Shown here piece by piece: positions 1 through 64,000 of a DNA stretch of 64,000 nucleotides. Source of the DNA: an uncultured Methanomassiliicoccus sp. (lineage in GTDB: Archaea > Thermoplasmatota > Thermoplasmata > Methanomassiliicoccales > Methanomassiliicoccaceae); the NCBI GenBank assembly GCA_944319735.1, contig CALUEU010000001.1, positions 124,001 to 188,000 of the forward strand, in the 5' to 3' direction. Every line of letters starts with the position of its first letter. The stretch's first letter is position 1. The notes under the pieces are model-generated. The model saw only the letters and a list, made by a program, of their open reading frames with translations. It was not told where the DNA came from and ran no database searches. Made by a program: the position numbers and the translations under genes.

Positions 1-426
1 AGAAACTTCTTCCTCTCCCGTAATTTCTCTGGAAAGCTCCGACAAAGGATGTCCTTTGCATGAAATCTTAAATGCTTTGTACCATCCAAACGGAACACGG
101 TGAACATCGCCTCCAACGAGTTCTTCTATCTTTTTCATTACGTCTTTTCCTACACTTGGAGATGATAATGAAGATGAAAGGTGAGCATATGGGTAAAGAA
201 CAATCCTTTCCGCACCTACTGTTTCAGCAGTTTCTTTGATGTCTTTGGCAGCTGCTCTGGCAACGGCATCGGGATTGTCTTCATCTCTTTTTTCAACACT
301 AATAAACGCTACTAAAACCTCTTCGAAACGCCCCTGTTTCTCCTCATCAGTAATATCTTCTGCTACTGGTGTAGCTTTTTTGACGTTAAACTCGAGATAA
401 TCTGCATGAATGTATAAGGTCTTCAT
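1..426 (-). CDS. thrS: Threonyl-tRNA synthetase, archaeal type (N-terminal editing domain; runs off window)
   Basis: The minus-strand frame opens at an ATG at 426 and stays open to the window edge, giving about 142 residues. The translation begins [15 protein letters not shown] and contains [14 protein letters not shown] and [15 protein letters not shown]. These are hallmarks of the archaeal ThrRS N-terminal domain, a D-aminoacyl-tRNA deacylase-like fold that removes serine mischarged on tRNA-Thr. The catalytic class II core lies outside the window. The enzyme charges tRNA-Thr in the cytoplasm. It is divergent from the heptose kinase gene, with about 80 bases between their starts. Confidence 0.92.
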
Positions 427-486
427 TTAGCGTCTCTCATTACCTGACCCATACAAATAATATTGCTTTTTACAACCTAAGCGCTC

Positions 487-496
487 TTTAAATATA
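487..496 (+). promoter_or_regulatory. TATA box for the heptose kinase operon
   Basis: The sequence TTTAAATATA lies about 28 bases before the second in-frame ATG (520) of the GHMP kinase gene. This spacing fits a leaderless transcript starting at 520 and argues for that start rather than the ATG at 508. Confidence 0.45.
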
Positions 497-507
497 GGTA
501 TAGGCTG

Positions 508-1542
508 ATGCGGGAAAAGATGCAAAAAGGTAAAATTATCAGATGTAAAGCGCCACTGAGAATAAGTTTCGCTGGCGGCGGGACAGATGTGTCTCCATAC
601 TGCGATGAACGCGGCGGAGCTGTTTTAAATTCAACCATTGACCAATTTGCATATTGTACAATATCACCTAGGTCTGACGAGCAGGTTACAATACGTTCCC
701 TGGATTATGAGACAATACAAAAATGGAAGACAGGGAATACACTAACTTATGATGGAAATCTAGATCTCATTAAAGCGGTAGTTAACCACTTCAATGTGAA
801 GCAGGGATTCGATATGTTTCTTCACTGCGGCGCACCTCCGGGATCGGGCTTAGGCTCTTCCTCTGCAGTGATTGTTTCAATAATCGGAGCCATGGCTGAC
901 TGGCTGAATGTATCTTTATCTCAATATGAAATTGCAGAGCTCGCATATATACTGGAAAGAGAAGAACTGAAACTTCCCGGCGGAAAACAGGATCAATACG
1001 CTGCTGTCTTCGGCGGGTTTAATTTTATGGAATTCGACCGCGACAGAACGCTGGTTACTCCGCTCAGAATAAAGTCAGATATTCTCAATGAACTGAACTA
1101 CGTAATGCTTCTAGCCAACACCGGCAAGACAAGAGATTCTGGAAACATCATTAAGGCTCAGACACAGGGATATGTCGAGGGAAATTCCAAGACCTCAGAA
1201 GCACTTGACAATGCAAAACGACTTGCTGAAGAAATGAAAAATGCACTCTTAAAAGGTGAAATCAGGTATATGGGGGAGCTTCTTAACGAAGCCTGGACAT
1301 ATAAAAAGAATTATACAAACAATATTTCTAATGACTATATCGATAAAATTTACAACACAGCCATGTCTACAGGGGCAGTAGGCGGTAAAATTTCAGGTGC
1401 CGGCGGCGGTGGATTTATGTTTTTCATATGCGAATATGATAAAAAGCGTGATGTCGCCCGTGAGCTGACTTCTCTTGGTGCCAACATAGTCGGATATAAC
1501 TTTGAAAAAAATGGATTCCAAACATGGGGGTTCAGTGAATGA
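508..1542 (+). CDS. hddA: GHMP-family sugar kinase, D-glycero-D-manno-heptose 7-phosphate kinase-like (HddA)
   Basis: This 344-residue GHMP kinase has the N-terminal KAPLRISFAGGGTDVSPY signature of the heptose 7-phosphate kinase branch. It also has the ATP-binding PPGSGLGSSSA loop (about residues 110-120) and a C-terminal GAGGGGF motif. HddA enzymes phosphorylate the anomeric position of heptose 7-phosphate to give the 1,7-bisphosphate. The stop overlaps the start of the GmhA-GmhB fusion by ATGA, so the two are translationally coupled and act in one pathway. The ATG at 520 is a good alternative start because of its spacing from the TATA box. A related kinase with a different sugar substrate, such as fucose, is possible. 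The heptose assignment rests mainly on the partner gene. Confidence 0.85.
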   Translation: MREKMQKGKIIRCKAPLRISFAGGGTDVSPYCDERGGAVLNSTIDQFAYCTISPRSDEQVTIRSLDYETIQKWKTGNTLTYDGNLDLIKAVVNHFNVKQGFDMFLHCGAPPGSGLGSSSAVIVSIIGAMADWLNVSLSQYEIAELAYILEREELKLPGGKQDQYAAVFGGFNFMEFDRDRTLVTPLRIKSDILNELNYVMLLANTGKTRDSGNIIKAQTQGYVEGNSKTSEALDNAKRLAEEMKNALLKGEIRYMGELLNEAWTYKKNYTNNISNDYIDKIYNTAMSTGAVGGKISGAGGGGFMFFICEYDKKRDVARELTSLGANIVGYNFEKNGFQTWGFSE

Positions 1543-2567
1543 GCTACTTGATTGAAGAAGAGTTGTGTGAAAATACCTCAGTCATTTCATCTTTGGATCC
1601 AAAACAAATTGAAGACATATCGGCAGTTATGATTAAAGCCATCAAAAATGGCAACAAAGTAATTTTCTTTGGAAATGGCGGCAGCGCATCAGATGCTGTT
1701 CACATTGCAGCTGAATTTTCCGGCAGATATCTGATGGAAAGGCCTGCCATGGATGGCATTGCACTTTCTTCATTATCATCCATAACTGGAATAGGAAATG
1801 ATTACGGCTATGATCGTGTATTCATAAGGCAGTTGGAAGCCTGCATGAAAGATGGAGATGTGGCTGTAGGTCTGAGTACCAGCGGAAATTCCAAAAATAT
1901 AATCTCAGCTCTTGAATTTGCAAAGACAAAAGGCATAACAGTTTCATTTACAGGTTCTGGAGGAGTAATAAAGGATATGGTTGATTTCCCGCTAATAATT
2001 CCATCTACACATACTCCAAGAATCCAAGAGGCCTATCTGTGTGCCGGCCACATTATATGCGGTTTGGTAGAGAAGGGAGTTTTTGGGCACAAAGCCGTGT
2101 TCATTGACAGGGATAATACAATTGCTCCAGACGTCCCATATTGCTCAAACCCGGATGATTTTAACTTATACCCATACGTTGCAGAATCGTTAAAAAAACT
2201 CAATGATGCCGGTTACATATCAGTGCTAGTTACAAATCAATCAGGCATAGGAAGAGGATACTTTACAGAAGAAACTTTGAGATCCATCCATAAGAAGATG
2301 AACTCCGAACTTTCCAAATATGGAGCCTTTTTTGATTCCATTTATTTCTGTCCACATACTCCGGAAGATAAATGTTCCTGTAGAAAACCTAACACTGGAA
2401 TGTATATGAAAGCAGTAAGGGAGCATAACATAAATCTTCGTGAATCCTGGGTCATAGGAGATAGTGATGCAGACATGGATGCAGGCAAGAAATTGGGATG
2501 CAGAACCATCAGAATTGAAAACGGCGTTACTTTCAAAGATGCTGTAAATATGATTATAGATGCCTGA
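1539..2567 (+). CDS. gmhAB: Bifunctional phosphoheptose isomerase / heptose-1,7-bisphosphate phosphatase (GmhA-GmhB fusion)
   Basis: Two domains are fused in 342 residues. Residues 1-185 are a SIS-fold sedoheptulose 7-phosphate isomerase with FFGNGGSASD (43-52), SGNSKN (115-120) and QEAYLCAGH (163-171). Residues 186-342 are a HAD phosphatase of the GmhB type with FIDRDNT (nucleophile D190, acid D192) and the zinc site C271-x-H273 / C279-x-C281. Together with the kinase upstream it would convert sedoheptulose 7-phosphate to heptose 1-phosphate, the precursor of a nucleotide-activated heptose for surface glycans. In bacteria these are normally separate proteins. The nucleotidyltransferase HddC and any epimerase are not in the window. 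Confidence 0.9.
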   Translation: MSYLIEEELCENTSVISSLDPKQIEDISAVMIKAIKNGNKVIFFGNGGSASDAVHIAAEFSGRYLMERPAMDGIALSSLSSITGIGNDYGYDRVFIRQLEACMKDGDVAVGLSTSGNSKNIISALEFAKTKGITVSFTGSGGVIKDMVDFPLIIPSTHTPRIQEAYLCAGHIICGLVEKGVFGHKAVFIDRDNTIAPDVPYCSNPDDFNLYPYVAESLKKLNDAGYISVLVTNQSGIGRGYFTEETLRSIHKKMNSELSKYGAFFDSIYFCPHTPEDKCSCRKPNTGMYMKAVREHNINLRESWVIGDSDADMDAGKKLGCRTIRIENGVTFKDAVNMIIDA

Positions 2568-2620
2568 AAAATAAACCAAAATCACATATATGACATTATA
2601 TAATGAATTGAGGAATACTC

Positions 2621-2728
2621 ATGTCTAAATCTAGAAGAAAAAAGGAAGAAAAAGTAAAGACATTGATGGCTATTTTCATAGTGGCTATTATGGTAGGCTC
2701 AGTTGTATTTGCATTCGTTTTAATCTGA
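2621..2728 (+). CDS. Small single-span membrane protein (35 aa)
   Basis: An ATG at 2621 opens a 35-codon frame ending in TGA at 2728. The peptide starts with a very basic stretch (MSKSRRKKEEKVK), followed by one hydrophobic helix of about 20 residues running to the C terminus. This is the layout of a tail-like single-pass membrane peptide. A GAGG element lies about 8 bases before the ATG, an AT-rich TATATGACATTATATAA region precedes it, and a hairpin follows the stop. I do not recognise a family. The basic-then-hydrophobic composition and flanking signals make it more likely real than chance. Confidence 0.55.
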   Translation: MSKSRRKKEEKVKTLMAIFIVAIMVGSVVFAFVLI

Positions 2729-2739
2729 ATGATTTTTCC

Positions 2740-2765
2740 GATGCGCTCCAACGCATCCACTTTTT
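2740..2765 (+). terminator. Hairpin plus T-run after the small membrane protein gene
   Basis: GATGCG (2740-2745) pairs with CGCATC (2752-2757) around a six-base loop and is followed by CACTTTTTC. It lies 12 bases after the stop of the 35-residue gene, as expected for a 3-prime end. Confidence 0.45.
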
Positions 2766-2837
2766 CATAACACAGCCATAATGGATGCTCAAAACTAAGT
2801 GGATATTTTTACAACTCATATTAGGGATAAATTTAAA

Positions 2838-2886
2838 ATCTCATCTAGCGATGGTTAGATGTTACTGCACCTAACCTCAATGAGAT
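2838..2886 (+). promoter_or_regulatory. Nested inverted repeats in the region before the thioredoxin operon
   Basis: ATCTCAT (2838-2844) can pair with ATGAGAT (2880-2886). Inside it GGTTAG (2853-2858) can pair with CTAACC (2871-2876). The element sits about 125 bases before the thioredoxin start. It directly follows a TATA-like AATTTAAAAT (2829-2838), so whether it is transcribed depends on the unmapped start site. The 282 bases between 2729 and 3010 hold no other convincing gene. Confidence 0.3.
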
Positions 2887-3010
2887 GCATGCCTAAATCA
2901 TCTGGACAATATTCCTCATGATGCAGTGTCACAGTGTGAAAGCAGTAAAAATTACCACCTGATCATACGTGGTTTATTTCCAATGATGATGTTTGAAAGG
3001 AGAATGAATT

Positions 3011-3340
3011 ATGACAATGTTAACAATTGAAAATGAAGAGCAGTTTAATCAAGAAGTTTTACAATCAGAGCAAGCAGTTGTTGTGGATTTTTGGGCACCA
3101 TGGTGTAATTTCTGCAGAAGACTGTCACCAGTGATAGACAGGATTGAAGATAAATATGGAAAAGATGTTAAAATCGCTAAATTAAATGTAGATGATAACA
3201 AAGAACTTACACAAAAATATGAAGTCAATTCTATACCAACACTAATTCTCTTTCAAAATGGTAAAGTCACTGATTCAGTAATAAGTCCTCCCTCTGAAGC
3301 CTCGATTATAGACTGGCTGAAGAAATATGGTGCACTTTGA
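3011..3340 (+). CDS. trxA: Thioredoxin
   Basis: This 109-residue protein has a complete thioredoxin fold: FWAPWC-NF-C (redox pair C32/C35), a conserved KLNVDDN stretch and the cis-proline in SIPTL (P76). The dipeptide between the cysteines is Asn-Phe rather than the usual Gly-Pro, which should change its redox potential. A strong GAAAGGAG ribosome site lies about 8 bases before the ATG. It is first in a run with an SDR enzyme (18-base gap) and thioredoxin reductase, so TrxB is the obvious reductant. It is cytoplasmic, with no signal peptide. Confidence 0.93.
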   Translation: MTMLTIENEEQFNQEVLQSEQAVVVDFWAPWCNFCRRLSPVIDRIEDKYGKDVKIAKLNVDDNKELTQKYEVNSIPTLILFQNGKVTDSVISPPSEASIIDWLKKYGAL

Positions 3341-3358
3341 ATACATGAAGGAACGCTT

Positions 3359-4108
3359 ATGAAATTACAAGATAAAGTTGCTATTGTCACAGGATCTTCA
3401 CGAGGAATTGGATATTCTGTTGCTAAATTATTCATAAATGAAGGAGCGCGAGTTGCACTTTGCGGCAGTAAACTGGAATCTGCCGAAAAAGCTGTTAAGA
3501 AATTAATGGAAATGTATCCAGAAGCAGATATCCTGCCGCTCGGAGTAGACGTTTCCAACACACAATCCATCAAAGATGCTGTTGCTGCAACCATGAAAAG
3601 ATGGAACCGTGTGGATATCCTTGTGAACAATGCTGGAATCACATCAACTAAGCAGATTTTTGAGATGACTGATGAGGATTTTGATTCGGTCATCAGAATA
3701 AACTTAGCTGGTGCATTCAAGTGTATTCGTGAGGTGGCACCCATAATGAGGGATCAGGGCGGTGGCAGCATCATCAACACAAGTTCTATGGTTGGAACTT
3801 ATGGAGGAAAAATGCAAACTGCATATTCCTCCTCTAAATTCGGAATAAACGGCTTGACAAAGTCATGTGCTAAGGAGTTGGGACCATACAACATCCGCGT
3901 GAATGCTGTAGCACCCGGCGTAGTTGGTACAGACATGGTGGCTCAGTCCGTATCTGAAAAGATGATGGAAACTCTCAAAACTTTAACGCCTTTGGGAAGA
4001 ATGGCCAACCCGGATGAGCTTGCCAGCGCTTATGTTTACTTAGCTTCAGATGAATCGTCGTTCACAACTGGAACAATAATTCATGTTGACGGCGGCATTG
4101 TGATGTGA
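3359..4108 (+). CDS. SDR-family oxidoreductase, FabG-like
   Basis: This 249-residue classical short-chain dehydrogenase has the cofactor motif TGSSRGIG (11-18), NNAG (90-93) and the catalytic set S143, Y156 and K160. It ends in the usual ASDESSFTTG-HVDGG C terminus. S39 and K40 after the second strand hint at NADP preference. It most resembles 3-oxoacyl-ACP reductases, but archaea lack bacterial fatty-acid synthesis, so the substrate is unknown. It sits between thioredoxin and thioredoxin reductase with gaps of 18 and 9 bases, so it is probably co-transcribed with them. Confidence 0.9.
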   Translation: MKLQDKVAIVTGSSRGIGYSVAKLFINEGARVALCGSKLESAEKAVKKLMEMYPEADILPLGVDVSNTQSIKDAVAATMKRWNRVDILVNNAGITSTKQIFEMTDEDFDSVIRINLAGAFKCIREVAPIMRDQGGGSIINTSSMVGTYGGKMQTAYSSSKFGINGLTKSCAKELGPYNIRVNAVAPGVVGTDMVAQSVSEKMMETLKTLTPLGRMANPDELASAYVYLASDESSFTTGTIIHVDGGIVM

Positions 4109-4117
4109 GGTGTCAGA

Positions 4118-5038
4118 ATGAGTCAGATATATGATGTGACAATTATCGGCGGCGGTCCTGGTGGATATGCCGCCGCATTATATTGTGCACGAAGCAATTA
4201 CTCCACAGCGGTCATAGAAAAGCTATCTCCCGGTGGACAAATGGCAACTACTGGACAAGTGGACAATTATCCAGGATTTGTTGACGGGGTAGATGGTTTT
4301 GAGTTAGGGGAAATGATGCAAAAATGTGCAGAACGCTTCGGAGCAGTAACCATATTTGATGAAGTCGCTGAGGTGCACTTAGAAGAAAACCCAAAGCGTA
4401 TCATTACAACATCTGGTGAGATCCTTTCATCTACGGTAATTGTAGCTACCGGTGCATTTCCCAAAGAGCTTGGGCTTGCAGAAGAACTGAAGTTAAGGGG
4501 CAGAGGTGTCGCGTATTGTGCTACATGCGACGGCATGATCTATAAAGACAGAACGGTCGTTGTTATAGGCGGTGGAAATAGTGCGGTTACAGATGCACTT
4601 TACCTTGCAAAGCTTTGTAAAAAAGTATACTTAATCCACAGGCGGGACTCTCTAAGGGCATCCAAGCTATACTTGTCACTTCTAAAAGACAGCGGCGTAG
4701 AGTTTGTCTGGAATTCTAAAGTTACAGAGATCATTCATGACAAACAAGTTACAGGAGTCAAAATTCTTAATTTAGTAAACAATGAGAATAGCGAGATTGA
4801 GTGTGAAGGAGTGTTTGTAGCAATAGGTCGTGTGCCGGATACAAAACTTTTCCAAGATCAACTGAAACTTGATGAACGTGGCTACATTATCGCTGATGAA
4901 ACTACGCAGACTAACATCCCCGGAGTGTTCGCTGTGGGTGATGTCAGAACTAAACCACTAAGGCAGATAGTCACAGCTGCTGCGGATGGTGCTGTAGCAT
5001 CTCATTTTGTTGAAGAATATCTAATGAAACAAAAATAA
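4118..5038 (+). CDS. trxB: Thioredoxin-disulfide reductase
   Basis: This 306-residue flavoprotein contains the FAD site GGGPGGYAAA (about 11-20), the redox pair C134-A-T-C137-D, a second dinucleotide site VVIGGGNSA and the C-terminal FAD motif GVFAVGDVR. This is the standard low-molecular-weight TrxB layout. It passes electrons to thioredoxin encoded two genes upstream. The cofactor may be NADPH, NADH or F420H2; the HRRDSLRASK stretch after the second nucleotide site is typical of NADPH-type enzymes. A strong terminator follows. Confidence 0.94.
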   Translation: MSQIYDVTIIGGGPGGYAAALYCARSNYSTAVIEKLSPGGQMATTGQVDNYPGFVDGVDGFELGEMMQKCAERFGAVTIFDEVAEVHLEENPKRIITTSGEILSSTVIVATGAFPKELGLAEELKLRGRGVAYCATCDGMIYKDRTVVVIGGGNSAVTDALYLAKLCKKVYLIHRRDSLRASKLYLSLLKDSGVEFVWNSKVTEIIHDKQVTGVKILNLVNNENSEIECEGVFVAIGRVPDTKLFQDQLKLDERGYIIADETTQTNIPGVFAVGDVRTKPLRQIVTAAADGAVASHFVEEYLMKQK

Positions 5039-5054
5039 TCCCTTGTAAAAATGA

Positions 5055-5088
5055 AGTAAATCCCAATGGGATTTACTGATTTTTTTTA
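5055..5088. terminator. Bidirectional terminator between trxB and the glycosyltransferase gene
   Basis: AGTAAATCCC (5055-5064) and GGGATTTACT (5068-5077) form a perfect 10-bp stem with a three-base loop, followed by GATTTTTTTTATC on the plus strand. It separates two convergent genes and can serve both. Confidence 0.75.
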
Positions 5089-5101
5089 TCTGGTACTGAG
5101 A

Positions 5102-6172
5102 TTATTCACTGACCTCGACATTTTTTAAATAAATTTTTTCAATGTCGCTGACAATATTATCCCAATTGTACTTTTGAATTTGTGTTTTAGTGTTGTTTAT
5201 AAGATTGCTTCTTAACTCTTTATCCACCATGACAGCATTAAGTGCATCTGAAAGAGCCTGAGGATCTTTTGGAGGTATCAAAATTCCAGCATTGCCTACA
5301 ACTTCTGGAAGCCCTCCCACTCTGGAAGCTATTACAGGTTTACAATGTGCCAGGGCTTCTTCAGCTGCTAATCCGAGAGATTCGAATACAGACGGCATTA
5401 CAAATGTAGAGCAGGTAGTCATCAGTCTGGTTTTTGTCTCCTCATCTACATATCCAGCAAATTCTACTCTGTCTTTAAGATCATATTTATTAACCATTGA
5501 CTTGAGTGTCTCTTCTTCAGGTCCAGTTCCAACAATCACCAGCTTATGGTCCACATTTTTCATTGCTTCGATTAAAGTAGACAAACCTTTAGTCTTGACA
5601 AGCCTGCCTACGAAAAGAATGAAATTTTCATCTTTTCCAGAATCAGTGATGAAATCAACACCTGTCGGCACCACTTCAAGATTGTCTTCTTTAAAACCAC
5701 GGGAAATGAGATCATTTTTTACGAAATCACTTACACAGATTACATTTTTATCTCTAATCATCTGACAGAAAAAGAAGTCATTCATTGTACTGAGATACCG
5801 CATCGGGCCTTGTCCTTCGCCATATGTATTGTGGAACGTAAATACCCATTTCCCTTCGTATGCTTTCATGGCTTTGGTATATGAAGGAGACCAACGGTAA
5901 TGGAAATCAACAAGATCTGGCTCCAGTTCATTCAAAGCTTGAAGAACACCGGGCGTAGATACATGCGGCGGATTATAATTTGTATAAAATTTTGAAGGCA
6001 GGCGTTTTACAACATATCCGTCCATCTCTTCTTCCAACTCGGTGTCTTTCAGTTGGGAAGTAAGCACTATCATTTCATGTTTCTTAGATAGTCTGCGGCA
6101 TATTTCATGCAGACGACGTTCTATCCCTCCCTTATATGGATAATAGTAGGGATTAAGCTGGACGATTCGCAT
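5102..6172 (-). CDS. GT4-family glycosyltransferase
   Basis: This 356-residue GT-B enzyme has a GGIERRLHEICRRLS acceptor-side motif near the N terminus, a VGRLVKTKG donor-domain start and the retaining-GT4 signature ESLGLAAEEALA (the E-x7-E pair). It transfers a sugar from a nucleotide donor, probably to a lipid or glycan on the cytoplasmic face. Its start overlaps the preceding membrane-protein gene by 20 bases. A second GT4 gene lies upstream in the same direction, suggesting a glycolipid or surface-glycan operon. Donor and acceptor cannot be read from sequence. Confidence 0.88.
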   Translation of the reverse strand: MRIVQLNPYYYPYKGGIERRLHEICRRLSKKHEMIVLTSQLKDTELEEEMDGYVVKRLPSKFYTNYNPPHVSTPGVLQALNELEPDLVDFHYRWSPSYTKAMKAYEGKWVFTFHNTYGEGQGPMRYLSTMNDFFFCQMIRDKNVICVSDFVKNDLISRGFKEDNLEVVPTGVDFITDSGKDENFILFVGRLVKTKGLSTLIEAMKNVDHKLVIVGTGPEEETLKSMVNKYDLKDRVEFAGYVDEETKTRLMTTCSTFVMPSVFESLGLAAEEALAHCKPVIASRVGGLPEVVGNAGILIPPKDPQALSDALNAVMVDKELRSNLINNTKTQIQKYNWDNIVSDIEKIYLKNVEVSE

Positions 6173-6701
6173 TATTTACACCCTTCTTTTTGAAATGTGA
6201 TGCTACTAAGCTAATGATCATCACAATGATTATCATAATTATTGTGACTTTCTGCGCTGTCCCGTGCTCCATATATGCTAAGAAAGCACCACTCAATGCA
6301 AGAATCACTCCATATTTTATTAAACCTCCTGCAACAACATAACCTAAAGACTTCTTCATATCCCAATTAAACAGGTATACAAATGCACCCATGAACGGAA
6401 CAACGGGTGCAACGCGGTTTAACAAGATCATGCGTTCATCTGACACAATGAGGAAATCTCTGTACTTATGAGCGACTTTTGCAATTCTTTCAGGGACCCT
6501 GATTTTCTTTACAACTGTATATAGTGTAAAAACTCCACTAACTTCAGCAAGCGCAATTGTGATTAAGATAGCTACAGCAAATAAGAAAATGTTAGTGTCT
6601 GGATATGATGTGAATATAATTACTGTAAACAGCTCAGGCAATGTGGGGAATACAATAGCATCAATGTAAAACAATATAAAGATGCATACCAGGCCGCCCA
6701 A
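6153..6701 (-). CDS. Multi-span membrane protein, DedA/VTT-like
   Basis: At least four hydrophobic segments are visible, with RVAPVVPFMGAFVYLFNWDMKKSLGY in the middle. That arrangement recalls the VTT/DedA and small-multidrug-export families of putative lipid scramblases. The only standard start is the TTG at 6701. The reading frame stays open upstream and encodes plausible protein (WKAVILDIGAFFTDLFEPLG). The true start may therefore be the CTG at 6749, which follows GGAAGGCGG by a few bases and lies just after the stop of the upstream glycosyltransferase. It sits between two GT4 genes and overlaps the downstream one. Confidence 0.7.
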   Translation of the reverse strand: MGGLVCIFILFYIDAIVFPTLPELFTVIIFTSYPDTNIFLFAVAILITIALAEVSGVFTLYTVVKKIRVPERIAKVAHKYRDFLIVSDERMILLNRVAPVVPFMGAFVYLFNWDMKKSLGYVVAGGLIKYGVILALSGAFLAYMEHGTAQKVTIIMIIIVMIISLVASHFKKKGVNNANRPA

Positions 6702-6751
6702 AACGCCTAACGGCTCAAACAGGTCTGTGAAAAAAGCTCCGATATCCAGAA

Positions 6752-7930
6752 TTACCGCCTTCCAGATTGGTGTCTTTTCTTTTTCGCTTCTATTGCATAT
6801 TCATAGGTTTGCAAAAGCATAGAAGCACATTTCTCAGAAGAAAATCTCTCTCCTGTTTCTCTTGCATGATCTTTGATAGTCTGTGGACAGTTCAAAGCAT
6901 TGAATATCGCATCAGAACAGGATTTTATATTATCTTCAAACAAAAATCCATTTTCACCGTTGTGTACAAGTTCTGATGTTGCCCTATAATTAATTCCGGC
7001 AACTGGTTTTCCACAGGCCATAGCTTCAAGCGTAGTGAGACCTTGTGTTTCAAACTTAGATGCAGTTATGAACACATCACAAGCTGCATAATATTCTGGT
7101 AAATCTTCATCAGGTACAAATCCTGCAAATATTGTTTTGTCAGATATGCCGGCTTTCTTAGCGTATTCTGTGTAATGTTCCTTTGCAGGTCCATTTCCTG
7201 CGATAAGAAGCCTGATGTCATCATCTCTTTTTACACAGTCTGCAAAACTATCCATTACCAGTTCTATATTCTTCTCCCTGGCAACTCTGCCAAGCTGCAA
7301 AATTACTTTTTTATTCTGCAATCCGTATTTCTCGCGTATCCTATCTCCATTTACGCTAGTAGAAAAACGTTCACAGTCTATGCCTGTCGGGACAACATCA
7401 ATATGTCTCATTCCAGGAGCTTGTAAACACAATTCTTTCCTTATGGCTTCTGTAGGAGCTATAACTTCATCTGCATGTTCTAACAATTTACGGAGATAAA
7501 TCCAAGACAGCCTCTGGGTCATCCATGTTGGAAATGGAAACGGATTATAGTATTGAGCAGCATCTGTAACCATTGTATGAAATGTCACAACTATCGGTTT
7601 TCCTGTCTCTCTTGCATCCAACATACTCCTGAGTGCCATTATTGCAAGAGCGTGGCAATGAATTACATCAACATTCAGTTCTTTCAACAAGTCTATTTTA
7701 TTCTCAATATATATGGGAAGATTATATCCTGGATATTTTTTAAATTCCTTTGACTTATAATATTGTACACCTTCCTCTTTTTCACCTGTAGCTGGTTCAG
7801 GAGCAAATATTATGACTTCATGGCCTTTCTTCTCCAATTGTTCTTTAGAGGTTAGAATAGAAGTCACTACTCCATCCTTAGTGGGCAGGTAGGTGTCAGT
7901 AAACATTGCAATTTTCAACAGTCGTCCCAT
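6752..7930 (-). CDS. GT4-family glycosyltransferase (diacylglycerol glycosyltransferase-like)
   Basis: This 392-residue GT-B protein begins IAMFTDTYLPTKDGVVTSI, a start typical of the MgdA/UgtP-like branch that glycosylates diacylglycerol-type lipids. It has VTFHTM, LQLGRVAREKNIE opening the donor domain, and the E-x7-E signature in KFETQGLTTLEAMACGKPV. The ATG at 7930 starts right at the family N terminus. It is first of three same-strand genes (GT4, membrane protein, GT4), consistent with stepwise assembly of a glycolipid. In archaea the acceptor would be an archaeol lipid; this is inference. Confidence 0.88.
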   Translation of the reverse strand: MGRLLKIAMFTDTYLPTKDGVVTSILTSKEQLEKKGHEVIIFAPEPATGEKEEGVQYYKSKEFKKYPGYNLPIYIENKIDLLKELNVDVIHCHALAIMALRSMLDARETGKPIVVTFHTMVTDAAQYYNPFPFPTWMTQRLSWIYLRKLLEHADEVIAPTEAIRKELCLQAPGMRHIDVVPTGIDCERFSTSVNGDRIREKYGLQNKKVILQLGRVAREKNIELVMDSFADCVKRDDDIRLLIAGNGPAKEHYTEYAKKAGISDKTIFAGFVPDEDLPEYYAACDVFITASKFETQGLTTLEAMACGKPVAGINYRATSELVHNGENGFLFEDNIKSCSDAIFNALNCPQTIKDHARETGERFSSEKCASMLLQTYEYAIEAKKKRHQSGRR

Positions 7931-7975
7931 CCGATTGAAGCTTATTGGTTGCTATAGCTCAATGGCATACAGCTT

Positions 7976-8788
7976 TTAGAGCTTTGGCATGCGGTGCATC
8001 TTTTCAGCGTTCAAATAAGTTTGGACAATAGGACTCATTGCAGGCACCCCGTGTCCAACAGCATAATTCGACTTTATAGATTCATCCAAAATGATTTTAG
8101 ATCTTAAGTAAGATTCCCAGACATTTATTCCTCTTGCCATATGAACAGTTATGAGGGATGACAGTATGCATCCGCCCCCGTGTCCTCTTATCTGCACCCT
8201 GGGAACTTTCACCTTGAGAAATCGATTTTTACTAAATAATGTGTCAATACAAGGGCCATTTAAATGTCCGCCTTTGATAAGAACAGAGTCTGCACCCATT
8301 GAATGCAACCTGCGGCAGGCATCTGCAATATCCTCTTGATCGTTTATCTTGATACCAGTGAGATCTTCAGCCTCGGGTATGTTTGGAGTTATCAAAGTTG
8401 ATATGGGAATTATAAATTTACGAATAGCTTCAATCAATTCATCTGTTTTTAACGAGTCTCCGACTCCTGCAATAAAAACTGGATCTACAACTATTGGAAA
8501 ATTCTCAGTTTTCAATCTTCTGGCAACTTGTTCAGCAACTTCCGCAGAATAAAGCATTCCAATTTTTGCCCCAGATACATGAGAATCTTCAAGAATTGCA
8601 TCTAACTGAGAAATGACTACCGATGCAGGAATGGGAAATATGCCGGAAACCTTCTGACTATTCTGAGATGTTACTGCAGTTATCGAAACGGCAGGGTGAG
8701 CGCCTAATGAAGCCATCGCTTTGATGTCCGCTTCGATTCCAGCTCCCCCCAGCGAGTCTGAACCGGCAATTGTAAGAGTGATTAACAT
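7976..8788 (-). CDS. thiD: Hydroxymethylpyrimidine/phosphomethylpyrimidine kinase
   Basis: This 270-residue ribokinase-like enzyme starts TLTIAGSDSLGGAGIEADIKA, the standard ThiD N terminus. It has a VDPVFIAGVGD segment, a TPNIPEAEDLTG segment and the anion-hole region RGHGGGCILSS near residue 205. Most ThiD proteins have GTGCT there; here the Thr is Gly but the catalytic Cys is kept. It phosphorylates HMP and HMP-P for thiamine pyrophosphate synthesis. Many archaeal ThiD proteins carry a fused ThiN domain, but this one ends without it. I see no TPP riboswitch signature upstream. Confidence 0.9.
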   Translation of the reverse strand: MLITLTIAGSDSLGGAGIEADIKAMASLGAHPAVSITAVTSQNSQKVSGIFPIPASVVISQLDAILEDSHVSGAKIGMLYSAEVAEQVARRLKTENFPIVVDPVFIAGVGDSLKTDELIEAIRKFIIPISTLITPNIPEAEDLTGIKINDQEDIADACRRLHSMGADSVLIKGGHLNGPCIDTLFSKNRFLKVKVPRVQIRGHGGGCILSSLITVHMARGINVWESYLRSKIILDESIKSNYAVGHGVPAMSPIVQTYLNAEKMHRMPKL

Positions 8789-8848
8789 GAAAATCTGTTA
8801 CCCCATCACAGAAGTACTAAAAATAATAAGCTTTCTTAATTAATATAA

Positions 8849-8898
8849 GTGAATTAAGACTGTCCTCCAGAAGGAGGACAGAGGAATTTATAATTCAC
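8849..8898. other. Strong nested hairpin in the thiD / tRNA-Glu gap
   Basis: The 8789-9094 stretch has no gene. Within it CTGTCCTCC (8860-8868) pairs perfectly with GGAGGACAG (8873-8881) around an AGAA loop. Outside that, GTGAATTA (8849-8856) pairs with TAATTCAC (8891-8898). The inner stem contains both an anti-SD-like CCTCC and an SD-like GGAGG. It could be the core of a small RNA or a regulatory element of thiD. Transcription direction is unknown. Confidence 0.45.
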
Positions 8899-8936
8899 TA
8901 TGGGGGTTGTGGTTTATAATTTAGATACACCAATAT

Positions 8937-8972
8937 TATACTTTCGCCTAAATGGCGTTAATATAAAGTATA
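8937..8972. other. Second nested hairpin in the same gap
   Basis: TATACTTT (8937-8944) pairs with AAAGTATA (8965-8972). Directly inside, CGCC (8945-8948) pairs with GGCG (8954-8957) around TAAAT, leaving a seven-base bulge on the 3-prime side. It lies 39 bases after the first hairpin, so the two may be parts of one structured transcript. Confidence 0.4.
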
Positions 8973-9094
8973 GTAATAGAGCGATAAATATTCAGAAACA
9001 CCATTTGTAAAAAAAGATAGTTAAAAAATCATCAATAGATTTGAACTAACAAGTAAAAAACACACAAAACAAAACAACTGGATAATTAAAATAG

Positions 9095-9167
9095 TGCTCT
9101 TGTCGGGATTTGAACCCGAGTCGAAGCCTCGAAAGGGCTTCATGATTGGCCGCTACACTACAAGAGC
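9095..9167 (-). tRNA. tRNA-Glu (anticodon TTC)
   Basis: The minus strand folds as a complete cloverleaf. The acceptor stem is GCTCTTG/CAAGAGC with discriminator A. The D arm contains GTGTAGCGGCCAATCAT, the anticodon stem is AAGCC/GGCTT with loop CTTTCGA, and the T arm is CTCGGGTTCAAATCCCGA. The loop gives anticodon UUC. There is no intron and CCA is not encoded. It transcribes toward thiD. Confidence 0.95.
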
Positions 9168-9342
9168 TTATGCTCGGCTCGATATAAGAATAAGTACTTA
9201 ATATTTACTCTAATATGACCTTCAAAAACTTACAAAAAGATATTTGTTATCAGGGTAAGTATTGAATATCTGTTTGGGTTATCTTAGATGACTCAAACAA
9301 GCGGTTATGCTATAATCGCTATTCGAACTACGGAGGATTCAC

Positions 9343-9669
9343 GTGACATCATACGATTCAGAGGAAGTCAGCGAAGAAATTACTCGCTGTCCGTTTCCAA
9401 ATCATAAAGAAGGAGAAATATTTGGCGTTGCCGATCAGCTTCTAGGTGCATCTCACATTAAGGTGATGTGTGAAGACGGTACATCCAGAATAGGACGTAT
9501 CCCTGGTAAGATCAGGAAAAGGATGTGGATTAGAGAAGGAGATTTGTTAATAGTCAGACCTTGGGAGTTCCAAGACGATAAGGCAGATATTAAGTATCGT
9601 TATACTAAGACCCAGGCCAGCTATTTGCATCGCAGAAAAGCAATTCCAAAGAATCTGGATATATTCTGA
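9343..9669 (+). CDS. eif1A: Translation initiation factor aIF1A
   Basis: This 108-residue protein with an OB fold matches archaeal IF1A: EGEIFGVADQLLGASHIKVMCEDGTSRIGRIPGKIRKRMWIREGD is the conserved core, followed by VRPWEFQDDKADI and a basic tail. It binds the small subunit A site and helps start-codon selection. The start is GTG at 9343 with GGAGG about 8 bases upstream. It opens a plus-strand block with rio1, a KH protein and pus10, all small-subunit or tRNA maturation functions. Confidence 0.95.
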   Translation: MTSYDSEEVSEEITRCPFPNHKEGEIFGVADQLLGASHIKVMCEDGTSRIGRIPGKIRKRMWIREGDLLIVRPWEFQDDKADIKYRYTKTQASYLHRRKAIPKNLDIF

Positions 9670-9680
9670 TTGGGCTTAAC

Positions 9681-10457
9681 ATGCCGGAAAAAGAAGCTTA
9701 TGCTCAATTAGAGCACAAGCTAATGGCTCTTAGAGAAAACAGTAAAACTGGTGACGAAAGAAAAACTCTCGATGAGGTTTTCGATCATGAGACCGTCATG
9801 GGAATATACAAGCTCATGACTTCGAAAATAATTGAAAGTGTACTGTTTCCAATATCCACTGGTAAAGAAGGAAATGTTTTTGCCTGTGAGAATAAACAAG
9901 GTAAGCTGTTAGCTCTAAAGATATACAGAACGTCTAATTCAACATTTAATCGCATTAATAAATACATTGAAGGAGACAAGCGGTTTTTAGGAATATCTGG
10001 CTCTAAAAGAAAGGTTATGGCCGCATGGGCAAGTAAAGAATTCAGAAATCTGCAAAGAATGCATGAAGCACGGGTAAATGTTCCAGAGCCCATCAAATTC
10101 CATCGCAATATGGTAGTTATGGAATACATAGGTTCTAAAACTGCCCCGGCACCTACAATCAGACAGGTGATATTGGATAACCCTTCATCAGTTTACAAAA
10201 ACATTCTGGACAATGTCCAGATCATGTATCAAAAAGCCGGTCTGGTGCATGCAGATCTGAGTGAGTATAACATCTTATATCATAAGCGTAAACCAGTGAT
10301 AATTGATGTTGGGCAGGCTGTCCTAACAGACCATCTAAACTCAAAGGAATTTCTTGAAAGAGATGTGAAGAATATCAACAGATATTTCAGATCACTGGAT
10401 GTAGACATTCAAGACTCTGATTATATCATCAATAAAATAATGGGGATTAAGGAATGA
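9681..10457 (+). CDS. rio1: Serine protein kinase RIO1
   Basis: This 258-residue protein has the RIO domain: STGKEGNVFAC (the flexible P-loop), LALKIYRTS with the ATP-binding Lys, LVHADLSEYNIL (catalytic Asp) and PVIIDVGQAV (metal-binding Asp). RIO1 is an atypical kinase/ATPase that acts in the last steps of 30S subunit maturation. It follows aIF1A by 11 bases, and its stop overlaps the start of the KH-domain gene, the archaeal Dim2/Pno1 homologue and its known partner in pre-40S maturation. Confidence 0.95.
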   Translation: MPEKEAYAQLEHKLMALRENSKTGDERKTLDEVFDHETVMGIYKLMTSKIIESVLFPISTGKEGNVFACENKQGKLLALKIYRTSNSTFNRINKYIEGDKRFLGISGSKRKVMAAWASKEFRNLQRMHEARVNVPEPIKFHRNMVVMEYIGSKTAPAPTIRQVILDNPSSVYKNILDNVQIMYQKAGLVHADLSEYNILYHKRKPVIIDVGQAVLTDHLNSKEFLERDVKNINRYFRSLDVDIQDSDYIINKIMGIKE

Positions 10458-10993
10458 GACTTATACGCATACCAAAAGAACGAGTAGGAGCGTTGATCGG
10501 AGAAAAAGGAGAAACGAAGGCCCTTGTTCAAAAAATCACTGGTGTGAAATTAAACATAAGTAGTGAAGGTGAAGTGGATATTGAAGAAAATCCAGAAGAT
10601 CCTGTTGCATCTCTAAAAGTAATGGATTTTGTCAAAGCAGTGGGAAGGGGATTTTCACCACAACGGGCGATCAGGCTATTGGAAGAGGATGAGTATCTGG
10701 AAGTTATTGAGATAGCAGATTATATCGGCAGTAAAAAACCAGAACAGATGACACGTGTAAGGTCCAGACTCATAGGATCTCAAGGAAAGACAAGAAAAAT
10801 AATTGAAGATCTGACTGGTGTAAATATGTCCATTTTTGGAAGCACTGTGTGTCTGATAGGAAATTCTGTCCAGCTGCCTGTGGCAAAAACAGCTGTTGAG
10901 ATGATTCTGCGTGGAAGCGAACATTCCACAGTTTACAGGTATTTAGAAAGATCCAGACCCATGCTCAGAATTGCTGAAATGGGTTTTGACTGA
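10454..10993 (+). CDS. KH-domain RNA-binding protein, archaeal Dim2/Pno1 homologue
   Basis: Two KH modules are visible in 179 residues. The first has RVGALIGEKGETKALVQKITG near the N terminus. The second has SRLIGSQGKTRKIIEDLTG around residue 100. Both carry a GxxG-type loop. The tail HSTVYRYLERSR is typical of the archaeal family related to eukaryotic Pno1/Dim2. The family binds the 3-prime end of small-subunit rRNA. It overlaps rio1 by four bases (ATGA), so the two are coupled. Confidence 0.9.
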   Translation: MRLIRIPKERVGALIGEKGETKALVQKITGVKLNISSEGEVDIEENPEDPVASLKVMDFVKAVGRGFSPQRAIRLLEEDEYLEVIEIADYIGSKKPEQMTRVRSRLIGSQGKTRKIIEDLTGVNMSIFGSTVCLIGNSVQLPVAKTAVEMILRGSEHSTVYRYLERSRPMLRIAEMGFD

Positions 10994-11004
10994 GGCTGAT
11001 CTAA

Positions 11005-12240
11005 ATGAATAAGATTGTTTCAAGGGCGGATCAGGCCCTCAGTTCACATGATCTGTGTGATCATTGTCTAGGAAGACTTTTTGCTCATGTGGACACAGGA
11101 ACCACGAATGCAGAACGTGGTCGGAATATGCGCATTGCTGTCAGCTTAGAGCGTTCCGCCAGAAGTGAAGAGCTTCCAGCACATGAAGAATGCTGGATAT
11201 GTGAAGAAATTTTTGACAGTCTGGATCGTTTTGCAGATGCGTGTATAGCAGAACTCTCCAAGATAGAGTGCAGAACATTCCTTGTCGGCACTAAGGTAAG
11301 TCCAGACATACAAGACCGTGAAGAGAGGTTATGGGCTGAAGTCGGTGGAGAAGACGCTGAACCTATTAAAGCAGAGTTAAACAGAGAAATAGGTAAGATT
11401 GTAGAAGCACGTACTCAAAAAGAAGTAGACTTCAAAAACCCTGATGCTGTTACTCTTGTAGATACCCGTTTCAGCCATGTTGAGATGACGGTTACACCAT
11501 TATTCATATACGGTCGCTACAACAAATATTCACGCGAGATCCCTCAGACAATATGGCCTTGCAGAGTCTGCCGTGGAAAGGGCTGCGAGCGCTGCAATGG
11601 ACTTGGAAAAATGTATTCAACAAGCGTCCAAGAGATTATTGGAGATATCGCTGTTAAAATGGCTGAAGGCAGCGACCATTTCTTTCATGGAATGGGCAGA
11701 GAAGACATAGATGCAAGGATGCTTGGTACTGGAAGACCGTTTGTTCTCGAGATTTCCAACCCAAAAAAGCGTTCAATAGATCTTAATGTTCTAGAATGCG
11801 AATCTAATAAAACTCAGGATGCTAGTTACTCAGACTTGAGATTCTCAAATAGGGATGAAGTTCGTAGAGTTAAAAATGCATCACCCGATAAAACGTATTC
11901 AGCGACGGTGTCTATGCAGGATAAAGTTAATAAAGGGTTAGTGGATGAGGTACTCCAGTCGTTAAGTCAAGCATGCATTACCCAGCAGACGCCAGTTCGT
12001 GTAAGCCATAGAAGAGCTGACATAGCACGAAAAAGACACATCCGTGAGATCGACCTAAAAGATTTCTCGGAAAACAGCATGGTGCTTGAGATCACGGCGG
12101 AATCCGGTACATATATCAAGGAATTCGTCAGTGGGGATGGGGGCCGTACAGTCCCTAGCATCTCTGAAAAACTCGGCATCGACTGCAAAGTTACAGCGCT
12201 TGATGTCATACAGATACTTGATAACGTTCACGAGGAATAA
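11005..12240 (+). CDS. pus10: tRNA pseudouridine synthase Pus10
   Basis: This 411-residue enzyme has a zinc-binding N-terminal part (C18-x2-C21 and C63-x2-C66), a THUMP-like middle and the Pus10 catalytic domain with GMGREDIDARMLGTGRPF, where the Asp is the likely nucleophile. The WPCRVCRGKGCERCNGLGK zinc-knuckle stretch is a family marker. Pus10 makes pseudouridine at positions 54 and 55 of archaeal tRNA. It sits between the KH protein and L21e, with only two bases before L21e. Confidence 0.94.
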   Translation: MNKIVSRADQALSSHDLCDHCLGRLFAHVDTGTTNAERGRNMRIAVSLERSARSEELPAHEECWICEEIFDSLDRFADACIAELSKIECRTFLVGTKVSPDIQDREERLWAEVGGEDAEPIKAELNREIGKIVEARTQKEVDFKNPDAVTLVDTRFSHVEMTVTPLFIYGRYNKYSREIPQTIWPCRVCRGKGCERCNGLGKMYSTSVQEIIGDIAVKMAEGSDHFFHGMGREDIDARMLGTGRPFVLEISNPKKRSIDLNVLECESNKTQDASYSDLRFSNRDEVRRVKNASPDKTYSATVSMQDKVNKGLVDEVLQSLSQACITQQTPVRVSHRRADIARKRHIREIDLKDFSENSMVLEITAESGTYIKEFVSGDGGRTVPSISEKLGIDCKVTALDVIQILDNVHEE

Positions 12241-12242
12241 AC

Positions 12243-12536
12243 ATGGTCAAAGCTTCAAAAGGCCTTAGGCGTAAAACACGCAACATTCTTGGAAAAACAC
12301 CCCGCACAAAGGGCATGTCACCAATTACACATGAATTTAGAAACTTTGAAGTGGGAGAAAAAGTAAACGTAGTAATTGATCCCGCAGTTCATCATGGAAT
12401 GCCACATATGCGTTTCCAGGGAAAAACTGGAGTAGTTGCAGGCAAACAAGGCCGCGCATATGTTGTAGAACTAAAAGACGGTAACAAACCAAAAACACTA
12501 GTGGCCCGTCCAGAACACTTGAAAAAGAGTTTGTGA
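12243..12536 (+). CDS. rpl21e: 50S ribosomal protein L21e
   Basis: This 97-residue basic protein has the L21e pattern: KASKGLRRKTRNILGK at the N terminus, VNVVIDPAVHHGMPHMRFQGKTGVV in the SH3-like core and VARPEHLKKS at the end. It belongs to the large ribosomal subunit. The ATG at 12243 follows the pus10 stop by two bases. RpoF follows 10 bases later, the usual archaeal order. Confidence 0.96.
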   Translation: MVKASKGLRRKTRNILGKTPRTKGMSPITHEFRNFEVGEKVNVVIDPAVHHGMPHMRFQGKTGVVAGKQGRAYVVELKDGNKPKTLVARPEHLKKSL

Positions 12537-12546
12537 GGCGATTGTG

Positions 12547-12867
12547 ATGCCTGAAGAAAGCTATATAACCCTTTCAGAAGCAAAAAAGATGCTTGACGAA
12601 GCAGGTGAAGAGAGAGAGTTAAATCTTACTCAGAAGTTTGCACAAGAACATGCATCAAAATTTGCTAAACTAAGCATAGAGGATGCTAAGAGCCTTCAGG
12701 CAGAACTCGCAGACATGAAATTCATTCCTGAGAATATTCAGATTAAACTAGTTGATTTTCTGCCCGAATACCCAGAAGAGGTAAGAGTTCTTTTCTCAAA
12801 AGAGAGAATGATCTTAGAAAAGACTCATATTGATCAGATACTATCTGCTGTAGGGAAGTATAGGTAA
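12547..12867 (+). CDS. rpoF: DNA-directed RNA polymerase subunit F (Rpb4 homologue)
   Basis: This roughly 106-residue helical protein begins MPEESYITLSEAKKMLDEA and contains KFAKLSIEDAKSLQAELADM and the HRDC-like ILPEYPEEVRVLFSKER region. This is the archaeal RpoF signature. It pairs with RpoE to form the polymerase stalk. A GTG three bases earlier (12544) is also possible. The ATG at 12547 fits better with the GAGGCGATT ribosome site. Confidence 0.94.
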   Translation: MPEESYITLSEAKKMLDEAGEERELNLTQKFAQEHASKFAKLSIEDAKSLQAELADMKFIPENIQIKLVDFLPEYPEEVRVLFSKERMILEKTHIDQILSAVGKYR

Positions 12868-12890
12868 ACTTCCTGCAGGGAGCGGATCTA

Positions 12891-13439
12891 ATGGAAGACT
12901 ATGCGCGTATAATAGATTATTTGCCGCAAGGACATCCTTCAGAGAAAGGATTTAAAAAAGAGCCTGTGGCTTACGGCGTTGGAGAGGTTGAGTTTAAACT
13001 CTTTGAGTTAGTTCCTAAATCCGATGCTATAATCACCATGGGAGACAGAGTCTACATAGGAAAAGAAACTTCCCAGCGCGATAAAGTTGCACATGTGAAA
13101 AAGCGTGTAAGTTATGATGAACTCACCGCTGCAGCACAGGCAGAGCTTCCATTCGTAATTCAAGAGATAGTGGAAAGTAGCGAAGAGCGTTTTGTGAAAT
13201 TCTTCAATGAATCTCAAGCAATAAGCACGAGATACCACATGCTTGAACTTATACCAGGTCTGGGAAAGAAGCTGATGTGGGCAATAATAGAAGAGCGTAA
13301 AAAAGGGAACTTCAAAAGCTATGAAGACATTACAAAAAGGGTACCGGCAATAAAGAGTCCTTCTAAACTTATTGCTAGACGTATTGAAGAAGAGCTTTCA
13401 GATCCCACTCAAAAATATCATCTCTTTATTTCTAAGTGA
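12891..13439 (+). CDS. DUF655 nucleic-acid-binding protein
   Basis: This 182-residue protein matches the archaeal DUF655 family: DYARIIDYLPQGHPSEKGF at the start, an OB-like GDRVYIGKE middle and a C-terminal helix-hairpin-helix (LELIPGLGKKLMWAII) that should bind nucleic acid. The exact role is not established. Its conserved place between RpoF and RsmA suggests RNA processing or ribosome biogenesis. The rsmA frame overlaps its last bases. Confidence 0.88.
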   Translation: MEDYARIIDYLPQGHPSEKGFKKEPVAYGVGEVEFKLFELVPKSDAIITMGDRVYIGKETSQRDKVAHVKKRVSYDELTAAAQAELPFVIQEIVESSEERFVKFFNESQAISTRYHMLELIPGLGKKLMWAIIEERKKGNFKSYEDITKRVPAIKSPSKLIARRIEEELSDPTQKYHLFISK

Positions 13440-14239
13440 TATTTTTTATGAACCCTTCTCAGCTAGCAACGGAACTGTCATCAATAGGAGTGTCCCCGTC
13501 CAAGTCACGTGGTCAGAATTTTTTAATTGATGATGGCGTGGCGGATAGGCAAATTGCCTATGCTGCCATAAATCCAGAAGATGTCGTGTTGGAAATTGGT
13601 CCGGGTTTGGGGATGATTACCAGCAGACTTGCAATGAAGGCTGAAAAGGTCATTGCTATAGAAACTGATAAAAAACTAGCTGATTACTTGTCTAAAAAAT
13701 TACCATCGAACGTAGAACTGATTACTGCTGATGCATTGTGTGTGGATTTTCCAAAGTTCGATGTAATGGTTTCCAATCTTCCATATTCGATATCTTCCCC
13801 GATAATTTTTAAAATTCTCAATTACAATTTTAGAAATGCAGTCGTAATGCTACAGAAGGAGTTTGCAGACAGGATGGTTGCGAACCCCGGGTCTAAAGAT
13901 TATTCTAGACTGAGCGTGGCTACATATTATCGCTCAAAATGCAAAATATTAGAAAATGTTCCAGCATCTAAATTTTATCCATCTCCCAAGGTAGATTCGG
14001 CAGTGGTGGAGATCATACCAAGAGAGCCACCGTTTGCACTATCGAATAAATCATTCTTTTTTAAGTTAACGGAAATGTTATTTCAACACCGCAGGAAAAA
14101 AATAAGAACGATTCTAAAATCTAAAAGATTGATTGAGTCAGACGGCAATCTTCCATATTTGGATTTAAGGGTTGAAACGCTTTCTCCAGAACAGATCGGT
14201 GAGTTATCAGAGGCTATTTTAGCACTTAGAGACCGTTAG
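13436..14239 (+). CDS. rsmA: 16S rRNA dimethyladenosine transferase RsmA/Dim1
   Basis: This class I methyltransferase of about 265 residues has SRGQNFLIDDG at the N terminus, EIGPGLGMITSRLA (SAM motif I), the catalytic NLPYSISSP, and PSPKVDSAVVEI and FQHRRKKIRTIL near the end. It dimethylates two adjacent adenosines at the 3-prime end of 16S rRNA. The GTG at 13436 gives a GTGA-type overlap with the DUF655 stop. The ATG at 13448 is an equally plausible start. It belongs to the small-subunit maturation set of this operon. Confidence 0.94.
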   Translation: MIFFMNPSQLATELSSIGVSPSKSRGQNFLIDDGVADRQIAYAAINPEDVVLEIGPGLGMITSRLAMKAEKVIAIETDKKLADYLSKKLPSNVELITADALCVDFPKFDVMVSNLPYSISSPIIFKILNYNFRNAVVMLQKEFADRMVANPGSKDYSRLSVATYYRSKCKILENVPASKFYPSPKVDSAVVEIIPREPPFALSNKSFFFKLTEMLFQHRRKKIRTILKSKRLIESDGNLPYLDLRVETLSPEQIGELSEAILALRDR

Positions 14240-14274
14240 TATTTCTAACTAAGAGGCTTTTAGGGTACGATACT

Positions 14275-15465
14275 ATGCAGATAGGAATCGTCGGAAAGCC
14301 TAACGTTGGAAAGTCCACCTTTTTCAGTGCAGCGACGATGGCGCCTGCAGAAATTGCAGCATACCCATTCACAACAATCAAAGCAAACAAAGGTGTAGCA
14401 TATGCAAGAGGAAAGTGTCCCCATCTGGATTTTGAAGTGCAGTGCGTCCCTCGCAATGCCGTCTGCGATGGAGGAGTAAGACATATACCAATAGAAATGC
14501 TAGATGTGGCTGGTCTTGTACCAGATGCATGGCAGGGCCGCGGATTAGGAAATATGTTCCTTGATGACTTAAGACAAGCCGACGTATTAATCCACATAGT
14601 TGATGCCTCTGGTTCTACAGATATTGAAGGAAATTCTGTACCGATAGGCAGCCATGATCCTGTAGAGGATATTGAGTTCTTAAAAAATGAAATTGCATGT
14701 TGGATGAGAGGGATACTGGAAAAAGGATGGGATAGGGCAGCTAGACAGGCATACCAGACAGGCCAGCGCATAGAGATTGTAATTCACGAAAAACTCACTG
14801 GACTGGGTGTCACAGAAGCGCAAATAAGCGCCGCTATGAGGGATGTTGAGCTTAACAGTAATCCACTAAACTGGAGTCCAGAAGACATGTTGCAACTGAT
14901 GCACCATATAAGAAAACATGCTAAACCAATCATTGTTGCAATGAATAAAGCAGATATGGCAGACGCTGAAACTCTTGAAAGGCTCAAGAAAGCAGCTGAA
15001 GGAATGGCTGAACCTACATGTGCAGAAGCGGAATTAGCTCTTAAAAAAGCAGCTAAAGGTGGTTTAATTTCATACAAACCAGGTGATGCTTCCTTTGAAA
15101 TAATGGATGGAGTGAAGTTATCAGAGGGACAGAAAGCTGCATTAGACAAGATCTCAGAAGAAATTAGTAGATACGGTGGTACAGGAGTACAGAAATGCAT
15201 AGAAAAGGCTGTTTACGAACTTTTAGACATGATCTCTGTTTATCCTGTTGAAGATGAGAGTAAGCTTACAGACCATGATGGTCGTGTTCTTCCCGACGTT
15301 TTCTTAGTCCCAAACGGTACAACTGCCAGAGAACTAGCATACAAAATACATACTGATCTAGGAGATACATTCATTCGTGCAATAAACGTTAGAACACACA
15401 GAACGGTGGGCAGTGACTACACCCTCCTGAATAATGATGTGATCTCAATTGTTTCAAGGAAGTGA
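14275..15465 (+). CDS. ychF: YchF/Obg-family redox-regulated ATPase/GTPase
   Basis: This 396-residue TRAFAC protein has GKPNVGKSTFF (G1), DVAGLV (G3), a MNKADM G4 motif and a C-terminal TGS domain (VFLVPNGTTARELAYKIHTDLGD). The archaeal YchF subfamily carries this layout. The NKAD rather than NMxE motif suggests it may use GTP as well as ATP. It associates with ribosomes; its exact role is unsettled. It is followed directly by the PolB gene, whose ribosome site lies inside the end of ychF. Confidence 0.92.
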   Translation: MQIGIVGKPNVGKSTFFSAATMAPAEIAAYPFTTIKANKGVAYARGKCPHLDFEVQCVPRNAVCDGGVRHIPIEMLDVAGLVPDAWQGRGLGNMFLDDLRQADVLIHIVDASGSTDIEGNSVPIGSHDPVEDIEFLKNEIACWMRGILEKGWDRAARQAYQTGQRIEIVIHEKLTGLGVTEAQISAAMRDVELNSNPLNWSPEDMLQLMHHIRKHAKPIIVAMNKADMADAETLERLKKAAEGMAEPTCAEAELALKKAAKGGLISYKPGDASFEIMDGVKLSEGQKAALDKISEEISRYGGTGVQKCIEKAVYELLDMISVYPVEDESKLTDHDGRVLPDVFLVPNGTTARELAYKIHTDLGDTFIRAINVRTHRTVGSDYTLLNNDVISIVSRK

Positions 15466-15469
15466 AGTC

Positions 15470-17881
15470 GTGGGTAAGTGGAATGTTCGTTTACTTTCAG
15501 CAGGTTATAAGAGAGTCGAAGATTATCTTAGAATAGAGCTGTATGGAATTACAGATGACGGAAGGTCTATCTGCATATATTATAAAGGATTTGGACCGTA
15601 TTTTGAAGTTATAGAACCTTCAGAGGAGCTTTTGACTGAGCTTTCAAATGATGAGAATGTAAAGAGTATTGAAAAATTAGATATTTTCTTACGTGGTAAG
15701 ATAAGGAAAGCTGCGAAAGTATTTGTTACATATCCATGGCTAGTACCAGATTTCAGATCAAGAATTAAATCTAATTTTGAAGTTGTAGCTGCGGATATCC
15801 CATTCCATCACAGATTTCTGTATGATGTAAATATGAATGCATGTTTTTGTGTAGAAGGAGAAGAGATATCTGGTGGAGAAAGCTGTACAGATATAACTGT
15901 CAATATGTATGAGGGGCCATCCTTTACCAATATTGAACCATTTAATCCTGATTTAAAAGTATTATCATTTGATATTGAAAATTCAATTAAAGAAGGAACA
16001 ATTCTTGCAATTTGTTACGTGACAGAAGAAAATGGTGTGATTAAATATCATGAGCCCATACATGGAGATGAAAGATCAATAATTGATAATTTTACAAAAA
16101 TTATTCAAAAAGAAGATCCTGATGTCATCACTGGATACAATATTGACAACTATGATATTCCCACAATAATGGAGAGGGGCAATATTTCTAAAGCCAGTAA
16201 GCTCTTGTGGGGGAGAGATTATTCCGAGCCCAAAAAAGTAGGAAAGAGAGGCTGGAAGATAACTGGCAGATTAGTTGTTGATGCTTGGTGGTCAGCCAAA
16301 ATGCAGCTGAGACCAAAACAGGAGACCTTGAATCATATTGCTAAAACATATCTTGGTGAAGAAAAATTAGACGTCGATCCATCACACATGGATGAGGAAT
16401 GGGCAAACAACAAAGAGAAGGTCTTGGAATATTGCAAGAAAGATGCTGAACTGGCTTTAAAGATTATTGATTATTTAGAAGCATTAAGAAAATTAATGGA
16501 TCTTGCTGCAGTATCTAAACTCCCTCTTGAAGATGTTCACACTTCTGGAAGCTCTACGCTCATTGACTCCATATTGATTCGTGAGGCGGACAGAACAATG
16601 CCCCCGACTGCTGTTCCTATGACCAGCACAATGAACAATGATGAAGATGCTATAGAAGGTGGGTATGTTCATGATATTGAACCGGGACTATATCACTGGG
16701 TCATAGTTTTAGACTTTAAATCAATGTATCCGTCATTGATCATACGCAATAATATCTGCTTCACCACGTTAAATCCAGAAGGAACCATAGTAGCACCTAA
16801 TGGAGCAAAGTTCCTGTCAAAAGATGTTAAAGAGGGACTTCTTCCAAGGATACTAACTGGATTAATGAAACAAAGAGATGAAATTAAAAAGAAAATGAAA
16901 GAAAGCAAGACACCAGAAGAGCATACTTATTATGATGGTCTTCAGAATGCAGTGAAAGTTTTGATGAATGCATTTTATGGTGTATTTGCATCATCATTTT
17001 ACAGATTCACAGATCATGACATTGGAAGCGCTATTACTGGTTTCGCAAGAGAAACAGTTAAAAAACTAATAACGGAATTAAATGAAAAAGGTCTGAAAGT
17101 TGTATATTCAGATACTGATTCATTGTTTATCCAGTCCCCATATGATAATTTAGAGGATACAGTAACGTTTGGAAAAGAAATTGCAGAAAAATTCTCTCAA
17201 GAAGTTTCTCAAATGGAGTTTGAAAAGGTTCTAGAGCCGTTATTTTCTCATGGTAAGAAGAAAAGGTATGTCGGAAGGTCAGTATGGCCAGAAAACAAAA
17301 TGCTTATCAGAGGATATGAAATAAGAAGGAGTGATGCTTTCGAATATCAAAGCAGCTGTTTAATGTCTGTATTTGAGAAAGTATTGGATGATAACCCGCA
17401 AGAAGCAATAAAAGTAGCTAAAGAATGTGTATCTAAAGTGCTGTCTGGCGATGTGCCTATCGAAGATTTGGTAATCTCAAGAACAAGCAAATCATTCAAT
17501 TCGTACAAAGATCCAGACACTCAGGTGAATGTAATTGCAGCAAAGAAAATGATCGCATTGGGCTATGACTTTACTCCTGGAATGAAAGTTTCTTGGATTG
17601 TGACGGACTCTAAAAAGACTCCACAGGAAGTGGAGCCATATATCAGCGGCAGACCGTTTACATATGATCCTGATTACAGATATTATGCGGAAAGACTTTC
17701 ACAAACTCTAGCGAGAGTTACAGAATTCTTTGGCTGGAGTGAGAAAGATCTGATCATGGGATCCCAGCAGGTGACATTGTTTGATTCATCATTTGAAGAA
17801 AGTCCAGCAATTTCACAGAAAAAGTCTAAACCAGCTAGTAAAAAGACTAGTAAAACTACCAGTTTGAATGACTTCTTCTGA
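15470..17881 (+). CDS. polB: Family B DNA-directed DNA polymerase
   Basis: This polymerase of about 803 residues has the 3-5 exonuclease Asp/Glu pair in SFDIEN, the exonuclease YCKKDAEL motif, polymerase motif A (DFKSMYPSLI), motif B (KVLMNAFYGVFAS) and motif C (YSDTDS). The C terminus ends SLNDFF, a PIP box for binding PCNA. A longer frame back to a TTG at 15449 exists. The GTG at 15470 is preferred because AAGGAAGTGA lies just upstream and the protein then begins at the family start. There is no intein. It works in replication or repair alongside PolD, encoded in the same window. Confidence 0.94.
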   Translation: MGKWNVRLLSAGYKRVEDYLRIELYGITDDGRSICIYYKGFGPYFEVIEPSEELLTELSNDENVKSIEKLDIFLRGKIRKAAKVFVTYPWLVPDFRSRIKSNFEVVAADIPFHHRFLYDVNMNACFCVEGEEISGGESCTDITVNMYEGPSFTNIEPFNPDLKVLSFDIENSIKEGTILAICYVTEENGVIKYHEPIHGDERSIIDNFTKIIQKEDPDVITGYNIDNYDIPTIMERGNISKASKLLWGRDYSEPKKVGKRGWKITGRLVVDAWWSAKMQLRPKQETLNHIAKTYLGEEKLDVDPSHMDEEWANNKEKVLEYCKKDAELALKIIDYLEALRKLMDLAAVSKLPLEDVHTSGSSTLIDSILIREADRTMPPTAVPMTSTMNNDEDAIEGGYVHDIEPGLYHWVIVLDFKSMYPSLIIRNNICFTTLNPEGTIVAPNGAKFLSKDVKEGLLPRILTGLMKQRDEIKKKMKESKTPEEHTYYDGLQNAVKVLMNAFYGVFASSFYRFTDHDIGSAITGFARETVKKLITELNEKGLKVVYSDTDSLFIQSPYDNLEDTVTFGKEIAEKFSQEVSQMEFEKVLEPLFSHGKKKRYVGRSVWPENKMLIRGYEIRRSDAFEYQSSCLMSVFEKVLDDNPQEAIKVAKECVSKVLSGDVPIEDLVISRTSKSFNSYKDPDTQVNVIAAKKMIALGYDFTPGMKVSWIVTDSKKTPQEVEPYISGRPFTYDPDYRYYAERLSQTLARVTEFFGWSEKDLIMGSQQVTLFDSSFEESPAISQKKSKPASKKTSKTTSLNDFF

Positions 17882-17943
17882 TTATCAGTTGCTGAACATC
17901 AGAGCGATGCGTTTAATTCCATTACCGAAAGTTTCTACGATAC

Positions 17944-18288
17944 ATGAATCTTATCGAAGTGGACGGACAGCTCCTAGACGCCGAGGAATTTTTACTAAAC
18001 ATTTCCTTGGATCAGGATCACTGTATTACCATCTCCGGGATGAAAGCAAAATTAAACCTTTTCTGTGACGGCAGCTATGCACTTATGCTCAAAGTAGTGC
18101 TCACAGAAGACGAAGACGGAGCATATGACGTTGATCTTCTGGAAAGCAAAGTAGAGATCATTAAAGATCTTGCCAGTAAAGGGTTCTTTCTGCGCGGTTG
18201 CGACGGATATGTAGCCTGCTTCAAAGATGGAAAAATCGATGAGTTGAAAGATACCTTGTTCGAAGCCATTGAATGCTTTAAGATCTAG
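17944..18288 (+). CDS. Uncharacterised acidic protein (114 aa)
   Basis: A 114-residue acidic frame follows polB by 62 bases and ends inside a terminator hairpin. It looks like a single small alpha/beta domain, with a strand-rich first half and KVEIIKDLASKGFFLRGCDGYVACFKDGKIDELKDTLF in the second. The sequence alternates hydrophobic and charged residues as a folded cytoplasmic protein would. I do not recognise a family. Codon use resembles that of its neighbours. An overlapping frame starting at 17868 is a shadow. Confidence 0.75.
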   Translation: MNLIEVDGQLLDAEEFLLNISLDQDHCITISGMKAKLNLFCDGSYALMLKVVLTEDEDGAYDVDLLESKVEIIKDLASKGFFLRGCDGYVACFKDGKIDELKDTLFEAIECFKI

Positions 18289-18305
18289 TGACAAAAAGTC
18301 ACTAG
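18285..18305. terminator. Perfect 8-bp hairpin between convergent genes
   Basis: CTAGTGAC (18285-18292) pairs with GTCACTAG (18298-18305) around AAAAA. The stop codon of the upstream plus-strand gene (18286-18288) lies inside the stem and the minus-strand CBS gene ends two bases beyond it, so one element serves both. Confidence 0.65.
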
Positions 18306-18306
18306 T

Positions 18307-18777
18307 TTAGTCTTCAAAAAGGCATCTGGCTTTTTCGAATATATTAAGACTGATCATCTCACCGATGAGTTTTCCATCCTCATCAACTATCGGCAGATCG
18401 TTAAGATGTTGCTTAACCATGAGCTCAATAGCATCGGTGAGCATTGTATCTTTTTTAATTGGTATGACAGAAGTCATCATATCATCAATTTCTTCTTTTA
18501 ATGAATCTCTAAGAAACTGATAAAAGGCTACTCCACCACTCTTTCTAACACCTACTCTATATCCAACCAGACGAAGCAGTGTTTCAGTATTGACCATACC
18601 TAACAGTTTTCCATCAGCATCCACTACGTAGGCTTTACGGGAAAGTGGATTTTCAACCATCAGATCGATAATCTGGCGTATTTTAGCACCTTTTTGAACT
18701 ACTGACGGTTTTGTAACCATGTCATCAAATACGTCTCCAACTTTAGTCTCACTGAATTTCATGTTCATATCGGCCAT
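18307..18777 (-). CDS. CBS-domain protein
   Basis: This 156-residue protein is made of two CBS modules. Each carries the strand-helix pattern ending in a conserved Asp-containing segment: VVDADGKLLGMVNTETLL in the first and IVDEDGKLIGEMISLNIF in the second. Such pairs bind adenine nucleotides such as AMP, ATP or SAM and act as energy or cofactor sensors. No catalytic domain is attached, so it may regulate a partner in trans. Its start is only 30 bases from the divergent membrane-protein gene, so the two share a promoter region. Confidence 0.88.
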   Translation of the reverse strand: MADMNMKFSETKVGDVFDDMVTKPSVVQKGAKIRQIIDLMVENPLSRKAYVVDADGKLLGMVNTETLLRLVGYRVGVRKSGGVAFYQFLRDSLKEEIDDMMTSVIPIKKDTMLTDAIELMVKQHLNDLPIVDEDGKLIGEMISLNIFEKARCLFED

Positions 18778-18807
18778 GAAATGATGATTGTGCCATGCCT
18801 ATTTTAA

Positions 18808-19383
18808 ATGGTTGACGCCATATGGCAGATAACTGTCACAGATGATAAAAAATCAAAGTTCATACCTGTATGGAGTGAGAAAATGGGAGAGTTTGAAAGG
18901 AAATATGGATCGTTTAAGACTGGCATATCTGGTGCCTTGAGTTATGCACTTACTGCAATAATTGTCCCTATATTACTGGCAATCGCTCTCAACTACATAA
19001 TTGAAAATTACAATGTTCTAACGGAGTTTAGTAGCTATGCAAAAGATTTCGGCAGCATAATTGTGATTGGCGGCGTACTAACTCTTGTAGCATTTTTTAA
19101 CAATTATTATCCAAAAGGTTCATATTCACGTGCTGTTGCTGGCTTACTGCTTTCAGGAAGCTTGTTTCTATTCTTATGGCAGATTTCATCACTTGTTCAT
19201 CTCATGTTTGATCTGACAAACATATTTGTTAATGTAGACTACAAATTCTTCGTGTTTCTTATAGAACTTTTCTGCGGAATGAAAGCCATATATGTCCTAG
19301 GAGAGCTTTTGTTTTACCGCCGCAGATGGAAAAAAGAGAAAAATCTGATAGATTCTTCAGCTCATACTGACTGTGATCTTTGA
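18808..19383 (+). CDS. Uncharacterised multi-span membrane protein (191 aa)
   Basis: After a soluble N-terminal part of about 40 residues, four hydrophobic segments follow (roughly 46-66, 81-99, 107-128 and 146-170) and the protein ends in a basic, then acidic tail. The arrangement suggests a small integral membrane protein. No family is recognised. An internal ATG at 18883 (MGEFERKYG) is a possible shorter start. Its close divergence from the CBS-domain gene hints at a functional link, but nothing more can be said. Confidence 0.7.
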   Translation: MVDAIWQITVTDDKKSKFIPVWSEKMGEFERKYGSFKTGISGALSYALTAIIVPILLAIALNYIIENYNVLTEFSSYAKDFGSIIVIGGVLTLVAFFNNYYPKGSYSRAVAGLLLSGSLFLFLWQISSLVHLMFDLTNIFVNVDYKFFVFLIELFCGMKAIYVLGELLFYRRRWKKEKNLIDSSAHTDCDL

Positions 19384-19397
19384 GAGCTGGTTTTCTA

Positions 19398-20252
19398 TCA
19401 CACTTTATTTTTCCTTGAAAGATTTAAAATTGCGAGGGCATAAAACAATACTGCAGTTATAATGAGGACGAGTACACTGAATTCAAATCCAGGTGTAAAG
19501 TCACCATAAGTAAATGTTACACCCATTTCGTGGTTGAAACTAGCAATAACATCTGGAGGGGCTCCTGCAAAACTTATATTCATAGGGGATTCCATAAATA
19601 CCTGCCGGAATAGAAGGGCAGAATGAGATACCGGAAAGATCATGACAATCCACTGGATCACTGAAGGCAGAGTTCCTATTGGAATGAATACACCTGTGAT
19701 GAATCCAATCAGTGTGCCCAACACAGTACTTGCGGTTGCAAAGGACTGTGTTGTGTAAAAGAAGCTGACTATGAAGAATACCAGTGCGCTTGATGATACC
19801 ACAGACAAAAGCATTATTCCAAGGACTTTTAGTAGATTCATAGCGCTAAGGAACTCTCCCCCGTTAGCAACTATGTACGCTTCGGCAAATACCAAAGCCA
19901 CTAAACTCATTATTATTCCAATAATGAATGTACTGAATATATATCCACCTGCTATCTCATATTTTTTGACTGGAGATGCTTTGAAATCACGAATTGTCCC
20001 TTTAGCGCGATCATCCACAAAGGTTCCAAATGCACCCATTGTTGCTGTAATGGAAGTGATTGCTAGAACTCCAGACATTATCCAGCTATCCATAAGATAT
20101 CTGGATCCTTCAATATCCAATGAATCCGTCCACACATCACCCAAGAATAAGATATAAAGAGCGATGACGATGAGGGCTCCCATTAATGAGAATATTACAG
20201 CTGTTTTATCCCTGAAAAATAATTTTAAATTTCGCTGTGCGAATCTAATCAG
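19398..20252 (-). CDS. ABC-2 type transporter permease (probable CTG start)
   Basis: The protein has six membrane spans and the ABC-2/DrrB pattern, with DDRAKGTIRDFKASPVKKYEI after the first spans and GTLIGFITGVFIPIGTLPSVIQWI later. The only standard start is the ATG at 20183, which would remove the conserved N-terminal coupling segment. The open frame upstream encodes exactly that segment (LIRFAQRNLKLFFRDKTAVIFSL). A CTG at 20252-20250 overlaps the stop of the ATPase as CTGA, six bases after AGAGGT. I therefore extend the gene to this CTG. It forms the membrane part of an exporter with the adjacent ATPase. Confidence 0.8.
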   Translation of the reverse strand: MIRFAQRNLKLFFRDKTAVIFSLMGALIVIALYILFLGDVWTDSLDIEGSRYLMDSWIMSGVLAITSITATMGAFGTFVDDRAKGTIRDFKASPVKKYEIAGGYIFSTFIIGIIMSLVALVFAEAYIVANGGEFLSAMNLLKVLGIMLLSVVSSSALVFFIVSFFYTTQSFATASTVLGTLIGFITGVFIPIGTLPSVIQWIVMIFPVSHSALLFRQVFMESPMNISFAGAPPDVIASFNHEMGVTFTYGDFTPGFEFSVLVLIITAVLFYALAILNLSRKNKV

Positions 20253-21171
20253 AGTGATACCTCTTTTCCAATTATATTGATAAACGCGTCTTCCATCGTT
20301 CCATGAAGAACTTCAAATCCCTGTATCAGAGGTTTTACAGAATCTATTATTGGTATAGCATCTAAAGTGCTGTCTAGCCAAATTGTAAATGTGTTCTCTT
20401 TTACAGAATATTCAATACAACTCTCATCTAAAGCTGTTTTGAGAAGATCAGTATTGTTTGTGGTGAGTTTTATGCAGTCTGAGCTGTATTTTTCCTGCAG
20501 CTCATATGGAGTTCCCTGAGCAGCTATCTCACCATGATTTATCACAACTATGTAGTCTGCAGATGCTGCTTCTTCCATGTAATGTGTAGTGAGGAATACA
20601 GTCATTCCCGTTTTTTTCTGAAGATCTATTATTTTGTTCCATACGATATTTTTAGTCTGGGGATCAAGACCTGTTGTCGGTTCGTCTAAAAATAGAATCT
20701 TTGGAGTATTAACCAGAGCTCTGGCAATATCTGCTCTGCGCCTCTGTCCCCCAGAAAGTTTACCATATGGCCTGTCGATGAATTCTGATATGTCGGTAGC
20801 CTCGGCAGCATCATCTACCGCCTTTTTTAAATCCTCACCTTTAATTCCATAAAACTCAGCTCTGACAATGAGATTTTCTCTGACTGTTAAAAGATTATCC
20901 AATACACTGTTTTGGAATACTATACCAATCATACTTCGAATGGCATCGTCGTCTTTTCCACGAACCATGCCGTTAACAATAATCTCTCCCTCATCTGGCT
21001 CAAGGAGAGTGCATATCATATCGATAGTGGTTGATTTTCTGCTCCATTGGGTCCTAAAAATGCAAATAACTTTCCAGATTCAACTTCAAAAGTTATCCCA
21101 GAGACAGCATCTATGCTGCCATATTTCTTTTTTAAGTTTTTTATCTGGATTATGGGATTGTCTATCAACAT
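20249..21171 (-). pseudogene. ABC transporter ATP-binding protein with a one-base deletion in Walker A
   Basis: The frame starts at an ATG at 21171 with IQIKNLKKKYGSIDAVSGITFEV and reaches GPNGA, where the reading frame breaks. The bases encode GCA-GAAAATCAACC where GCA-GGAAAATCAACC would give GPNGAGKSTT. One G (a C on the plus strand near 21039) is missing, and the upstream frame stops a few codons later. The downstream frame continues with MICTLLEPDEGE, the LSGGQRRRADIARAL signature, FLDEPTTGLDPQT and the H-loop TTHYMEE. Everything else is intact DrrA-like sequence with no further damage, so a sequencing error, a very recent mutation or frameshifting are all possible. Confidence 0.85.
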
Positions 21172-21305
21172 TTTGCGATATTCATAGGCTATATATTAGT
21201 TTCACCAGAATCAAAGAAGATTTTATTTCTAAAAATAATTCTTAAGGATGTTTAGTATTCTTCTGCATTCTCCAAAATTGTTTATGCGCGACCTACGACT
21301 CACAA

Positions 21306-21329
21306 TTTATATATTCCACTAAGTAGTGG
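21306..21329 (+). promoter_or_regulatory. TATA box with an adjoining palindromic operator
   Basis: TTTATATAT (21306-21314) lies about 36 bases before the ATG at 21346. It is followed at once by CCACTA-AG-TAGTGG (21316-21329), a perfect 6+6 palindrome between the TATA box and the expected transcription start. That is where a dimeric repressor would block polymerase. Confidence 0.5.
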
Positions 21330-21345
21330 AAGAAACCGTGATCAT

Positions 21346-22071
21346 ATGGGAATAAGCATGGCCATCTGTGAATTAGACTGCAAAGATTCTCTTTGCAAAA
21401 AAGGAAAAGAAACAGTGATCAAAGCCCGTCTGCCTTCAGTTGCCGGGTATGAACAATATTCTGATTATGATGAGTTTGTAAATATGTCTGATGCAAAGAA
21501 AGTATTCTCATCAGACTTCGAACAATTCTTAAAAAAGAATCGCTTGGATGGGGAAAAGGAGTCATTCTTACTCTCAAAGTTAAAAAATTCAGATGATGTG
21601 GAAAAGCTCAGACCATACTCTACTAAATCCTACACGGGATGGGTAAATTTAGACAAGCTATCTGATGATGTAAAAGCAAAATTAATTAATGAAGCTGGTC
21701 AAGACAACCTCATGACTGAATGGGATACAATTCCTCTGACAGAGACTAATGAGATCTGCGCAAAATGCCCGATGTCATGGGATAAAGGCAGGGGATGCAT
21801 AGGTGCATTCGGTCCGGATTCTTCACTGCTGCCATCGATAGCCGAGAAAAATGGCTGTAAGTTAGTAGCTAACATCATGAAGTATGCAGAAAGCGGGGAA
21901 AAATTAAATCCAGAAGATGCAAAGGCATTGTCTGCAGAATGCAAGATTCTTCGTGAAAAACTTGTTGATGAAGGAAAAGCAATGGTCAGGCGTTACAGCG
22001 GAGTAATTGACCGTTTAGAAACCATGGCTGACCTGTGTTCATCCACAGGAACAAGATTTTACTTCATCTGA
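21346..22071 (+). CDS. Uncharacterised Cys-rich protein (241 aa)
   Basis: I do not recognise this protein. It has two cysteine groups that could bind metal: C8, C12, C17 near the N terminus (pattern C-x3-C-x4-C) and C138, C141, C151 in the middle (C-x2-C-P-x8-C), with single cysteines at 171, 199 and 231. The rest is mostly helical and charged. No signal peptide or membrane span is visible. An Fe-S or zinc protein is plausible. It has its own promoter with a palindrome, and its last 13 bases overlap the convergent ThiF-family gene. Confidence 0.8.
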   Translation: MGISMAICELDCKDSLCKKGKETVIKARLPSVAGYEQYSDYDEFVNMSDAKKVFSSDFEQFLKKNRLDGEKESFLLSKLKNSDDVEKLRPYSTKSYTGWVNLDKLSDDVKAKLINEAGQDNLMTEWDTIPLTETNEICAKCPMSWDKGRGCIGAFGPDSSLLPSIAEKNGCKLVANIMKYAESGEKLNPEDAKALSAECKILREKLVDEGKAMVRRYSGVIDRLETMADLCSSTGTRFYFI

Positions 22072-22787
22072 TCCTGTTTACATGCGGGACAATTTTCCCG
22101 CTTTTTTATTTCTATTATATCCCACTGATTATACTGAATATCTCCAACTAGAAGCTTTGAAGACAGAACGTCTCCGAGATCTGTTAAAATTTTTATTGCT
22201 TCTGAAGCTTGCATTGAACCAAATATTCCTGCTGTTGGCCCCAGGATCGGGAATACTTTTTTGGCTGGCGGTGGATTTGGAAATATACATTTCAAGCAAG
22301 GAGTTATTTTTGGGATTATTGCTGTTATCTGACCATGCCAGCTTTCAACAGCTGCATGAATAAATGGTGTATCAGAGTTTATACAATAATCATTTAGAAT
22401 CATTCTGGTTGAAAAGTTATCAGTGCAGTCTAGGATGATATCAGCATCACCCAATGTTTCTTTGATATTGTGATTGTTTACTTCAATCGTTTTTTCTATA
22501 ACGGAGATGTCTGGATTAAACTGTTTTAACTTCCAGGAGGCTGATTCTGATTTGCTTCTTTTACCGATATCTTCCGGCCAATGGAGAATTTGTCTGTTCA
22601 GATTACTTTCTTCAGGAGATTGAGAGTCAACTAGGATTAATTTCCCAATACCTGCACCTGCAAGATACATAGCGGCTGGACACCCTAAACCGCCAACTCC
22701 CAGTATACCAACAGTGGAGCCTGAGAGATCTTTTTGTTTCTCAGTTCCAAACCCATCCAAAATCACCTGTCTGGAATACCTCTCCAT
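22059..22787 (-). CDS. ThiF/MoeB/HesA-family adenylyltransferase (E1-like)
   Basis: This 242-residue protein shows the E1 fold: RYSRQVILDGFG at the start, the nucleotide loop GVGGLGCPAAMYLAGAGIG, the ESNLNRQ Arg finger, DCTDNFSTR with the catalytic Asp, and zinc ligands in CLKC and CPAC. Such enzymes adenylate the C-terminal Gly of ubiquitin-like sulfur carriers (ThiS, MoaD, SAMP) for thiamine, molybdopterin or tRNA thiolation. No carrier protein gene is adjacent. The conserved Cys region after the zinc site is less clear, so MoeB-type or ThiF-type cannot be decided. Confidence 0.88.
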   Translation of the reverse strand: MERYSRQVILDGFGTEKQKDLSGSTVGILGVGGLGCPAAMYLAGAGIGKLILVDSQSPEESNLNRQILHWPEDIGKRSKSESASWKLKQFNPDISVIEKTIEVNNHNIKETLGDADIILDCTDNFSTRMILNDYCINSDTPFIHAAVESWHGQITAIIPKITPCLKCIFPNPPPAKKVFPILGPTAGIFGSMQASEAIKILTDLGDVLSSKLLVGDIQYNQWDIIEIKKRENCPACKQDQMK

Positions 22788-22818
22788 GTGTGCTTATCCA
22801 ACTATTCATTATTAATCT

Positions 22819-23343
22819 TTAGGCAGCTTTTGGAAAGGTGGTAAGTTCGTCCTTTGTGATGTCTACAATTATCATGTCGCCCGCTGCTTTGATATCGTCT
22901 GGCTTAAGATAAAGGGGCTGTGTATTGTTAAGCCTGAGAGTTTCCATCATTTCTCTCTCGGGTTTAACTCGTATGCAAGATACTGTAAAATTATCCGGAC
23001 CAAAAAAGATCATATCAGCTAAACCAACTTTATTTGCATCCTTTAAGATTATTTCTGTTCCAAGAATGGAGTTGGCAACCATGCCTTCAGGGTTTTCTTC
23101 GATGCTGTTGACAACTTCATCAGATGGTATGCTTAAAACAACTGTATCTGATAAAGCTTTGACACTGTCCAATCTTATAAATGTGCTTTCAGAAAACATC
23201 TGTAAAATCTTCTTTTTCTGCGAGATCTCTATTGATTTTATTTTCCAGTCATCTGTGGAGATGCTTACATCTTTGACTATGCCTATGTTTTTAGCATCTG
23301 AAGTTATCACAGGTAGGCCGATTATCTGATCTAAACTTCTCAT
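22819..23343 (-). CDS. Double PRC-barrel domain protein
   Basis: This 174-residue protein begins LDQIIGLPVITSDAKNIGIVKDVSISTDDWKI and repeats the same beta pattern from about residue 95 (SILGTEIILKDANKVGLADMIFF). It is thus two PRC-barrels in tandem. Archaeal PRC-barrel proteins have been tied to RNA metabolism and, in haloarchaea, to cell division. The role here is unknown. It lies 31 bases before the E1-like gene on the same strand. Confidence 0.8.
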   Translation of the reverse strand: MRSLDQIIGLPVITSDAKNIGIVKDVSISTDDWKIKSIEISQKKKILQMFSESTFIRLDSVKALSDTVVLSIPSDEVVNSIEENPEGMVANSILGTEIILKDANKVGLADMIFFGPDNFTVSCIRVKPEREMMETLRLNNTQPLYLKPDDIKAAGDMIIVDITKDELTTFPKAA

Positions 23344-23487
23344 TACAGATAGTTGAGTAGCATAGGTTTAAGCAATTTTCTTTTTTGAGGTCTGTTCAGC
23401 CACAAACTTAATGCTGTTGGTGATTATCAAGTACCGTTCTAACGGCGCATATACGTTAAGTATGCCGTGTTGGATTGGTGATTCTTG

Positions 23488-24318
23488 ATGGAAGGAGACA
23501 TTAACGTAGTTACTGCAAAACCAGAAGACGTCAAATTAATGAAAAAACTCTCTAAGATAAAACATACAATTATTGTGATGTCTGGAAAAGGTGGTGTGGG
23601 TAAGAGTACTGTAAGTGTAAACATCGCCGTTGGATTAGCTCTCAGGGGCTACGAAGTTGGCATACTGGATGCTGATATTCATGGACCTAATGTCCCTAAA
23701 ATGTTGAAACTTGAAGATGTAAGGTTAGAAGCAGATGAGAATGGCATCTATCCAGCTGAAGTTCCACCACGCATAAAAGTAATGTCTATGGCGTTCCTTT
23801 CTCAAGATAAAGACACACCGATTGTCTGGCGCGGTCCTATGAAGATGGGAGCCCTTCGTCAATTTATCGAGGATGTTTATTGGGGAGAATTGGACTACCT
23901 GGTTGTGGATTTACCACCAGGAACTGGTGATGAGCCACTTACAATTGCCCAGCTCATATCCAATGCTGACGGCAGTGTGATTGTGACTACACCACAGGAT
24001 GTAGCGTTATTGGACTCTAGAAAAAGTGTTTCATTCTCCAATGCTCTTGAACTGCCAGTGTTAGGTATAGTCGAGAACATGGCAGGGTTTATATGTCCAC
24101 ATTGCAAGGAAACCGTAAATCTGTTTAAAATCGGTGGTGGCGAAAAAGCTGCTAACGAATTGGGTGTTCCATTTTTAGGACGAGTTCCGATTGATCCTAA
24201 TGTAGTTAATGCGGGAGACAATGGAATGCCTTTAATCGCAGATGATGGGTCCTCTCCAGCATCTAAAGCATTTGAGGGAATAATTGACAAAATATTAGAA
24301 AAAACTGAGAAGAACTGA
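23488..24318 (+). CDS. apbC: Mrp/NBP35-family iron-sulfur carrier ATPase
   Basis: This P-loop ATPase of about 276 residues has the deviant Walker [50 protein letters not shown] and [17 protein letters not shown] pair lies toward the C terminus ([14 protein letters not shown]) for bridging a 4Fe-4S cluster between subunits. It assembles and delivers Fe-S clusters. The ATG at 23488 is preferred over the TTG just before it because GGTGATT lies about 7 bases upstream. It stands alone after a PRC-barrel gene on the other strand. Confidence 0.94.
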
Positions 24319-24405
24319 ACACTGGTGCGTGCACGTCATTACTGATAATCAGAAAGATTTCTCTAAATATGGAATCTTGACCTCGGAGCTTGAGGTGAAT
24401 GGCGT

Positions 24406-24753
24406 ATGCACGCACTAGAAACATCTAAGCTATTGACAGAAGAGTATTCAGCAAAAATTCTTTTAGCACTTATGGGGAGACCAAAAAGTGCTCTGGAATT
24501 ATCAGACAAATTAGATATTCCAATAGCTGCATGCTATAGAAAAATCAATCTCTTAGAGTCTGCTGGATTGATCTGCTGTGAAGAACGAAAACTTACACGA
24601 GCAGGAAAAAGAGTGAATATGTACAAGGCTAGGGTGAAATCCGCTTCCATCGCAATGGAAAGAAACGGAATACACGCTAAAATTGAAATGGTTGATGGAA
24701 CATTTATTGACAGTGATTACTGCATAGACATGGACATCTTTGCGGAAAGTTGA
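24406..24753 (+). CDS. Winged-helix transcriptional regulator
   Basis: This 115-residue protein starts with an ArsR-like winged helix: YSAKILLALMGRPKSALELSDKLDIPIAACYRKINLLESAGLI, with the recognition helix around residues 43-55, followed by the basic wing. The C-terminal 45 residues form a small beta-rich segment of unknown role. A GAGGTGA ribosome site lies about 9 bases before the ATG. Its last 37 bases overlap the convergent epimerase gene. Similar single-domain regulators are common in Thermoplasmatota; no ligand-binding cysteines are present. Confidence 0.82.
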   Translation: MHALETSKLLTEEYSAKILLALMGRPKSALELSDKLDIPIAACYRKINLLESAGLICCEERKLTRAGKRVNMYKARVKSASIAMERNGIHAKIEMVDGTFIDSDYCIDMDIFAES

Positions 24754-25652
24754 TTTTGTGATGTGATTAATTCTTTCAATCCTTCCTCAATAGTAACGGA
24801 TGTGTGAAAATTCAGAAGATCTTCTGCTAACCGCACATCCGCTACTGAATGTTTTATATCTGCAGCCCTGGGTTCTGAGTGTACTATCTCAATGTCTTTT
24901 GATGAAACCGATATTATTTTTTCAGCAAGTTCGTTTATGCTAATTTCTTCACCAGATCCGCAATTGAAAGTTACACCGCTTACATCAGATTCCAATGCAA
25001 GATGAATCAGTCTGGAAACATCGATGGCATGAAGAAAATCTCTTGTCTGTTTACCATCTCCATCAATTACCACTGGCATATTATTTTTAACACATTCTGT
25101 AAACTTAGTTATAACTCCAGAATAAGGGCTGTCTGCATCTGCTCTAGGTGAGTAAAAATTGAAAGGTCTGATGATTGTAGTCTTTAAATCATATGTATTC
25201 TCAAACATTCTTACATAGCCTTCAGCAGCAAGTTTGCTTGCACCATACACTGATAGAGGATTTACTGGATGCAGTTCAGATATCGGGATGTTAATTGGAT
25301 TTCCATAAACTGCGGCACTGGAAATAAATATGAATTTTTTAACATCAGAAGCTATTGCAGCCTTGAGGGCAGAGACTGTGCCTAAAACATTAACATCAAC
25401 ATCGAAAACCGGATCAATCAATGACTTTTGAACTGAAACTTGAGCCGCAGTATGGATTATTACATCTGCCCCATTCGCCGATTTAGTCAATTTTTCTGTA
25501 TCCCGGATATCTACAATATCCACCTTATTATCTGCACTTGAGTGATGTGGTGGTACAATGTCTACACCCCATGCATCATGATTTCTAGCTTCTGCTTCTT
25601 CAAAAAGATATGAACTGAGCTGGCCAGATGCACCGGTTATCAAAATATTCAT
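24717..25652 (-). CDS. NAD-dependent nucleotide-sugar epimerase/dehydratase (GalE-like)
   Basis: This 311-residue extended SDR has ITGASGQLSSYL (NAD site), a SAAVYGNP strand, catalytic Y in YGASKLAAEGY and RPFNFYSPRA. The C-terminal substrate region holds DFLHAIDVSRL. It most resembles UDP-glucose 4-epimerases and dTDP-glucose-type enzymes and should interconvert or dehydrate a nucleotide sugar for surface glycans. A flippase gene lies 1 kb away. The exact sugar cannot be read from sequence. Confidence 0.9.
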   Translation of the reverse strand: MNILITGASGQLSSYLFEEAEARNHDAWGVDIVPPHHSSADNKVDIVDIRDTEKLTKSANGADVIIHTAAQVSVQKSLIDPVFDVDVNVLGTVSALKAAIASDVKKFIFISSAAVYGNPINIPISELHPVNPLSVYGASKLAAEGYVRMFENTYDLKTTIIRPFNFYSPRADADSPYSGVITKFTECVKNNMPVVIDGDGKQTRDFLHAIDVSRLIHLALESDVSGVTFNCGSGEEISINELAEKIISVSSKDIEIVHSEPRAADIKHSVADVRLAEDLLNFHTSVTIEEGLKELITSQNQLSAKMSMSMQ

Positions 25653-25799
25653 AACACTATGTTTCTAACAATAAATAAAAAAAAGTTACTACCAGCAATC
25701 AGTTTGATATTTTACTCAATTTTAACTTTTAAACAAATCCATAAAATTATGTTGAAACTGTTTATATCAATAATGCATTGACCCTTGAGAGGATAATCA

Positions 25800-25997
25800 A
25801 TGATAGAGATCGGATTGACAGAGATAATAGTTGCAATTGCAATTATAATCATAATAATCGCTCTGATTAAATCCATTTATATCCTGATACCACCGTCAAT
25901 AGCAGCTGTAATTGTCTGGTTCGTTACGGAAAATTACACGTATACAATAATTGCATTTATTGTAATAATGGTGTTAACGGCCTTATTTAAACGCTGA
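25800..25997 (+). CDS. Small membrane protein (65 aa, two spans)
   Basis: The 65-residue peptide is almost entirely hydrophobic: one helix rich in Ile (about 8-31) and a second (about 46-62), separated by TENYT and ending in a basic FKR. GAGAGGAT lies about 6 bases before the ATG. It precedes the flippase gene by 70 bases on the same strand and could be an accessory of it. No family is recognised, but the ribosome site and composition support a real gene. Confidence 0.65.
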   Translation: MIEIGLTEIIVAIAIIIIIIALIKSIYILIPPSIAAVIVWFVTENYTYTIIAFIVIMVLTALFKR

Positions 25998-26067
25998 TTA
26001 GTTTTTCATTAGTCTGTTTAATTTAAATACTCGACGTTCCAAAGTCTTACAAAACGGACTGGGGATT

Positions 26068-27522
26068 ATGGGCTTAGCGAGGAATGTAGCAAAGAATACT
26101 ATAGCAATGGGTTCTGTACAACTTGCTAGTCAGATATCTACATTCATCCTATCAGTTTTCTTACAATTCTATTTGGGAAACAGTTACGGAATTTACTCTT
26201 ACGCATTTTCACTGGCATCCCTTATTTTCATAATCGCTGATTTTGGACTTAATTTCCAAACAGTAATTGATGTAGCTCCTAAGCGGGAAATCGCTCCTCA
26301 GTATTTGACAAATACCATTTTTCTAAGAATCATTCTTGGTACCATAGGCATGGCAGTAACTTTCATTGTCATTGCCGTCTCGAATCTAGGATATGAAACG
26401 AATCTAGCTATTCTGATAATTGCTTTAAGCACGGCATTCAACTGGATATCTCAGTCATTTACAGCGATGTTGTCTGCATTTGAGCAGATGCATTACATAA
26501 TGTATACCACCCTGGTAGAACGCTGCTTTACCACATCTGTAGCGATTATAGCTTTGTTCCTAGGTTACAGGTTAGAGATTGTAATACTAATTGTCTTGTT
26601 CGGATCCATTCTAAATGTATTTCTCAGCTGGGCGGTGACGTCCAAATACATTGTAAAAGCAAACAAAAGGCCAAACATTAAACAATCTATGAGGCAGTTA
26701 AAAACTGCACTTCCCTATGCAGCTGCAGGTGTTCTGAACACATCCATGTATTCATTGAATGCGGTGATCATCTGGAACGTGATTTTGTGGACAGGAGGGG
26801 GATCCATATATGCTGCTCACGACACTGCACTGTATAACTTATCCTTCAATGTTATAGTAGCTCTGATTACAATTCCTACAGTTTTGATGACTGCCCTTAT
26901 GCCAGCAATATCGAGGCTGTACCGCACTTCTTCAGACTTGACAAGGCTCACCCAGCAGAAAGTCATGAAGTACATGTTTGCATTGGGAATTCCCCTTTCC
27001 GTTGGTGGTGTGATCTTAGCAAAGGACATAATCTCGTTGATTTATTCGCCGGAATTCATCGACTCATACCAGGTTTTTGAAGTCTTGGCTCCTGTGATTG
27101 CTATTAGCTATTTTGGAACCGGTCTAGGTGGGGTTTTGGCATCTGCAGGACTTGTGCACTACAACACATTATCTGCAGCTATAGGGGCAGGCATAAATGC
27201 TCTGCTATGCTGTGCATTAGTTCCATTTTTTGGTGCAATCGGTGCGGCAGCTGCGTTCACAATATCATATGTGGCAATAGTTGTGTCTGGAGAGAGGTTT
27301 ATGGCAAAGAAAATATTTTCAGTAGATATAAAGGACATAATCATAAAGCCAATAATCTCCGCGCTGGTTATGGGTATTGTTCTTCTGATGCTGCCGCACA
27401 TGTCTCTTATCGTATCACTGCTGGTTGGAGCCATCTCCTATTTTGGAGTATTTTTAATATTGGGCGGATTAAACAAAGAAGATCGTGAAATTCTTAAAAA
27501 AGTTATGAAAAAGGGAGTCTAA
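26068..27522 (+). CDS. Polysaccharide flippase (MATE-like Wzx/oligosaccharide transporter)
   Basis: This 484-residue protein has about 12-14 membrane helices, starting with NTIAMGSVQLASQISTFILSVFLQFYLG. That is the usual opening of polysaccharide biosynthesis flippases, and the two-half repeat is visible. Such proteins move lipid-linked glycans across the membrane. It fits with the nucleotide-sugar epimerase nearby and with the heptose and glycosyltransferase genes earlier in the window, which together suggest a glycosylated cell surface. Confidence 0.9.
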   Translation: MGLARNVAKNTIAMGSVQLASQISTFILSVFLQFYLGNSYGIYSYAFSLASLIFIIADFGLNFQTVIDVAPKREIAPQYLTNTIFLRIILGTIGMAVTFIVIAVSNLGYETNLAILIIALSTAFNWISQSFTAMLSAFEQMHYIMYTTLVERCFTTSVAIIALFLGYRLEIVILIVLFGSILNVFLSWAVTSKYIVKANKRPNIKQSMRQLKTALPYAAAGVLNTSMYSLNAVIIWNVILWTGGGSIYAAHDTALYNLSFNVIVALITIPTVLMTALMPAISRLYRTSSDLTRLTQQKVMKYMFALGIPLSVGGVILAKDIISLIYSPEFIDSYQVFEVLAPVIAISYFGTGLGGVLASAGLVHYNTLSAAIGAGINALLCCALVPFFGAIGAAAAFTISYVAIVVSGERFMAKKIFSVDIKDIIIKPIISALVMGIVLLMLPHMSLIVSLLVGAISYFGVFLILGGLNKEDREILKKVMKKGV

Positions 27523-27563
27523 ACTTTAATTACCATGCATTACAAGTTATAACTAGGTGTAAT

Positions 27564-27881
27564 ATGTTTAAGTCTGAAACTCTTGTAGAAACAAGACCTC
27601 TTGAAATCGGTGAGACAGACACTAAAGATGTTGTGTCATCGGACGGAAAGATTCTTGGAAAAATGACTGGCATGTGGATAAACACATCAAATTGGAACGT
27701 AGAACATCTAATCGTTGAGATGGATAAGGATACAGCTGAAAAACTAGATCTGAAAAAGAAGATGATGAGAAGCACCAAAACTGCGCTCCCTGTACGATAT
27801 GTTGATGTTGTTTCTGATGTTGTCAAACTCAACTCAACTACCGAAGAACTCAGTGGTGCTTTGACAGAATCTAAAGTTTAA
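27564..27881 (+). CDS. PRC-barrel domain protein, single domain
   Basis: This 105-residue protein has a single PRC-barrel: DTKDVVSSDGKILGKMTGMWINTSNWNVEHLIVEMDKDTAEKL, then LPVRYVDVVSDVVKLN. It is about the size of the haloarchaeal CdpB proteins, PRC-barrel partners of SepF and FtsZ in division. That connection is inference from fold and size. It stands alone, 41 bases after the flippase, and converges with the ZIP transporter gene with a five-base gap. Confidence 0.82.
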   Translation: MFKSETLVETRPLEIGETDTKDVVSSDGKILGKMTGMWINTSNWNVEHLIVEMDKDTAEKLDLKKKMMRSTKTALPVRYVDVVSDVVKLNSTTEELSGALTESKV

Positions 27882-27886
27882 GAAGT

Positions 27887-28690
27887 TTAGTGTGTATGAG
27901 CTTCCCCCATAAGCATATTCAGGATAAATATCAAAAGTATGCCAACAACTACTAAAGCATAGGCTTTGTAATTGTTGTGTTTTTCGTGAAATGCTTCGGG
28001 AAGCAAATCATACATACCTACGAATGTAAATGTTCCTCCAGCTAAGGCCATTAAAATACCAATCGGTGCTGAATCGATTAGATCTACTGCAAAGAATGAG
28101 ATTATTGCAGCAATTGGTGTAATTAGAGTGAATAACCCTATATTGATCAGACCTTGTTTTCTTGGAACATTAGCTAAACAGAATGTTGTAGATAATGAGA
28201 ATAAATCTATGGCCTTATGAGCCAGTATTGCAATGAATACTACAGTTCCTAATTCAGAATTTGATTCAGAAGCTACTATAGCTGCGCCTAGAGCTAAACC
28301 ATCTACTGCGGAGTGAATACCTAAACCAGTAAAAGCAGCTAGTGATGTAAGTTTGTGTTTATGCTCATTCGTATGGTTACGACATTCTTTTTCATGACGT
28401 TCTTTTATAATCGTTTCAATCATTAAAAGGATTATAAATCCAATCATTACCCACATCAGAGCATGAGATATTGCATCGTGTGGATCTCCACCTTCTTCAA
28501 TAAGTGTATTTATTGATTCTGGGATCAGTATCAAAAAACTTGCACCGATGAATACACCAGCGCTAATGGCAACAAAATAATGAAGATTTGAAGAGCCCCA
28601 TTTCCGCATATAAGGGAGAGCTCCCCCTATCAAAGAAACTAAGATTATTGCCAGTAAATAAATTACTAGTTCCACTAAGGTATCACTCAT
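27887..28690 (-). CDS. ZIP-family metal transporter
   Basis: This 267-residue protein has eight predicted spans. The ZIP signature is in span IV (LGIHSAVDGLALGAAI, with the metal-binding His and Asp) and span V (AILAHKAIDLFSLS, with His). A His-rich cytoplasmic loop between spans III and IV (HEKECRNHTNEHKHK) is typical of ZIP proteins. It moves divalent cations such as zinc, iron or manganese into the cytoplasm. Another metal transporter, MntP, is encoded about 1.4 kb away. Confidence 0.92.
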   Translation of the reverse strand: MSDTLVELVIYLLAIILVSLIGGALPYMRKWGSSNLHYFVAISAGVFIGASFLILIPESINTLIEEGGDPHDAISHALMWVMIGFIILLMIETIIKERHEKECRNHTNEHKHKLTSLAAFTGLGIHSAVDGLALGAAIVASESNSELGTVVFIAILAHKAIDLFSLSTTFCLANVPRKQGLINIGLFTLITPIAAIISFFAVDLIDSAPIGILMALAGGTFTFVGMYDLLPEAFHEKHNNYKAYALVVVGILLIFILNMLMGEAHTH

Positions 28691-28796
28691 TGTTATCCTA
28701 AAATGAGAATTATGATTTCTTATTAAAAACTTTGGTATTTTTTAATAAACCTGCAAACAGATTTAGGTTTGAGATATAGTCGTGTGATTAACATAA

Positions 28797-28873
28797 ATGA
28801 CACAGCAAAATAAAAGCCATGTTGATTGCTTAATTTTTTTAAAGTGTATCTTGCTTTTATTTTGCTTAGTCAT
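28797..28873. repeat. Long inverted repeat, 21-base arms
   Basis: The arms at 28797-28817 and 28853-28873 match as inverted repeats with two mismatches and a perfect inner core (AGCAAAATAAAAGC against GCTTTTATTTTGCT). They enclose a 35-base loop containing a T-run. It lies in the 247-base gap between two minus-strand genes. It could be a large terminator hairpin for the upstream gene, an operator of the ZIP transporter or a miniature-transposon remnant. No transposase or target duplication was seen. Confidence 0.55.
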
Positions 28874-28937
28874 TTGACTATTTATTTCATCCATTGTTTA
28901 TTGAGTTTAAATTGATTAACACAGACGAGAGCGTAGC

Positions 28938-29312
28938 TTATTCTCTCCCCCATGCATCAGATGGGAGTTCTTCATAGATTTTTAGAAACTCTTCATCCTC
29001 AGACCTGCTTGAGTCTATACGGGCTAACCTAGCTACTTGGTCAGTTTTTAGCATCCAATAATGAATTCTCCACATTTTTCCTTTCTTCAAATGGACTTCT
29101 TCTTCCATAGTTGTCAAAAGCCCTTCCTCTTCCAACATGTAGAAAATATCTCTGTCTTCAGATGCTAAGCGGTTGTCAATTACAGATCCTGCATATCCAA
29201 AAAATCCAGCTATGTATTCAGCAAGCTTTTTTAGATCCTCATTCTCCATGCCCTTTTTTCCAAGAGTGTTCTTTAGAGCTAACTCCATTTCTAATACGGA
29301 CACGACTGTCAT
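28938..29312 (-). CDS. Uncharacterised small acidic protein (DUF6015-like)
   Basis: This 124-residue protein looks like a winged-helix-type domain: helices around ELALKNTLGKKGMENEDLKKLAEYIAGFFGYAG, then DIFYMLEEEGLLTTMEEEVHLKKGKMWRIHYWML, which reads like a helix followed by a beta wing. It then has an acidic tail. It resembles a family annotated DUF6015 in Thermoplasmatota, recalled rather than searched. A DNA- or RNA-binding or protein-binding role is possible. Confidence 0.72.
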   Translation of the reverse strand: MTVVSVLEMELALKNTLGKKGMENEDLKKLAEYIAGFFGYAGSVIDNRLASEDRDIFYMLEEEGLLTTMEEEVHLKKGKMWRIHYWMLKTDQVARLARIDSSRSEDEEFLKIYEELPSDAWGRE

Positions 29313-29498
29313 GATTTATTTATCTCGAATTAGGGAGTAGATATATCTTTTCATAAAGGTATATTGTGGTAAAATGATTGTATAAACCTGCTGGCTGTTT
29401 AAAATCATTTATTATTTTATTTTTTTCATCTCCAAAATTTAAATTAGAATGACAATACAATAATCTATTACAAAATTTAGTTATAATTATATCCTTTA

Positions 29499-30002
29499 AT
29501 GAATTTGATCAATATGAGTATAGAATGTGAAAAACACATATATTTAGTTGAAGAAGAGAAAGCATTTAACACGAACATCGCAGTAAGAAAAGAACTTAAA
29601 AACGGAAGAAGAATTTTATACATATCTAAAATACCCATTGGAGTTCTTAAGGAACAATTTGATGATGAAAGTGATTTGATAGATTTGAGATCTTTATCTC
29701 CCAGACCTGAATCAAATTGTATTTCACCCATGAACGCTGAAGCTCTGAAACACACGATACAAGAGTTCATTGAGAATGGTACGGATGGAGTAGTCGTTAT
29801 AAGTGGAATAGAAGTAATGGAAAAATGGATGAGCTTTAGCAAAATCAAATCAATAATAGAATATGTAAAAGAGCTTGCATTGAGCAATAATTATTCTGTC
29901 ATTATTACTCAAAATCCATTGACAATAAATTCTCACAAGTTATTAATTCTAGAATCTTTAGCAGATGAGATTGTATACAAAAAATCAAAAAGTACAATTT
30001 AA
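29499..30002 (+). CDS. DUF835-like protein
   Basis: This 167-residue alpha/beta protein has a RecA-like layout: YLVEEEKAFNTNIAVRKEL, GRRILYISKIP, NGTDGVVVISGIEVMEKW and NNYSVIITQNPLTINSHKL. This resembles the DUF835 domain found in archaeal sensor proteins, although here it stands alone. It has no Walker A motif, so it is unlikely to hydrolyse ATP. TATA-like TATAATTATA lies about 27 bases before the second ATG (29514), which may be the true start of a leaderless transcript. Confidence 0.68.
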   Translation: MNLINMSIECEKHIYLVEEEKAFNTNIAVRKELKNGRRILYISKIPIGVLKEQFDDESDLIDLRSLSPRPESNCISPMNAEALKHTIQEFIENGTDGVVVISGIEVMEKWMSFSKIKSIIEYVKELALSNNYSVIITQNPLTINSHKLLILESLADEIVYKKSKSTI

Positions 30003-30010
30003 TACCAAAT

Positions 30011-30032
30011 AGGCCCATATTTGGGCCTTATT
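30011..30032. terminator. Hairpin terminator between convergent genes
   Basis: AGGCCCA (30011-30017) pairs with TGGGCCT (30022-30028) around TATT, followed by TATTT. Flanking AAAT and ATTT can extend the stem. It separates the DUF835-like gene from mntP. Confidence 0.6.
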
Positions 30033-30076
30033 TAGGCTATATTAGTACTAAATATACCCCAAATAAAAAACAAACG

Positions 30077-30631
30077 TTAGATAGCTCCGAGACCTTCAAG
30101 AAGAATCTTTAAACCAATCAGGATAAGGATTATACCACCGAATACTTCTGCTCCTGACTGGAACTTCATTCCAAAGAAACTTCCAGATTTTACCCCAATA
30201 AATGAAATGATAAATGTGACTATGCCGATGATTGCTACTGCTGGAAGTAATGTAACACCAGTAAGTGAAAAGCTTATACCTACTGCTAAAGAATCTATGC
30301 TGGTGGCAACTGAAAGAATTATTAAGTTTTTAAAGTCCAGAGTATTTGTTGTCTCTTTTTCCTCCCTAGACTCTTTTATCATCTTCAGTCCTAGTATTAT
30401 TAACAGGGCTGCTGCTATTATGTAGCTAAAGGATTCGATCAATCCATGGAAACTTTCACCGATGTAGTACCCAATTATGGGCATGATTGCCTGAAATCCA
30501 CCAAAAAATAGTCCGATTATTACTCCGTCACGTATTGTAGCCTTCCCGAGAGTAATTCCTTTGCATATAGAAACAGCAAAGGCATCCATGGACAATCCTA
30601 CTGCAATAAGGATGAGTTCAATCAGATTCAT
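30077..30631 (-). CDS. mntP: Manganese efflux pump MntP family
   Basis: This 184-residue protein has six spans and two-fold internal symmetry. The conserved acidic motifs are present in both halves: LSMDAFAVSICKGI in the first and ATSIDSLAVGISFS in the second, including the Asp residues important for Mn export. It exports Mn2+. It is preceded closely by the PolD gene on the same strand (31 bases), with no clear regulatory element recognised. Confidence 0.92.
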   Translation of the reverse strand: MNLIELILIAVGLSMDAFAVSICKGITLGKATIRDGVIIGLFFGGFQAIMPIIGYYIGESFHGLIESFSYIIAAALLIILGLKMIKESREEKETTNTLDFKNLIILSVATSIDSLAVGISFSLTGVTLLPAVAIIGIVTFIISFIGVKSGSFFGMKFQSGAEVFGGIILILIGLKILLEGLGAI

Positions 30632-30662
30632 GGTATCATGGACTGTTTAGATTCTTTAAGGG

Positions 30663-33600
30663 TTACATAAAATCCGTGAGCTTACACTTTTTAATCTTAT
30701 CTGATTGAAATAGTGAATTCATGGATTCTTCTACAATTGCAATACGCTGTTGGGTGTAAGAATCAAGATCGAACTTTTCACTAATTTCCTTAGCAATCTC
30801 TAGATATTTTTTAACGCTCTTTTCATGTACAGTAAGTGTTAAGCTGTTTCCACAATAACAGCGTCCGATTAAAGGCACCCTTCTGTATTTGGTATTGCAT
30901 TTGGTGCATCTCATAGTTTGGGAAGAAAAACTCTTGAGATTACCGATCATATCTGGTAAAAAGTGTTTTGTAATTACTCTGTATGCTACATCTTGAGAAT
31001 CTACAGCCCTTACTTTACGAGCTATTTCGAGCTGAGCGTTCATCTTATCGATCATTGTTTCCAATGTTTTGTATGCAGATTCTGCAGGGCCAGCTGAAAT
31101 ATTAGAAGTATCATGTGTGAAGCCAAATCCCTCATATTGCAAAGAGGATCCGATCCTGGTTGCTACAGTATCCATTACTTTTTCGATATCTTTTGGATGT
31201 TTGTATTCAAGCGTTGCGTTGTAGAATTCAAGAGGATATTCCCATAATACGTCAATATTATGAGCTTCTTTATCGATTTCATTTGGATCAAGCCTTGTAG
31301 TAAGAACTAATGGTGCATCCATTAGACCCCCCCTCCTATCTGGCAGGAAGGATCTTGAGAAATTAATGAGGCCGTCTAGAAGTAGAATTACAGAATCTTC
31401 ATCTCCATCTGCATTACGCCTTTTTGAAGCATGAAAGAATGGATGGCCGTAACCAACGTTTGATTTTGTGTATCCTATGAGTCTACATAGAATTCCACCA
31501 GAAGTATGAGGAGCAAGTCCTATTGTCAACTGTCCAATCAGATCTTCTCTAGCCTTTGCATTATAAAATCGTTCCATCCCATAATGCTTTTCGAGCAGAT
31601 CGTCGATGAATCTTGAAATTTTAACCAGATAATCTCCACAGCCTACAGAAGGAATAATGTCCTGAACACGAAGTTCACAGACTTGATTCCCATCAATTAA
31701 CTCATTCCCAAACGTGTCTACTAAATATCCTAGATCTCTGGCTTTTTCTACGCTTAAACCAATTTCATTTGGCCTGAAATGAGTGACTGGAACATCAGTC
31801 ATATCATATCTGATCGTTCCGTCTTTAAAAACAAAAAGTCCATTTGATGCTCTCAATACTCCTTTTTCTAAAGCTTCAGGAGTTTTGTTTCGAGACATCA
31901 TTCCTTGCACACCTTTAATTTCAGGTGCGGGATAGATACCTAATTTACTCAGAGCGTCTGAAAGTATTTTTGAAAGATCTACTTTTTGAGAAGTCGGCTC
32001 GCTGATTGGTACTGTGTGTCCACCACAGTCTGGACAACCGCAGAAATATCCAGTTTTTCCACATTTGGTGCATTGTCTGACCCCTATGTCTACTTCGAAT
32101 ATTCTGCTTCTGACGGCTACAGAAACCAGGCGCTGCATTCCACCATTCTGGCCAAGAGGGAAAAGAGCATGTGGAGGAGGTTTCATCTCTCGTTCTTTAG
32201 CTTTTTCTGGACGCCCCATTCTAGCTCCGATTCTGGTTACAGCACGAGCCCGGACTTCTATTCCCATAACATTAGAGATTGCTCTGAGTGTACCGGATGA
32301 AAATGCTTTGTCTTCCTCTTCACCAGGATCGATCAAAAGAGCTTTTTCAACAATCTTTCCGCCATTAAGTCCAAGACCCAATCCTTCAAGCAGTGGAATG
32401 GCATAAAAATCAATGACGATTTTACCATCCTGTATTGTATGTAAAGCACCCAACGTTTCAAGCGTCTTTTTAGGAAAATTTTCTCTTGGAAGTATCAGCT
32501 TATCTTCAGTAAAAACTCCCTGTTTAAGTATTTCAGATTTGAGGATATTGAGCTCATCCACTGTTTCATCATACCAAAAAAGATTGAACTTTGGGTGCAG
32601 TGGAACTCCATAGGTTTTGGAGATCTCTTTTGCACGTTCATATGTGGGGTCATTCCAGTCATCAGGAAGATCTTCACATTTGGACTTAAGCTCTACTTTA
32701 TACCACTCTATTGAATAAGCACCAGGGGCAAGCACATGATTATTCTCCATAAACTCCCCATATGGTAGAAGCACTTCTCCCAGATCGACTATTTCTTCAA
32801 TGTCCTTTCTAATTGTTCTGATTTCTTCAGCTTCTTTAGGTTGTATTAGGTCTCCATTCTTCATTAACAGAATAGGGCCTTCTATCTGATCACAAGGGGT
32901 TACAGCTCCAGCTTTACCTGGCCTTTCAATCTTAATCTGGGTTCCTATTGCCAGGAAATCATCCAGAGCAAACATTGTTCCAGGATGAATTGCCAGAGCT
33001 GCTAAACCAGTGGTTCTGCCCCTTCCATACCTTAGCCGTAATCCACCTGCTTTTGATGGGTGTCCGATAACAGGCCTTCCAGCAACCATATCTTTTAAAA
33101 ATTTTGAATCAGGAACGATACCTTTAGTTTCTTTTCCACCAGATACTTCTGCTTCGTGATGCTGTTTCCATTTTAGGTATTCTTCGATGAACTCCCATCC
33201 ATCAATTCCTAGCTTTTTCACATGCTTTTGAATTTTAGGAGCTTTAAGACACATTCCTTCAGCGATGACCAGACATGCTCCACCCCTTACCTGGTTTGTT
33301 TCAATTCGCGGAAGATCTCTGAATCCTGAGATTTCCATCTTTTCTGTGCCTTCACCATCAACGCATACGGGACAGGATCTTGTAATGATCTCTATTTCTT
33401 CATTGCCTGGACAGTACTGAAGATGCTGGCATTGTCTGTAAAGAGGAATTTCTTCTTTAAAGCGCTGAACTTCAGATTCTGTGGGTATGTATTTTCCTAA
33501 ACCTAATTCTCTTCTAACCACATCTCCGATAAGAACACTCAATGCCTGTCCAGTTCCACCAGCGGCACGTATAGGTCCTGCAAAAGACAAAGAAAGATAT

Positions 33601-34013
33601 TCGCTGCCGTCAGCGTTCTTGCCTATTTTAGCTCCGGCAATTCCTTCAAGAGGTGCCACGAGAATTCCTTCAGTCAAGACGGCAAGACCGACTCTTACTG
33701 CCCTGTCTACCCTTTCTTCACGCGTTTTAGCTTCTCGAGAAGCCATTTCTTTTGCGATTAATAGAGAAACTTCCTCTCTATTGTGGTCTTTTGATAATTC
33801 CCTTATACGTTCAGCTACACCTTCAACATGCCAATCTGCCAATAGTTTTTCTACACGGGAAGCAAGATCTTCTGCTCTGGGAATCTCCACAGTTAGCTCA
33901 GGATCTAAACCTTTGCTTCTGGCTTCATTTGCAATCTGATAGCAATGTTCTGCACCATCTGCCAAATTTTTAAAGTATTCCTTCATGTGCTGGCTGCACG
34001 CTACATCTGGCAT
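30663..34013 (-). CDS. polC: DNA polymerase II (PolD) large subunit DP2
   Basis: This 1116-residue protein matches DP2 from end to end without an intein. Visible landmarks are SFAGPIRAAGGTGQALSVLIGD, ARMGRPEKAKEREMKPPPH, IGVRQCTKCGKTGYFCGCPDCGGH (zinc module), HFRPNEIGLSVEKARDLGY, the catalytic-region NADGDEDS, and C-terminal zinc cysteines in CTKCNTKYRR and CYCG. DP2 is the catalytic subunit of the euryarchaeal replicative polymerase. Its partner DP1, with the proofreading nuclease, is not in the window. NOG1 lies 8 bases upstream. Confidence 0.96.
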   Translation of the reverse strand: MPDVACSQHMKEYFKNLADGAEHCYQIANEARSKGLDPELTVEIPRAEDLASRVEKLLADWHVEGVAERIRELSKDHNREEVSLLIAKEMASREAKTREERVDRAVRVGLAVLTEGILVAPLEGIAGAKIGKNADGSEYLSLSFAGPIRAAGGTGQALSVLIGDVVRRELGLGKYIPTESEVQRFKEEIPLYRQCQHLQYCPGNEEIEIITRSCPVCVDGEGTEKMEISGFRDLPRIETNQVRGGACLVIAEGMCLKAPKIQKHVKKLGIDGWEFIEEYLKWKQHHEAEVSGGKETKGIVPDSKFLKDMVAGRPVIGHPSKAGGLRLRYGRGRTTGLAALAIHPGTMFALDDFLAIGTQIKIERPGKAGAVTPCDQIEGPILLMKNGDLIQPKEAEEIRTIRKDIEEIVDLGEVLLPYGEFMENNHVLAPGAYSIEWYKVELKSKCEDLPDDWNDPTYERAKEISKTYGVPLHPKFNLFWYDETVDELNILKSEILKQGVFTEDKLILPRENFPKKTLETLGALHTIQDGKIVIDFYAIPLLEGLGLGLNGGKIVEKALLIDPGEEEDKAFSSGTLRAISNVMGIEVRARAVTRIGARMGRPEKAKEREMKPPPHALFPLGQNGGMQRLVSVAVRSRIFEVDIGVRQCTKCGKTGYFCGCPDCGGHTVPISEPTSQKVDLSKILSDALSKLGIYPAPEIKGVQGMMSRNKTPEALEKGVLRASNGLFVFKDGTIRYDMTDVPVTHFRPNEIGLSVEKARDLGYLVDTFGNELIDGNQVCELRVQDIIPSVGCGDYLVKISRFIDDLLEKHYGMERFYNAKAREDLIGQLTIGLAPHTSGGILCRLIGYTKSNVGYGHPFFHASKRRNADGDEDSVILLLDGLINFSRSFLPDRRGGLMDAPLVLTTRLDPNEIDKEAHNIDVLWEYPLEFYNATLEYKHPKDIEKVMDTVATRIGSSLQYEGFGFTHDTSNISAGPAESAYKTLETMIDKMNAQLEIARKVRAVDSQDVAYRVITKHFLPDMIGNLKSFSSQTMRCTKCNTKYRRVPLIGRCYCGNSLTLTVHEKSVKKYLEIAKEISEKFDLDSYTQQRIAIVEESMNSLFQSDKIKKCKLTDFM

Positions 34014-34021
34014 TGCTTAAT

Positions 34022-35026
34022 TCACTCCGGCAGTTTATCCATGTTTTCAAGACGTTTTGCTTTTAAGAGCTTTTCTATCTCATCAATCAGCTCTTCTACC
34101 CCTTCACCAGTCTCGCCAGAAATCTTTCTGCGATCGGTGAAGTTTCCCTGAAGATCGCATTTATTTTCTACTTCAAGCATCGGGATTCCATAGAAGTTAT
34201 TTTTTACAGAATTAAGAAGAGCTATTTGTTTTTCAGTAGAATAACCACAGCTTTCAGATGGGTCAATTACAAAGACAATCACATCTGCCAGATATTTCAG
34301 TGCCAATATGGCCTGAAGTTCAATGCTGTTTCTCTCTTCCAACTCTCTATCAAGCAAGCCTGGAGTATCTATGATCTGGTATGTGCGCCATCCCCTGGTC
34401 AGATGACCGATGATTACTCCCTTAGTTGTAAATGGATATGATGCCACCGTGGGATTGGCTGTTGAAATTTTTTCTACAAGCTTGCTTTTACCTACATTGG
34501 GGTATCCTGCTATTACAATAGTCTCAAGGTCTGGATCTACAGTTGGTAGAACTTTCAATGAATCTCTTGCTTTCTGAAGAAATACCAGATCGTCATTGAT
34601 TCTCTTTATAACTGATGAGAAACGCCCATAGAATTCCTTAGTTAATTTAGCAACGCTGTCAATGTTTGGTGCTTTTCTAACTTTGGCAAGATACTTTCTT
34701 TGCAGCTCGGAACATTTTTCAGCACACCAAGAAACATTAGATAATGAAATTTTGAGCTTGTCTTGACCAATTATTACATCAACCAATTGAGAAAAGAAAT
34801 CTTCTTCTTTCTCGATCTTTGGAAAACCTCGCACATACTTGAGCAAGGTGACGATTGTCATGTCACCAATAGCAGTTATCTTAGCAATATTGGTTTTTTT
34901 GACGGTATCGAAAGGTACAGCACCATTTACTGTGATTTTTGAAGCTCTGGCATAGGCTTTGTCCAGCAATTCCTGCGAGGTCATAATGGTTGGTATCTTT
35001 CTTTTCCAATCGGTCATGCCATTCAA
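34022..35026 (-). CDS. nog1: NOG1-family GTPase
   Basis: This 334-residue protein has a NOG1-specific helical N-terminal half (about 1-160, with FYGRFSSVIKRINDDLVFLQKAR). It is followed by a G domain: GYPNVGKSKLVEKIS (G1), PFTTKGVIIG (G2), DTPGLLDRELEERN (G3), ENKCDL (G4) and a SGETG G5 element. NOG1 acts in large ribosomal subunit assembly. The archaeal form lacks the long eukaryotic C-terminal extension. It is probably co-transcribed with the PolD gene 8 bases downstream. Confidence 0.93.
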   Translation of the reverse strand: MNGMTDWKRKIPTIMTSQELLDKAYARASKITVNGAVPFDTVKKTNIAKITAIGDMTIVTLLKYVRGFPKIEKEEDFFSQLVDVIIGQDKLKISLSNVSWCAEKCSELQRKYLAKVRKAPNIDSVAKLTKEFYGRFSSVIKRINDDLVFLQKARDSLKVLPTVDPDLETIVIAGYPNVGKSKLVEKISTANPTVASYPFTTKGVIIGHLTRGWRTYQIIDTPGLLDRELEERNSIELQAILALKYLADVIVFVIDPSESCGYSTEKQIALLNSVKNNFYGIPMLEVENKCDLQGNFTDRRKISGETGEGVEELIDEIEKLLKAKRLENMDKLPE

Positions 35027-35102
35027 TATGATAGGGTGTTATTAAAGGTAAGCGTGTAGAATGACCTTTTATAAGTCTAATGTACCATGAACATATGTTT
35101 GC

Positions 35103-35732
35103 ATGTATACTCCCGAACCGGTAATCAGATTGAAGAAAAATAATCAGGTTGTACTGAGTGCAGAAGATGCAGAGCGTCTCCTGGCTTTAAAAGAAGGAAA
35201 TATTTCTAAAATAGAAGATCTTAATTCATTTACCACCCCAGACGGTTCTTCTTTGAATCAAGAAGGAAAAGAGATACTCAAAGAGTATATAGAAAAATCT
35301 CTGTATTTTCAAGATCTTTTTTCTGCAGCATATAGGAACCCCACACCAACTGTGGATGGGATAATCGAGATTTCAGGAAAAATTGTGCTTATCCAACGTA
35401 AAAAAGAACCGTTTAAAGGATGTTATGCTCTTCCCGGCGGCTTTGTGGAATATGGTGAGACTGTAGAAGATGCAGTCATAAGAGAAGTAAAGGAAGAAAC
35501 AGGCCTGGAAACTGAAATAATTAGCTTGGTGGGGATCTTTTCAGATCCAGAACGAGATCCAAGGCGACATACATTATCCGTAGCATACTCACTGCGTATA
35601 GTCGGTGGAACCCTTTGTTCTGGGGACGATGCGGCCTTTGCAGATTATTTTCCACTAGAGAATCTACCGCCTCTAGCTTTCGATCACAAAGAGATAATCG
35701 AAAAATGGAAGAAAAGCGGTAAGACTTGTTAA
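35103..35732 (+). CDS. Nudix hydrolase with N-terminal extension
   Basis: The Nudix box is complete: GGFVEYGETVEDAVIREVKEETGLE, about residues 124-146. It is preceded by the strand PTVDGIIEISGKIVLIQRKKEPFKGCYALPGG. About 75 residues at the N terminus come before the fold and are helical. The SDPERDPRRHTLSVAY segment after the box is typical of ADP-ribose pyrophosphatases. The natural substrate is probably a nucleoside diphosphate derivative. It overlaps the convergent Lrp gene by four bases. Confidence 0.9.
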   Translation: MYTPEPVIRLKKNNQVVLSAEDAERLLALKEGNISKIEDLNSFTTPDGSSLNQEGKEILKEYIEKSLYFQDLFSAAYRNPTPTVDGIIEISGKIVLIQRKKEPFKGCYALPGGFVEYGETVEDAVIREVKEETGLETEIISLVGIFSDPERDPRRHTLSVAYSLRIVGGTLCSGDDAAFADYFPLENLPPLAFDHKEIIEKWKKSGKTC

Positions 35733-36166
35733 ATTCCAGGATATCTGATCACAGGTTCTAAGATCATTGTAATTTCAATATCATAAAAACCAAGCGGTCT
35801 GATCTTTTTGTCGATGATTTCAGACAGCATTTTGTTATCTGTTGCAGAAAGCCTGAACATTATTTTCCTTCTGCCAGTAACACGCAGTATTTCTGAAACA
35901 CCCTCGACTTTTTTTAGAGCTTCCACGGATTCAACCTCTTCAGACGGGATTGATACGGCAACGTATGCATCTGCATTTATGCTCATTTTTTCATGATCTA
36001 CAATTACAGAGTATCCAGTTATTGTTTTGTTTTCTTCAAGTTTTTTAATCCTGTCCCGCACAGTAGAAGGAGATCTATCCACTATTTCTCCAATTTCTTC
36101 ATAAGTCAACTTACTGTTCCTCTGGAGATACTTTAGTATCTCCGAATCCAAGTAATCTTGAACCAT
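35729..36166 (-). CDS. Lrp/AsnC-family transcriptional regulator
   Basis: This 145-residue protein has the family plan: a helix-turn-helix at residues about 8-48 (KLTYEEIGEIVDRSPSTVRDRIKKLEE) and a RAM ligand-binding domain (VSIPSEEVESVEALKKVEGVSEILRVTGRRKIMFRLSA). It should form dimers or octamers that sense amino acids or metabolites. The targets are not evident. It lies divergent from the EF-Tu-like gene, separated by 126 bases. Confidence 0.92.
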   Translation of the reverse strand: MVQDYLDSEILKYLQRNSKLTYEEIGEIVDRSPSTVRDRIKKLEENKTITGYSVIVDHEKMSINADAYVAVSIPSEEVESVEALKKVEGVSEILRVTGRRKIMFRLSATDNKMLSEIIDKKIRPLGFYDIEITMILEPVIRYPGI

Positions 36167-36261
36167 CTTCTAAATTCTATGTTTCCCTACGTTCTTATAA
36201 TTTGCAGTCATATTGATGATTCTGCTGGAATTTCTAAAAGTTTTGTGTGATTGAGCCTTAA

Positions 36262-36269
36262 TTTTATAT
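36262..36269 (+). promoter_or_regulatory. TATA box for the EF-Tu-like gene
   Basis: TTTTATAT is centred about 27 bases before the ATG at 36293, the spacing for a leaderless transcript. It falls inside the longer frame that begins at 36251 and so argues against that start. Confidence 0.55.
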
Positions 36270-36292
36270 CCTCCTGTGCTTACTTATCGGAT

Positions 36293-37234
36293 ATGTCCAA
36301 TCTTAATGTAGCTGTAATCGGCCCTGCTGACTTTGCTCGTGAATTAGGCAAAAAAGGAACGGTTTCAGATATTACTCTTTATGATTTAAAACAGGGAACA
36401 GATACTGTTACGTTTATAGAAGCAAGCAAGTATCCAGAACGTCTTGCTCCCTTATTTTTTGCTGTTTCCATGGCAGACAGTGCAATGGTGGTTATCGAAG
36501 AAATTAATGCTCAATTGGGTGAGTGCATAGTCATGCTTCATGCTGCTGGAATTTCTCACGGATATATAATTCTTAAAAACTATCTCACACCTGAGCAGAT
36601 AGCACCGCTTATTAAAGGTACAGTTCTTGAGTCATATTCAATTGTAAACGAAGATATGGTCGCTTTGAGAGAGCAGTTTTTGAATGATGCCAGAACATTA
36701 CAGAATGAAAGTGATGGTGCGTGCTCCATCCCGATTGATCACTTTTTCAATGTTAAAGGTGTAGGGACTGTTGTTCTAGGATATGTTGCAGCAGGAAAAG
36801 TTTCAAAGCATGAAGATTTGAAAGTCCTGCCTACAGATAAAACAGCTCAGGTTCGTTCAATCCAGAAACACGATGATGATTATGATGAAGCATTCAAAGG
36901 GGACCGTGTAGGGCTGGCTCTTAAAAATATCACTGTAGAAAGTCTTGATAGAGGAGATGTGCTTACTTCAGACCCCAGAATTAAATGCACATCTAATATA
37001 GAAACTAAGTTGGAATTGGTCCCTTTCTGGAAAAACCCGATTAAAGAAGGAATGGTTCTTCACCTTGGACACTGGATGCAATTTATCCCTTCACGAGTTG
37101 AAAATATTTCTGATGAAGGAAAAATAAAGCTAATTCTTGAAAAATCTATGATTCATCTGCCGGGTGACAAAGCCGTAGTAATGTACCTGGATGGAGGTAA
37201 ACTTAGGATTGTAGGATCTATTTCCCTCCTATAA
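36293..37234 (+). CDS. EF-Tu/SelB-like protein with degenerate GTPase domain
   Basis: The C-terminal two thirds match elongation-factor domains II and III: IPIDHFFNVKGVGTVVLGYVAAGKV, KAQVRSIQKHDDDYDEAFKGDRVGLALKNI and DRGDVLTS are close to SelB and EF-1A. The N-terminal part keeps the fold but has lost the nucleotide motifs. VIGPADFARELGKKG stands where GHVDHGKST should be, with no DxxGH and no NKxD. It is therefore a pseudo-GTPase relative, about 313 residues. It may bind tRNA or ribosomes, or an aminoacyl end, without GTP hydrolysis. Related proteins are known in other archaea. Confidence 0.85.
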   Translation: MSNLNVAVIGPADFARELGKKGTVSDITLYDLKQGTDTVTFIEASKYPERLAPLFFAVSMADSAMVVIEEINAQLGECIVMLHAAGISHGYIILKNYLTPEQIAPLIKGTVLESYSIVNEDMVALREQFLNDARTLQNESDGACSIPIDHFFNVKGVGTVVLGYVAAGKVSKHEDLKVLPTDKTAQVRSIQKHDDDYDEAFKGDRVGLALKNITVESLDRGDVLTSDPRIKCTSNIETKLELVPFWKNPIKEGMVLHLGHWMQFIPSRVENISDEGKIKLILEKSMIHLPGDKAVVMYLDGGKLRIVGSISLL

Positions 37235-37307
37235 TCTTTTGATTAACACCATATCTTCGCACCCATGGCGAGCAAAATACTACTACAAAGCGAAACAAGA
37301 TTGATTT

Positions 37308-37787
37308 ATGAAAATGAGTCTTGAACAAATGATTGAAGAAGACCATAATCTGCTCAGAAGCGGCATGGATGCAGTTGCAGACACCAGTATTGAAGACGTA
37401 GATGAACGCCTAGAAATGTTTGCAGAGATTGCTTCCAGACTTTTTGCTCATGAAAAGGCTGAACAGGAAACAATCCATGCCCAGATGAAGATGTATGATG
37501 AAACTAAACCACTTGCACTTCTTGCAGAAGAGCAGGAAAGAGTTGCAAGAGTCTTAGCAGTAGAGCTCAAAGATGTTAAGTTGGATGATGAGTTATGGCT
37601 TCCTAAATTCCTAGCTCTTCAGGGGCTCTTATTACAGCACATGTCATTTGAAGAAGATTCAATCATGCCTTTGGCAAAAAAGATGTTAGATCAGGGCACA
37701 ATAAATCGCCTTGGCATTGACTTTGAAAGGCATGAAAAAGAAAATTTCAAGCAGTCCGAAATGGTATACCAAAAAGCCAAAGAATGA
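37308..37787 (+). CDS. Hemerythrin-like HHE domain protein
   Basis: This 159-residue four-helix protein has histidine/acidic sites in the hemerythrin order: EEDHNLLRSG near the N terminus, FAHEKAEQET in the second helix, LLQHMSFEEDSIMP in the third and FERHEKENF at the end. Such domains carry a di-iron centre that binds oxygen or nitric oxide or stores iron. The start may be ATG 37308 or 37314. It lies 45 bases before the XPD gene. Confidence 0.85.
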   Translation: MKMSLEQMIEEDHNLLRSGMDAVADTSIEDVDERLEMFAEIASRLFAHEKAEQETIHAQMKMYDETKPLALLAEEQERVARVLAVELKDVKLDDELWLPKFLALQGLLLQHMSFEEDSIMPLAKKMLDQGTINRLGIDFERHEKENFKQSEMVYQKAKE

Positions 37788-37832
37788 TTGTCAAACCGCT
37801 AAATTGATAATGGAGACTGCCTTGATACCGAC

Positions 37833-39869
37833 ATGGTCGGCAATTTCTGCGACAAATGCGGAAGTCTTTTAATTCCTGCAACCGGAAGATGCCCTAGGTG
37901 CTCATCTGTAGCACCTATGGTAAATTTTCAAAATTCAATAAGGTCATCGCAGAGCATAGAAAAGCACGGCCATGAATTATTTCCTTATGAACCGAGACCA
38001 TTCCAATTAGAGATTGTAGACTGTATCAGGAATACTCTTGATTCAGGAAAACATATCATAATGGAATCGGGAACGGGCACAGGAAAAACAATATGCTCAT
38101 TGGTAGGAACATTAGAGCACTCTAAGCCTAGAAAAAAGAAGATAATCTACCTTACCAGAACAGTTTCTCAAAGCGACCAGGTGATGAGGGAGCTTAGAAC
38201 TATATCGAGAAATCACAAAGTTACCGGAATTGCAATTGCAGGCAGAATGAAATCGTGCCTCTTGCAAAAACAGGAAGGTATGGGAGATGTTCCGCCGGCA
38301 GTCATGTCGAGAATTTGTGAAGACCGCAAAAAAAGAACAATCGCCAAAGAGCGCGGAGGATGTCCATATTATGCAGATTTTCTTGCCATAGGAGAGCTGG
38401 CATTTACACAGTATTGTTTTGCAAACCTTCCCACTGTTGGAGAGTTTGATAGATTCTGTGAAAAACAAGGGGCGTGTCCATATGAAACAAGAAAAGCAAT
38501 AATGCCAATGGCAGAGATCATTGCTGTACCGTACATTCACTTGCTCTCAGAAGATATCAGGAATAATCTTTTTGACAGACTGAAGATAGAAGGCGGAGAT
38601 TTTACAGTAATTGTGGATGAAGCGCATAATCTGATTGATGCTGCTAGAGATCAGGAAAGTTTTCACATATCAGTTTCAGACATTGATTCGGTATTGATAG
38701 AAGTTAGAGAAACAGGTAATACATTTCTTAAAAATAATATCTCCATTTTTGATCTGTGTATTCTGCTTAAAGAAATCATTGAAACAGCGGTTAAAGAATT
38801 GATTTCCCCTAGATCCAATGATGCCCGTTTGGGAAGAAGATTCCTAGAAGGAAAATTAAGACAAGAACTCGGCATAAGTGGAGAAGATTTAGACAATATA
38901 TGTTTTGCAATGATCGACAGGGGGGAGAAAATCTTGGAAGATAAGGTGGACACTGGAAAAGAGCCAATGTCTTACATTCTTAAGCTGGGTACATCCCTCA
39001 ATGCATGGATTAGTTCTTCAGATTCAATGTATCTAAAAACAGTTTCTTCAGATAATGGAGGTATGCTATGCGCTGCCTGTCTGGAACCGAGTGAGATTTC
39101 CAAGTTTCTTTTGGGCACTGGAGGGGCTGTTCACATGTCAGGCACTTTAAAACCACTTAGACAATATGCTGATTTGTTAGATCTTACTCCTGTTTCAGTA
39201 CTGAAAGAATTTCCATCCCCATTTCCTAAAAACAACAAACTTACTCTGTATACTGAAAATGTAAGCGCCGGACAGCGAGAGATGAAAGACGATCCGTCGA
39301 TGAAGATGAAGATTGAACAATATTTGATTGATATATGCAACGCGACTGACAGAAACACAATGGTATTCTTCAGATCATATGAGATGCTTAAATCAATGAG
39401 ATATTCTTTAGAAAGCGAGATCGACAGAAAGCTATACTGGGAAGAATCTGGCCATTCATACAAACTTGCAAGCGCCATAGAATCATTCAAAACACACAAA
39501 GACGGGGTTTTCTTTACAGTTATGGGGGGCAAGATTTCAGAAGGTTTGGATTTTCCCGGACAAGAGTTAGATATAGCAGTAATTGTAGGGATACCATATC
39601 CACCCCCAAGTCTTGTTAGTGATGAGCTTAAAAGACGCTATGATATCCGATACGGACCGGGAACTGGTTGGGAGTATGTATCTGCTGCTCCTGCAGTACG
39701 TAAAATGCAACAAGCCATAGGACGGTTGATTAGAACAGAGACGGATAAGGGCGTTGCTGTAATTCTGGATTCAAGAGCTTCCCGTTACCGCGATCAGCTG
39801 GATGCTAAACCAACCAAGGATCCTGTAAAAGACATTACGGATTTCCTAGGCTGGTCTAGAAGGTTTTAG
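37833..39869 (+). CDS. xpd: XPD/Rad3-family Fe-S DNA helicase with N-terminal zinc ribbon
   Basis: This 678-residue SF2 helicase carries Walker A ESGTGTGKT (about 78-86) and the DEAH box (about 262-265), with motif VI near IGRLIRTETD toward the C terminus. The Fe-S cluster cysteines lie between motifs I and II at about C142, C162, C177 and C215. An extra zinc ribbon (C6-x2-C9, C20-x2-C23) precedes the helicase. XPD unwinds DNA 5-to-3 in repair. It overlaps the convergent ferredoxin gene by four bases. Confidence 0.92.
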   Translation: MVGNFCDKCGSLLIPATGRCPRCSSVAPMVNFQNSIRSSQSIEKHGHELFPYEPRPFQLEIVDCIRNTLDSGKHIIMESGTGTGKTICSLVGTLEHSKPRKKKIIYLTRTVSQSDQVMRELRTISRNHKVTGIAIAGRMKSCLLQKQEGMGDVPPAVMSRICEDRKKRTIAKERGGCPYYADFLAIGELAFTQYCFANLPTVGEFDRFCEKQGACPYETRKAIMPMAEIIAVPYIHLLSEDIRNNLFDRLKIEGGDFTVIVDEAHNLIDAARDQESFHISVSDIDSVLIEVRETGNTFLKNNISIFDLCILLKEIIETAVKELISPRSNDARLGRRFLEGKLRQELGISGEDLDNICFAMIDRGEKILEDKVDTGKEPMSYILKLGTSLNAWISSSDSMYLKTVSSDNGGMLCAACLEPSEISKFLLGTGGAVHMSGTLKPLRQYADLLDLTPVSVLKEFPSPFPKNNKLTLYTENVSAGQREMKDDPSMKMKIEQYLIDICNATDRNTMVFFRSYEMLKSMRYSLESEIDRKLYWEESGHSYKLASAIESFKTHKDGVFFTVMGGKISEGLDFPGQELDIAVIVGIPYPPPSLVSDELKRRYDIRYGPGTGWEYVSAAPAVRKMQQAIGRLIRTETDKGVAVILDSRASRYRDQLDAKPTKDPVKDITDFLGWSRRF

Positions 39870-40240
39870 AGTTTGTCAAAATCATCCATCATTTTATTGA
39901 TTACAGGTTCAACGTGTTTCTTGGTAGTATCAAGAATATTTGCTGTACGGCCGTACATTTCAAGACCGTTGTGAGGACACATTTGCACGCAGCGAGTGCA
40001 TCCACGGCAGCGTCTGTCATCAATTACAACTTTCCCATCGAGTATATTAATAGCGTGAATTTTGCAGAATTCTCTTTTTATACAAAGTCCGCAACCTTTA
40101 CAATTATCATTAGCTCGAACGTGGATGCCTGGAATTTTAGCATATTTTACAGCTAACTCTTTTGGAACTCTTGGAAGCGCATATAGGATTTCCCTTATTG
40201 GGGAATAATCATCACCTGTATTGTTCATTCTGACACCCAT
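39866..40240 (-). CDS. 4Fe-4S dicluster ferredoxin-like protein
   Basis: This 124-residue protein has two ferredoxin-type cysteine sets: CKGCGLCIKREFCKIHAI (about residues 47-62) and CRGCTRCVQMCPHNGL (about 78-93). The first set has C-x2-C-x2-C with a wider gap to the fourth Cys. It is an electron carrier or subunit of a larger redox complex. A shorter start at MNNTG (40228) is possible. No oxidoreductase genes are adjacent, so the partner is unknown. Confidence 0.86.
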   Translation of the reverse strand: MGVRMNNTGDDYSPIREILYALPRVPKELAVKYAKIPGIHVRANDNCKGCGLCIKREFCKIHAINILDGKVVIDDRRCRGCTRCVQMCPHNGLEMYGRTANILDTTKKHVEPVINKMMDDFDKL

Positions 40241-40404
40241 TATGCTGATGTTGTTTCTTGTATTTACTCCCTATCGTATATGTGCCCCACTTCCAGCATA
40301 TATAGTGTTACAATCATTTAAGCCGCGTCTGTGCTCAATAATCTTGTACTTTGATGCAGAATTTGCGAAATACACAAATAACACTTCATTCTTCTCAACC
40401 ATAA

Positions 40405-41040
40405 ATGACTGTCCACATGTTCCCTGGTGCTGGATGCGACAGCAATATATTTCTTGTTACAGGGACGCAACCAATTCTTATAGACACTGGATCTGGACTA
40501 AGATCTTCTAAAATTATAAAAGAAATAGGAGAACATACAGACCATATTTCAAAAATCATTTTAACTCATTGTCACTTTGATCACGCTGGTGGAGCTTCTG
40601 AATTAAGAAAATGTTTCAATGCTCCTGTCTATATTCATAGGTTTGACGCTGCGGCGGTTAGAAACGGATTGATAAAAGAAACAGCAGCAGACATGTTCGG
40701 GTGTGAGATGCCGGCGACTGAAGTTACAGAACTTCAAGACGGCGAGATTATAGACACTGGTGAATATCAATTTGAGATTATACATACGCCTGGACATACT
40801 GCTGGTGGAATATCACTGTTTGACAGATCTAAACAAATTCTATTCAGCGGAGATACTGTGTTTGCAGAAGGTGTCGGCAGATGGGATTTTCCAACTGGTG
40901 ACCTTTCATGCTTAAAGCGTTCCGTTCATAAATTAGCGGAACTAGATGCTTTATATCTATACCCAGGTCATGGACCATGCATAAAAGGAAGTGCTAAGTC
41001 TAAGATCGCTAATGCTTTAATGTATGTGGAGGGATTCTAA
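40405..41040 (+). CDS. MBL-fold metallo-hydrolase
   Basis: This 211-residue protein has the HCHFDHAGG metal motif (about residues 55-63), HTPGHTAGG supplying the next His, FSGDTVF with the bridging Asp and YPGHGP with the last His. This is the glyoxalase II/hydroxyacylglutathione hydrolase-like subgroup and should bind two zinc ions. The substrate is unknown. Its stop overlaps the sua5 start by one base, in a three-gene run with sua5 and map. Confidence 0.9.
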   Translation: MTVHMFPGAGCDSNIFLVTGTQPILIDTGSGLRSSKIIKEIGEHTDHISKIILTHCHFDHAGGASELRKCFNAPVYIHRFDAAAVRNGLIKETAADMFGCEMPATEVTELQDGEIIDTGEYQFEIIHTPGHTAGGISLFDRSKQILFSGDTVFAEGVGRWDFPTGDLSCLKRSVHKLAELDALYLYPGHGPCIKGSAKSKIANALMYVEGF

Positions 41041-41678
41041 TGCGGACGATAGTTTGCGATAACAACAATGGAAAACTTTCGATTAACAAGGAGGATATGG
41101 ACTCAATAGTCACTGAGCTTTCAGCTGGTAGGCTTATTGTATATCCAACGGAAACAGTTTATGGACTTGGATGTGATCCGTTTGATGAAACTGCTGTTAA
41201 AAGGCTTTTCATGGCAAAAAGACGTCCGTTTGATATGGCTATGTCAATAATAGTTCAGGACATTGCCATGATGGAAGAGTTGGCATATGTTGATGACAGA
41301 GTTATAAAACTGGTCAAAGAATTTATGCCTGGACCTCTTACTTTAATACTTCCAAAAAAGCCAGTTGTACCTAATATTCTCAGTGCATCTACAGAAGAGA
41401 TTGGAATAAGAATTCCAGATTGCGACATTGCATTAGCCATTGTAAAAGAATTTGGACCTATAGTATCAACCTCTGCAAACGTACATTCACATAAATCTCC
41501 CTTGACATGCCAGGATGCAATGAATGATCTAGGACGGAGTGTTTCATTGTATATTGATGGTGGAAAATCCCCCATAGGGCAACCTTCTACAATTATTCAA
41601 CTTACAGAGAACGAAACAATTCTAATTCGTTCTGGTTCCCTTCCCAAAGAACGCATAGAGGCTGTTCTAAATGAGTGA
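41040..41678 (+). CDS. tsaC: L-threonylcarbamoyladenylate synthase (Sua5/YrdC/YciO)
   Basis: This 212-residue protein has the YrdC fold: GRLIVYPTETVYGLGCDPFDETAVKRLFMAKRRPFDMAMSI is the substrate-binding start, with GPLTLILPKK and STSANVHSHKSPLT later. It makes threonylcarbamoyl-AMP for t6A at position 37 of ANN-decoding tRNAs. It lacks the extra C-terminal Sua5 domain. It overlaps the map gene by eight bases. Confidence 0.92.
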   Translation: MRTIVCDNNNGKLSINKEDMDSIVTELSAGRLIVYPTETVYGLGCDPFDETAVKRLFMAKRRPFDMAMSIIVQDIAMMEELAYVDDRVIKLVKEFMPGPLTLILPKKPVVPNILSASTEEIGIRIPDCDIALAIVKEFGPIVSTSANVHSHKSPLTCQDAMNDLGRSVSLYIDGGKSPIGQPSTIIQLTENETILIRSGSLPKERIEAVLNE

Positions 41679-42561
41679 AGATGTTATTGAGTGCATATTA
41701 AAAGCTGGCAAAATTGCTGGTGAAGCTAGGTCTCTTGGAGTTTCCATGGTGGATGAAAATGTCCGCCTTCTAGATGTAGCTGAAGAAGTAGAAGCGTATA
41801 TGATACGTAAAGGTGCTAAACCGGCATTTCCTACAAACCTCAGCATCAACAATCAGGCAGCTCATTACACGCCACATTCGAAAGATCCTCTGAAATTTCA
41901 CAAGGGAGACCTTGTTAAAGTCGACGTGGGCGCTCATGTCAATGGATACATAGGAGATACTGCTCAGACAGTCGAAGTAGGAACAAAAACACATTCTGCA
42001 CTTATTGAAGCTTCTGCAGAAGCTTTGGAAATGGCACTGAATACTGTAACTGACAACATTTCAGTAGGGGCCATCGGAGCAGTAATTGAAAGAGCAATTG
42101 AAAGCAATGGTTTTGTTCCCGTTACAAACCTGACAGGACACAGCATGAAGCAATACAACGTTCATGCCGGATTATCTGTACCAAATTATGACAACGGTGA
42201 TAAAACAAAAGTAATGAGCGGAATGCTGATAGCTATCGAACCATTTGCAACTGATGGGGCAGGTGAAATAGACAATGGAAAGCCTGGCAACATCTACCGC
42301 ATCTTAAGAGACAGACCTGCAAAAGACAAGGGAGCAGACGAACTGCTTGAGAAGATCAAAGATAACTTTGGTACGCTGCCTTTCTGTGAAAGATGGTGTT
42401 CAGATATAGATCCTAATGCTCAAGCTAATCTCAAAACATTGCTGCGTCGCGGGATCGTATATTCATATGCGGTATTGAATGAAGTTAAAGACGGGCTTGT
42501 ATCTCAAAAAGAACACACTGTATACATAGACGGCTCTAAAACAATCGTAACCACGCGTTGA
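41671..42561 (+). CDS. map: Methionine aminopeptidase, type II
   Basis: This 296-residue metalloprotease has the pita-bread ligands in order: VDVGAHVNGYIGDTAQTVEV (two Asp), LTGHSMKQYNVHAG (His), IAIEPFATDGAG (Glu) and a final Glu in the KEHTVYID stretch. The roughly 60-residue insertion between the third and last ligand marks type II. It removes N-terminal Met co-translationally. It is third in the MBL-sua5-map run, just before tRNA-Leu. Confidence 0.95.
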   Translation: MSEDVIECILKAGKIAGEARSLGVSMVDENVRLLDVAEEVEAYMIRKGAKPAFPTNLSINNQAAHYTPHSKDPLKFHKGDLVKVDVGAHVNGYIGDTAQTVEVGTKTHSALIEASAEALEMALNTVTDNISVGAIGAVIERAIESNGFVPVTNLTGHSMKQYNVHAGLSVPNYDNGDKTKVMSGMLIAIEPFATDGAGEIDNGKPGNIYRILRDRPAKDKGADELLEKIKDNFGTLPFCERWCSDIDPNAQANLKTLLRRGIVYSYAVLNEVKDGLVSQKEHTVYIDGSKTIVTTR

Positions 42562-42568
42562 ACGGTAC

Positions 42569-42577
42569 TTTTAATTA
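42569..42577 (+). promoter_or_regulatory. Probable TATA box of tRNA-Leu
   Basis: TTTTAATTA is centred about 30 bases before the tRNA 5-prime end at 42603. TGTATATA at 42583-42590 is closer and less well placed. Confidence 0.4.
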
Positions 42578-42602
42578 CCCAATGTATATACAAGCTTGCT
42601 AA

Positions 42603-42716
42603 GCGAGGGTAGCCAAGCCAGGTCAATGATGAGATTTGTATCTCATCGGCCAAAGGCGACAGACTCAAGATCTGTTCCGTAGAGGTTCAGGGGTTCAAAT
42701 CCCTTCCCTCGCACCA
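42603..42716 (+). tRNA. tRNA-Leu (anticodon CAA) with a D-loop intron
   Basis: Acceptor GCGAGGG (42603-42609) pairs with CCCTCGC (42706-42712), followed by A73 and an encoded CCA (42714-42716). The anticodon stem is ACAGA/TCTGT with loop CTCAAGA, giving anticodon CAA. A long variable arm follows, then the T arm with TTCAAAT. The D loop is interrupted by a 27-base insert after AAGCCAGGTCAA. Removing it restores AAGCCAGGTCAAAGGC, the expected class II tRNA-Leu D arm, and leaves an 84-base mature tRNA plus CCA. Confidence 0.93.
42627..42653 (+). other. 27-base tRNA intron between positions 21 and 22
   Basis: The insert contains GATGAGAT/ATCTCATC, a perfect 8-bp stem with a UUGU loop. The junctions form a bulge-helix-bulge: three-base bulge AAU (42625-42627), four-base-pair helix GGUC (42621-42624)/GGCC (42648-42651), then three-base bulge AAA (42652-42654), closed by GCC/GGC of the D stem with one extra unpaired A opposite. 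Cutting after the second base of each bulge gives exactly the mature D loop. The archaeal splicing endonuclease recognises this fold. Confidence 0.88.
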
Positions 42717-42853
42717 TTATAGATGATGTGTGAATTTCATAAAAACAAGTTTAGTTTCATTTCATCATGTTCTTGTTTATATTCAATAAATTTAGAATAC
42801 ATGACTGGATTGATAATAGTTACATAGCTTGAAAGTATGTAAAGGTGAATAAT

Positions 42854-43735
42854 ATGCGTCATTTTTTGTACTATAACCAAGACTCTATTGACTCATTTTT
42901 GGCACAGATAGAACAAGGACTTTTGCTGAAAAGTGAAGATAGTAGGGGAAATGAGAATTCGATCACTAACTCTCACGGAGTAGAAGCAGATATTACAGGT
43001 GATCTGAGTGCTAAGGTACTTGGGATAGGAGCATCATTACAAGGTGATTTAAAGAAAAGTGACTCAAATACTGAAATTGCTACACGCATGGTGCAAAGTA
43101 TTCAGGAAAAAGCGTTACATGACTATGCATTTGATAAAATATTCGAATATTTAACAGAGAATGGTTTGATTAAAGATTCAGAATTTTGTATCGGAGATTC
43201 TGTATTATTGAGCGGAGAATCCACTCTCTTTGATTTTAATTATTTCCAACAGCTTTTCGCAGATGATGGTGCTATAAAATTAATTAATGATCAGTCAAAA
43301 AAGCAAGTGAAGGATCAGATATCAACTATCCGCCAAAAGATGCCTAGAGGTAATGCAAAGCCATCAGAGATTGAAATAAAAATAAAAGAGTTACAAAATA
43401 AAGTAGATAATGATGAGTCAGAGCGAAAGGAAATTGTAAAAATAATCAAAGCAATTCGCAAAGTACTTCCATACAATAGGTTTATGATCGCAGATTCTTT
43501 TTTAATACCATTGACAGATAAATATCTAAGAGATGATCCAGACATTATTGCATTTAAATATGGTGGGAAAATGTCAATTTTCGGATACATTACAAACATA
43601 ATAGATTCGACTGAGCAAAAGGAGTATTCTAATAGATTCGCTTCTTTGTATGATGCAATGAATCAAACGATGTTTAATATATTCAGAGATAAAGAAAGAA
43701 TCTATATCATGCACCCTGTTACTATGTACTACTAA
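42854..43735 (+). CDS. DUF6414-like protein
   Basis: This protein of about 293 residues starts FLYYNQDSIDSFLAQIEQGLL, the opening seen in DUF6414 proteins, then has a Gly/Ser-rich segment with GDLSAKVLGIGASLQGDLK. A charged coiled coil follows (about 165-205: EIEIKIKELQNKVDNDESERKEIVKIIKAI), and then a beta-rich C terminus. The function is unknown. The ATG at 42854 follows AAAGGTGA; the GTG at 42845 lies inside that ribosome site and is unlikely. It lies right after tRNA-Leu and is AT-rich, so recent acquisition is possible. Confidence 0.68.
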   Translation: MRHFLYYNQDSIDSFLAQIEQGLLLKSEDSRGNENSITNSHGVEADITGDLSAKVLGIGASLQGDLKKSDSNTEIATRMVQSIQEKALHDYAFDKIFEYLTENGLIKDSEFCIGDSVLLSGESTLFDFNYFQQLFADDGAIKLINDQSKKQVKDQISTIRQKMPRGNAKPSEIEIKIKELQNKVDNDESERKEIVKIIKAIRKVLPYNRFMIADSFLIPLTDKYLRDDPDIIAFKYGGKMSIFGYITNIIDSTEQKEYSNRFASLYDAMNQTMFNIFRDKERIYIMHPVTMYY

Positions 43736-43755
43736 AAACCATAGAGAAAGTTGTT

Positions 43756-43789
43756 AGTCCGCTTTAGATTAAGTGTATGCGGACTTTTA
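43756..43789 (+). terminator. Hairpin with T-run after the DUF6414-like gene
   Basis: AGTCCGC (43756-43762) pairs with GCGGACT (43779-43785) around a 16-base loop and is followed by TTTTA. It lies 20 bases past the stop. Confidence 0.5.
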
Positions 43790-43860
43790 GGTTAATTAAA
43801 TTATAAACGCTCATAATACTCAATAAAAACTATTTTCTGTATTTGATTGAGCAAATACAA

Positions 43861-44118
43861 TTATTCAAGACTCCATTTTTTGCATTGCTCAATTTTTACA
43901 GATGGATCATAGCCTTGATCTTTTCCCATATTGCTGAGCATATCACATGGAAATTCATCACACTCGCCGCAATGATTGAGCTTCTTTGATTCGCAGCAGC
44001 TTTTTACTTTGCATTCCCCGCCCCAGAACGGTTTTTCCATATTTATGCAGCCTTTACAATGTACACCCTCTTTTCGTTCACAAGAGTTACAAAGCACACC
44101 ACAGCGTGATTCATACAT
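43861..44118 (-). CDS. DUF3795-like Cys-rich protein
   Basis: The protein of about 85 residues begins MYESRCGVLCNSCERKEGVHCKGCINM. It has further cysteines in GECKVKSCCESKKLNHCGECDEFPCDMLSNM, the layout of DUF3795 proteins with Cys pairs that should bind zinc or an Fe-S cluster. A TATA-like TTTATTATTAAA lies about 26 bases before the ATG at 44118, supporting this start over the one five codons upstream. The function is unknown. Confidence 0.8.
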   Translation of the reverse strand: MYESRCGVLCNSCERKEGVHCKGCINMEKPFWGGECKVKSCCESKKLNHCGECDEFPCDMLSNMGKDQGYDPSVKIEQCKKWSLE

Positions 44119-44162
44119 ATGTATAACTAACAAAGGTTTATTATTAAAAATTTAAGATGCAT

Positions 44163-44798
44163 TTAGAAGCATGGTTTCTTACTAATGCAATAAAAAGCAT
44201 TGGATGTGTGACCATTCATTGTATCATATGTTACTTCTTCAAAAGTTAGTATTTTAAATGGGTTCAACAACTCCTTGATCCAACTAAGGTTGTGATGGCG
44301 CAACACTGCTCCATCTGAAGTTTCAAAAACACCGTATTTATTATATTTTGATTTATATAATTCATATCTAGTTAAGTTTCGTTCATCATAATTGATTAAG
44401 AAGTCAGTTACATACAAAATTCCACTTGGTTTGAGAACACGAAATATCTCATCAATGAGGTATTTTTGTTCATTGTCATCAACAATGCAAGTTAAAACTG
44501 CAGACAAGATAATTACATCAAAACTACAATTATCAAATTCTAGATGTTTATCTTTTTTAACATCCAGATCCAGGAACGGATAAAGTTGTTTGCCTTTTTC
44601 AATCATTTTTGAAGAAAAATCAACGCCCTTTAAATTTTTATAGTTATTGTTATATAATTCATATAGTGTCCTTCCATAACCACATCCAACATCCAGGATG
44701 CGATCATTCTTGTTTATATATTGGGACAGTTGGTCAAGATGCAACATAGCAGTAAATGTCTTGCATGTAGAATTGTCCCAATACTCTTTCTGATTCAT
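44163..44798 (-). CDS. SAM-dependent methyltransferase
   Basis: This 211-residue class I methyltransferase has motif I (ILDVGCGYGRTLYELY, about residues 35-50), motif II GVDFSSKMIEKGKQLYP, and CSFDVIILSAVLTCI and FRVLKPSGILYVTDFL in the later strands. The substrate is unknown. It is AT-rich, sits near a DUF3795-like gene and has no clear operon partner. UbiE/methyltransf_11-type enzymes are the closest group. Confidence 0.88.
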   Translation of the reverse strand: MNQKEYWDNSTCKTFTAMLHLDQLSQYINKNDRILDVGCGYGRTLYELYNNNYKNLKGVDFSSKMIEKGKQLYPFLDLDVKKDKHLEFDNCSFDVIILSAVLTCIVDDNEQKYLIDEIFRVLKPSGILYVTDFLINYDERNLTRYELYKSKYNKYGVFETSDGAVLRHHNLSWIKELLNPFKILTFEEVTYDTMNGHTSNAFYCISKKPCF

Positions 44799-44919
44799 TA
44801 AATATCAGTCAACTAATTAGTTTAGAGATTCAAATAACTTGCTTGTACATTTTTATAAGTATTCTTTTTGAAAATATGGTTGCAAATAGGATTTTATAAT
44901 ATATTTATGTGACGTAATC

Positions 44920-46221
44920 GTGAACAATCAAAAAGCAAAAAAGACTTTGAGTTACAGATGGATCATATTAATCGTACTGCTCATAGCTTACTTTTTTGTT
45001 TATTTTCATAGAACCTCAACCGCTGTTGTCGGTACAGAAATAGTTTCTGCAGTGGGAGGATCTGTCGCCTTGTTAGGTTCTGCATATTTTTATTCCTACA
45101 TGCTGATGCAGATTCCAAGCGGATTGATGGCAGATCGATATGGAGTCAGATCATTAGTAAGCATCTTCTTATTAATTGCAGCATTGGGCGCATTTTTGAT
45201 GGGTACGGGGGATTCCTGGGACACTGTTCTACTTGGAAGGGTGCTTATTGGTCTTGGTCTAGGTGCCATATATATTCCAATGCTGAAAGTATTGGCTGTT
45301 TGGTTCAAGAAAAATGAATTTGCTTCATTAAATGGAGTGATACTTGCTGTTGGAAATGCTGGAGCAATTGCTGCAGCAACCCCGCTTGCAATGCTTTCGG
45401 ATGCCCTCGGCTGGCAGGATGTGTTCATACTCCTCGCAGTAATTACTTTGATCCTGGCAGTAATGTGTTACATAATCATCAGAAATCATCCTTCAGACAA
45501 GGGATACATGAGCATAGAAGAGATAGTTTCAGAAGAAACAGGAGTTGCTGCTTCAGATTCTACTTCTGCCAAAGTGTCTATGAAAAGTGGCATGATTACA
45601 GTTGTGACCAGCGGTAGGAAATTCTGGGCACCAGCACTCGCATACTTCTTACTATATGGAACGTTAATGACTTATGAAGGCCTCTGGGCCGGTACATACT
45701 ACAACAATGCTTACGACTTTGAACACAGTGGAAGCTGGATGATTACAGCTGTCGGTGTAGGCATGATTCTGGGAGCACCTCTTGCAGGCCTTATGTCAGA
45801 CCGTGTGTTTCACTCAAGGAAACGTGTGAGCATTACAGGAAATATTGGATATGCAGCCATATGGCTGATAATATTCGCATTCGCAGGAATGATTGACAAC
45901 TATATTTTCTGGATAGTGGTCAATATTGCAATGGGTTTTACAGCTTCCTGGATGATTGTCACTTATGCTCAATTAAAAGATTGGTTTCCTATTGCAATAT
46001 CAGGCACAGCTGTTGCTGCCATGAATGTCTTTTTATTCATGGGGGCCGGGGTTATGCAGAGTCTTTCTCACTTTATAGTTGACAAAGACAGTTCAATAAG
46101 TGAGTTTAGATTTTTATGGCTGATCATGTTCATATGCCAGGTCGTGACCTGCATATTAGTATACTTAGCACCAGAGAATAAAAAAGGAGCAGAGGCTGTG
46201 GTAAAGATCAAAAAATCATGA
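44920..46221 (+). CDS. Major facilitator superfamily transporter
   Basis: This 433-residue protein has 12 predicted spans and the MFS loop motif between spans 2 and 3 (GLMADRYGVRSL). FVYFHRTSTAVVGTEI lies near the N terminus and a central cytoplasmic loop follows span 6. The opening pattern with FHRTS recalls the nitrate/sugar-phosphate and anion:cation symporter groups, but the substrate cannot be assigned. The GTG start at 44920 is preceded by TATA-like TTTATAATATAT. It overlaps the convergent zinc-finger gene by six bases. Confidence 0.9.
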   Translation: MNNQKAKKTLSYRWIILIVLLIAYFFVYFHRTSTAVVGTEIVSAVGGSVALLGSAYFYSYMLMQIPSGLMADRYGVRSLVSIFLLIAALGAFLMGTGDSWDTVLLGRVLIGLGLGAIYIPMLKVLAVWFKKNEFASLNGVILAVGNAGAIAAATPLAMLSDALGWQDVFILLAVITLILAVMCYIIIRNHPSDKGYMSIEEIVSEETGVAASDSTSAKVSMKSGMITVVTSGRKFWAPALAYFLLYGTLMTYEGLWAGTYYNNAYDFEHSGSWMITAVGVGMILGAPLAGLMSDRVFHSRKRVSITGNIGYAAIWLIIFAFAGMIDNYIFWIVVNIAMGFTASWMIVTYAQLKDWFPIAISGTAVAAMNVFLFMGAGVMQSLSHFIVDKDSSISEFRFLWLIMFICQVVTCILVYLAPENKKGAEAVVKIKKS

Positions 46222-46578
46222 TTTACCACTGAATTTGACTTTCATACCATGGACAACATCCATATGATATGCCAGATTATATGAGAGTTTATCATCTGTT
46301 AGACCCCTCACCGCGTCACCGCAGATGGGACAAATTACAGATTCAGGTAACGCTTCTCCAGGAAGTTTCTCTGATTGAGAGTCGTGGAATTCAATAATCG
46401 CTTCTTGATCGTATGATCTCTGAGAATAGTCTTCTGGCTGAATGTTACTTCCTTTAGGCACTGAGGTTACAGAGAGATTATGTTTCATTAAAAAGTGACT
46501 TTGCAGATTTTTACTAAGATCTGCTTCGCCTGCACCTGCGATCGGATCATTACACAGAGGACACAGTAAAGTTATCAT
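46216..46578 (-). CDS. Tandem C2H2-type zinc-finger protein (120 aa)
   Basis: Two similar units are visible: CPLCNDPIAGAGEADLSKNLQSHFLMKH (about 6-33) and CPICGDAVRGLTDDKLSYNLAYHMDVVH (about 82-109). Each has C-x2-C, then about 17 residues, then H-x4-H. They are separated by an acidic linker. The two units match each other, so the protein is an internal duplication. It might bind nucleic acid or a protein; no close family is recognised. Confidence 0.78.
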   Translation of the reverse strand: MITLLCPLCNDPIAGAGEADLSKNLQSHFLMKHNLSVTSVPKGSNIQPEDYSQRSYDQEAIIEFHDSQSEKLPGEALPESVICPICGDAVRGLTDDKLSYNLAYHMDVVHGMKVKFSGKS

Positions 46579-46709
46579 GTGTTAAAATGCTCTAATCAGA
46601 TAAGTTTAAAAATTGCCCAAATTTACTTTTAAAAGTCTCTGATTTTTTGCATAAAACACAAAAGAAATATACTGGAGCAACTGTAGGACTAATTTGTAGG
46701 GATTACGAA

Positions 46710-47357
46710 GTGTCCATAGTCGGCAGTTTATTTGACACGATCTTTGAAATTGTTACGAATTTTATAGACACTATAGGATATGCAGGAATATTCTTAGCAA
46801 TGTTCATAGAAGGCATACTGACACCCATTCCAAGTGAAATAATTGTTCCATTTGCAGGCTATCTAGCAGAAAGTGGCAGATTTAATTTGATTCTAGTCAT
46901 ACTGGTAGCATCTGTTGGAGCTACAGTCGGGGCGATAGTTGCATATTACTTGGCAAAGTGGTTAGGAAGAGCTGTGATATTGAGATATGGCAAATATATA
47001 GGATTGAATGATAAGTCGCTAGACAAAGCCAACGCATGGTTTGAAAAGTATGGATCATATGGTGTCTTAATTGGTCATGCACTGCCGGGTATTCGTTCAA
47101 TTATTTCATTTCCTGCAGGTCTTGCAAATATGGATCTTAAAAAATTCATAACCTTCACATTTATTGGAGCAATGATCTGGAACACTGTGTTGGGATCGGC
47201 AGGTTATATCCTTGGGGAAAATTATGGGCAGATTGAAGAACTTTTTGAAGCTGCTCACATAGATGTGATCATACTAGGTGCACTAGTAGCCATATTAGCC
47301 ATCTATTTTATATACAAACATTATAAAAAAGTTAAAAGTGATGTATCTAAAAAATAA
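46710..47357 (+). CDS. DedA-family membrane protein
   Basis: The protein of about 215 residues has the DedA core: GYAGIFLAMFIEGILTPIPSEIIVPFAGYLAE with the conserved Glu and Pro, GAIVAYYLAKWLGR, WFEKYGSYGVLIGHALPGIRSIISFPAGLANM (Gly-Arg-rich motif) and a last span. DedA proteins scramble or flip polyprenyl or phospholipid carriers. The frame extends upstream to TTG 46647; the GTG at 46710 fits the family N terminus better. It stands alone. Confidence 0.88.
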   Translation: MSIVGSLFDTIFEIVTNFIDTIGYAGIFLAMFIEGILTPIPSEIIVPFAGYLAESGRFNLILVILVASVGATVGAIVAYYLAKWLGRAVILRYGKYIGLNDKSLDKANAWFEKYGSYGVLIGHALPGIRSIISFPAGLANMDLKKFITFTFIGAMIWNTVLGSAGYILGENYGQIEELFEAAHIDVIILGALVAILAIYFIYKHYKKVKSDVSKK

Positions 47358-47502
47358 TGGACCGATATGGGTAATTAAAAGGATTATTTTATTACATAAA
47401 TAGTCCTCATCTAGACATTAATAGCCAGATCCAAAAATAGGCCCATATAGTAACCATACAGTACATAAACTCTCATTAATTAAATACCATTATAAGGCGG
47501 AT

Positions 47503-47676
47503 ATGTCCAACACGAAGCAAATCAAAGTTACCGCTCCACCTGCAATCGTAAAAGCCATTGATGAAGAAGTTGAAAATGGAAAATTTACAGGCCGTGGAGA
47601 CTTTGTGCTTTATGCAATAAGATATTACATGGATAATCACAAAACATCTACAGCCAAAAAGGAATCAGAAGATTGA
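47503..47676 (+). CDS. Ribbon-helix-helix regulator (57 aa)
   Basis: A short frame starts at ATG 47503 and ends at TGA 47676. The peptide has the RHH plan: a beta strand KQIKVTAPP, helix AIVKAIDEEVENG, then FTGRGDFVLYAIRYYMDNHK as helix 2 and tail. The strand residues and the turn after helix 1 (KFTGRGDF) match RHH DNA-binding proteins. The ribosome site AAGGCGG sits six bases before the ATG and a TATA-like ATTAATTAAATA precedes it. It probably dimerises to bind a palindrome. Confidence 0.78.
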   Translation: MSNTKQIKVTAPPAIVKAIDEEVENGKFTGRGDFVLYAIRYYMDNHKTSTAKKESED

Positions 47677-47693
47677 GATTGATCCTCAATTAA

Positions 47694-47879
47694 ATGATGT
47701 ACCATAATCAGTTAGGATCATTTTTAGAGCTAGATGCAACGTATAAAAAATCTATAAATTCATATAAAGATATAACTGCAGCGAATGCAACTGCAAACGC
47801 TGCATTAAAATCACAAGTTGACTTTTTTATAAATACATATCATAAAACTATCATGACAATACAATTCAGCATACAGTGA
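47694..47879 (+). CDS. Possible small protein (61 aa), uncertain
   Basis: This 61-residue frame follows the RHH gene by 17 bases on the same strand and could be its partner. Codon use resembles the AT-rich neighbours and the middle is Ala/Asn-rich (ITAANATANAALKS). There is no clear ribosome site, no recognised family, and its end overlaps the convergent Cys-rich gene. It may be chance. Confidence 0.28.
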   Translation: MMYHNQLGSFLELDATYKKSINSYKDITAANATANAALKSQVDFFINTYHKTIMTIQFSIQ

Positions 47880-48024
47880 TTGGAGAATTTGTTTGTAAGC
47901 CTCTGAGGCAAGATGGAAGATTCTTTTTCACATCCCTGTGATAAGTTACACATTCACAGCATTTTCCATGCCTAGGACAGTCACTCGAACAGCTGCATTT
48001 TGAAGGATCGTTGTCACAAACCAT
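47866..48024 (-). CDS. Cys-rich mini-protein (52 aa, DUF6485-like)
   Basis: An ATG at 48024 opens 52 codons ending at TGA 47866. The peptide is dense in cysteine: C3, C10, C12, C16, C22, C23, C25, C39 and C52. The core KCSCSSDCPRHGKCCECVTYHRDVKKNLPSC matches the pattern of short DUF6485-type archaeal and bacterial proteins (C-x-C-x3-C-x-R-x-G-x-CC-x-C-x2-YH). It probably binds a metal or Fe-S cluster. The conserved pattern, more than the length, supports a real gene. Confidence 0.75.
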   Translation of the reverse strand: MVCDNDPSKCSCSSDCPRHGKCCECVTYHRDVKKNLPSCLRGLQTNSPITVC

Positions 48025-48121
48025 GAGTGTAACTATCATGCAAAGGATATATTGCTTTTCACTAAATTCTTAACAACCAGCATGGTCAAATGTCCAAGAT
48101 ATTTACTTTGATGTTGAGCTG

Positions 48122-48454
48122 TCACTTCATATCAAATGTCATTGTGGATGTCGGTGAATTTTTTGCAGCTGTTTTTGAGATCATTCCAGACTCTAGCCAA
48201 CATGCATTATATACAGAAACTGGAACTAAACAAGTTGGTGTTATGTGAGATGTCTCTGCAAGCTTCATTATTTTAGAGTCTGTTATGGAAGTCATATCAA
48301 CCAATCCAACTTCTGTTAATGATTTAGCATAATCCCGGACATGGCTGCATGTAGATTTTATATGAATTTTGACAGACCCATCATCATTCAGATCAGTTTC
48401 AATAACTGTGCGGTTTGGGCATATAGGCATATCAACTATAACTTTTGAAGACAT
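48122..48454 (-). CDS. Uncharacterised archaeal protein with conserved cysteines (110 aa)
   Basis: This 110-residue protein has four cysteines: CPNRTVIETDLNDDG near the N terminus, STCSHVRDYAKSL, then PTCLVPVSVYNACWLESGMIS. It looks like an alpha/beta domain with a metal site. It resembles small methanogen proteins annotated DUF6951, recalled not searched. A palindrome overlaps its promoter, so it is probably regulated on its own. It lies near an iron/cobalamin-type importer, a possible link. Confidence 0.72.
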   Translation of the reverse strand: MSSKVIVDMPICPNRTVIETDLNDDGSVKIHIKSTCSHVRDYAKSLTEVGLVDMTSITDSKIMKLAETSHITPTCLVPVSVYNACWLESGMISKTAAKNSPTSTMTFDMK

Positions 48455-48473
48455 TTTACAAACCCATATTATA

Positions 48474-48497
48474 ATCGATAATATAGTATATATCGAT
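48474..48497. promoter_or_regulatory. Palindromic operator ATCGATA-N10-TATCGAT
   Basis: ATCGATA (48474-48480) and TATCGAT (48491-48497) are perfect inverted repeats around ATATAGTATA. The site sits 20 to 43 bases before the start of the minus-strand gene at 48454, over its TATA region, where a repressor would act. Confidence 0.5.
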
Positions 48498-48664
48498 CAC
48501 TATTGCGTAATGCTTAGTAATTGAAGAATTAATCACTGGTTCCAATAACAATGATACTTAATCCATCAATCAATTATTAATTGCCTTACATCTTTTTTCT
48601 AATTCTGAAAATGCATATGAAAAAATGGTGCTCTCAATATGCCAGTTAGTATGTCAAATGGCAA

Positions 48665-49450
48665 CTATTCTTTTAATGAAGATATCATAGAAACGTTGTA
48701 TCTTTTAATTCTTTCATCAAAATATAACTCAGCATCAATTGAAAATACATCCCTCATAGAATCAGAAGTGAGTGATACCTTTGGTGGACCAGATGATTGT
48801 ATTCTTCCTTTTTTCATGAGAATTAATTTATCACAGTATCTAGCAGCCAATGGAAGATCATGTGTCACCATCACAACGGTTAAATTTTCAGACCTAGATA
48901 GAGAATAGATCATTTCTAGAATTTCTAATTGATGATTCACATCAAGGTGAAGTGTTGGTTCATCCAGTAGTAATATCTTAGGCATTTGAGCAAGAGCCCT
49001 TGCTATAATTACACGCTGCCTTTCACCTCCACTTAAGCTATCCATACTGCGCTTTGCAAGATGTGTAACGTTTGTCATTTCCATTGCATGCTTTACAATA
49101 TTTATATCTGATTCAGTTTCTGTTTCAAAACGTTCTAGGGCCGGGATGCGACCCATCATTACAATATCCAGTGCAGAAAACTGTGAGCCCATGTTTACAC
49201 TTTGAGGAACCACACCTACATTAAGTGCAATTTCTTTACGAGACATATCATTTACATTTTTATCGCCAATCAAAATCGACCCTGTTTTAGGAGAGAGTGC
49301 TTTGTTTATACACCTGAGCAGAGTGGTTTTTCCAGATCCATTGGGCCCGAGAATTCCTACAATTTCTCCTTCAGAAATATTCATTGAAATATCAGATAAA
49401 ATCTTAGAACTACCATATTCAAATGCAACTCCGTGAACTGATAATTTCAA
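48665..49450 (-). CDS. ABC transporter ATP-binding protein, iron/cobalamin type
   Basis: This 261-residue ATPase has Walker A GPNGSGKTT (about 36-44), signature LSGGERQRVIIARAL, Walker B LLLDEPTLHLD and the H-loop THDLP. It belongs to the FecE/BtuD group that energises uptake of iron chelates, haem or cobalamin. It follows the permease by one base and the binding protein further upstream, all on the minus strand. The specific cargo is not shown by sequence. Confidence 0.93.
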   Translation of the reverse strand: MKLSVHGVAFEYGSSKILSDISMNISEGEIVGILGPNGSGKTTLLRCINKALSPKTGSILIGDKNVNDMSRKEIALNVGVVPQSVNMGSQFSALDIVMMGRIPALERFETETESDINIVKHAMEMTNVTHLAKRSMDSLSGGERQRVIIARALAQMPKILLLDEPTLHLDVNHQLEILEMIYSLSRSENLTVVMVTHDLPLAARYCDKLILMKKGRIQSSGPPKVSLTSDSMRDVFSIDAELYFDERIKRYNVSMISSLKE

Positions 49451-49451
49451 C

Positions 49452-50498
49452 TTACCACCCCATAGATTTTTTACGAGATATTAATAAATAAATAAAGAAC
49501 GGAGCTCCAATTGCGGAAGTTATTATCCCTACAGGCATTTCTGCAGGACTGATGATTACTCTAGCTACAGTATCAGCTAGAATCAAGAATATGCCCCCGC
49601 CCAGTATGGATGCCGGCAGTAGAATGCGATGGTCTGGACCGACAAACATTCTCATAATATGAGGGACAATCAAACCTACAAATCCAATTGTTCCAGTCAT
49701 GGATACAGCCATGGCAGTTATAAGAGACGCTGCTAGTAGCAACAGTAAGCGGGACCTATTGACGTTTATACCCAGGTTGCTAGCCTGTTCTTCACCTACA
49801 GTCATTGCATTTAATTCTCGTGATAATCCCAGAATGAGAATTGATCCAAGGAGAATTGGTAAAAATGCAATCGAAACTTGAGTCCAAGAAGATGTGTTGA
49901 GACTACCCATTAACCAAAATACAATTCCAGAAAGTTGATCTCCTGCAAAGTACTGCATGGCTGAGATAAGTGCACTGAATAACGCACCTACTGCAATACC
50001 TGCAAGCAATAATGTTTCTACAGGTACGTATCCATTTCGTGTTCTAGAGATAGAATAAACCAAGAATAATGAGATGAATGCAAATATGAAAGCCATGGCA
50101 GATGTTGAAAATTGCCCGCTGATTACTGAAATTCCAAATACCATTGATAATGAAGCACCAAAAGCAGCCCCATTGGATATGCCAAGTACGGATGGGGAGG
50201 CCATGGAATTTCTGAATATGCCTTGCATTGCAGCTCCCGCTAGTGCTAGTGCTGCTCCAACTATGCCAGCTAACGCGATGCGGGGTAAGCGGTAACTTAT
50301 CACAATCCAACGTTCTGTATCATCACCATCTCCAAGGAATAATATCTTAAGAATGTCTGTGAATGATAAATTTGCATAGCCTGCTCTTAATGCAACAACA
50401 CACGAAAAAAATAGAAAAATCGCGAGTACAGATATATAGACTAACCAACGTTTTTTGTTAGTCTTCTGTATCTCTGCGATGTCCAAATCACTCATCAT
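49452..50498 (-). CDS. FecCD-family ABC transporter permease
   Basis: This 348-residue permease has about ten spans and the FecCD signature: YRLPRIALAGIVGAALALAGAAMQGIFRNSMASPSVLGISNGAAFGASL near the start and GTIGFVGLIVPHIMRMFVGPDHRILLPAS for ATPase coupling. It moves iron-siderophore or cobalamin-like substrates inward. It lies between the ATPase and binding protein genes with spacings of one and six bases, so all three form one operon. Confidence 0.94.
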   Translation of the reverse strand: MMSDLDIAEIQKTNKKRWLVYISVLAIFLFFSCVVALRAGYANLSFTDILKILFLGDGDDTERWIVISYRLPRIALAGIVGAALALAGAAMQGIFRNSMASPSVLGISNGAAFGASLSMVFGISVISGQFSTSAMAFIFAFISLFLVYSISRTRNGYVPVETLLLAGIAVGALFSALISAMQYFAGDQLSGIVFWLMGSLNTSSWTQVSIAFLPILLGSILILGLSRELNAMTVGEEQASNLGINVNRSRLLLLLAASLITAMAVSMTGTIGFVGLIVPHIMRMFVGPDHRILLPASILGGGIFLILADTVARVIISPAEMPVGIITSAIGAPFFIYLLISRKKSMGW

Positions 50499-50504
50499 CC
50501 ATCC

Positions 50505-51446
50505 TCATAGATTTGGATAAAAGAATGAAACCATCTCTTCCAGTGCAATAATCAAGCTGGGAGAAGCAGTCATTGTGTTTGCAGAGATGATGTGCACCCT
50601 GTCATTCTGGACAGCTTTTGTTGTTGGAAACTTAGCAGAAATTGAGTTTACAGTCTCACTCTGTGTAGTTCCTGCCTCCAATAGAATCACATCTGGGTTT
50701 TGGGTTACAATATACTCTGCATTAGGGGTTGGATTCTTAGATGTTGTATCTTCTCCATAAATGTTAATTCCACCTGCCAGTGTTATTAACTCATTAGACA
50801 AAGCATCTTTTCCTACAGTGTTGCCACTTTGAATCTGGAGATATACTTTAACACGCTCATTTTCAGGTATATCTGCTACTTTAGCAGAAATTGCATCAAT
50901 TCTGTTTTGAAGGTCTAATGACTTTTCAGCTGCCTCATCACTTCCTAATATCTTAGCAATTGTAGAAATGGACTGCATAGTTGATTCTACGCTGCTTGGA
51001 TAAAGAGCTACAACCTTGAATCCATTATTTTCAAGGTTTGTAATAATCCCATCATTTGCAACATATGATGGAAAAGACCAGACAAATATGCAGTCAGGAT
51101 TAATAGTTTTCAGGCTTTCAAGATTTATAGAATCCAATGCTCCTAAATTAACAATCTTCAACTCTGCCGCATTTTCAAGATTTTTATAACTAGTTCCATC
51201 CAATCCAACAATTTTACTCTCACCATTTAGCCAAGAGATAACATCTGTAAATGCAGATCCAAGAGAAACTACTCTTTCTGCCGGGGTATCAAATGAGATG
51301 GTTTTTCCTCTATAATCAACTATTGAAAAATTTCCTTCATTCCGATTATCATCAGGATTATTTTCTGCAGAGATTATTGAGTATGTTGCAACCGCAGCAA
51401 CCAAAATTACAACAGTTGCAAGTATAGCATATAGTTTGGCATTCAT
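50505..51446 (-). CDS. ABC transporter substrate-binding protein, iron/cobalamin type
   Basis: This 313-residue protein begins with a membrane helix (about residues 5-26) that serves as signal anchor. A cluster-A-type binding fold follows: AERVVSLGSAFTDVISWLNGESKIVGLD, LESLKTINPDCIFVW, a long connecting helix and a second lobe with TQNPDVILLEAGTT. Like FhuD/BtuF, it captures an iron complex or vitamin B12 outside the cell and delivers it to the FecCD permease. It starts the three-gene operon. Confidence 0.92.
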   Translation of the reverse strand: MNAKLYAILATVVILVAAVATYSIISAENNPDDNRNEGNFSIVDYRGKTISFDTPAERVVSLGSAFTDVISWLNGESKIVGLDGTSYKNLENAAELKIVNLGALDSINLESLKTINPDCIFVWSFPSYVANDGIITNLENNGFKVVALYPSSVESTMQSISTIAKILGSDEAAEKSLDLQNRIDAISAKVADIPENERVKVYLQIQSGNTVGKDALSNELITLAGGINIYGEDTTSKNPTPNAEYIVTQNPDVILLEAGTTQSETVNSISAKFPTTKAVQNDRVHIISANTMTASPSLIIALEEMVSFFYPNL

Positions 51447-51817
51447 TAAAATCCCCTGTCACAAGGTAAGACGGTATCGTGGCAGCCATTTTAATACTTT
51501 CTTTAGATGAAAACGCTCAAAATGTGTATTTTTCTAATTCTTATATCATATGCCAATAGAATAAGATTATTCAATTGATTTAAAAATCTGCGAGATAAAT
51601 ACATATGCATGTTTCTGTTTCAGATTTTAATTGCAACAGTGTGTCATACTATAGAGTTTCTTTTCAACGTTCTTATCACTTAATTAAAAAAACTCCATTC
51701 TTTTTAGCACATCATATCAAGCAGCATCGTTAATTTTGATAATTTTACGATATGGGCTAATGGATTGCGTAATGGTGAGATCAAAAGTATTTAAAATAAA
51801 GCCACTATAAAGACCTC
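51447..51817. other. 371-base divergent intergenic region
   Basis: No convincing gene lies here. It contains a TATA-like TATTAAAAT for the minus-strand importer operon (around 51497-51505) and TATTTAAAAT (51789-51797) for panD. An imperfect inverted repeat ATCGT (51726-51730) / ACGAT (51747-51751) lies in the middle. The rest is AT-rich without clear structure. Confidence 0.5.
51789..51797 (+). promoter_or_regulatory. TATA box of panD
   Basis: TATTTAAAA is centred about 26 bases before the ATG at 51818, so the panD transcript is probably leaderless. Confidence 0.55.
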
Positions 51818-52183
51818 ATGCGTTGCCTCCTACGGAGCAAAATTCATCGCGCAACGGTAACTGAAGCGAATGTAGAATATGTCGGTAGCATTACTATAGA
51901 TAGATCACTTTTAGCTGAAGCTGACATCTGGGCAGGTGAAAAAGTACTGGTTTCAGATGTAGATAATGGCAGCCGCTTTGAAACATATGTTGTTCCTGGA
52001 GATTCTGGAGTAATATGCGTAAACGGTGCTGCAGCAAGACTGGTAGATGTAGGCGACAGAGTGATTATAATGTCTTTTGAGTATGGAAATGCACCGATAG
52101 AGCCAAAGATCATACTTGTGAATGAAAAGAACAAATGCGTCCAGATTTTAAGATCTGTTGAATCTCAGCCACTCAGCATATAA
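51818..52183 (+). CDS. panD: Aspartate 1-decarboxylase, pyruvoyl type (PanD)
   Basis: This 121-residue protein matches bacterial Pan[19 protein letters not shown] (K8), the self-cleavage site G23-S24 in YVGSITID that yields the pyruvoyl group, [21 protein letters not shown], and [19 protein letters not shown]. It makes beta-alanine for coenzyme A. Most archaea use a PLP-type decarboxylase instead, so transfer from bacteria is possible. Its stop directly abuts the stop of the convergent hisS gene with no base between. Confidence 0.92.
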
Positions 52184-53425
52184 TCAGAATTCTTGAAGAA
52201 TCTCATTAATCTTCACTACTTTCTGTTCACCGCTCTGCATATCTCTTACTGACACGCATCCTTCAGCAAATTCTTTTTCGCCTACAATGATTGCTTTTTT
52301 AGCATTTATTGAGGAAGCATATTTGAAGTTCTTTGAAAGGCTGCGCCCCATTAAATCCAATTCTGTTGTTATTCCAGATGATCTTAAATTTGCAGCAATT
52401 TTGTAGCTTTCATCCTTCATTGCATCAGTCACAGGAATTATGTATGCTGAAATTTCATATTTCGGAGTTTCAAATCCTTCACGATCCAGTGCAAGAAGTG
52501 TTCTATCAAATCCGATGCCAAAACCCGTAGAGAATGTTTTTTCTCCGCCAAATAGTTCAGTCAGAGAGTAAGAACCTCCTCCACAGATTTGTTTTTCTGC
52601 CCCTAAAACCGGAGCATCCATTTCAAACACTAATCCTGTGTAATAATCTAAACCTCTTACCACGCCCAGATCTATTTCTACATTATTGAATCCGTAGTAT
52701 CCAAGGATCTGGAATACTTTTGATAAGTGTTCTTTTGCGTCCCCTTCAATTTTTTCTAAAACTTCAACGGAACCTACTGTTTCAGTTACGTCTATGATAG
52801 CAGATATAGATTCATCTGAAAGCCCAGCAGATTTCATACGCTGGGATGCCTCTTCATATTCCTTTTTATCAAGTTTCTGAAGAATGAGTGGAATATTATC
52901 TGCACTAGCTCCAGAAGAAGAGAGCATTTCTCTTAGTACGCCGATGTGTCCTATTCTTATCCTGTAATCTTTCAGTCCTATGTGCTTCATGATTGAAGCA
53001 GCCAGAGATATTACCTCAGCGTCAGACTGCGGCCCTGCAGATCCAATCATTTCTGCTCCAAACTGGAAAAACTCTCTGTAGCGTCCAGACTGAGGCCTTT
53101 CATATCTGAAACATTGTCCAAAGTAAAACATCTTCAAAGGTCGTGGCTCTGAAGAGAGTTCATTTACAAAAAATCTCATTGCCGGCGCAGTAAGCTCAGG
53201 ACGAAGAGATATTTCCCTTCCACCTTTGTCTGTAAATGCATAGATTTCATCAATTACATTTGGGCCAGACTTTAAAGTGAACAATTCAGTATTTTCAAAA
53301 ATAGGTGTAGCGATTTCCCTGAAACCAAAAAGCGCTGCTTCTTCACGCATCAGTTTTTCGAGATATCTTCTTTTTTCCATCTCATCTGAGCGAAAATCTC
53401 TAGTGCCGCGCGGTTTCTGAATCAT
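52184..53425 (-). CDS. hisS: Histidyl-tRNA synthetase
   Basis: This class II synthetase of about 413 residues has KPRGTRDF at the N terminus, motif 2 (FYFGQCFRYERPQSGRYREFFQFGAEMIG), the His-specific RGLDYYTGLVFE, motif 3 (STGFGIGFDRTLLAL) and a C-terminal anticodon-binding domain (ITTELDLMGRSLSKNFKYASS). The ATG at 53425 lies 27 bases after a TTTTATAT box, which fits a leaderless transcript. An upstream GTG (53434) is less likely. Confidence 0.95.
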   Translation of the reverse strand: MIQKPRGTRDFRSDEMEKRRYLEKLMREEAALFGFREIATPIFENTELFTLKSGPNVIDEIYAFTDKGGREISLRPELTAPAMRFFVNELSSEPRPLKMFYFGQCFRYERPQSGRYREFFQFGAEMIGSAGPQSDAEVISLAASIMKHIGLKDYRIRIGHIGVLREMLSSSGASADNIPLILQKLDKKEYEEASQRMKSAGLSDESISAIIDVTETVGSVEVLEKIEGDAKEHLSKVFQILGYYGFNNVEIDLGVVRGLDYYTGLVFEMDAPVLGAEKQICGGGSYSLTELFGGEKTFSTGFGIGFDRTLLALDREGFETPKYEISAYIIPVTDAMKDESYKIAANLRSSGITTELDLMGRSLSKNFKYASSINAKKAIIVGEKEFAEGCVSVRDMQSGEQKVVKINEILQEF

Positions 53426-53447
53426 CAAAAGCACAAATAAATAAAAG

Positions 53448-53455
53448 ATATAAAA
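53448..53455 (-). promoter_or_regulatory. TATA box of hisS
   Basis: On the minus strand TTTTATAT is centred about 27 bases before the ATG at 53425, supporting that start and a leaderless transcript. Confidence 0.5.
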
Positions 53456-53458
53456 TGG

Positions 53459-54610
53459 TTAGTCACCGCCGCGCTTAACCACGACAGTTACAATATCACC
53501 ATCTTTAAGGATATGATCTACCCCAACTGTCTGTCCTGGGAACTTAGCACTTTTACCCCATACAATTGCATATCTGAAATTTTTTCTGAATGAACGGTGA
53601 ATGCGATCACATAAATCTCCAATGGAAGAACCGTTCATAATTACCATAGGCTCATCCATGTCAGCATCCATTCCCTGTGGTTTTAAAAAGATATGAATGA
53701 AATCAAGCTCTTTATAAATGCGCTCTTTCAATTCATCCAAGCCGATCTCTTTATTGGCAGATATATAAACTGGATCGTACTTTTTCATTTTTTCTTTAAC
53801 AGACTTTAAAAGTTTGGGTTCTGCCGAATCAATCTTATTAATGGCTACAATAGCCTTGAGGTATACGCGATTTCCGGTGAGTGCATCAATCAGCTGCTCC
53901 TCATCGATGTCTTCTCTGATGATGACTTCAGCATTCACATATCCATATGCGGAGATCATCTCTGCAGCGGATTCTACACTCATTTTTGTCATGGTGACTG
54001 TGGGTTTAACCTCAATGCCACCACGGTCAGTTTTTGTAATTACTACATTCGGAGGATGCGTGTTTAACCTTATACCAGCACTATACAGTTCATTCATCAG
54101 AACTTCTACATTTGTATCAAATACATCAACTATGAAAAATACCAGATCAGAAGTTCTCACGACAGCTAAAACTTCCCTGCCTCGTCCTTTTCCTTTTGAC
54201 GCATCGCGGATAAGTCCAGGCATATCTAAAATTTGGATTTTAGCAAATTTATAAGTCAGAAGTCCAGGGATTACATCTAGTGTAGTGAAAGCATAAGCGG
54301 CAACATCACTTTTGGCACCGGTTAGCTTAGTTAAAAGTGTTGATTTTCCTACACTCGGGAACCCTACCAGCGCCACGGTGGCATTGCCTGATTTTTTAAC
54401 AGAATATCCTTGGCCCCCTCCGCCTGAAGCAGCACGTCTTTTTTCCTGCTCCATCTTTAATCTGGCGATTTTAGCCTTCAGGAGTCCTATGTGTCCCTGT
54501 GTTTTTTTATTATATTGGGTCTTTTCGATTTCTTCCTCTATTGCTTTTATCTGTTCATCAATCGTTAGAGCCAATAAACACACCAACCGACTATAAGTTC
54601 GGTACTCCAT
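53459..54610 (-). CDS. drg: DRG-family GTPase
   Basis: This protein of up to 383 residues has a helical N terminus (TIDEQIKAIEEEIEKTQYNKKTQGHIGLLKAKIARLK), GFPSVGKSTLLTKLTG (G1), AAYAFTTLDVIPG (G2), LDMPGLIRDASKGKGRGREVL (G3), VAINKIDS (G4) and a C-terminal TGS domain. DRG GTPases bind ribosomes and act in translation. The ATG at 54610 gives extra N-terminal residues before the family start. The TTG at 54574 would match it better. Confidence 0.92.
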   Translation of the reverse strand: MEYRTYSRLVCLLALTIDEQIKAIEEEIEKTQYNKKTQGHIGLLKAKIARLKMEQEKRRAASGGGGQGYSVKKSGNATVALVGFPSVGKSTLLTKLTGAKSDVAAYAFTTLDVIPGLLTYKFAKIQILDMPGLIRDASKGKGRGREVLAVVRTSDLVFFIVDVFDTNVEVLMNELYSAGIRLNTHPPNVVITKTDRGGIEVKPTVTMTKMSVESAAEMISAYGYVNAEVIIREDIDEEQLIDALTGNRVYLKAIVAINKIDSAEPKLLKSVKEKMKKYDPVYISANKEIGLDELKERIYKELDFIHIFLKPQGMDADMDEPMVIMNGSSIGDLCDRIHRSFRKNFRYAIVWGKSAKFPGQTVGVDHILKDGDIVTVVVKRGGD

Positions 54611-54813
54611 GACCTTATTTTATCCTTTCCCTTTATCACAAGACGTAATTTATGTACACTTGGTGTTGATTTCATTAAACATCCATAGTTAGGAATTTTA
54701 GTGTTGAAAGCTGTAAAAATATTGCAGCTTAATGAAACACTTTAGAATTACATATGCCCATAATTTAGAAAGAAAGTTATATATGCAGCAACGCATGAGT
54801 GAGCTGGTTAAAT

Positions 54814-55824
54814 ATGGCCGGATTTAAATCATCTCTAGACGCGATCGCCAGTAAAAAATGGGGACCGATCTTGGGTATAATAATTGCATTTATTGTCGGG
54901 TACCTGATGCTCGTGTATGTATCTCCATTTCTATGTTTCGGTACATTGTTGGTCGCTTTTGTAATATTTTTCATTCCATATTACTTTGGACTGAAGAAGT
55001 TTAAGTGGCTTGCAGTATGGGGAATTATCTTTATTCTCTTGATGCCCATACCATACGCTGCAGCCCAGGTAAACATAGCGTATGAGTATGAGAATAGGGG
55101 CGATACTGCGTCTGCAACCGATGGAACATTAGTAAATGGGCTTGTAGACCCATATACTGATTCGGAAGATGGAGTGTACACTTATACAGTAGAGGCTGAT
55201 CCTAAGTATCAGGTAGTATCACTAAAACTAGCTAATGTATACACCGATAAGGAGTATTCAGAATACCTAATGAATAAGATGGGACCAACTGAAGATGGTA
55301 GTAAAGAGATATGGACGTTGTCATTTGACAATTTAAAAACAGGTTATTACCAATATTATTTTGAAGGCGTATATGTAGACGAGGAAGGCAAAGAACAAAA
55401 GATGCATACTGGTGTATTAATTGGACCAATAAATGATACCAAAGAGGGTCTGTATCTACAGATGGTTAAGTCATCATTAATCAGTATGGTGCTGTACGTT
55501 GGTCTGCTGTACTTCTTACTAATGTTTATGGTGTACACCAACCGCAAGAACAGAGAAATGTTTGAGAAGCAGAGGGCAAATCAGAGCCGTCCACAAGAAG
55601 GACCTGATGGAACATTCCATTGCCCCAAGTGCAACTCAGAAGTGATTAAAGGACAAAAATTCTGCCCACAATGCGGAGAAAACTTCGCAGTAGATGTCAA
55701 GGAAGTTCAGATGCCATCTGCCCCATTCAAAGGTGCCGATGACGATTACTTCTGCACAGAATGTGGTACAAAGGTAGATGAAAACGCTACAGTTTGTCCT
55801 GGATGCGGGAAAAAATTTGAGTGA
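54814..55824 (+). CDS. Membrane protein with two C-terminal zinc ribbons
   Basis: The protein of about 336 residues has hydrophobic helices at the N terminus (about 20-43, 48-62 and 68-86), an extracytoplasmic domain from about 90 to 225 and another span (about 226-247). Then two zinc ribbons follow at the C terminus: CPKCNSEVIKGQKFCPQCG and CTECGTKVDENATVCPGCG. Such membrane proteins with cytoplasmic zinc ribbons are common but uncharacterised in archaea. The ATG at 54814 is more likely than the GTG at 54799. Confidence 0.8.
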   Translation: MAGFKSSLDAIASKKWGPILGIIIAFIVGYLMLVYVSPFLCFGTLLVAFVIFFIPYYFGLKKFKWLAVWGIIFILLMPIPYAAAQVNIAYEYENRGDTASATDGTLVNGLVDPYTDSEDGVYTYTVEADPKYQVVSLKLANVYTDKEYSEYLMNKMGPTEDGSKEIWTLSFDNLKTGYYQYYFEGVYVDEEGKEQKMHTGVLIGPINDTKEGLYLQMVKSSLISMVLYVGLLYFLLMFMVYTNRKNREMFEKQRANQSRPQEGPDGTFHCPKCNSEVIKGQKFCPQCGENFAVDVKEVQMPSAPFKGADDDYFCTECGTKVDENATVCPGCGKKFE

Positions 55825-55882
55825 ACACGGAGACTTTGTCTCCCAAACTTTTTAATCTTTTTACATATTGCCCTGATCTGGC

Positions 55883-57883
55883 ATGCCATCTAAGACGACG
55901 ACTACAAAAACAATGAAAAGTCAAAAAGACATTTCAGTTTCAGAATTCTTTGAAAAGAATAGACAGATCCTTGGTTTTGATTCTCCTGTAAAGTCTTTAT
56001 TAATGGGGGTTAAGGAAGCTGTAGATAACTCTCTGGATGCCTGTGAAGAAGCAAGAATTCTTCCAGACATACTTGTAGAAATATCAAAAATGGATCAAAA
56101 GGAATACAAGGTAACCATTGAAGACAATGGACCTGGTATACCCTCTGCAGCCATGCCAAATGTGTTTGGAAGACTGCTTCATGGTTCAAGATTTCACGCT
56201 GTAAGACAATCACGAGGGCAGCAGGGTATCGGCATTTCTGCAACAGTAATGTGTGCACAGATAACTACTGGAAAGCCTGCAACTGCTAGATCAAAGGTAA
56301 AGAGTGCTGAAGCTGCCAAAGAAATTGACATTATCATAGATACTAAGAAAAATACTCCAGTAATCTTAAGAGAGGAATACATCCCATGGAACGAAAAGAT
56401 TTCTGGAACTAGAATTACATTTTACATGAGTGGAAGGTATATAACAGGAAAACAGTCCATTTATGAATACCTCAGACAAACTGCAATTGTCAACCCTCAT
56501 GCATCACTCACATTTATTGATCCAGAAGGGCATAAGTATATTTTTGAAAGAGCGACGGACGAGCTGCCTCCCCAATCAAAAGAGATTAAACCGCACCCAG
56601 AGGGAATTGAGCTTGGAACTTTGATGAATATGGTAAATGCCACTTCTGAAAAGAGCTTGATAAAGTTCTTACAAAATGATTTTAGCAGAATATCTGAACG
56701 CGTTGCTAAAGAAATCTGTGCTGCAGCCAATATCCCAGAAACGACCAGGCTGTCCACAATGGATCTTGAAAAATGTAAACAGTTACAGGATGGCATTGGC
56801 AAAGTAAAGATCATGGCACCTCAGTCAGACTGCCTTTCTCCAATTGGTGAGAACTTAATAAGAAAGGGTTTGAAGCATGTTCTTTCAGAGATCAAGCCAG
56901 AATATTATGCACCTCCCATCACCAGAGATCCCAAATCACATTCAGGAAATCCATTCCTTGTTGAAGTGGGAATTGTGTACGGAGGCGGACTGCCGTCGGA
57001 TCAACAGGTTCAGATCTTGAGATTTGCCAACAGAGTTCCATTACTTTATCAGCAAGGTGCATGCGCAATTACCAAAGCTATAGAATCTACAGATTGGAGA
57101 AGATATGGCTTAGAACAACGTGGTGGAAGCGGAATACCGTATGGTCCAGCAATCATCCTTGTACATGTTGCATCCACTAAAATACCATTCACATCAGAAG
57201 CTAAAGAAGCAGTTTCTTCAATACCGCAGATTCAAGAAGAGATAACACTTGCGCTCAAAGCCTGCGGAAGAAGCTTACGTACACACTTGAACAAAAAAGA
57301 AAGAAAGAAAAAAACCAGAGCAAAATTCGAGATTGTTCAAGTAATCATTCCACTCATGGCAGAAAAAACTGCCAATGTTCTTGGTAAGCCCATACCAGAC
57401 TTGAGAGGAACCATTACGAAGATTATGAATGTGGTGTGGATCGATGAATCTATAACATATGAAAAAGGAAAACACCGCGCTAAAATAACAATATACAACT
57501 ACACTCCAAAAAATCAAAAATTCAAGTTGCACACGGTGTTGCCAAAAGAAGGAACGGGACTCATATCTTATTCTTTAAATCCATCCGAAGTTAAAGACGA
57601 TGTGAAGGTAACATGGGACTTACCACGTATTGCATCCACAGAAATTTTTGAACTCAGCTTTGAACTGAATGGTCTTGACAAAGAAGCATACGAAGAGATG
57701 GATATCTATGTTTCAAATATTAACCCGGTAGACGTGATGGGTGCTGATCCATTACCAGGAGATTGGGATCTCCAAGGAGTTAATTTCACAGAAGTAGATA
57801 TTATTCCAGATGTGGAAACCAGCGAAGAGGAAGATGACGAACCCGACTATGATGAGACTGAGGAGGATTTATATGACGAATGA
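55883..57883 (+). CDS. top6B: DNA topoisomerase VI subunit B
   Basis: This 666-residue ATPase has the GHKL motifs: [15 protein letters not shown] (N box), EDNGPGIPS (G1 box) and GQQGIGIS, followed by the H2TH and transducer domains. It drives strand passage by topoisomerase VI. The C-terminal tail is very acidic ([18 protein letters not shown]). It overlaps the start of top6A by 11 bases. Confidence 0.96.
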
Positions 57884-58973
57884 ACGTAACACTGAAGCAA
57901 TAAAACGTCTTTATTCCATATCTGAGGATATATATGACCAGCTTGAGTCGGGGAAGATTCCCAAGATGGTGCTTCCTCTGAGGACAAAAGCTAACATCAA
58001 ATTCGATAACCGCTCTCAAGTATGGAAATATGGAAGCCTGAGTGGTGCCAGAAGTGCTAAAAAAGTAAAGGGCGCCATGATGTTGCTGAGAACATCATAC
58101 ATGCTAGAGCTTATTCAAAACATGATTGAAACAAATAAATCATCTACATTAAGAGAAGCTTACTATATTTCAGAAGGATGGGGAAAAGCTAAATTTAATT
58201 CACAAGATGAATCAAATTTACTGGCAGAAGACTTAGAGATAGTTACAGCCTGCCTCAGAGAAGACTTTAAGCTTAGACCAGAAGAAGATGGTGCCCGCGT
58301 AATCGGAGATCTAAACATCATTGAAACAGACAGAAAAGGAAAGAAAAAAGCTCTGAACTGCAGAGATGATGTTGGAGATTCTGGATACGGTATTCCATAT
58401 AATGTAGAGAAAGAAAAAGTAGAGCTTAAAAGCAGCAGTGCCAAATTTGTAATTGCGATTGAAACCGGTGGTATGTTTGATCGTCTTGTAGAAAATGGAT
58501 TCGATGAAAGAAATGATGGCATATTGGTCCATTTAAAAGGTCAACCAGCACGTTCCACCAGGAGATTTATTAAACGTTTAAACGACGAAATGGGGCTGCC
58601 GGTTATCGTGTTCACTGATGGCGATCCTTGGTCTTTCAGAATATATGCGTCAGTGGCATACGGCGCCATAAAAACAGCTCACCTTTCTGAATATCTTGCA
58701 ACTCCGTCTGCAGAATACATCGGCATAACAGCATCTGACATTGAAAACTATGATCTGCCTACAGATAAACTGTCGGATGTAGATATAAGAGCACTCAATG
58801 CAGAGCTGAAAGACCCAAGATTTCAGACATCATTCTGGAAAGGTGAAATAGAACTGATGCTGAAATTAAAGAAGAAAGCTGAACAGCAGGCTCTGGCCAA
58901 ATACGGTCTGGATTTCGTTACAGACACATATCTTCCAGACAAACTCAGTGAATTTGGAATACTCAGAAATTAA
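57873..58973 (+). CDS. top6A: DNA topoisomerase VI subunit A
   Basis: This protein of about 366 residues has the 5Y-CAP active site ([10 protein letters not shown], Tyr at about 97-98) and the Toprim motifs FVIAIETGG and [13 protein letters not shown]. It cuts both DNA strands in the type IIB reaction and is related to Spo11. A longer frame to 57810 exists. The ATG at 57873 is right because GGAGG lies 7 bases before it and the start overlaps the end of top6B, as usual. Confidence 0.96.
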
Positions 58974-59014
58974 CTTTTCTGAGCAAACCATTTTTTTAAT
59001 ATTTTGTAAAAAAA

Positions 59015-59572
59015 TTATGATTCAAGGTTGGGAAAATCAAATCCCACCAGAATCGTTGCCAGCGTTGGATCGTCCTCATACCCATGAGTTGATCTGATGT
59101 ACATGTCAGAAGGTGGAGCCGGAGAGCAAGAGACAATGTTTGCAGACCCTTCGAATTCATTCACCTCCGGAAAAGATACTGGTGGCATTACAAAACACTC
59201 TTTACCACCGCCATATCGTTCAGGATACATGACGAATTCCTCTGAGAGCCATAAAATCGACTCGTTTACATTTGCAAGAAATTGTTCCTTAGCATTCGGA
59301 AGAACTTCTTCACCCAATATCTTGTCATCAGAAACTAACTTTAATGTGGGTTCTGGCGGAGGACGGAAACGCTTGTCTTTTATTATGCATATCACGTATT
59401 GCCTCTTTAGACATTCTTCCACACCGATATTGGAAACGCGTATTCCAGCAGTAGCAGTGATGTTCTTTTCAATGTCCAATATTTTTTCACGACATTCACC
59501 CTTCAAAGGAAAAACGTGGTGAGTGCCATCCATTAATTTTATACGATCCACTATGTCTTGAAGCTTTACCAT
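59015..59572 (-). CDS. Uncharacterised protein (185 aa)
   Basis: I do not recognise this protein. The first third is alpha/beta with KLQDIVDRIKLMDGTHHVFPLKGECREKIL. The rest is Pro-rich (KRFRPPPEPTLKL, FVMPPVSFPEVN) with scattered aromatic and Gly residues, and no membrane span or cysteine motif is evident. A TATATAAATA box on the minus strand lies about 25 bases before the ATG, so the transcript may be leaderless. A palindrome lies further upstream. Confidence 0.72.
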   Translation of the reverse strand: MVKLQDIVDRIKLMDGTHHVFPLKGECREKILDIEKNITATAGIRVSNIGVEECLKRQYVICIIKDKRFRPPPEPTLKLVSDDKILGEEVLPNAKEQFLANVNESILWLSEEFVMYPERYGGGKECFVMPPVSFPEVNEFEGSANIVSCSPAPPSDMYIRSTHGYEDDPTLATILVGFDFPNLES

Positions 59573-59590
59573 CGAGTTGAAATGAAAATG

Positions 59591-59600
59591 TATATAAATA
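59591..59600 (-). promoter_or_regulatory. TATA region of the minus-strand 185-residue gene
   Basis: TATATAAATA, read on the plus strand, is centred about 24 bases before the ATG at 59572 on the minus strand. Confidence 0.4.
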
Positions 59601-59624
59601 AACCTTATTGCTTAAAGTATACTA

Positions 59625-59643
59625 ATTGGATATATTATCCAAT
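59625..59643. promoter_or_regulatory. Palindrome ATTGGATA-TAT-TATCCAAT
   Basis: Two perfect 8-base arms surround a three-base centre in the gap between divergent genes, 53 bases before the minus-strand start and 143 before the FtsZ-like gene. It could be a regulator-binding site for either. Confidence 0.45.
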
Positions 59644-59785
59644 ATAGCCAGATGTTTCAAAATAATGCATCCATCCAATCTAAATGCTGTATTAATTATG
59701 ATAGATTAACGGCAGAATTTTCAGATTTAGCATCGCATATTATCAAAATGAAATAAGCGCAAAATAGAAGATTAGTTAAGGAATT

Positions 59786-60727
59786 ATGGCTATTGGAAAC
59801 TGCATCATGGATCCAGAGATAATACCACTTGGCTCGGGAGACATAACTCCCAGACCTCCAGTCAAAGCAATAGGCATAGGTGGAGCTGGGCATAACATAC
59901 TAAAAGATTGTTTCCTTGACAAAGTGGCATTGTGCACATCCAGAGATGCATTTGTCGACCCGACTGTTCCTGCATATCAGCTGGATGACAGCGATGTTCA
60001 ATTTTTAAACTCAATAACTCCTGAACTAATCGGAACATTGAATCATGCTTCCCTCGACAAGATATGCAGATTAATAAGTGACATGGAAATGGTGTCGGTA
60101 TTTTCTGGTTTAGGCGGCGAGACTGGAAGCCGGATCACTCCTCTTACATCATATGCCTGTAAAAAATCTACGGCGCTGGCAGTGTCGTCTGTGGCGATAC
60201 CATTTTCAGCAGAAGGGCAGGCCAGAAAGAGACAGTCTGCGACTGCTCTGCCGACAATAGTAAAACACTCGCATATCACAATCTCATATCCGAACGATGG
60301 TCTGCTGAAGCTTGCACCTGATCTACCGCTTCAATCTGCACTTAAAGTCATGAATTTCTTCATGACAAAACCAATATTGGACATGGCAGGCATAATTACA
60401 AAAGATGATGTTTCAACAATAAAAACAAATCTTAACAGAAGTCATATGAGAGTGGGAATAGGCCGGGGAGGCGGTACCTGGGGTGAAGAAGCGGCAATTC
60501 AGGAAGCACTTACATCCCCATGGTTTGATTTTGATTTATACAACGTGAAAAGGGCACTTATGATCATATCAGCTCCAAAAGCTGATGAGTATACCTTCAA
60601 AAATGTAATGAAATATCTGAGTCCAAAGATACCGCATTCCAAGATTCTGTATTGGGCTGTTCCTACACAGGACGACAATGCAGAATCAGAAGTCACTCTG
60701 CTGCTTGATTGCTCTAATCAACAGTGA
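59786..60727 (+). CDS. Divergent FtsZ-family protein with degenerate GTP-binding signature
   Basis: Despite low overall similarity, the FtsZ order of elements is clear in 313 residues: VKAIGIGGAGHNIL (26-39; FtsZ VGVGGAGNN), then FSGLGGETGSRITP (106-119) where FtsZ has AGMGGGTGTGAAP. AVSSVAIPFSAEGQARKRQ follows (132-150), then ISYPNDGLLKL (166-176), KDDVSTIK at the T7-loop position (206-213), and VGIGRGGGTWGEEAAIQEALTSP (223-245). The third Gly of the signature is Glu and the second TG is SR. GTP binding or polymerisation may be altered. It has its own promoter and converges with dph5. Confidence 0.85.
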   Translation: MAIGNCIMDPEIIPLGSGDITPRPPVKAIGIGGAGHNILKDCFLDKVALCTSRDAFVDPTVPAYQLDDSDVQFLNSITPELIGTLNHASLDKICRLISDMEMVSVFSGLGGETGSRITPLTSYACKKSTALAVSSVAIPFSAEGQARKRQSATALPTIVKHSHITISYPNDGLLKLAPDLPLQSALKVMNFFMTKPILDMAGIITKDDVSTIKTNLNRSHMRVGIGRGGGTWGEEAAIQEALTSPWFDFDLYNVKRALMIISAPKADEYTFKNVMKYLSPKIPHSKILYWAVPTQDDNAESEVTLLLDCSNQQ

Positions 60728-61508
60728 GGATTGATTTTGGTGCTCCGGCAAATGCACATAAGGACTCTGCTTCCATGAAATGCAGCTTTCCTGGCATAAC
60801 CAGACAATGAAGCGGCGAGCCAAGATCAGCATTAAGAATATCATTTGGAAATCCGGCAACCAGCTTTTGAGTTGAAGAACCGATTCTCGCTCCGGCACAG
60901 AATAACGAATTTTCAGTAACTAAACTTTTGCCAAGTCTCTCTTCTGCATCCAAGAGCCACTGCATGGCGACATTTGCTGTCATGTATCGATTTTCATCAG
61001 CTTTGATATCTAAAAGGATCAGAGTATGAAGGCCGCGCTCATAATTCTCCAGAATGTTGTCGTAGGGAGAAGCGGGCAGAAAACCCGGTTCAGGAAATGG
61101 AATTGTCACTGCTCTTCCGAACTTATAAGGCTGAAGACCGAAAGCTGCAGCACATGCCGTAAAAATTGAAACTCCGTGTACAAGTTTTGTAGAAATATTC
61201 TCCTTTTCAGCCCTCAGTCTTATGTCCACATGAGTCGTGGCAGACATAGGATCACCAGCGGTTACAAAGGATACTTTTCCTTTCTTTGCTTCTTCTATGA
61301 TGACATCATGCTCTTCAACATCTGATCTTTTTAAAACCGTGATGTCTTTGCCGATGAAGCTTTCCAAGTCTTCAATAGAAGAATCAATGAGCTTAGATGT
61401 GTAAAATTCTGCAAATATTTTGTCAGAAGTTCGCAGCGCTTCAAGCGCTTTTACGCTCATGTCTTCAGGTCTTGACATGCCTAAACCCACAAATATTATT
61501 TCGCCCAT
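60714..61508 (-). CDS. dph5: Diphthine synthase
   Basis: This 264-residue tetrapyrrole-methylase-fold protein has FVGLGMSRPEDMSVKALEAL, FVTAGDPMSATTHVDIRLRA and KYG-less IPFPEPGF at the substrate site, and ends in MPGKLHFMEAESL. It methylates the diphthamide precursor on EF-2. The first 14 bases of the gene 3-prime end overlap the FtsZ-like gene. It is divergent from trm5 with nine bases between the starts. Confidence 0.94.
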   Translation of the reverse strand: MGEIIFVGLGMSRPEDMSVKALEALRTSDKIFAEFYTSKLIDSSIEDLESFIGKDITVLKRSDVEEHDVIIEEAKKGKVSFVTAGDPMSATTHVDIRLRAEKENISTKLVHGVSIFTACAAAFGLQPYKFGRAVTIPFPEPGFLPASPYDNILENYERGLHTLILLDIKADENRYMTANVAMQWLLDAEERLGKSLVTENSLFCAGARIGSSTQKLVAGFPNDILNADLGSPLHCLVMPGKLHFMEAESLCAFAGAPKSILTVD

Positions 61509-61517
61509 GATGCCACC

Positions 61518-62549
61518 GTGCTAGCCACTTGTCTTAAAGTTCCTCGAGAGAAAGCGGAGTCTATACGTAAAAAACTTATAGAATCCGGTCTGCTGGATGT
61601 TTCATTCAGAATAAAAAGTCAAGATGAATTTATACTAATACCTGTCGTTTCTAAAAATATAGATTGTGAGTATGAAATTGTGGAAGAAGAACTCCAGTCA
61701 CAAGAAAAAGTAGAAACGGACTACAAAAATATTGTAAATATCCCTGCTGATCTGAAAGAACATCTGCCGGCATCATATGATATCATCGGAGAGGTCATCA
61801 TAATCAAACTGGATGATGAGCTCCAGAAATATAAAAAAGAAATCGGCAGTGCTCTGCTGAAAGTCCATCCCAACATCCGCACAGTGGCTGAAGACCGCGG
61901 CGTAAAGGGGGAGCTGCGGGTAAGAGACTTAAATGTGATAGCCGGAGAGGATAAGACAGAAACAATGCATACGGAGCACGGCATAAGATTGCTGCTGGAC
62001 CCGGCCTACGTGTATTTCAATCCAAGGCTGTCGACAGAACGCCATAGAATAGCATCTCTGGTAAAGGATGATGAGATTGTAGTGGATATGTTTGCCGGCG
62101 TCGGACCTTTTTCTGTAATGATTGCCAAATATGCCAAGCCTAAAGTCATATTCTCAATGGATCTTAATCCATATGCAATTGATTACATGAAAAAAAATAT
62201 TGAGATAAATAAAGTAAAAAACATAATCACCCTGGAGGGGGACTCCGGCGCGATGATTCATGATCTTCCGCCTGCTGACAGGATCATAATGAACCTGCCG
62301 CATTCAGCCCACGAATTCTTTTATGATGCTCTCACATGTCTGAATCCAGGCGGAATTATTCATTTCTACACGATCTGCGAGAGAGACTGCGTAGACTCAG
62401 TGTTCATGAAACTCTCTATGCAGGCAAGAAGCATGGGATCCAAGATTGTCATTGATAGACTGGAAGAACTCAAAACATATTCACCGACAATGAGTGTTTA
62501 CAGTGCAGACATTAGATTTTCAGCGCTGGATCTTGTCGAGGACTGGTGA
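61518..62549 (+). CDS. trm5: tRNA (guanine-37-N1)-methyltransferase Trm5
   Basis: This 343-residue enzyme has a D1-like N terminus, a D2 RNA-binding part (EDRGVKGELRVRDLNVIAGEDKTETMHTEHG) and a class I core with DMFAGVGPFSVMIAK (SAM motif I), MDLNPYAID and the NLPHSA catalytic loop. It makes m1G37 and, in archaea, feeds wyosine-type modification. The start is GTG at 61518. It overlaps the convergent dcd gene by 30 bases. Confidence 0.94.
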   Translation: MLATCLKVPREKAESIRKKLIESGLLDVSFRIKSQDEFILIPVVSKNIDCEYEIVEEELQSQEKVETDYKNIVNIPADLKEHLPASYDIIGEVIIIKLDDELQKYKKEIGSALLKVHPNIRTVAEDRGVKGELRVRDLNVIAGEDKTETMHTEHGIRLLLDPAYVYFNPRLSTERHRIASLVKDDEIVVDMFAGVGPFSVMIAKYAKPKVIFSMDLNPYAIDYMKKNIEINKVKNIITLEGDSGAMIHDLPPADRIIMNLPHSAHEFFYDALTCLNPGGIIHFYTICERDCVDSVFMKLSMQARSMGSKIVIDRLEELKTYSPTMSVYSADIRFSALDLVEDW

Positions 62550-63020
62550 AAGAGTTATTCCTTTCTGCCCCTGATAATTTCCACTTCTTTTTTCATAGGA
62601 GATTAAAGCCGGAGAATGCAGGGTTTCAAAAACTATCTGCACAAATCTGTCTGAGATGGAGAGCTCAATTTCATTGTTAGATGCGTTATAACCCATAAAT
62701 GTCAGGGTGCCTTTGAATCCAGCATCCACTTTTCCCAATCCAGCAAGTATTCCTTTTCGAATCCAGGAGGTTCTTAACCATAATTGTGCAGAGATGTAAT
62801 TCGGCAATTCTACTCTTTCAATCGTAGACACGTAAAACATAGTTTTGGGTGGAATCTTTGCTTTCCCATCAGTAACGATTAATCCAGAATCTAGCATGGA
62901 TATCTCAGCAATTCTCAGATCATAGCCGTTTGGTGTTAGAGATCCATCATAAAAATCGCTGATGTTTAATATTCCATTCTGAATGTGAGATAGAATTTCA
63001 TGATCTGGCAAAATGCACAT
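62520..63020 (-). CDS. dcd: dCTP deaminase / dUTPase family protein
   Basis: This 166-residue protein has the trimeric dUTPase-like fold with TPNGYDLRIAE near residue 30, RTSWIRKGIL (the RSS-like motif), AGLGKVDAGFKGTLTFMGYN and a C-terminal GNYQGQKGIT. The conserved Glu/Arg set suggests a dCTP deaminase, which makes dUTP or, in bifunctional forms, dUMP, for thymidylate synthesis. The two activities cannot be separated by sequence here. Its 3-prime end overlaps trm5 by 30 bases. Confidence 0.85.
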   Translation of the reverse strand: MCILPDHEILSHIQNGILNISDFYDGSLTPNGYDLRIAEISMLDSGLIVTDGKAKIPPKTMFYVSTIERVELPNYISAQLWLRTSWIRKGILAGLGKVDAGFKGTLTFMGYNASNNEIELSISDRFVQIVFETLHSPALISYEKRSGNYQGQKGITLSPVLDKIQR

Positions 63021-63087
63021 GATGCCCGAATATACATCTCAAATAAATAGCTCCTCCGAGGATGGATAGAAATATCTGATATGCATT

Positions 63088-64000
63088 ATGGGTCTGAAAT
63101 GTGGCGATATCGTGAGTATTGAAATTCACAAAGTTGAAAAAAGCAGAATCGACGAAGTCGACTTTGATAATTTAGTGTTCGGACATACTTTTTCCGATCA
63201 TATGTTCCAGATGGAGTATCGCAACAATGAATGGGACTCTCCAGCAATTGTTCCTTTTGGAAAGATCGAAGTGTATCCATCACTATCAAGCCTGCATTAT
63301 GGACAAAGCATATTCGAAGGGCTAAAGGCCTTCCGTTCAGCAGATGGGTCTGTAAACATATTCAGATTGGATAAACACATTGCTAGAATGGAAAAATCAT
63401 GCAAGAGGATGTGCATTCCAACTTTAGACAGCGAGCTTTTCAAAGAAGCGGTGATTGAATTAGTCGGGCTGGACAGGCAATGGATACCTAAAGCAAGAGG
63501 ATCTTCGCTATACATAAGGCCGTTCATATTCGCTTCAGAAGATTATATTGGAGTTAGAGTTTCAGAAAAGTATGATTTTTACATACTTACTGGACCTGTT
63601 TCAACATACTTCAAAGAGGGTCTGAGTCCTGTTAAACTGATAACGTCTGAAGGATATGTTAGAGCTGTCCGCGGTGGTCTTGGAGAAGCTAAGACGGCTG
63701 CAAATTATGCTGCATCTCTGCTGCCTGCAATGGAAGCTCAGAAAAGAGGCTTTTCACAAGTGCTGTGGCTAGATGCTCTGGAAGGAAAATACATTGATGA
63801 AGTAGGAACGATGAACATCGCATTCGTCAAAGACGGTGTGTTAGTCACTCCACCGCTTGAAGGTACAATCCTCCCGGGAGTTACGCGTGACAGCGTAATT
63901 CAGATTGCAAAGGATAAAGGCATGAAGGTTGAGGAAAGAAGAATTTCAATCGACGAAGTGATGGAGTCTGTCAAAGACGGAAGCATGACTGAGATCTTTG
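63088..64000 (+). CDS. ilvE: Branched-chain amino acid aminotransferase (runs off window)
   Basis: The open frame from ATG 63088 to the window end gives 304 residues. It has the fold-type IV signature: HYGQSIFEGLKAFRS, LYIRPFIFASED, then GGLGEAKTAANYAAS with the PLP-binding Lys, and VLWLDALEGKYIDEVGTMNIAFV. This matches BCAT of the class that aminates 2-oxo acids of Leu, Ile and Val. The C terminus is beyond the window. A GTG at 63112 is an alternative start. No other ilv genes are seen. Confidence 0.93.
   Translation, partial: MGLKCGDIVSIEIHKVEKSRIDEVDFDNLVFGHTFSDHMFQMEYRNNEWDSPAIVPFGKIEVYPSLSSLHYGQSIFEGLKAFRSADGSVNIFRLDKHIARMEKSCKRMCIPTLDSELFKEAVIELVGLDRQWIPKARGSSLYIRPFIFASEDYIGVRVSEKYDFYILTGPVSTYFKEGLSPVKLITSEGYVRAVRGGLGEAKTAANYAASLLPAMEAQKRGFSQVLWLDALEGKYIDEVGTMNIAFVKDGVLVTPPLEGTILPGVTRDSVIQIAKDKGMKVEERRISIDEVMESVKDGSMTEIF

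Follow-up and report, generated by a model that had tools for sequence, protein, structure and literature searches.

A divergent archaeal SelB-like protein of an uncultured Methanomassiliicoccus lacks GTPase motifs and keeps a putative aminoacyl pocket

Introduction

The archaeal SelB-like family (aSelBL, also named 'EF-Pyl' or aEF-X) was described by Atkinson et al. in 2011 (PMC3037878), and its divergent branch is marked by a P-loop deletion of 4-5 residues and by the loss of 10-14 residues later in the G domain (PMC3037878). The conservative branch includes MM1309 of Methanosarcina mazei (PDB 3wnb, 3wnc, 3wnd; also listed in Atkinson 2015, PMC4342817), for which Yanagisawa et al. reported structures with nucleotides and assays in 2015 (PMC4329189). 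MM1309 bound GTP at 0.43 uM, and hydrolysis was not detected. The former switch I and switch II segments of MM1309 touch its domains 2 and 3; that of switch I is a strand in contact with domain 2, and part of it lines the aminoacyl pocket (PMC4329189). MM1309 also raised the half-life of Cys-tRNA(Cys) from ~80 to 300 min, in the one aSelBL binding experiment that we located in the literature (PMC4329189). Cys-tRNA was the sole aminoacyl-tRNA in these binding tests, and the authors consider that each of the 20 amino acids could perhaps fit the pocket (PMC4329189), so that any specificity is putative even for MM1309.

Two further systems are comparable. Archaeal SelB (aSelB) has His192 and Arg247 in its pocket core, and Arg247 was called universally conserved (PMC3037878). 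Tsr1, a ribosome-assembly factor of yeast, is an inactive mimic of translational GTPases (PMC4895721). The aSelBL family and its probable ligand are thus already in print, while the order Methanomassiliicoccales does not appear in Table 1 of PMC3037878. Three points of the present analysis were not found in the available parts of PMC3037878 and PMC4329189, namely how aSelBL is placed in Methanomassiliicoccales, including a SepRS test on 300 genomes; statistics on the contact sites of the divergent branch; and a pocket swap in a sister family of the same order.

Identification of the Gene and Its Family

The original prediction described an elongation-factor relative with a lost GTPase site in the window (the whole 64,000-nucleotide stretch of DNA analysed here), and this observation is right. 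The ORF, which encodes 313 amino acids and ends with a stop codon at 37232-37234, is an ordinary member of the published aSelBL family and belongs to its divergent branch (Table 1). Its nearest named relatives are Methanomassiliicoccus MAGs (64-67%). ATG was present at the matching place in 28/28 full-length relatives (of 31 named loci, L057, L061, and L062 being partial), which makes a longer, TTG-started frame unlikely as the gene and the ATG at 36293 the likely start.

Table 1. Features of the aSelBL locus, in window coordinates.
Feature	Position	Strand	Basis
aSelBL (divergent branch) CDS	36293..37234	+	3wnb E 1.1e-35 with single sequence, 5.5e-66 with profile; Z 37.3
Putative TATA-box-like TTTATATC	36263..36270	+	7/8 match to TTTATATA; consensus only
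Domain I, G-domain-like fold without nucleotide motifs	36293..36700 (residues 1-136, approximate)	+	Model, structure match, motif scan
Site of missing P-loop, shortened by five residues relative to MM1309	36320..36334 (residues 10-14)	+	3wnb profile alignment; G1 in 0/68
KKGTVSD, former switch I	36350..36370 (residues 20-26)	+	K20 67/68, T23 66/68, D26 68/68
Tyr47-Pro48, at place of switch II catalytic His	36431..36436	+	Y47 64/68, P48 68/68
Domain II, putative tRNA 3'-end and aminoacyl pocket	36701..36970 (residues 137-226, approximate)	+	Pfam 158-225; contact conservation
Asp149-His150, pocket core (Asp191-His192 of aSelB)	36737..36742	+	D149 68/68, H150 60/68
Arg205, pocket core (Arg247 of aSelB, Arg234 of MM1309)	36905..36907	+	62/68; other six His
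Domain III	36971..37231 (residues 227-313, approximate)	+	Profile, model, structure alignment

Domains II and III were predicted to be of the EF-Tu/SelB type, in agreement with the profile matches and with the 3wnb fold. Pfam GTP_EFTU_D2 matched residues 158-225 (51.4 bits, cut-off 30.3); in the same region a domain 4 model matched below its threshold, and Pfam gave no match in the N-terminal half of the protein. The best NCBIfam model was selB, over residues 120-297 (9.2e-24; 84.1 bits, cut-off 242.25). In sequence searches of the PDB, 3wnb was the top match of the single sequence as well as of a 29-row profile (226.4 bits, followed by M. maripaludis SelB with 135.3 bits and EF1A with 81.9 bits). 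Structure prediction, which had been proposed as a check, was run with AlphaFold2 and yielded a confident model (mean pLDDT 94.5, pTM 0.91). Foldseek ranked 3wnb first for this model (7.8e-28), and VIA-align matched the two at Z 37.3 and 1.8 A over 309 residues with 32% identity; the runners-up were SelB, aIF2gamma, and EF1A chains (Z 30.5 and below). Model residues 1-313 align with 3wnb as far as its residue 350; against 4acb, the chain of which has 452 residues, the structural match stops at 377. In the structure alignments with 3wnb and 4acb, the SECIS-reading C-terminal extension after domain III is absent.

In sequence and fold, the protein is therefore nearer MM1309/aSelBL than aSelB, EF1A, or aIF2gamma. 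Switch I has the form KGTxx (K21-G22-T23, with G22 in 61/68 rows of the conservation alignment), and E/DPxxx replaces DxPGH at switch II (E43); the proline of the latter site is P44 in 63/68 rows, but the window protein has Ala44. Relative to 3wnb, the gap at the P-loop is 5 residues and those later in the G domain are 5, 4, and 11 residues, which places the protein in the divergent branch. Identity as SelB, the selenocysteine elongation factor, was rejected, as the score is under the NCBIfam cut-off, the motifs and the C-terminal extension are absent, and SelD is not above cut-off in the genome; EF1A/EF-Tu was rejected as well, as neither the GTPase motifs nor a cut-off score were found and the EF1A of the genome is encoded elsewhere.

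Like MM1309, the window protein has a three-domain fold, a KKGTxSD segment, no C-terminal extension, YP where the catalytic His would stand, and identical residues at 10/14 mapped contact positions; MM1309, however, keeps its P-loop (Arg for Lys) and binds GTP, whereas the window protein has deletions at the P-loop and the guanine loops. It shares both deletions of the divergent aSelBL proteins as described in the available part of PMC3037878 (4-5 residues at the P-loop and 10-14 later in the G domain), and nothing essential differs. aSelB of Methanococcus maripaludis (4acb, 4ac9; Z 30.5) shares domains II-III and the Asp-His-Arg pocket core but is a GTPase and carries a C-terminal extension. 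The EF1A encoded by the host genome (L002/L085) is similar in domain II, at 27% identity across residues 137-224, but has GHVDHGKS, DAPGH, and NKMD. Tsr1 can be likened to it by description only, as an EF-Tu/SelB-like architecture without GTP-site residues (PMC4895721), and differs in being a ribosome-assembly factor.

Loss of the Nucleotide Site

The P-loop, DxxG, and NKxD had been reported as absent, and they are indeed missing from the GTPase places. A pattern scan found neither GxxxxGK[ST] nor [NT]KxD in the window protein, and the one DxxG that it contains, DRVG at 204, falls in domain II. None of the 68 full-length rows, among them the window protein, has GxxxxGK[ST], and none has DxxG at residues 38-52, where switch II would lie. 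DxxG occurs within the first 145 residues of 40/68 rows, mostly at 83, and [NT]KxD in a single row (L073), within the KKGTxSD segment and away from the G4 place. As a control, the patterns recovered G1, G3, and G4 (GHVDHGKS/T, DxPGH, NKxD) in L085 (EF1A), L086, and L088 of the same genome, and G3 and G4 in L089, a fourth GTPase.

A hidden nucleotide motif was also searched for and not found: MM1309 is the closest solved structure of the confident model, and in the profile alignment its P-loop and guanine loops align to deletions. The P-loop is five residues shorter in the window family than in MM1309, and the gaps of 5, 4, and 11 residues cover stretches with the MM1309 guanine contacts Arg101, Asp103, and Thr136, which were taken from PMC4329189 and placed on the alignment by residue count. 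Since the P-loop and the guanine-contact loops are deleted, nucleotide binding, and not just hydrolysis, is most likely lost in the window protein, as judged from its sequence.

Conservation of the Aminoacyl Pocket

Conservation was calculated over the 68 full-length rows, leaving out partial sequences (L057, L061, L062, L080), identical duplicates, and L002 (EF1A); L082 and L083, stretches picked without a known match, had none. The mean share of the top residue was 0.584 for the whole protein, 0.578 for domain I, 0.659 for domain II, and 0.511 for domain III. The conservation of domain I matches that of the protein as a whole, so that the domain is under selection and not decaying. A decaying pseudogene was ruled out by the open frame together with the even conservation of domain I.

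The contact set consisted of 14 mapped residues listed at the aminoacyl pocket and tRNA ends in PMC4329189, with His170 unmapped. Ten of these 14 positions are conserved at a level of at least 0.90, compared with 44/313 overall (hypergeometric P 7.5e-7, 68 rows), although this and the following P values are too small because related rows were treated as independent. Without position 209 (a conserved Ala; Arg238 in MM1309) the count was 9/13 (P 4.6e-6), and within domain II, 9/9 contact positions reached 0.90 against 28/90 of the domain (P 9.8e-6). A looser initial cut of 0.895, which was chosen to include Gly22 (61/68), gave 11/14 (P 1.2e-7). The variable contact columns are Ser27 and Met32 of the pocket and Lys55, a 5'-end contact that corresponds to Ala52 in the window. 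Across the aligned sequences, the aminoacyl pocket itself, beyond the RNA-facing surface, is near invariant.

Proposed Function of the Protein

We propose, with a probability of roughly 60%, that divergent-branch aSelBL binds and protects an aminoacyl-tRNA independently of nucleotide, with Cys-tRNA(Cys) as the likeliest ligand and with domain I serving as a fixed arm; the proposal combines the sequences, the predicted model, and the analogy to MM1309. With the GTP site lost and the charged-tRNA pocket kept, the protein probably shelters charged tRNA instead of performing GTP-driven delivery. Passive binding of aminoacyl-tRNA had been suggested in the original prediction, and it fits both the conserved pocket and the published protection of Cys-tRNA by MM1309.

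In aSelBL, a paralogue of aSelB, domain I may have lost its role as a GTP switch and become a fixed structural arm. The nucleotide loops are deleted in the sequence, and the three domains are placed in the predicted model as in MM1309; Thr23, Ser25, and Asp26, counterparts of published MM1309 contacts, would lock domain I on domain II via Arg205, His150, and Arg220, giving a permanently closed shape for which nucleotide is unneeded. By comparison with MM1309, one aminoacyl-tRNA, for which Cys-tRNA(Cys) is the likeliest candidate, would then be held by domain II at its 3' end and its small aminoacyl group; the hydrolysis of this tRNA would be slowed and its thiol perhaps shielded. EF1A, the ribosome, or a process outside translation are candidate destinations of the bound tRNA. 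If true, the EF-Tu scaffold can serve as a plain aminoacyl-tRNA chaperone without a nucleotide switch, which would explain why many archaea retain a broken GTPase.

Several observations weigh against this role, including Ala52 for Lys55, Ala for Arg238, the variable Ser27 and Met32 columns, and the lack of a cysteine or tRNA neighbour in the loci compared. Moreover, MM1309 is conservative and binds GTP, so that its tRNA behaviour may be GTP-dependent and does not necessarily extend to the divergent branch.

A clearly less probable explanation is that of an alternative elongation factor, which would deliver aminoacyl-tRNA to the ribosome without GTP hydrolysis of its own, an option kept open by Yanagisawa et al. 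(PMC4329189). Of the three domains, domain II shows the strongest conservation in the 68 rows, and both of its patches that touch 16S rRNA are well conserved in aSelBL (PMC3037878); however, a protein with neither nucleotide site nor catalytic His has no known way to time release. A role outside translation, as a tRNA- or RNA-binding adaptor, e.g., in tRNA processing or charged-tRNA sensing, appears slightly more doubtful again. It would agree with the loss of the nucleotide cycle, with neighbour clustering, in which a conserved translation gene was not found beside aSelBL, and with a weak match of the Pbp11 tRNA-binding model (9/29 relatives at 1e-5 or better; window 1.3e-4), but the near invariance of the aminoacyl pocket itself speaks against it.

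Distribution and Partner Genes

The host genome (Methanomassiliicoccaceae, 99.55% complete) possesses one aSelBL, the second match being EF1A. It also encodes CysRS (6.5e-168) and PylRS (279.2 bits, cut-off 178.15). The best matches to SepCysS (23.6 bits, cut-off 365) and SelD (88.6 bits, cut-off 125) were below cut-off in this genome, as were all matches to SelB; these three models also give below-cut-off matches in control genomes. A match of aSelBL strength (E 1.6e-34 or better, tallied from the table) was found in 60/65 genomes of the order scanned, and the remaining 5/65 had EF1A-level matches only. The latter genomes (G160, G208, G223, G274, and G277) are 95-99% complete, and the congener of G274, G156, has aSelBL; loss of the gene in these five is possible.

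In this lineage, the presence of aSelBL follows neither that of pyrrolysine nor that of the SepRS route, and the same was stated for other archaea (PMC3037878, PMC4329189). Service to pyrrolysine (EF-Pyl) is very unlikely. Apart from the PylRS of the host, a weak excess was seen among the 44 genomes of the order present in both scans (G172, whose PylRS fragment lies at a contig edge, was excluded), where aSelBL occurs in 25/25 PylRS-positive and 14/18 PylRS-negative genomes (Fisher P 0.025, uncorrected for kinship). The pyrrolysine link was dropped, as 14 PylRS-free genomes keep aSelBL and the pocket swap described below does not track PylRS; moreover, the MM1309 pocket is too narrow for pyrrolysine (PMC4329189), and the mismatch in distribution has been published before (PMC3037878, PMC4329189). 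Membership in the tRNA-dependent cysteine pathway (SepRS/SepCysS), despite the association of aSelBL with high-cysteine methanogens (PMC3037878), is refuted for this lineage, barring a SepRS of another kind, as SepRS was found in 0/300 genomes of the class at E 1e-20 (the controls M. jannaschii and M. acetivorans being positive), yet aSelBL is widespread in the order, and SepCysS of the host genome is below cut-off.

Pocket Variation in a Sister Family

In family f2 of the same order, His150 is replaced by Ser together with Arg205 by His in 40/41 genomes examined (L025, L026, L028-L031, L092-L101, and L103-L126). Forty-three f2 genomes were scanned, and 41 were counted, since G208 had no match of aSelBL strength and G259 was not fetched; L131, the same place as L100, was removed before counting. 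The 66 other rows keep His150 in 64/66 and Arg205 in 65/66, the sole Arg205 exception being a truncated sequence. Only positions 150, 205, and 211 separate f2 from the others (at 90% vs 85%), and two of them belong to the pocket core. The swap does not track PylRS, as the window genome combines PylRS with His/Arg, and G005 and G164 have Ser/His without PylRS over cut-off.

The swap was probably one event in one ancestor, and f2 may be Methanomethylophilaceae, which is a guess. As read from the sequences, it is a pointer to changed specificity. It is a speculative extension, in our view rather improbable as a whole, that the divergent aSelBL proteins act as tRNA sheaths, nucleotide-free and amino-acid-specific, and that two pocket residues can re-set their specificity. 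If true, f2 proteins would hold another aminoacyl-tRNA than the window protein, and the natural swap between f2 and window-type pockets would be a ready-made specificity test within one order. The sole f2 exception is L102 (G125:C19:72300-74400, genus code g11), which has Glu150 with Arg205 and an altered segment, KKGSESD; its genome has no PylRS match over cut-off, and its congener is G259.

Genomic Context and Phylogeny

The well-placed TATA box of the original prediction was recovered as a consensus match, TTTATATC, which lies ~26 bases 5' of the ATG; an equal match to TTTATATA occurs at 1.0% of 20,000 random window positions, and the spacing fits a leaderless mRNA. The gene had also been called monocistronic, which was not borne out, as a same-strand hemerythrin gene starts 73 bases downstream. 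This small hemerythrin-domain gene (37308-37787) is possibly cotranscribed with aSelBL.

Other neighbours in the window are DP2, NOG1, NUDIX, Lrp/AsnC, XPD-like helicase, and ferredoxin-like genes. Directly beside aSelBL, these window neighbours and the hemerythrin gene were found in none of the relatives, where loci L003-L031 give a limited view of only ~1.5 kb. At distances of up to kilobases, NUDIX and/or AsnC lie upstream of aSelBL in L033-L036 and L038, and an XPD-like helicase lies downstream in L006, L036, and L038. Clustering of 416 neighbouring ORFs revealed solely local partners, with some loci being the same contig under two ids, and operon context was rejected as a general clue to aSelBL function. 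By labels read from the sequence, a transporter-like ORF directly precedes aSelBL in 6 loci at 5 distinct places, an ATPase-like ORF lies downstream in 7 loci at 4 distinct places, and an ACT-like ORF lies upstream in 6 loci. No neighbour gene hinting at cysteine or tRNA work was found beside aSelBL in the window or in the loci of relatives. In L023, L026, and L028-L031, aSelBL lies closely 3' of an ACT-domain-like ORF of ~140 aa, which a ligase-like gene precedes; judging by this arrangement, the three are possibly an operon.

The tree, another of the proposed checks, was built from the 68 aSelBL rows alone, to the exclusion of MM1309, aSelB, and published aSelBL proteins, with a midpoint root for drawing only. 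The window falls in a 10-row group with Methanomassiliicoccaceae rows (support 100/99). Seven rows are titled Methanomicrobiales or a member of it (L039, L043, L045, L048, L049, L051, and L052); MAG titles can be wrong, and transfer of aSelBL between methanogen orders is possible on the tree. Six of the seven form one group (82/74), and all seven lie within a 46-row clade (100/98) together with Methanomassiliicoccales and family f8.
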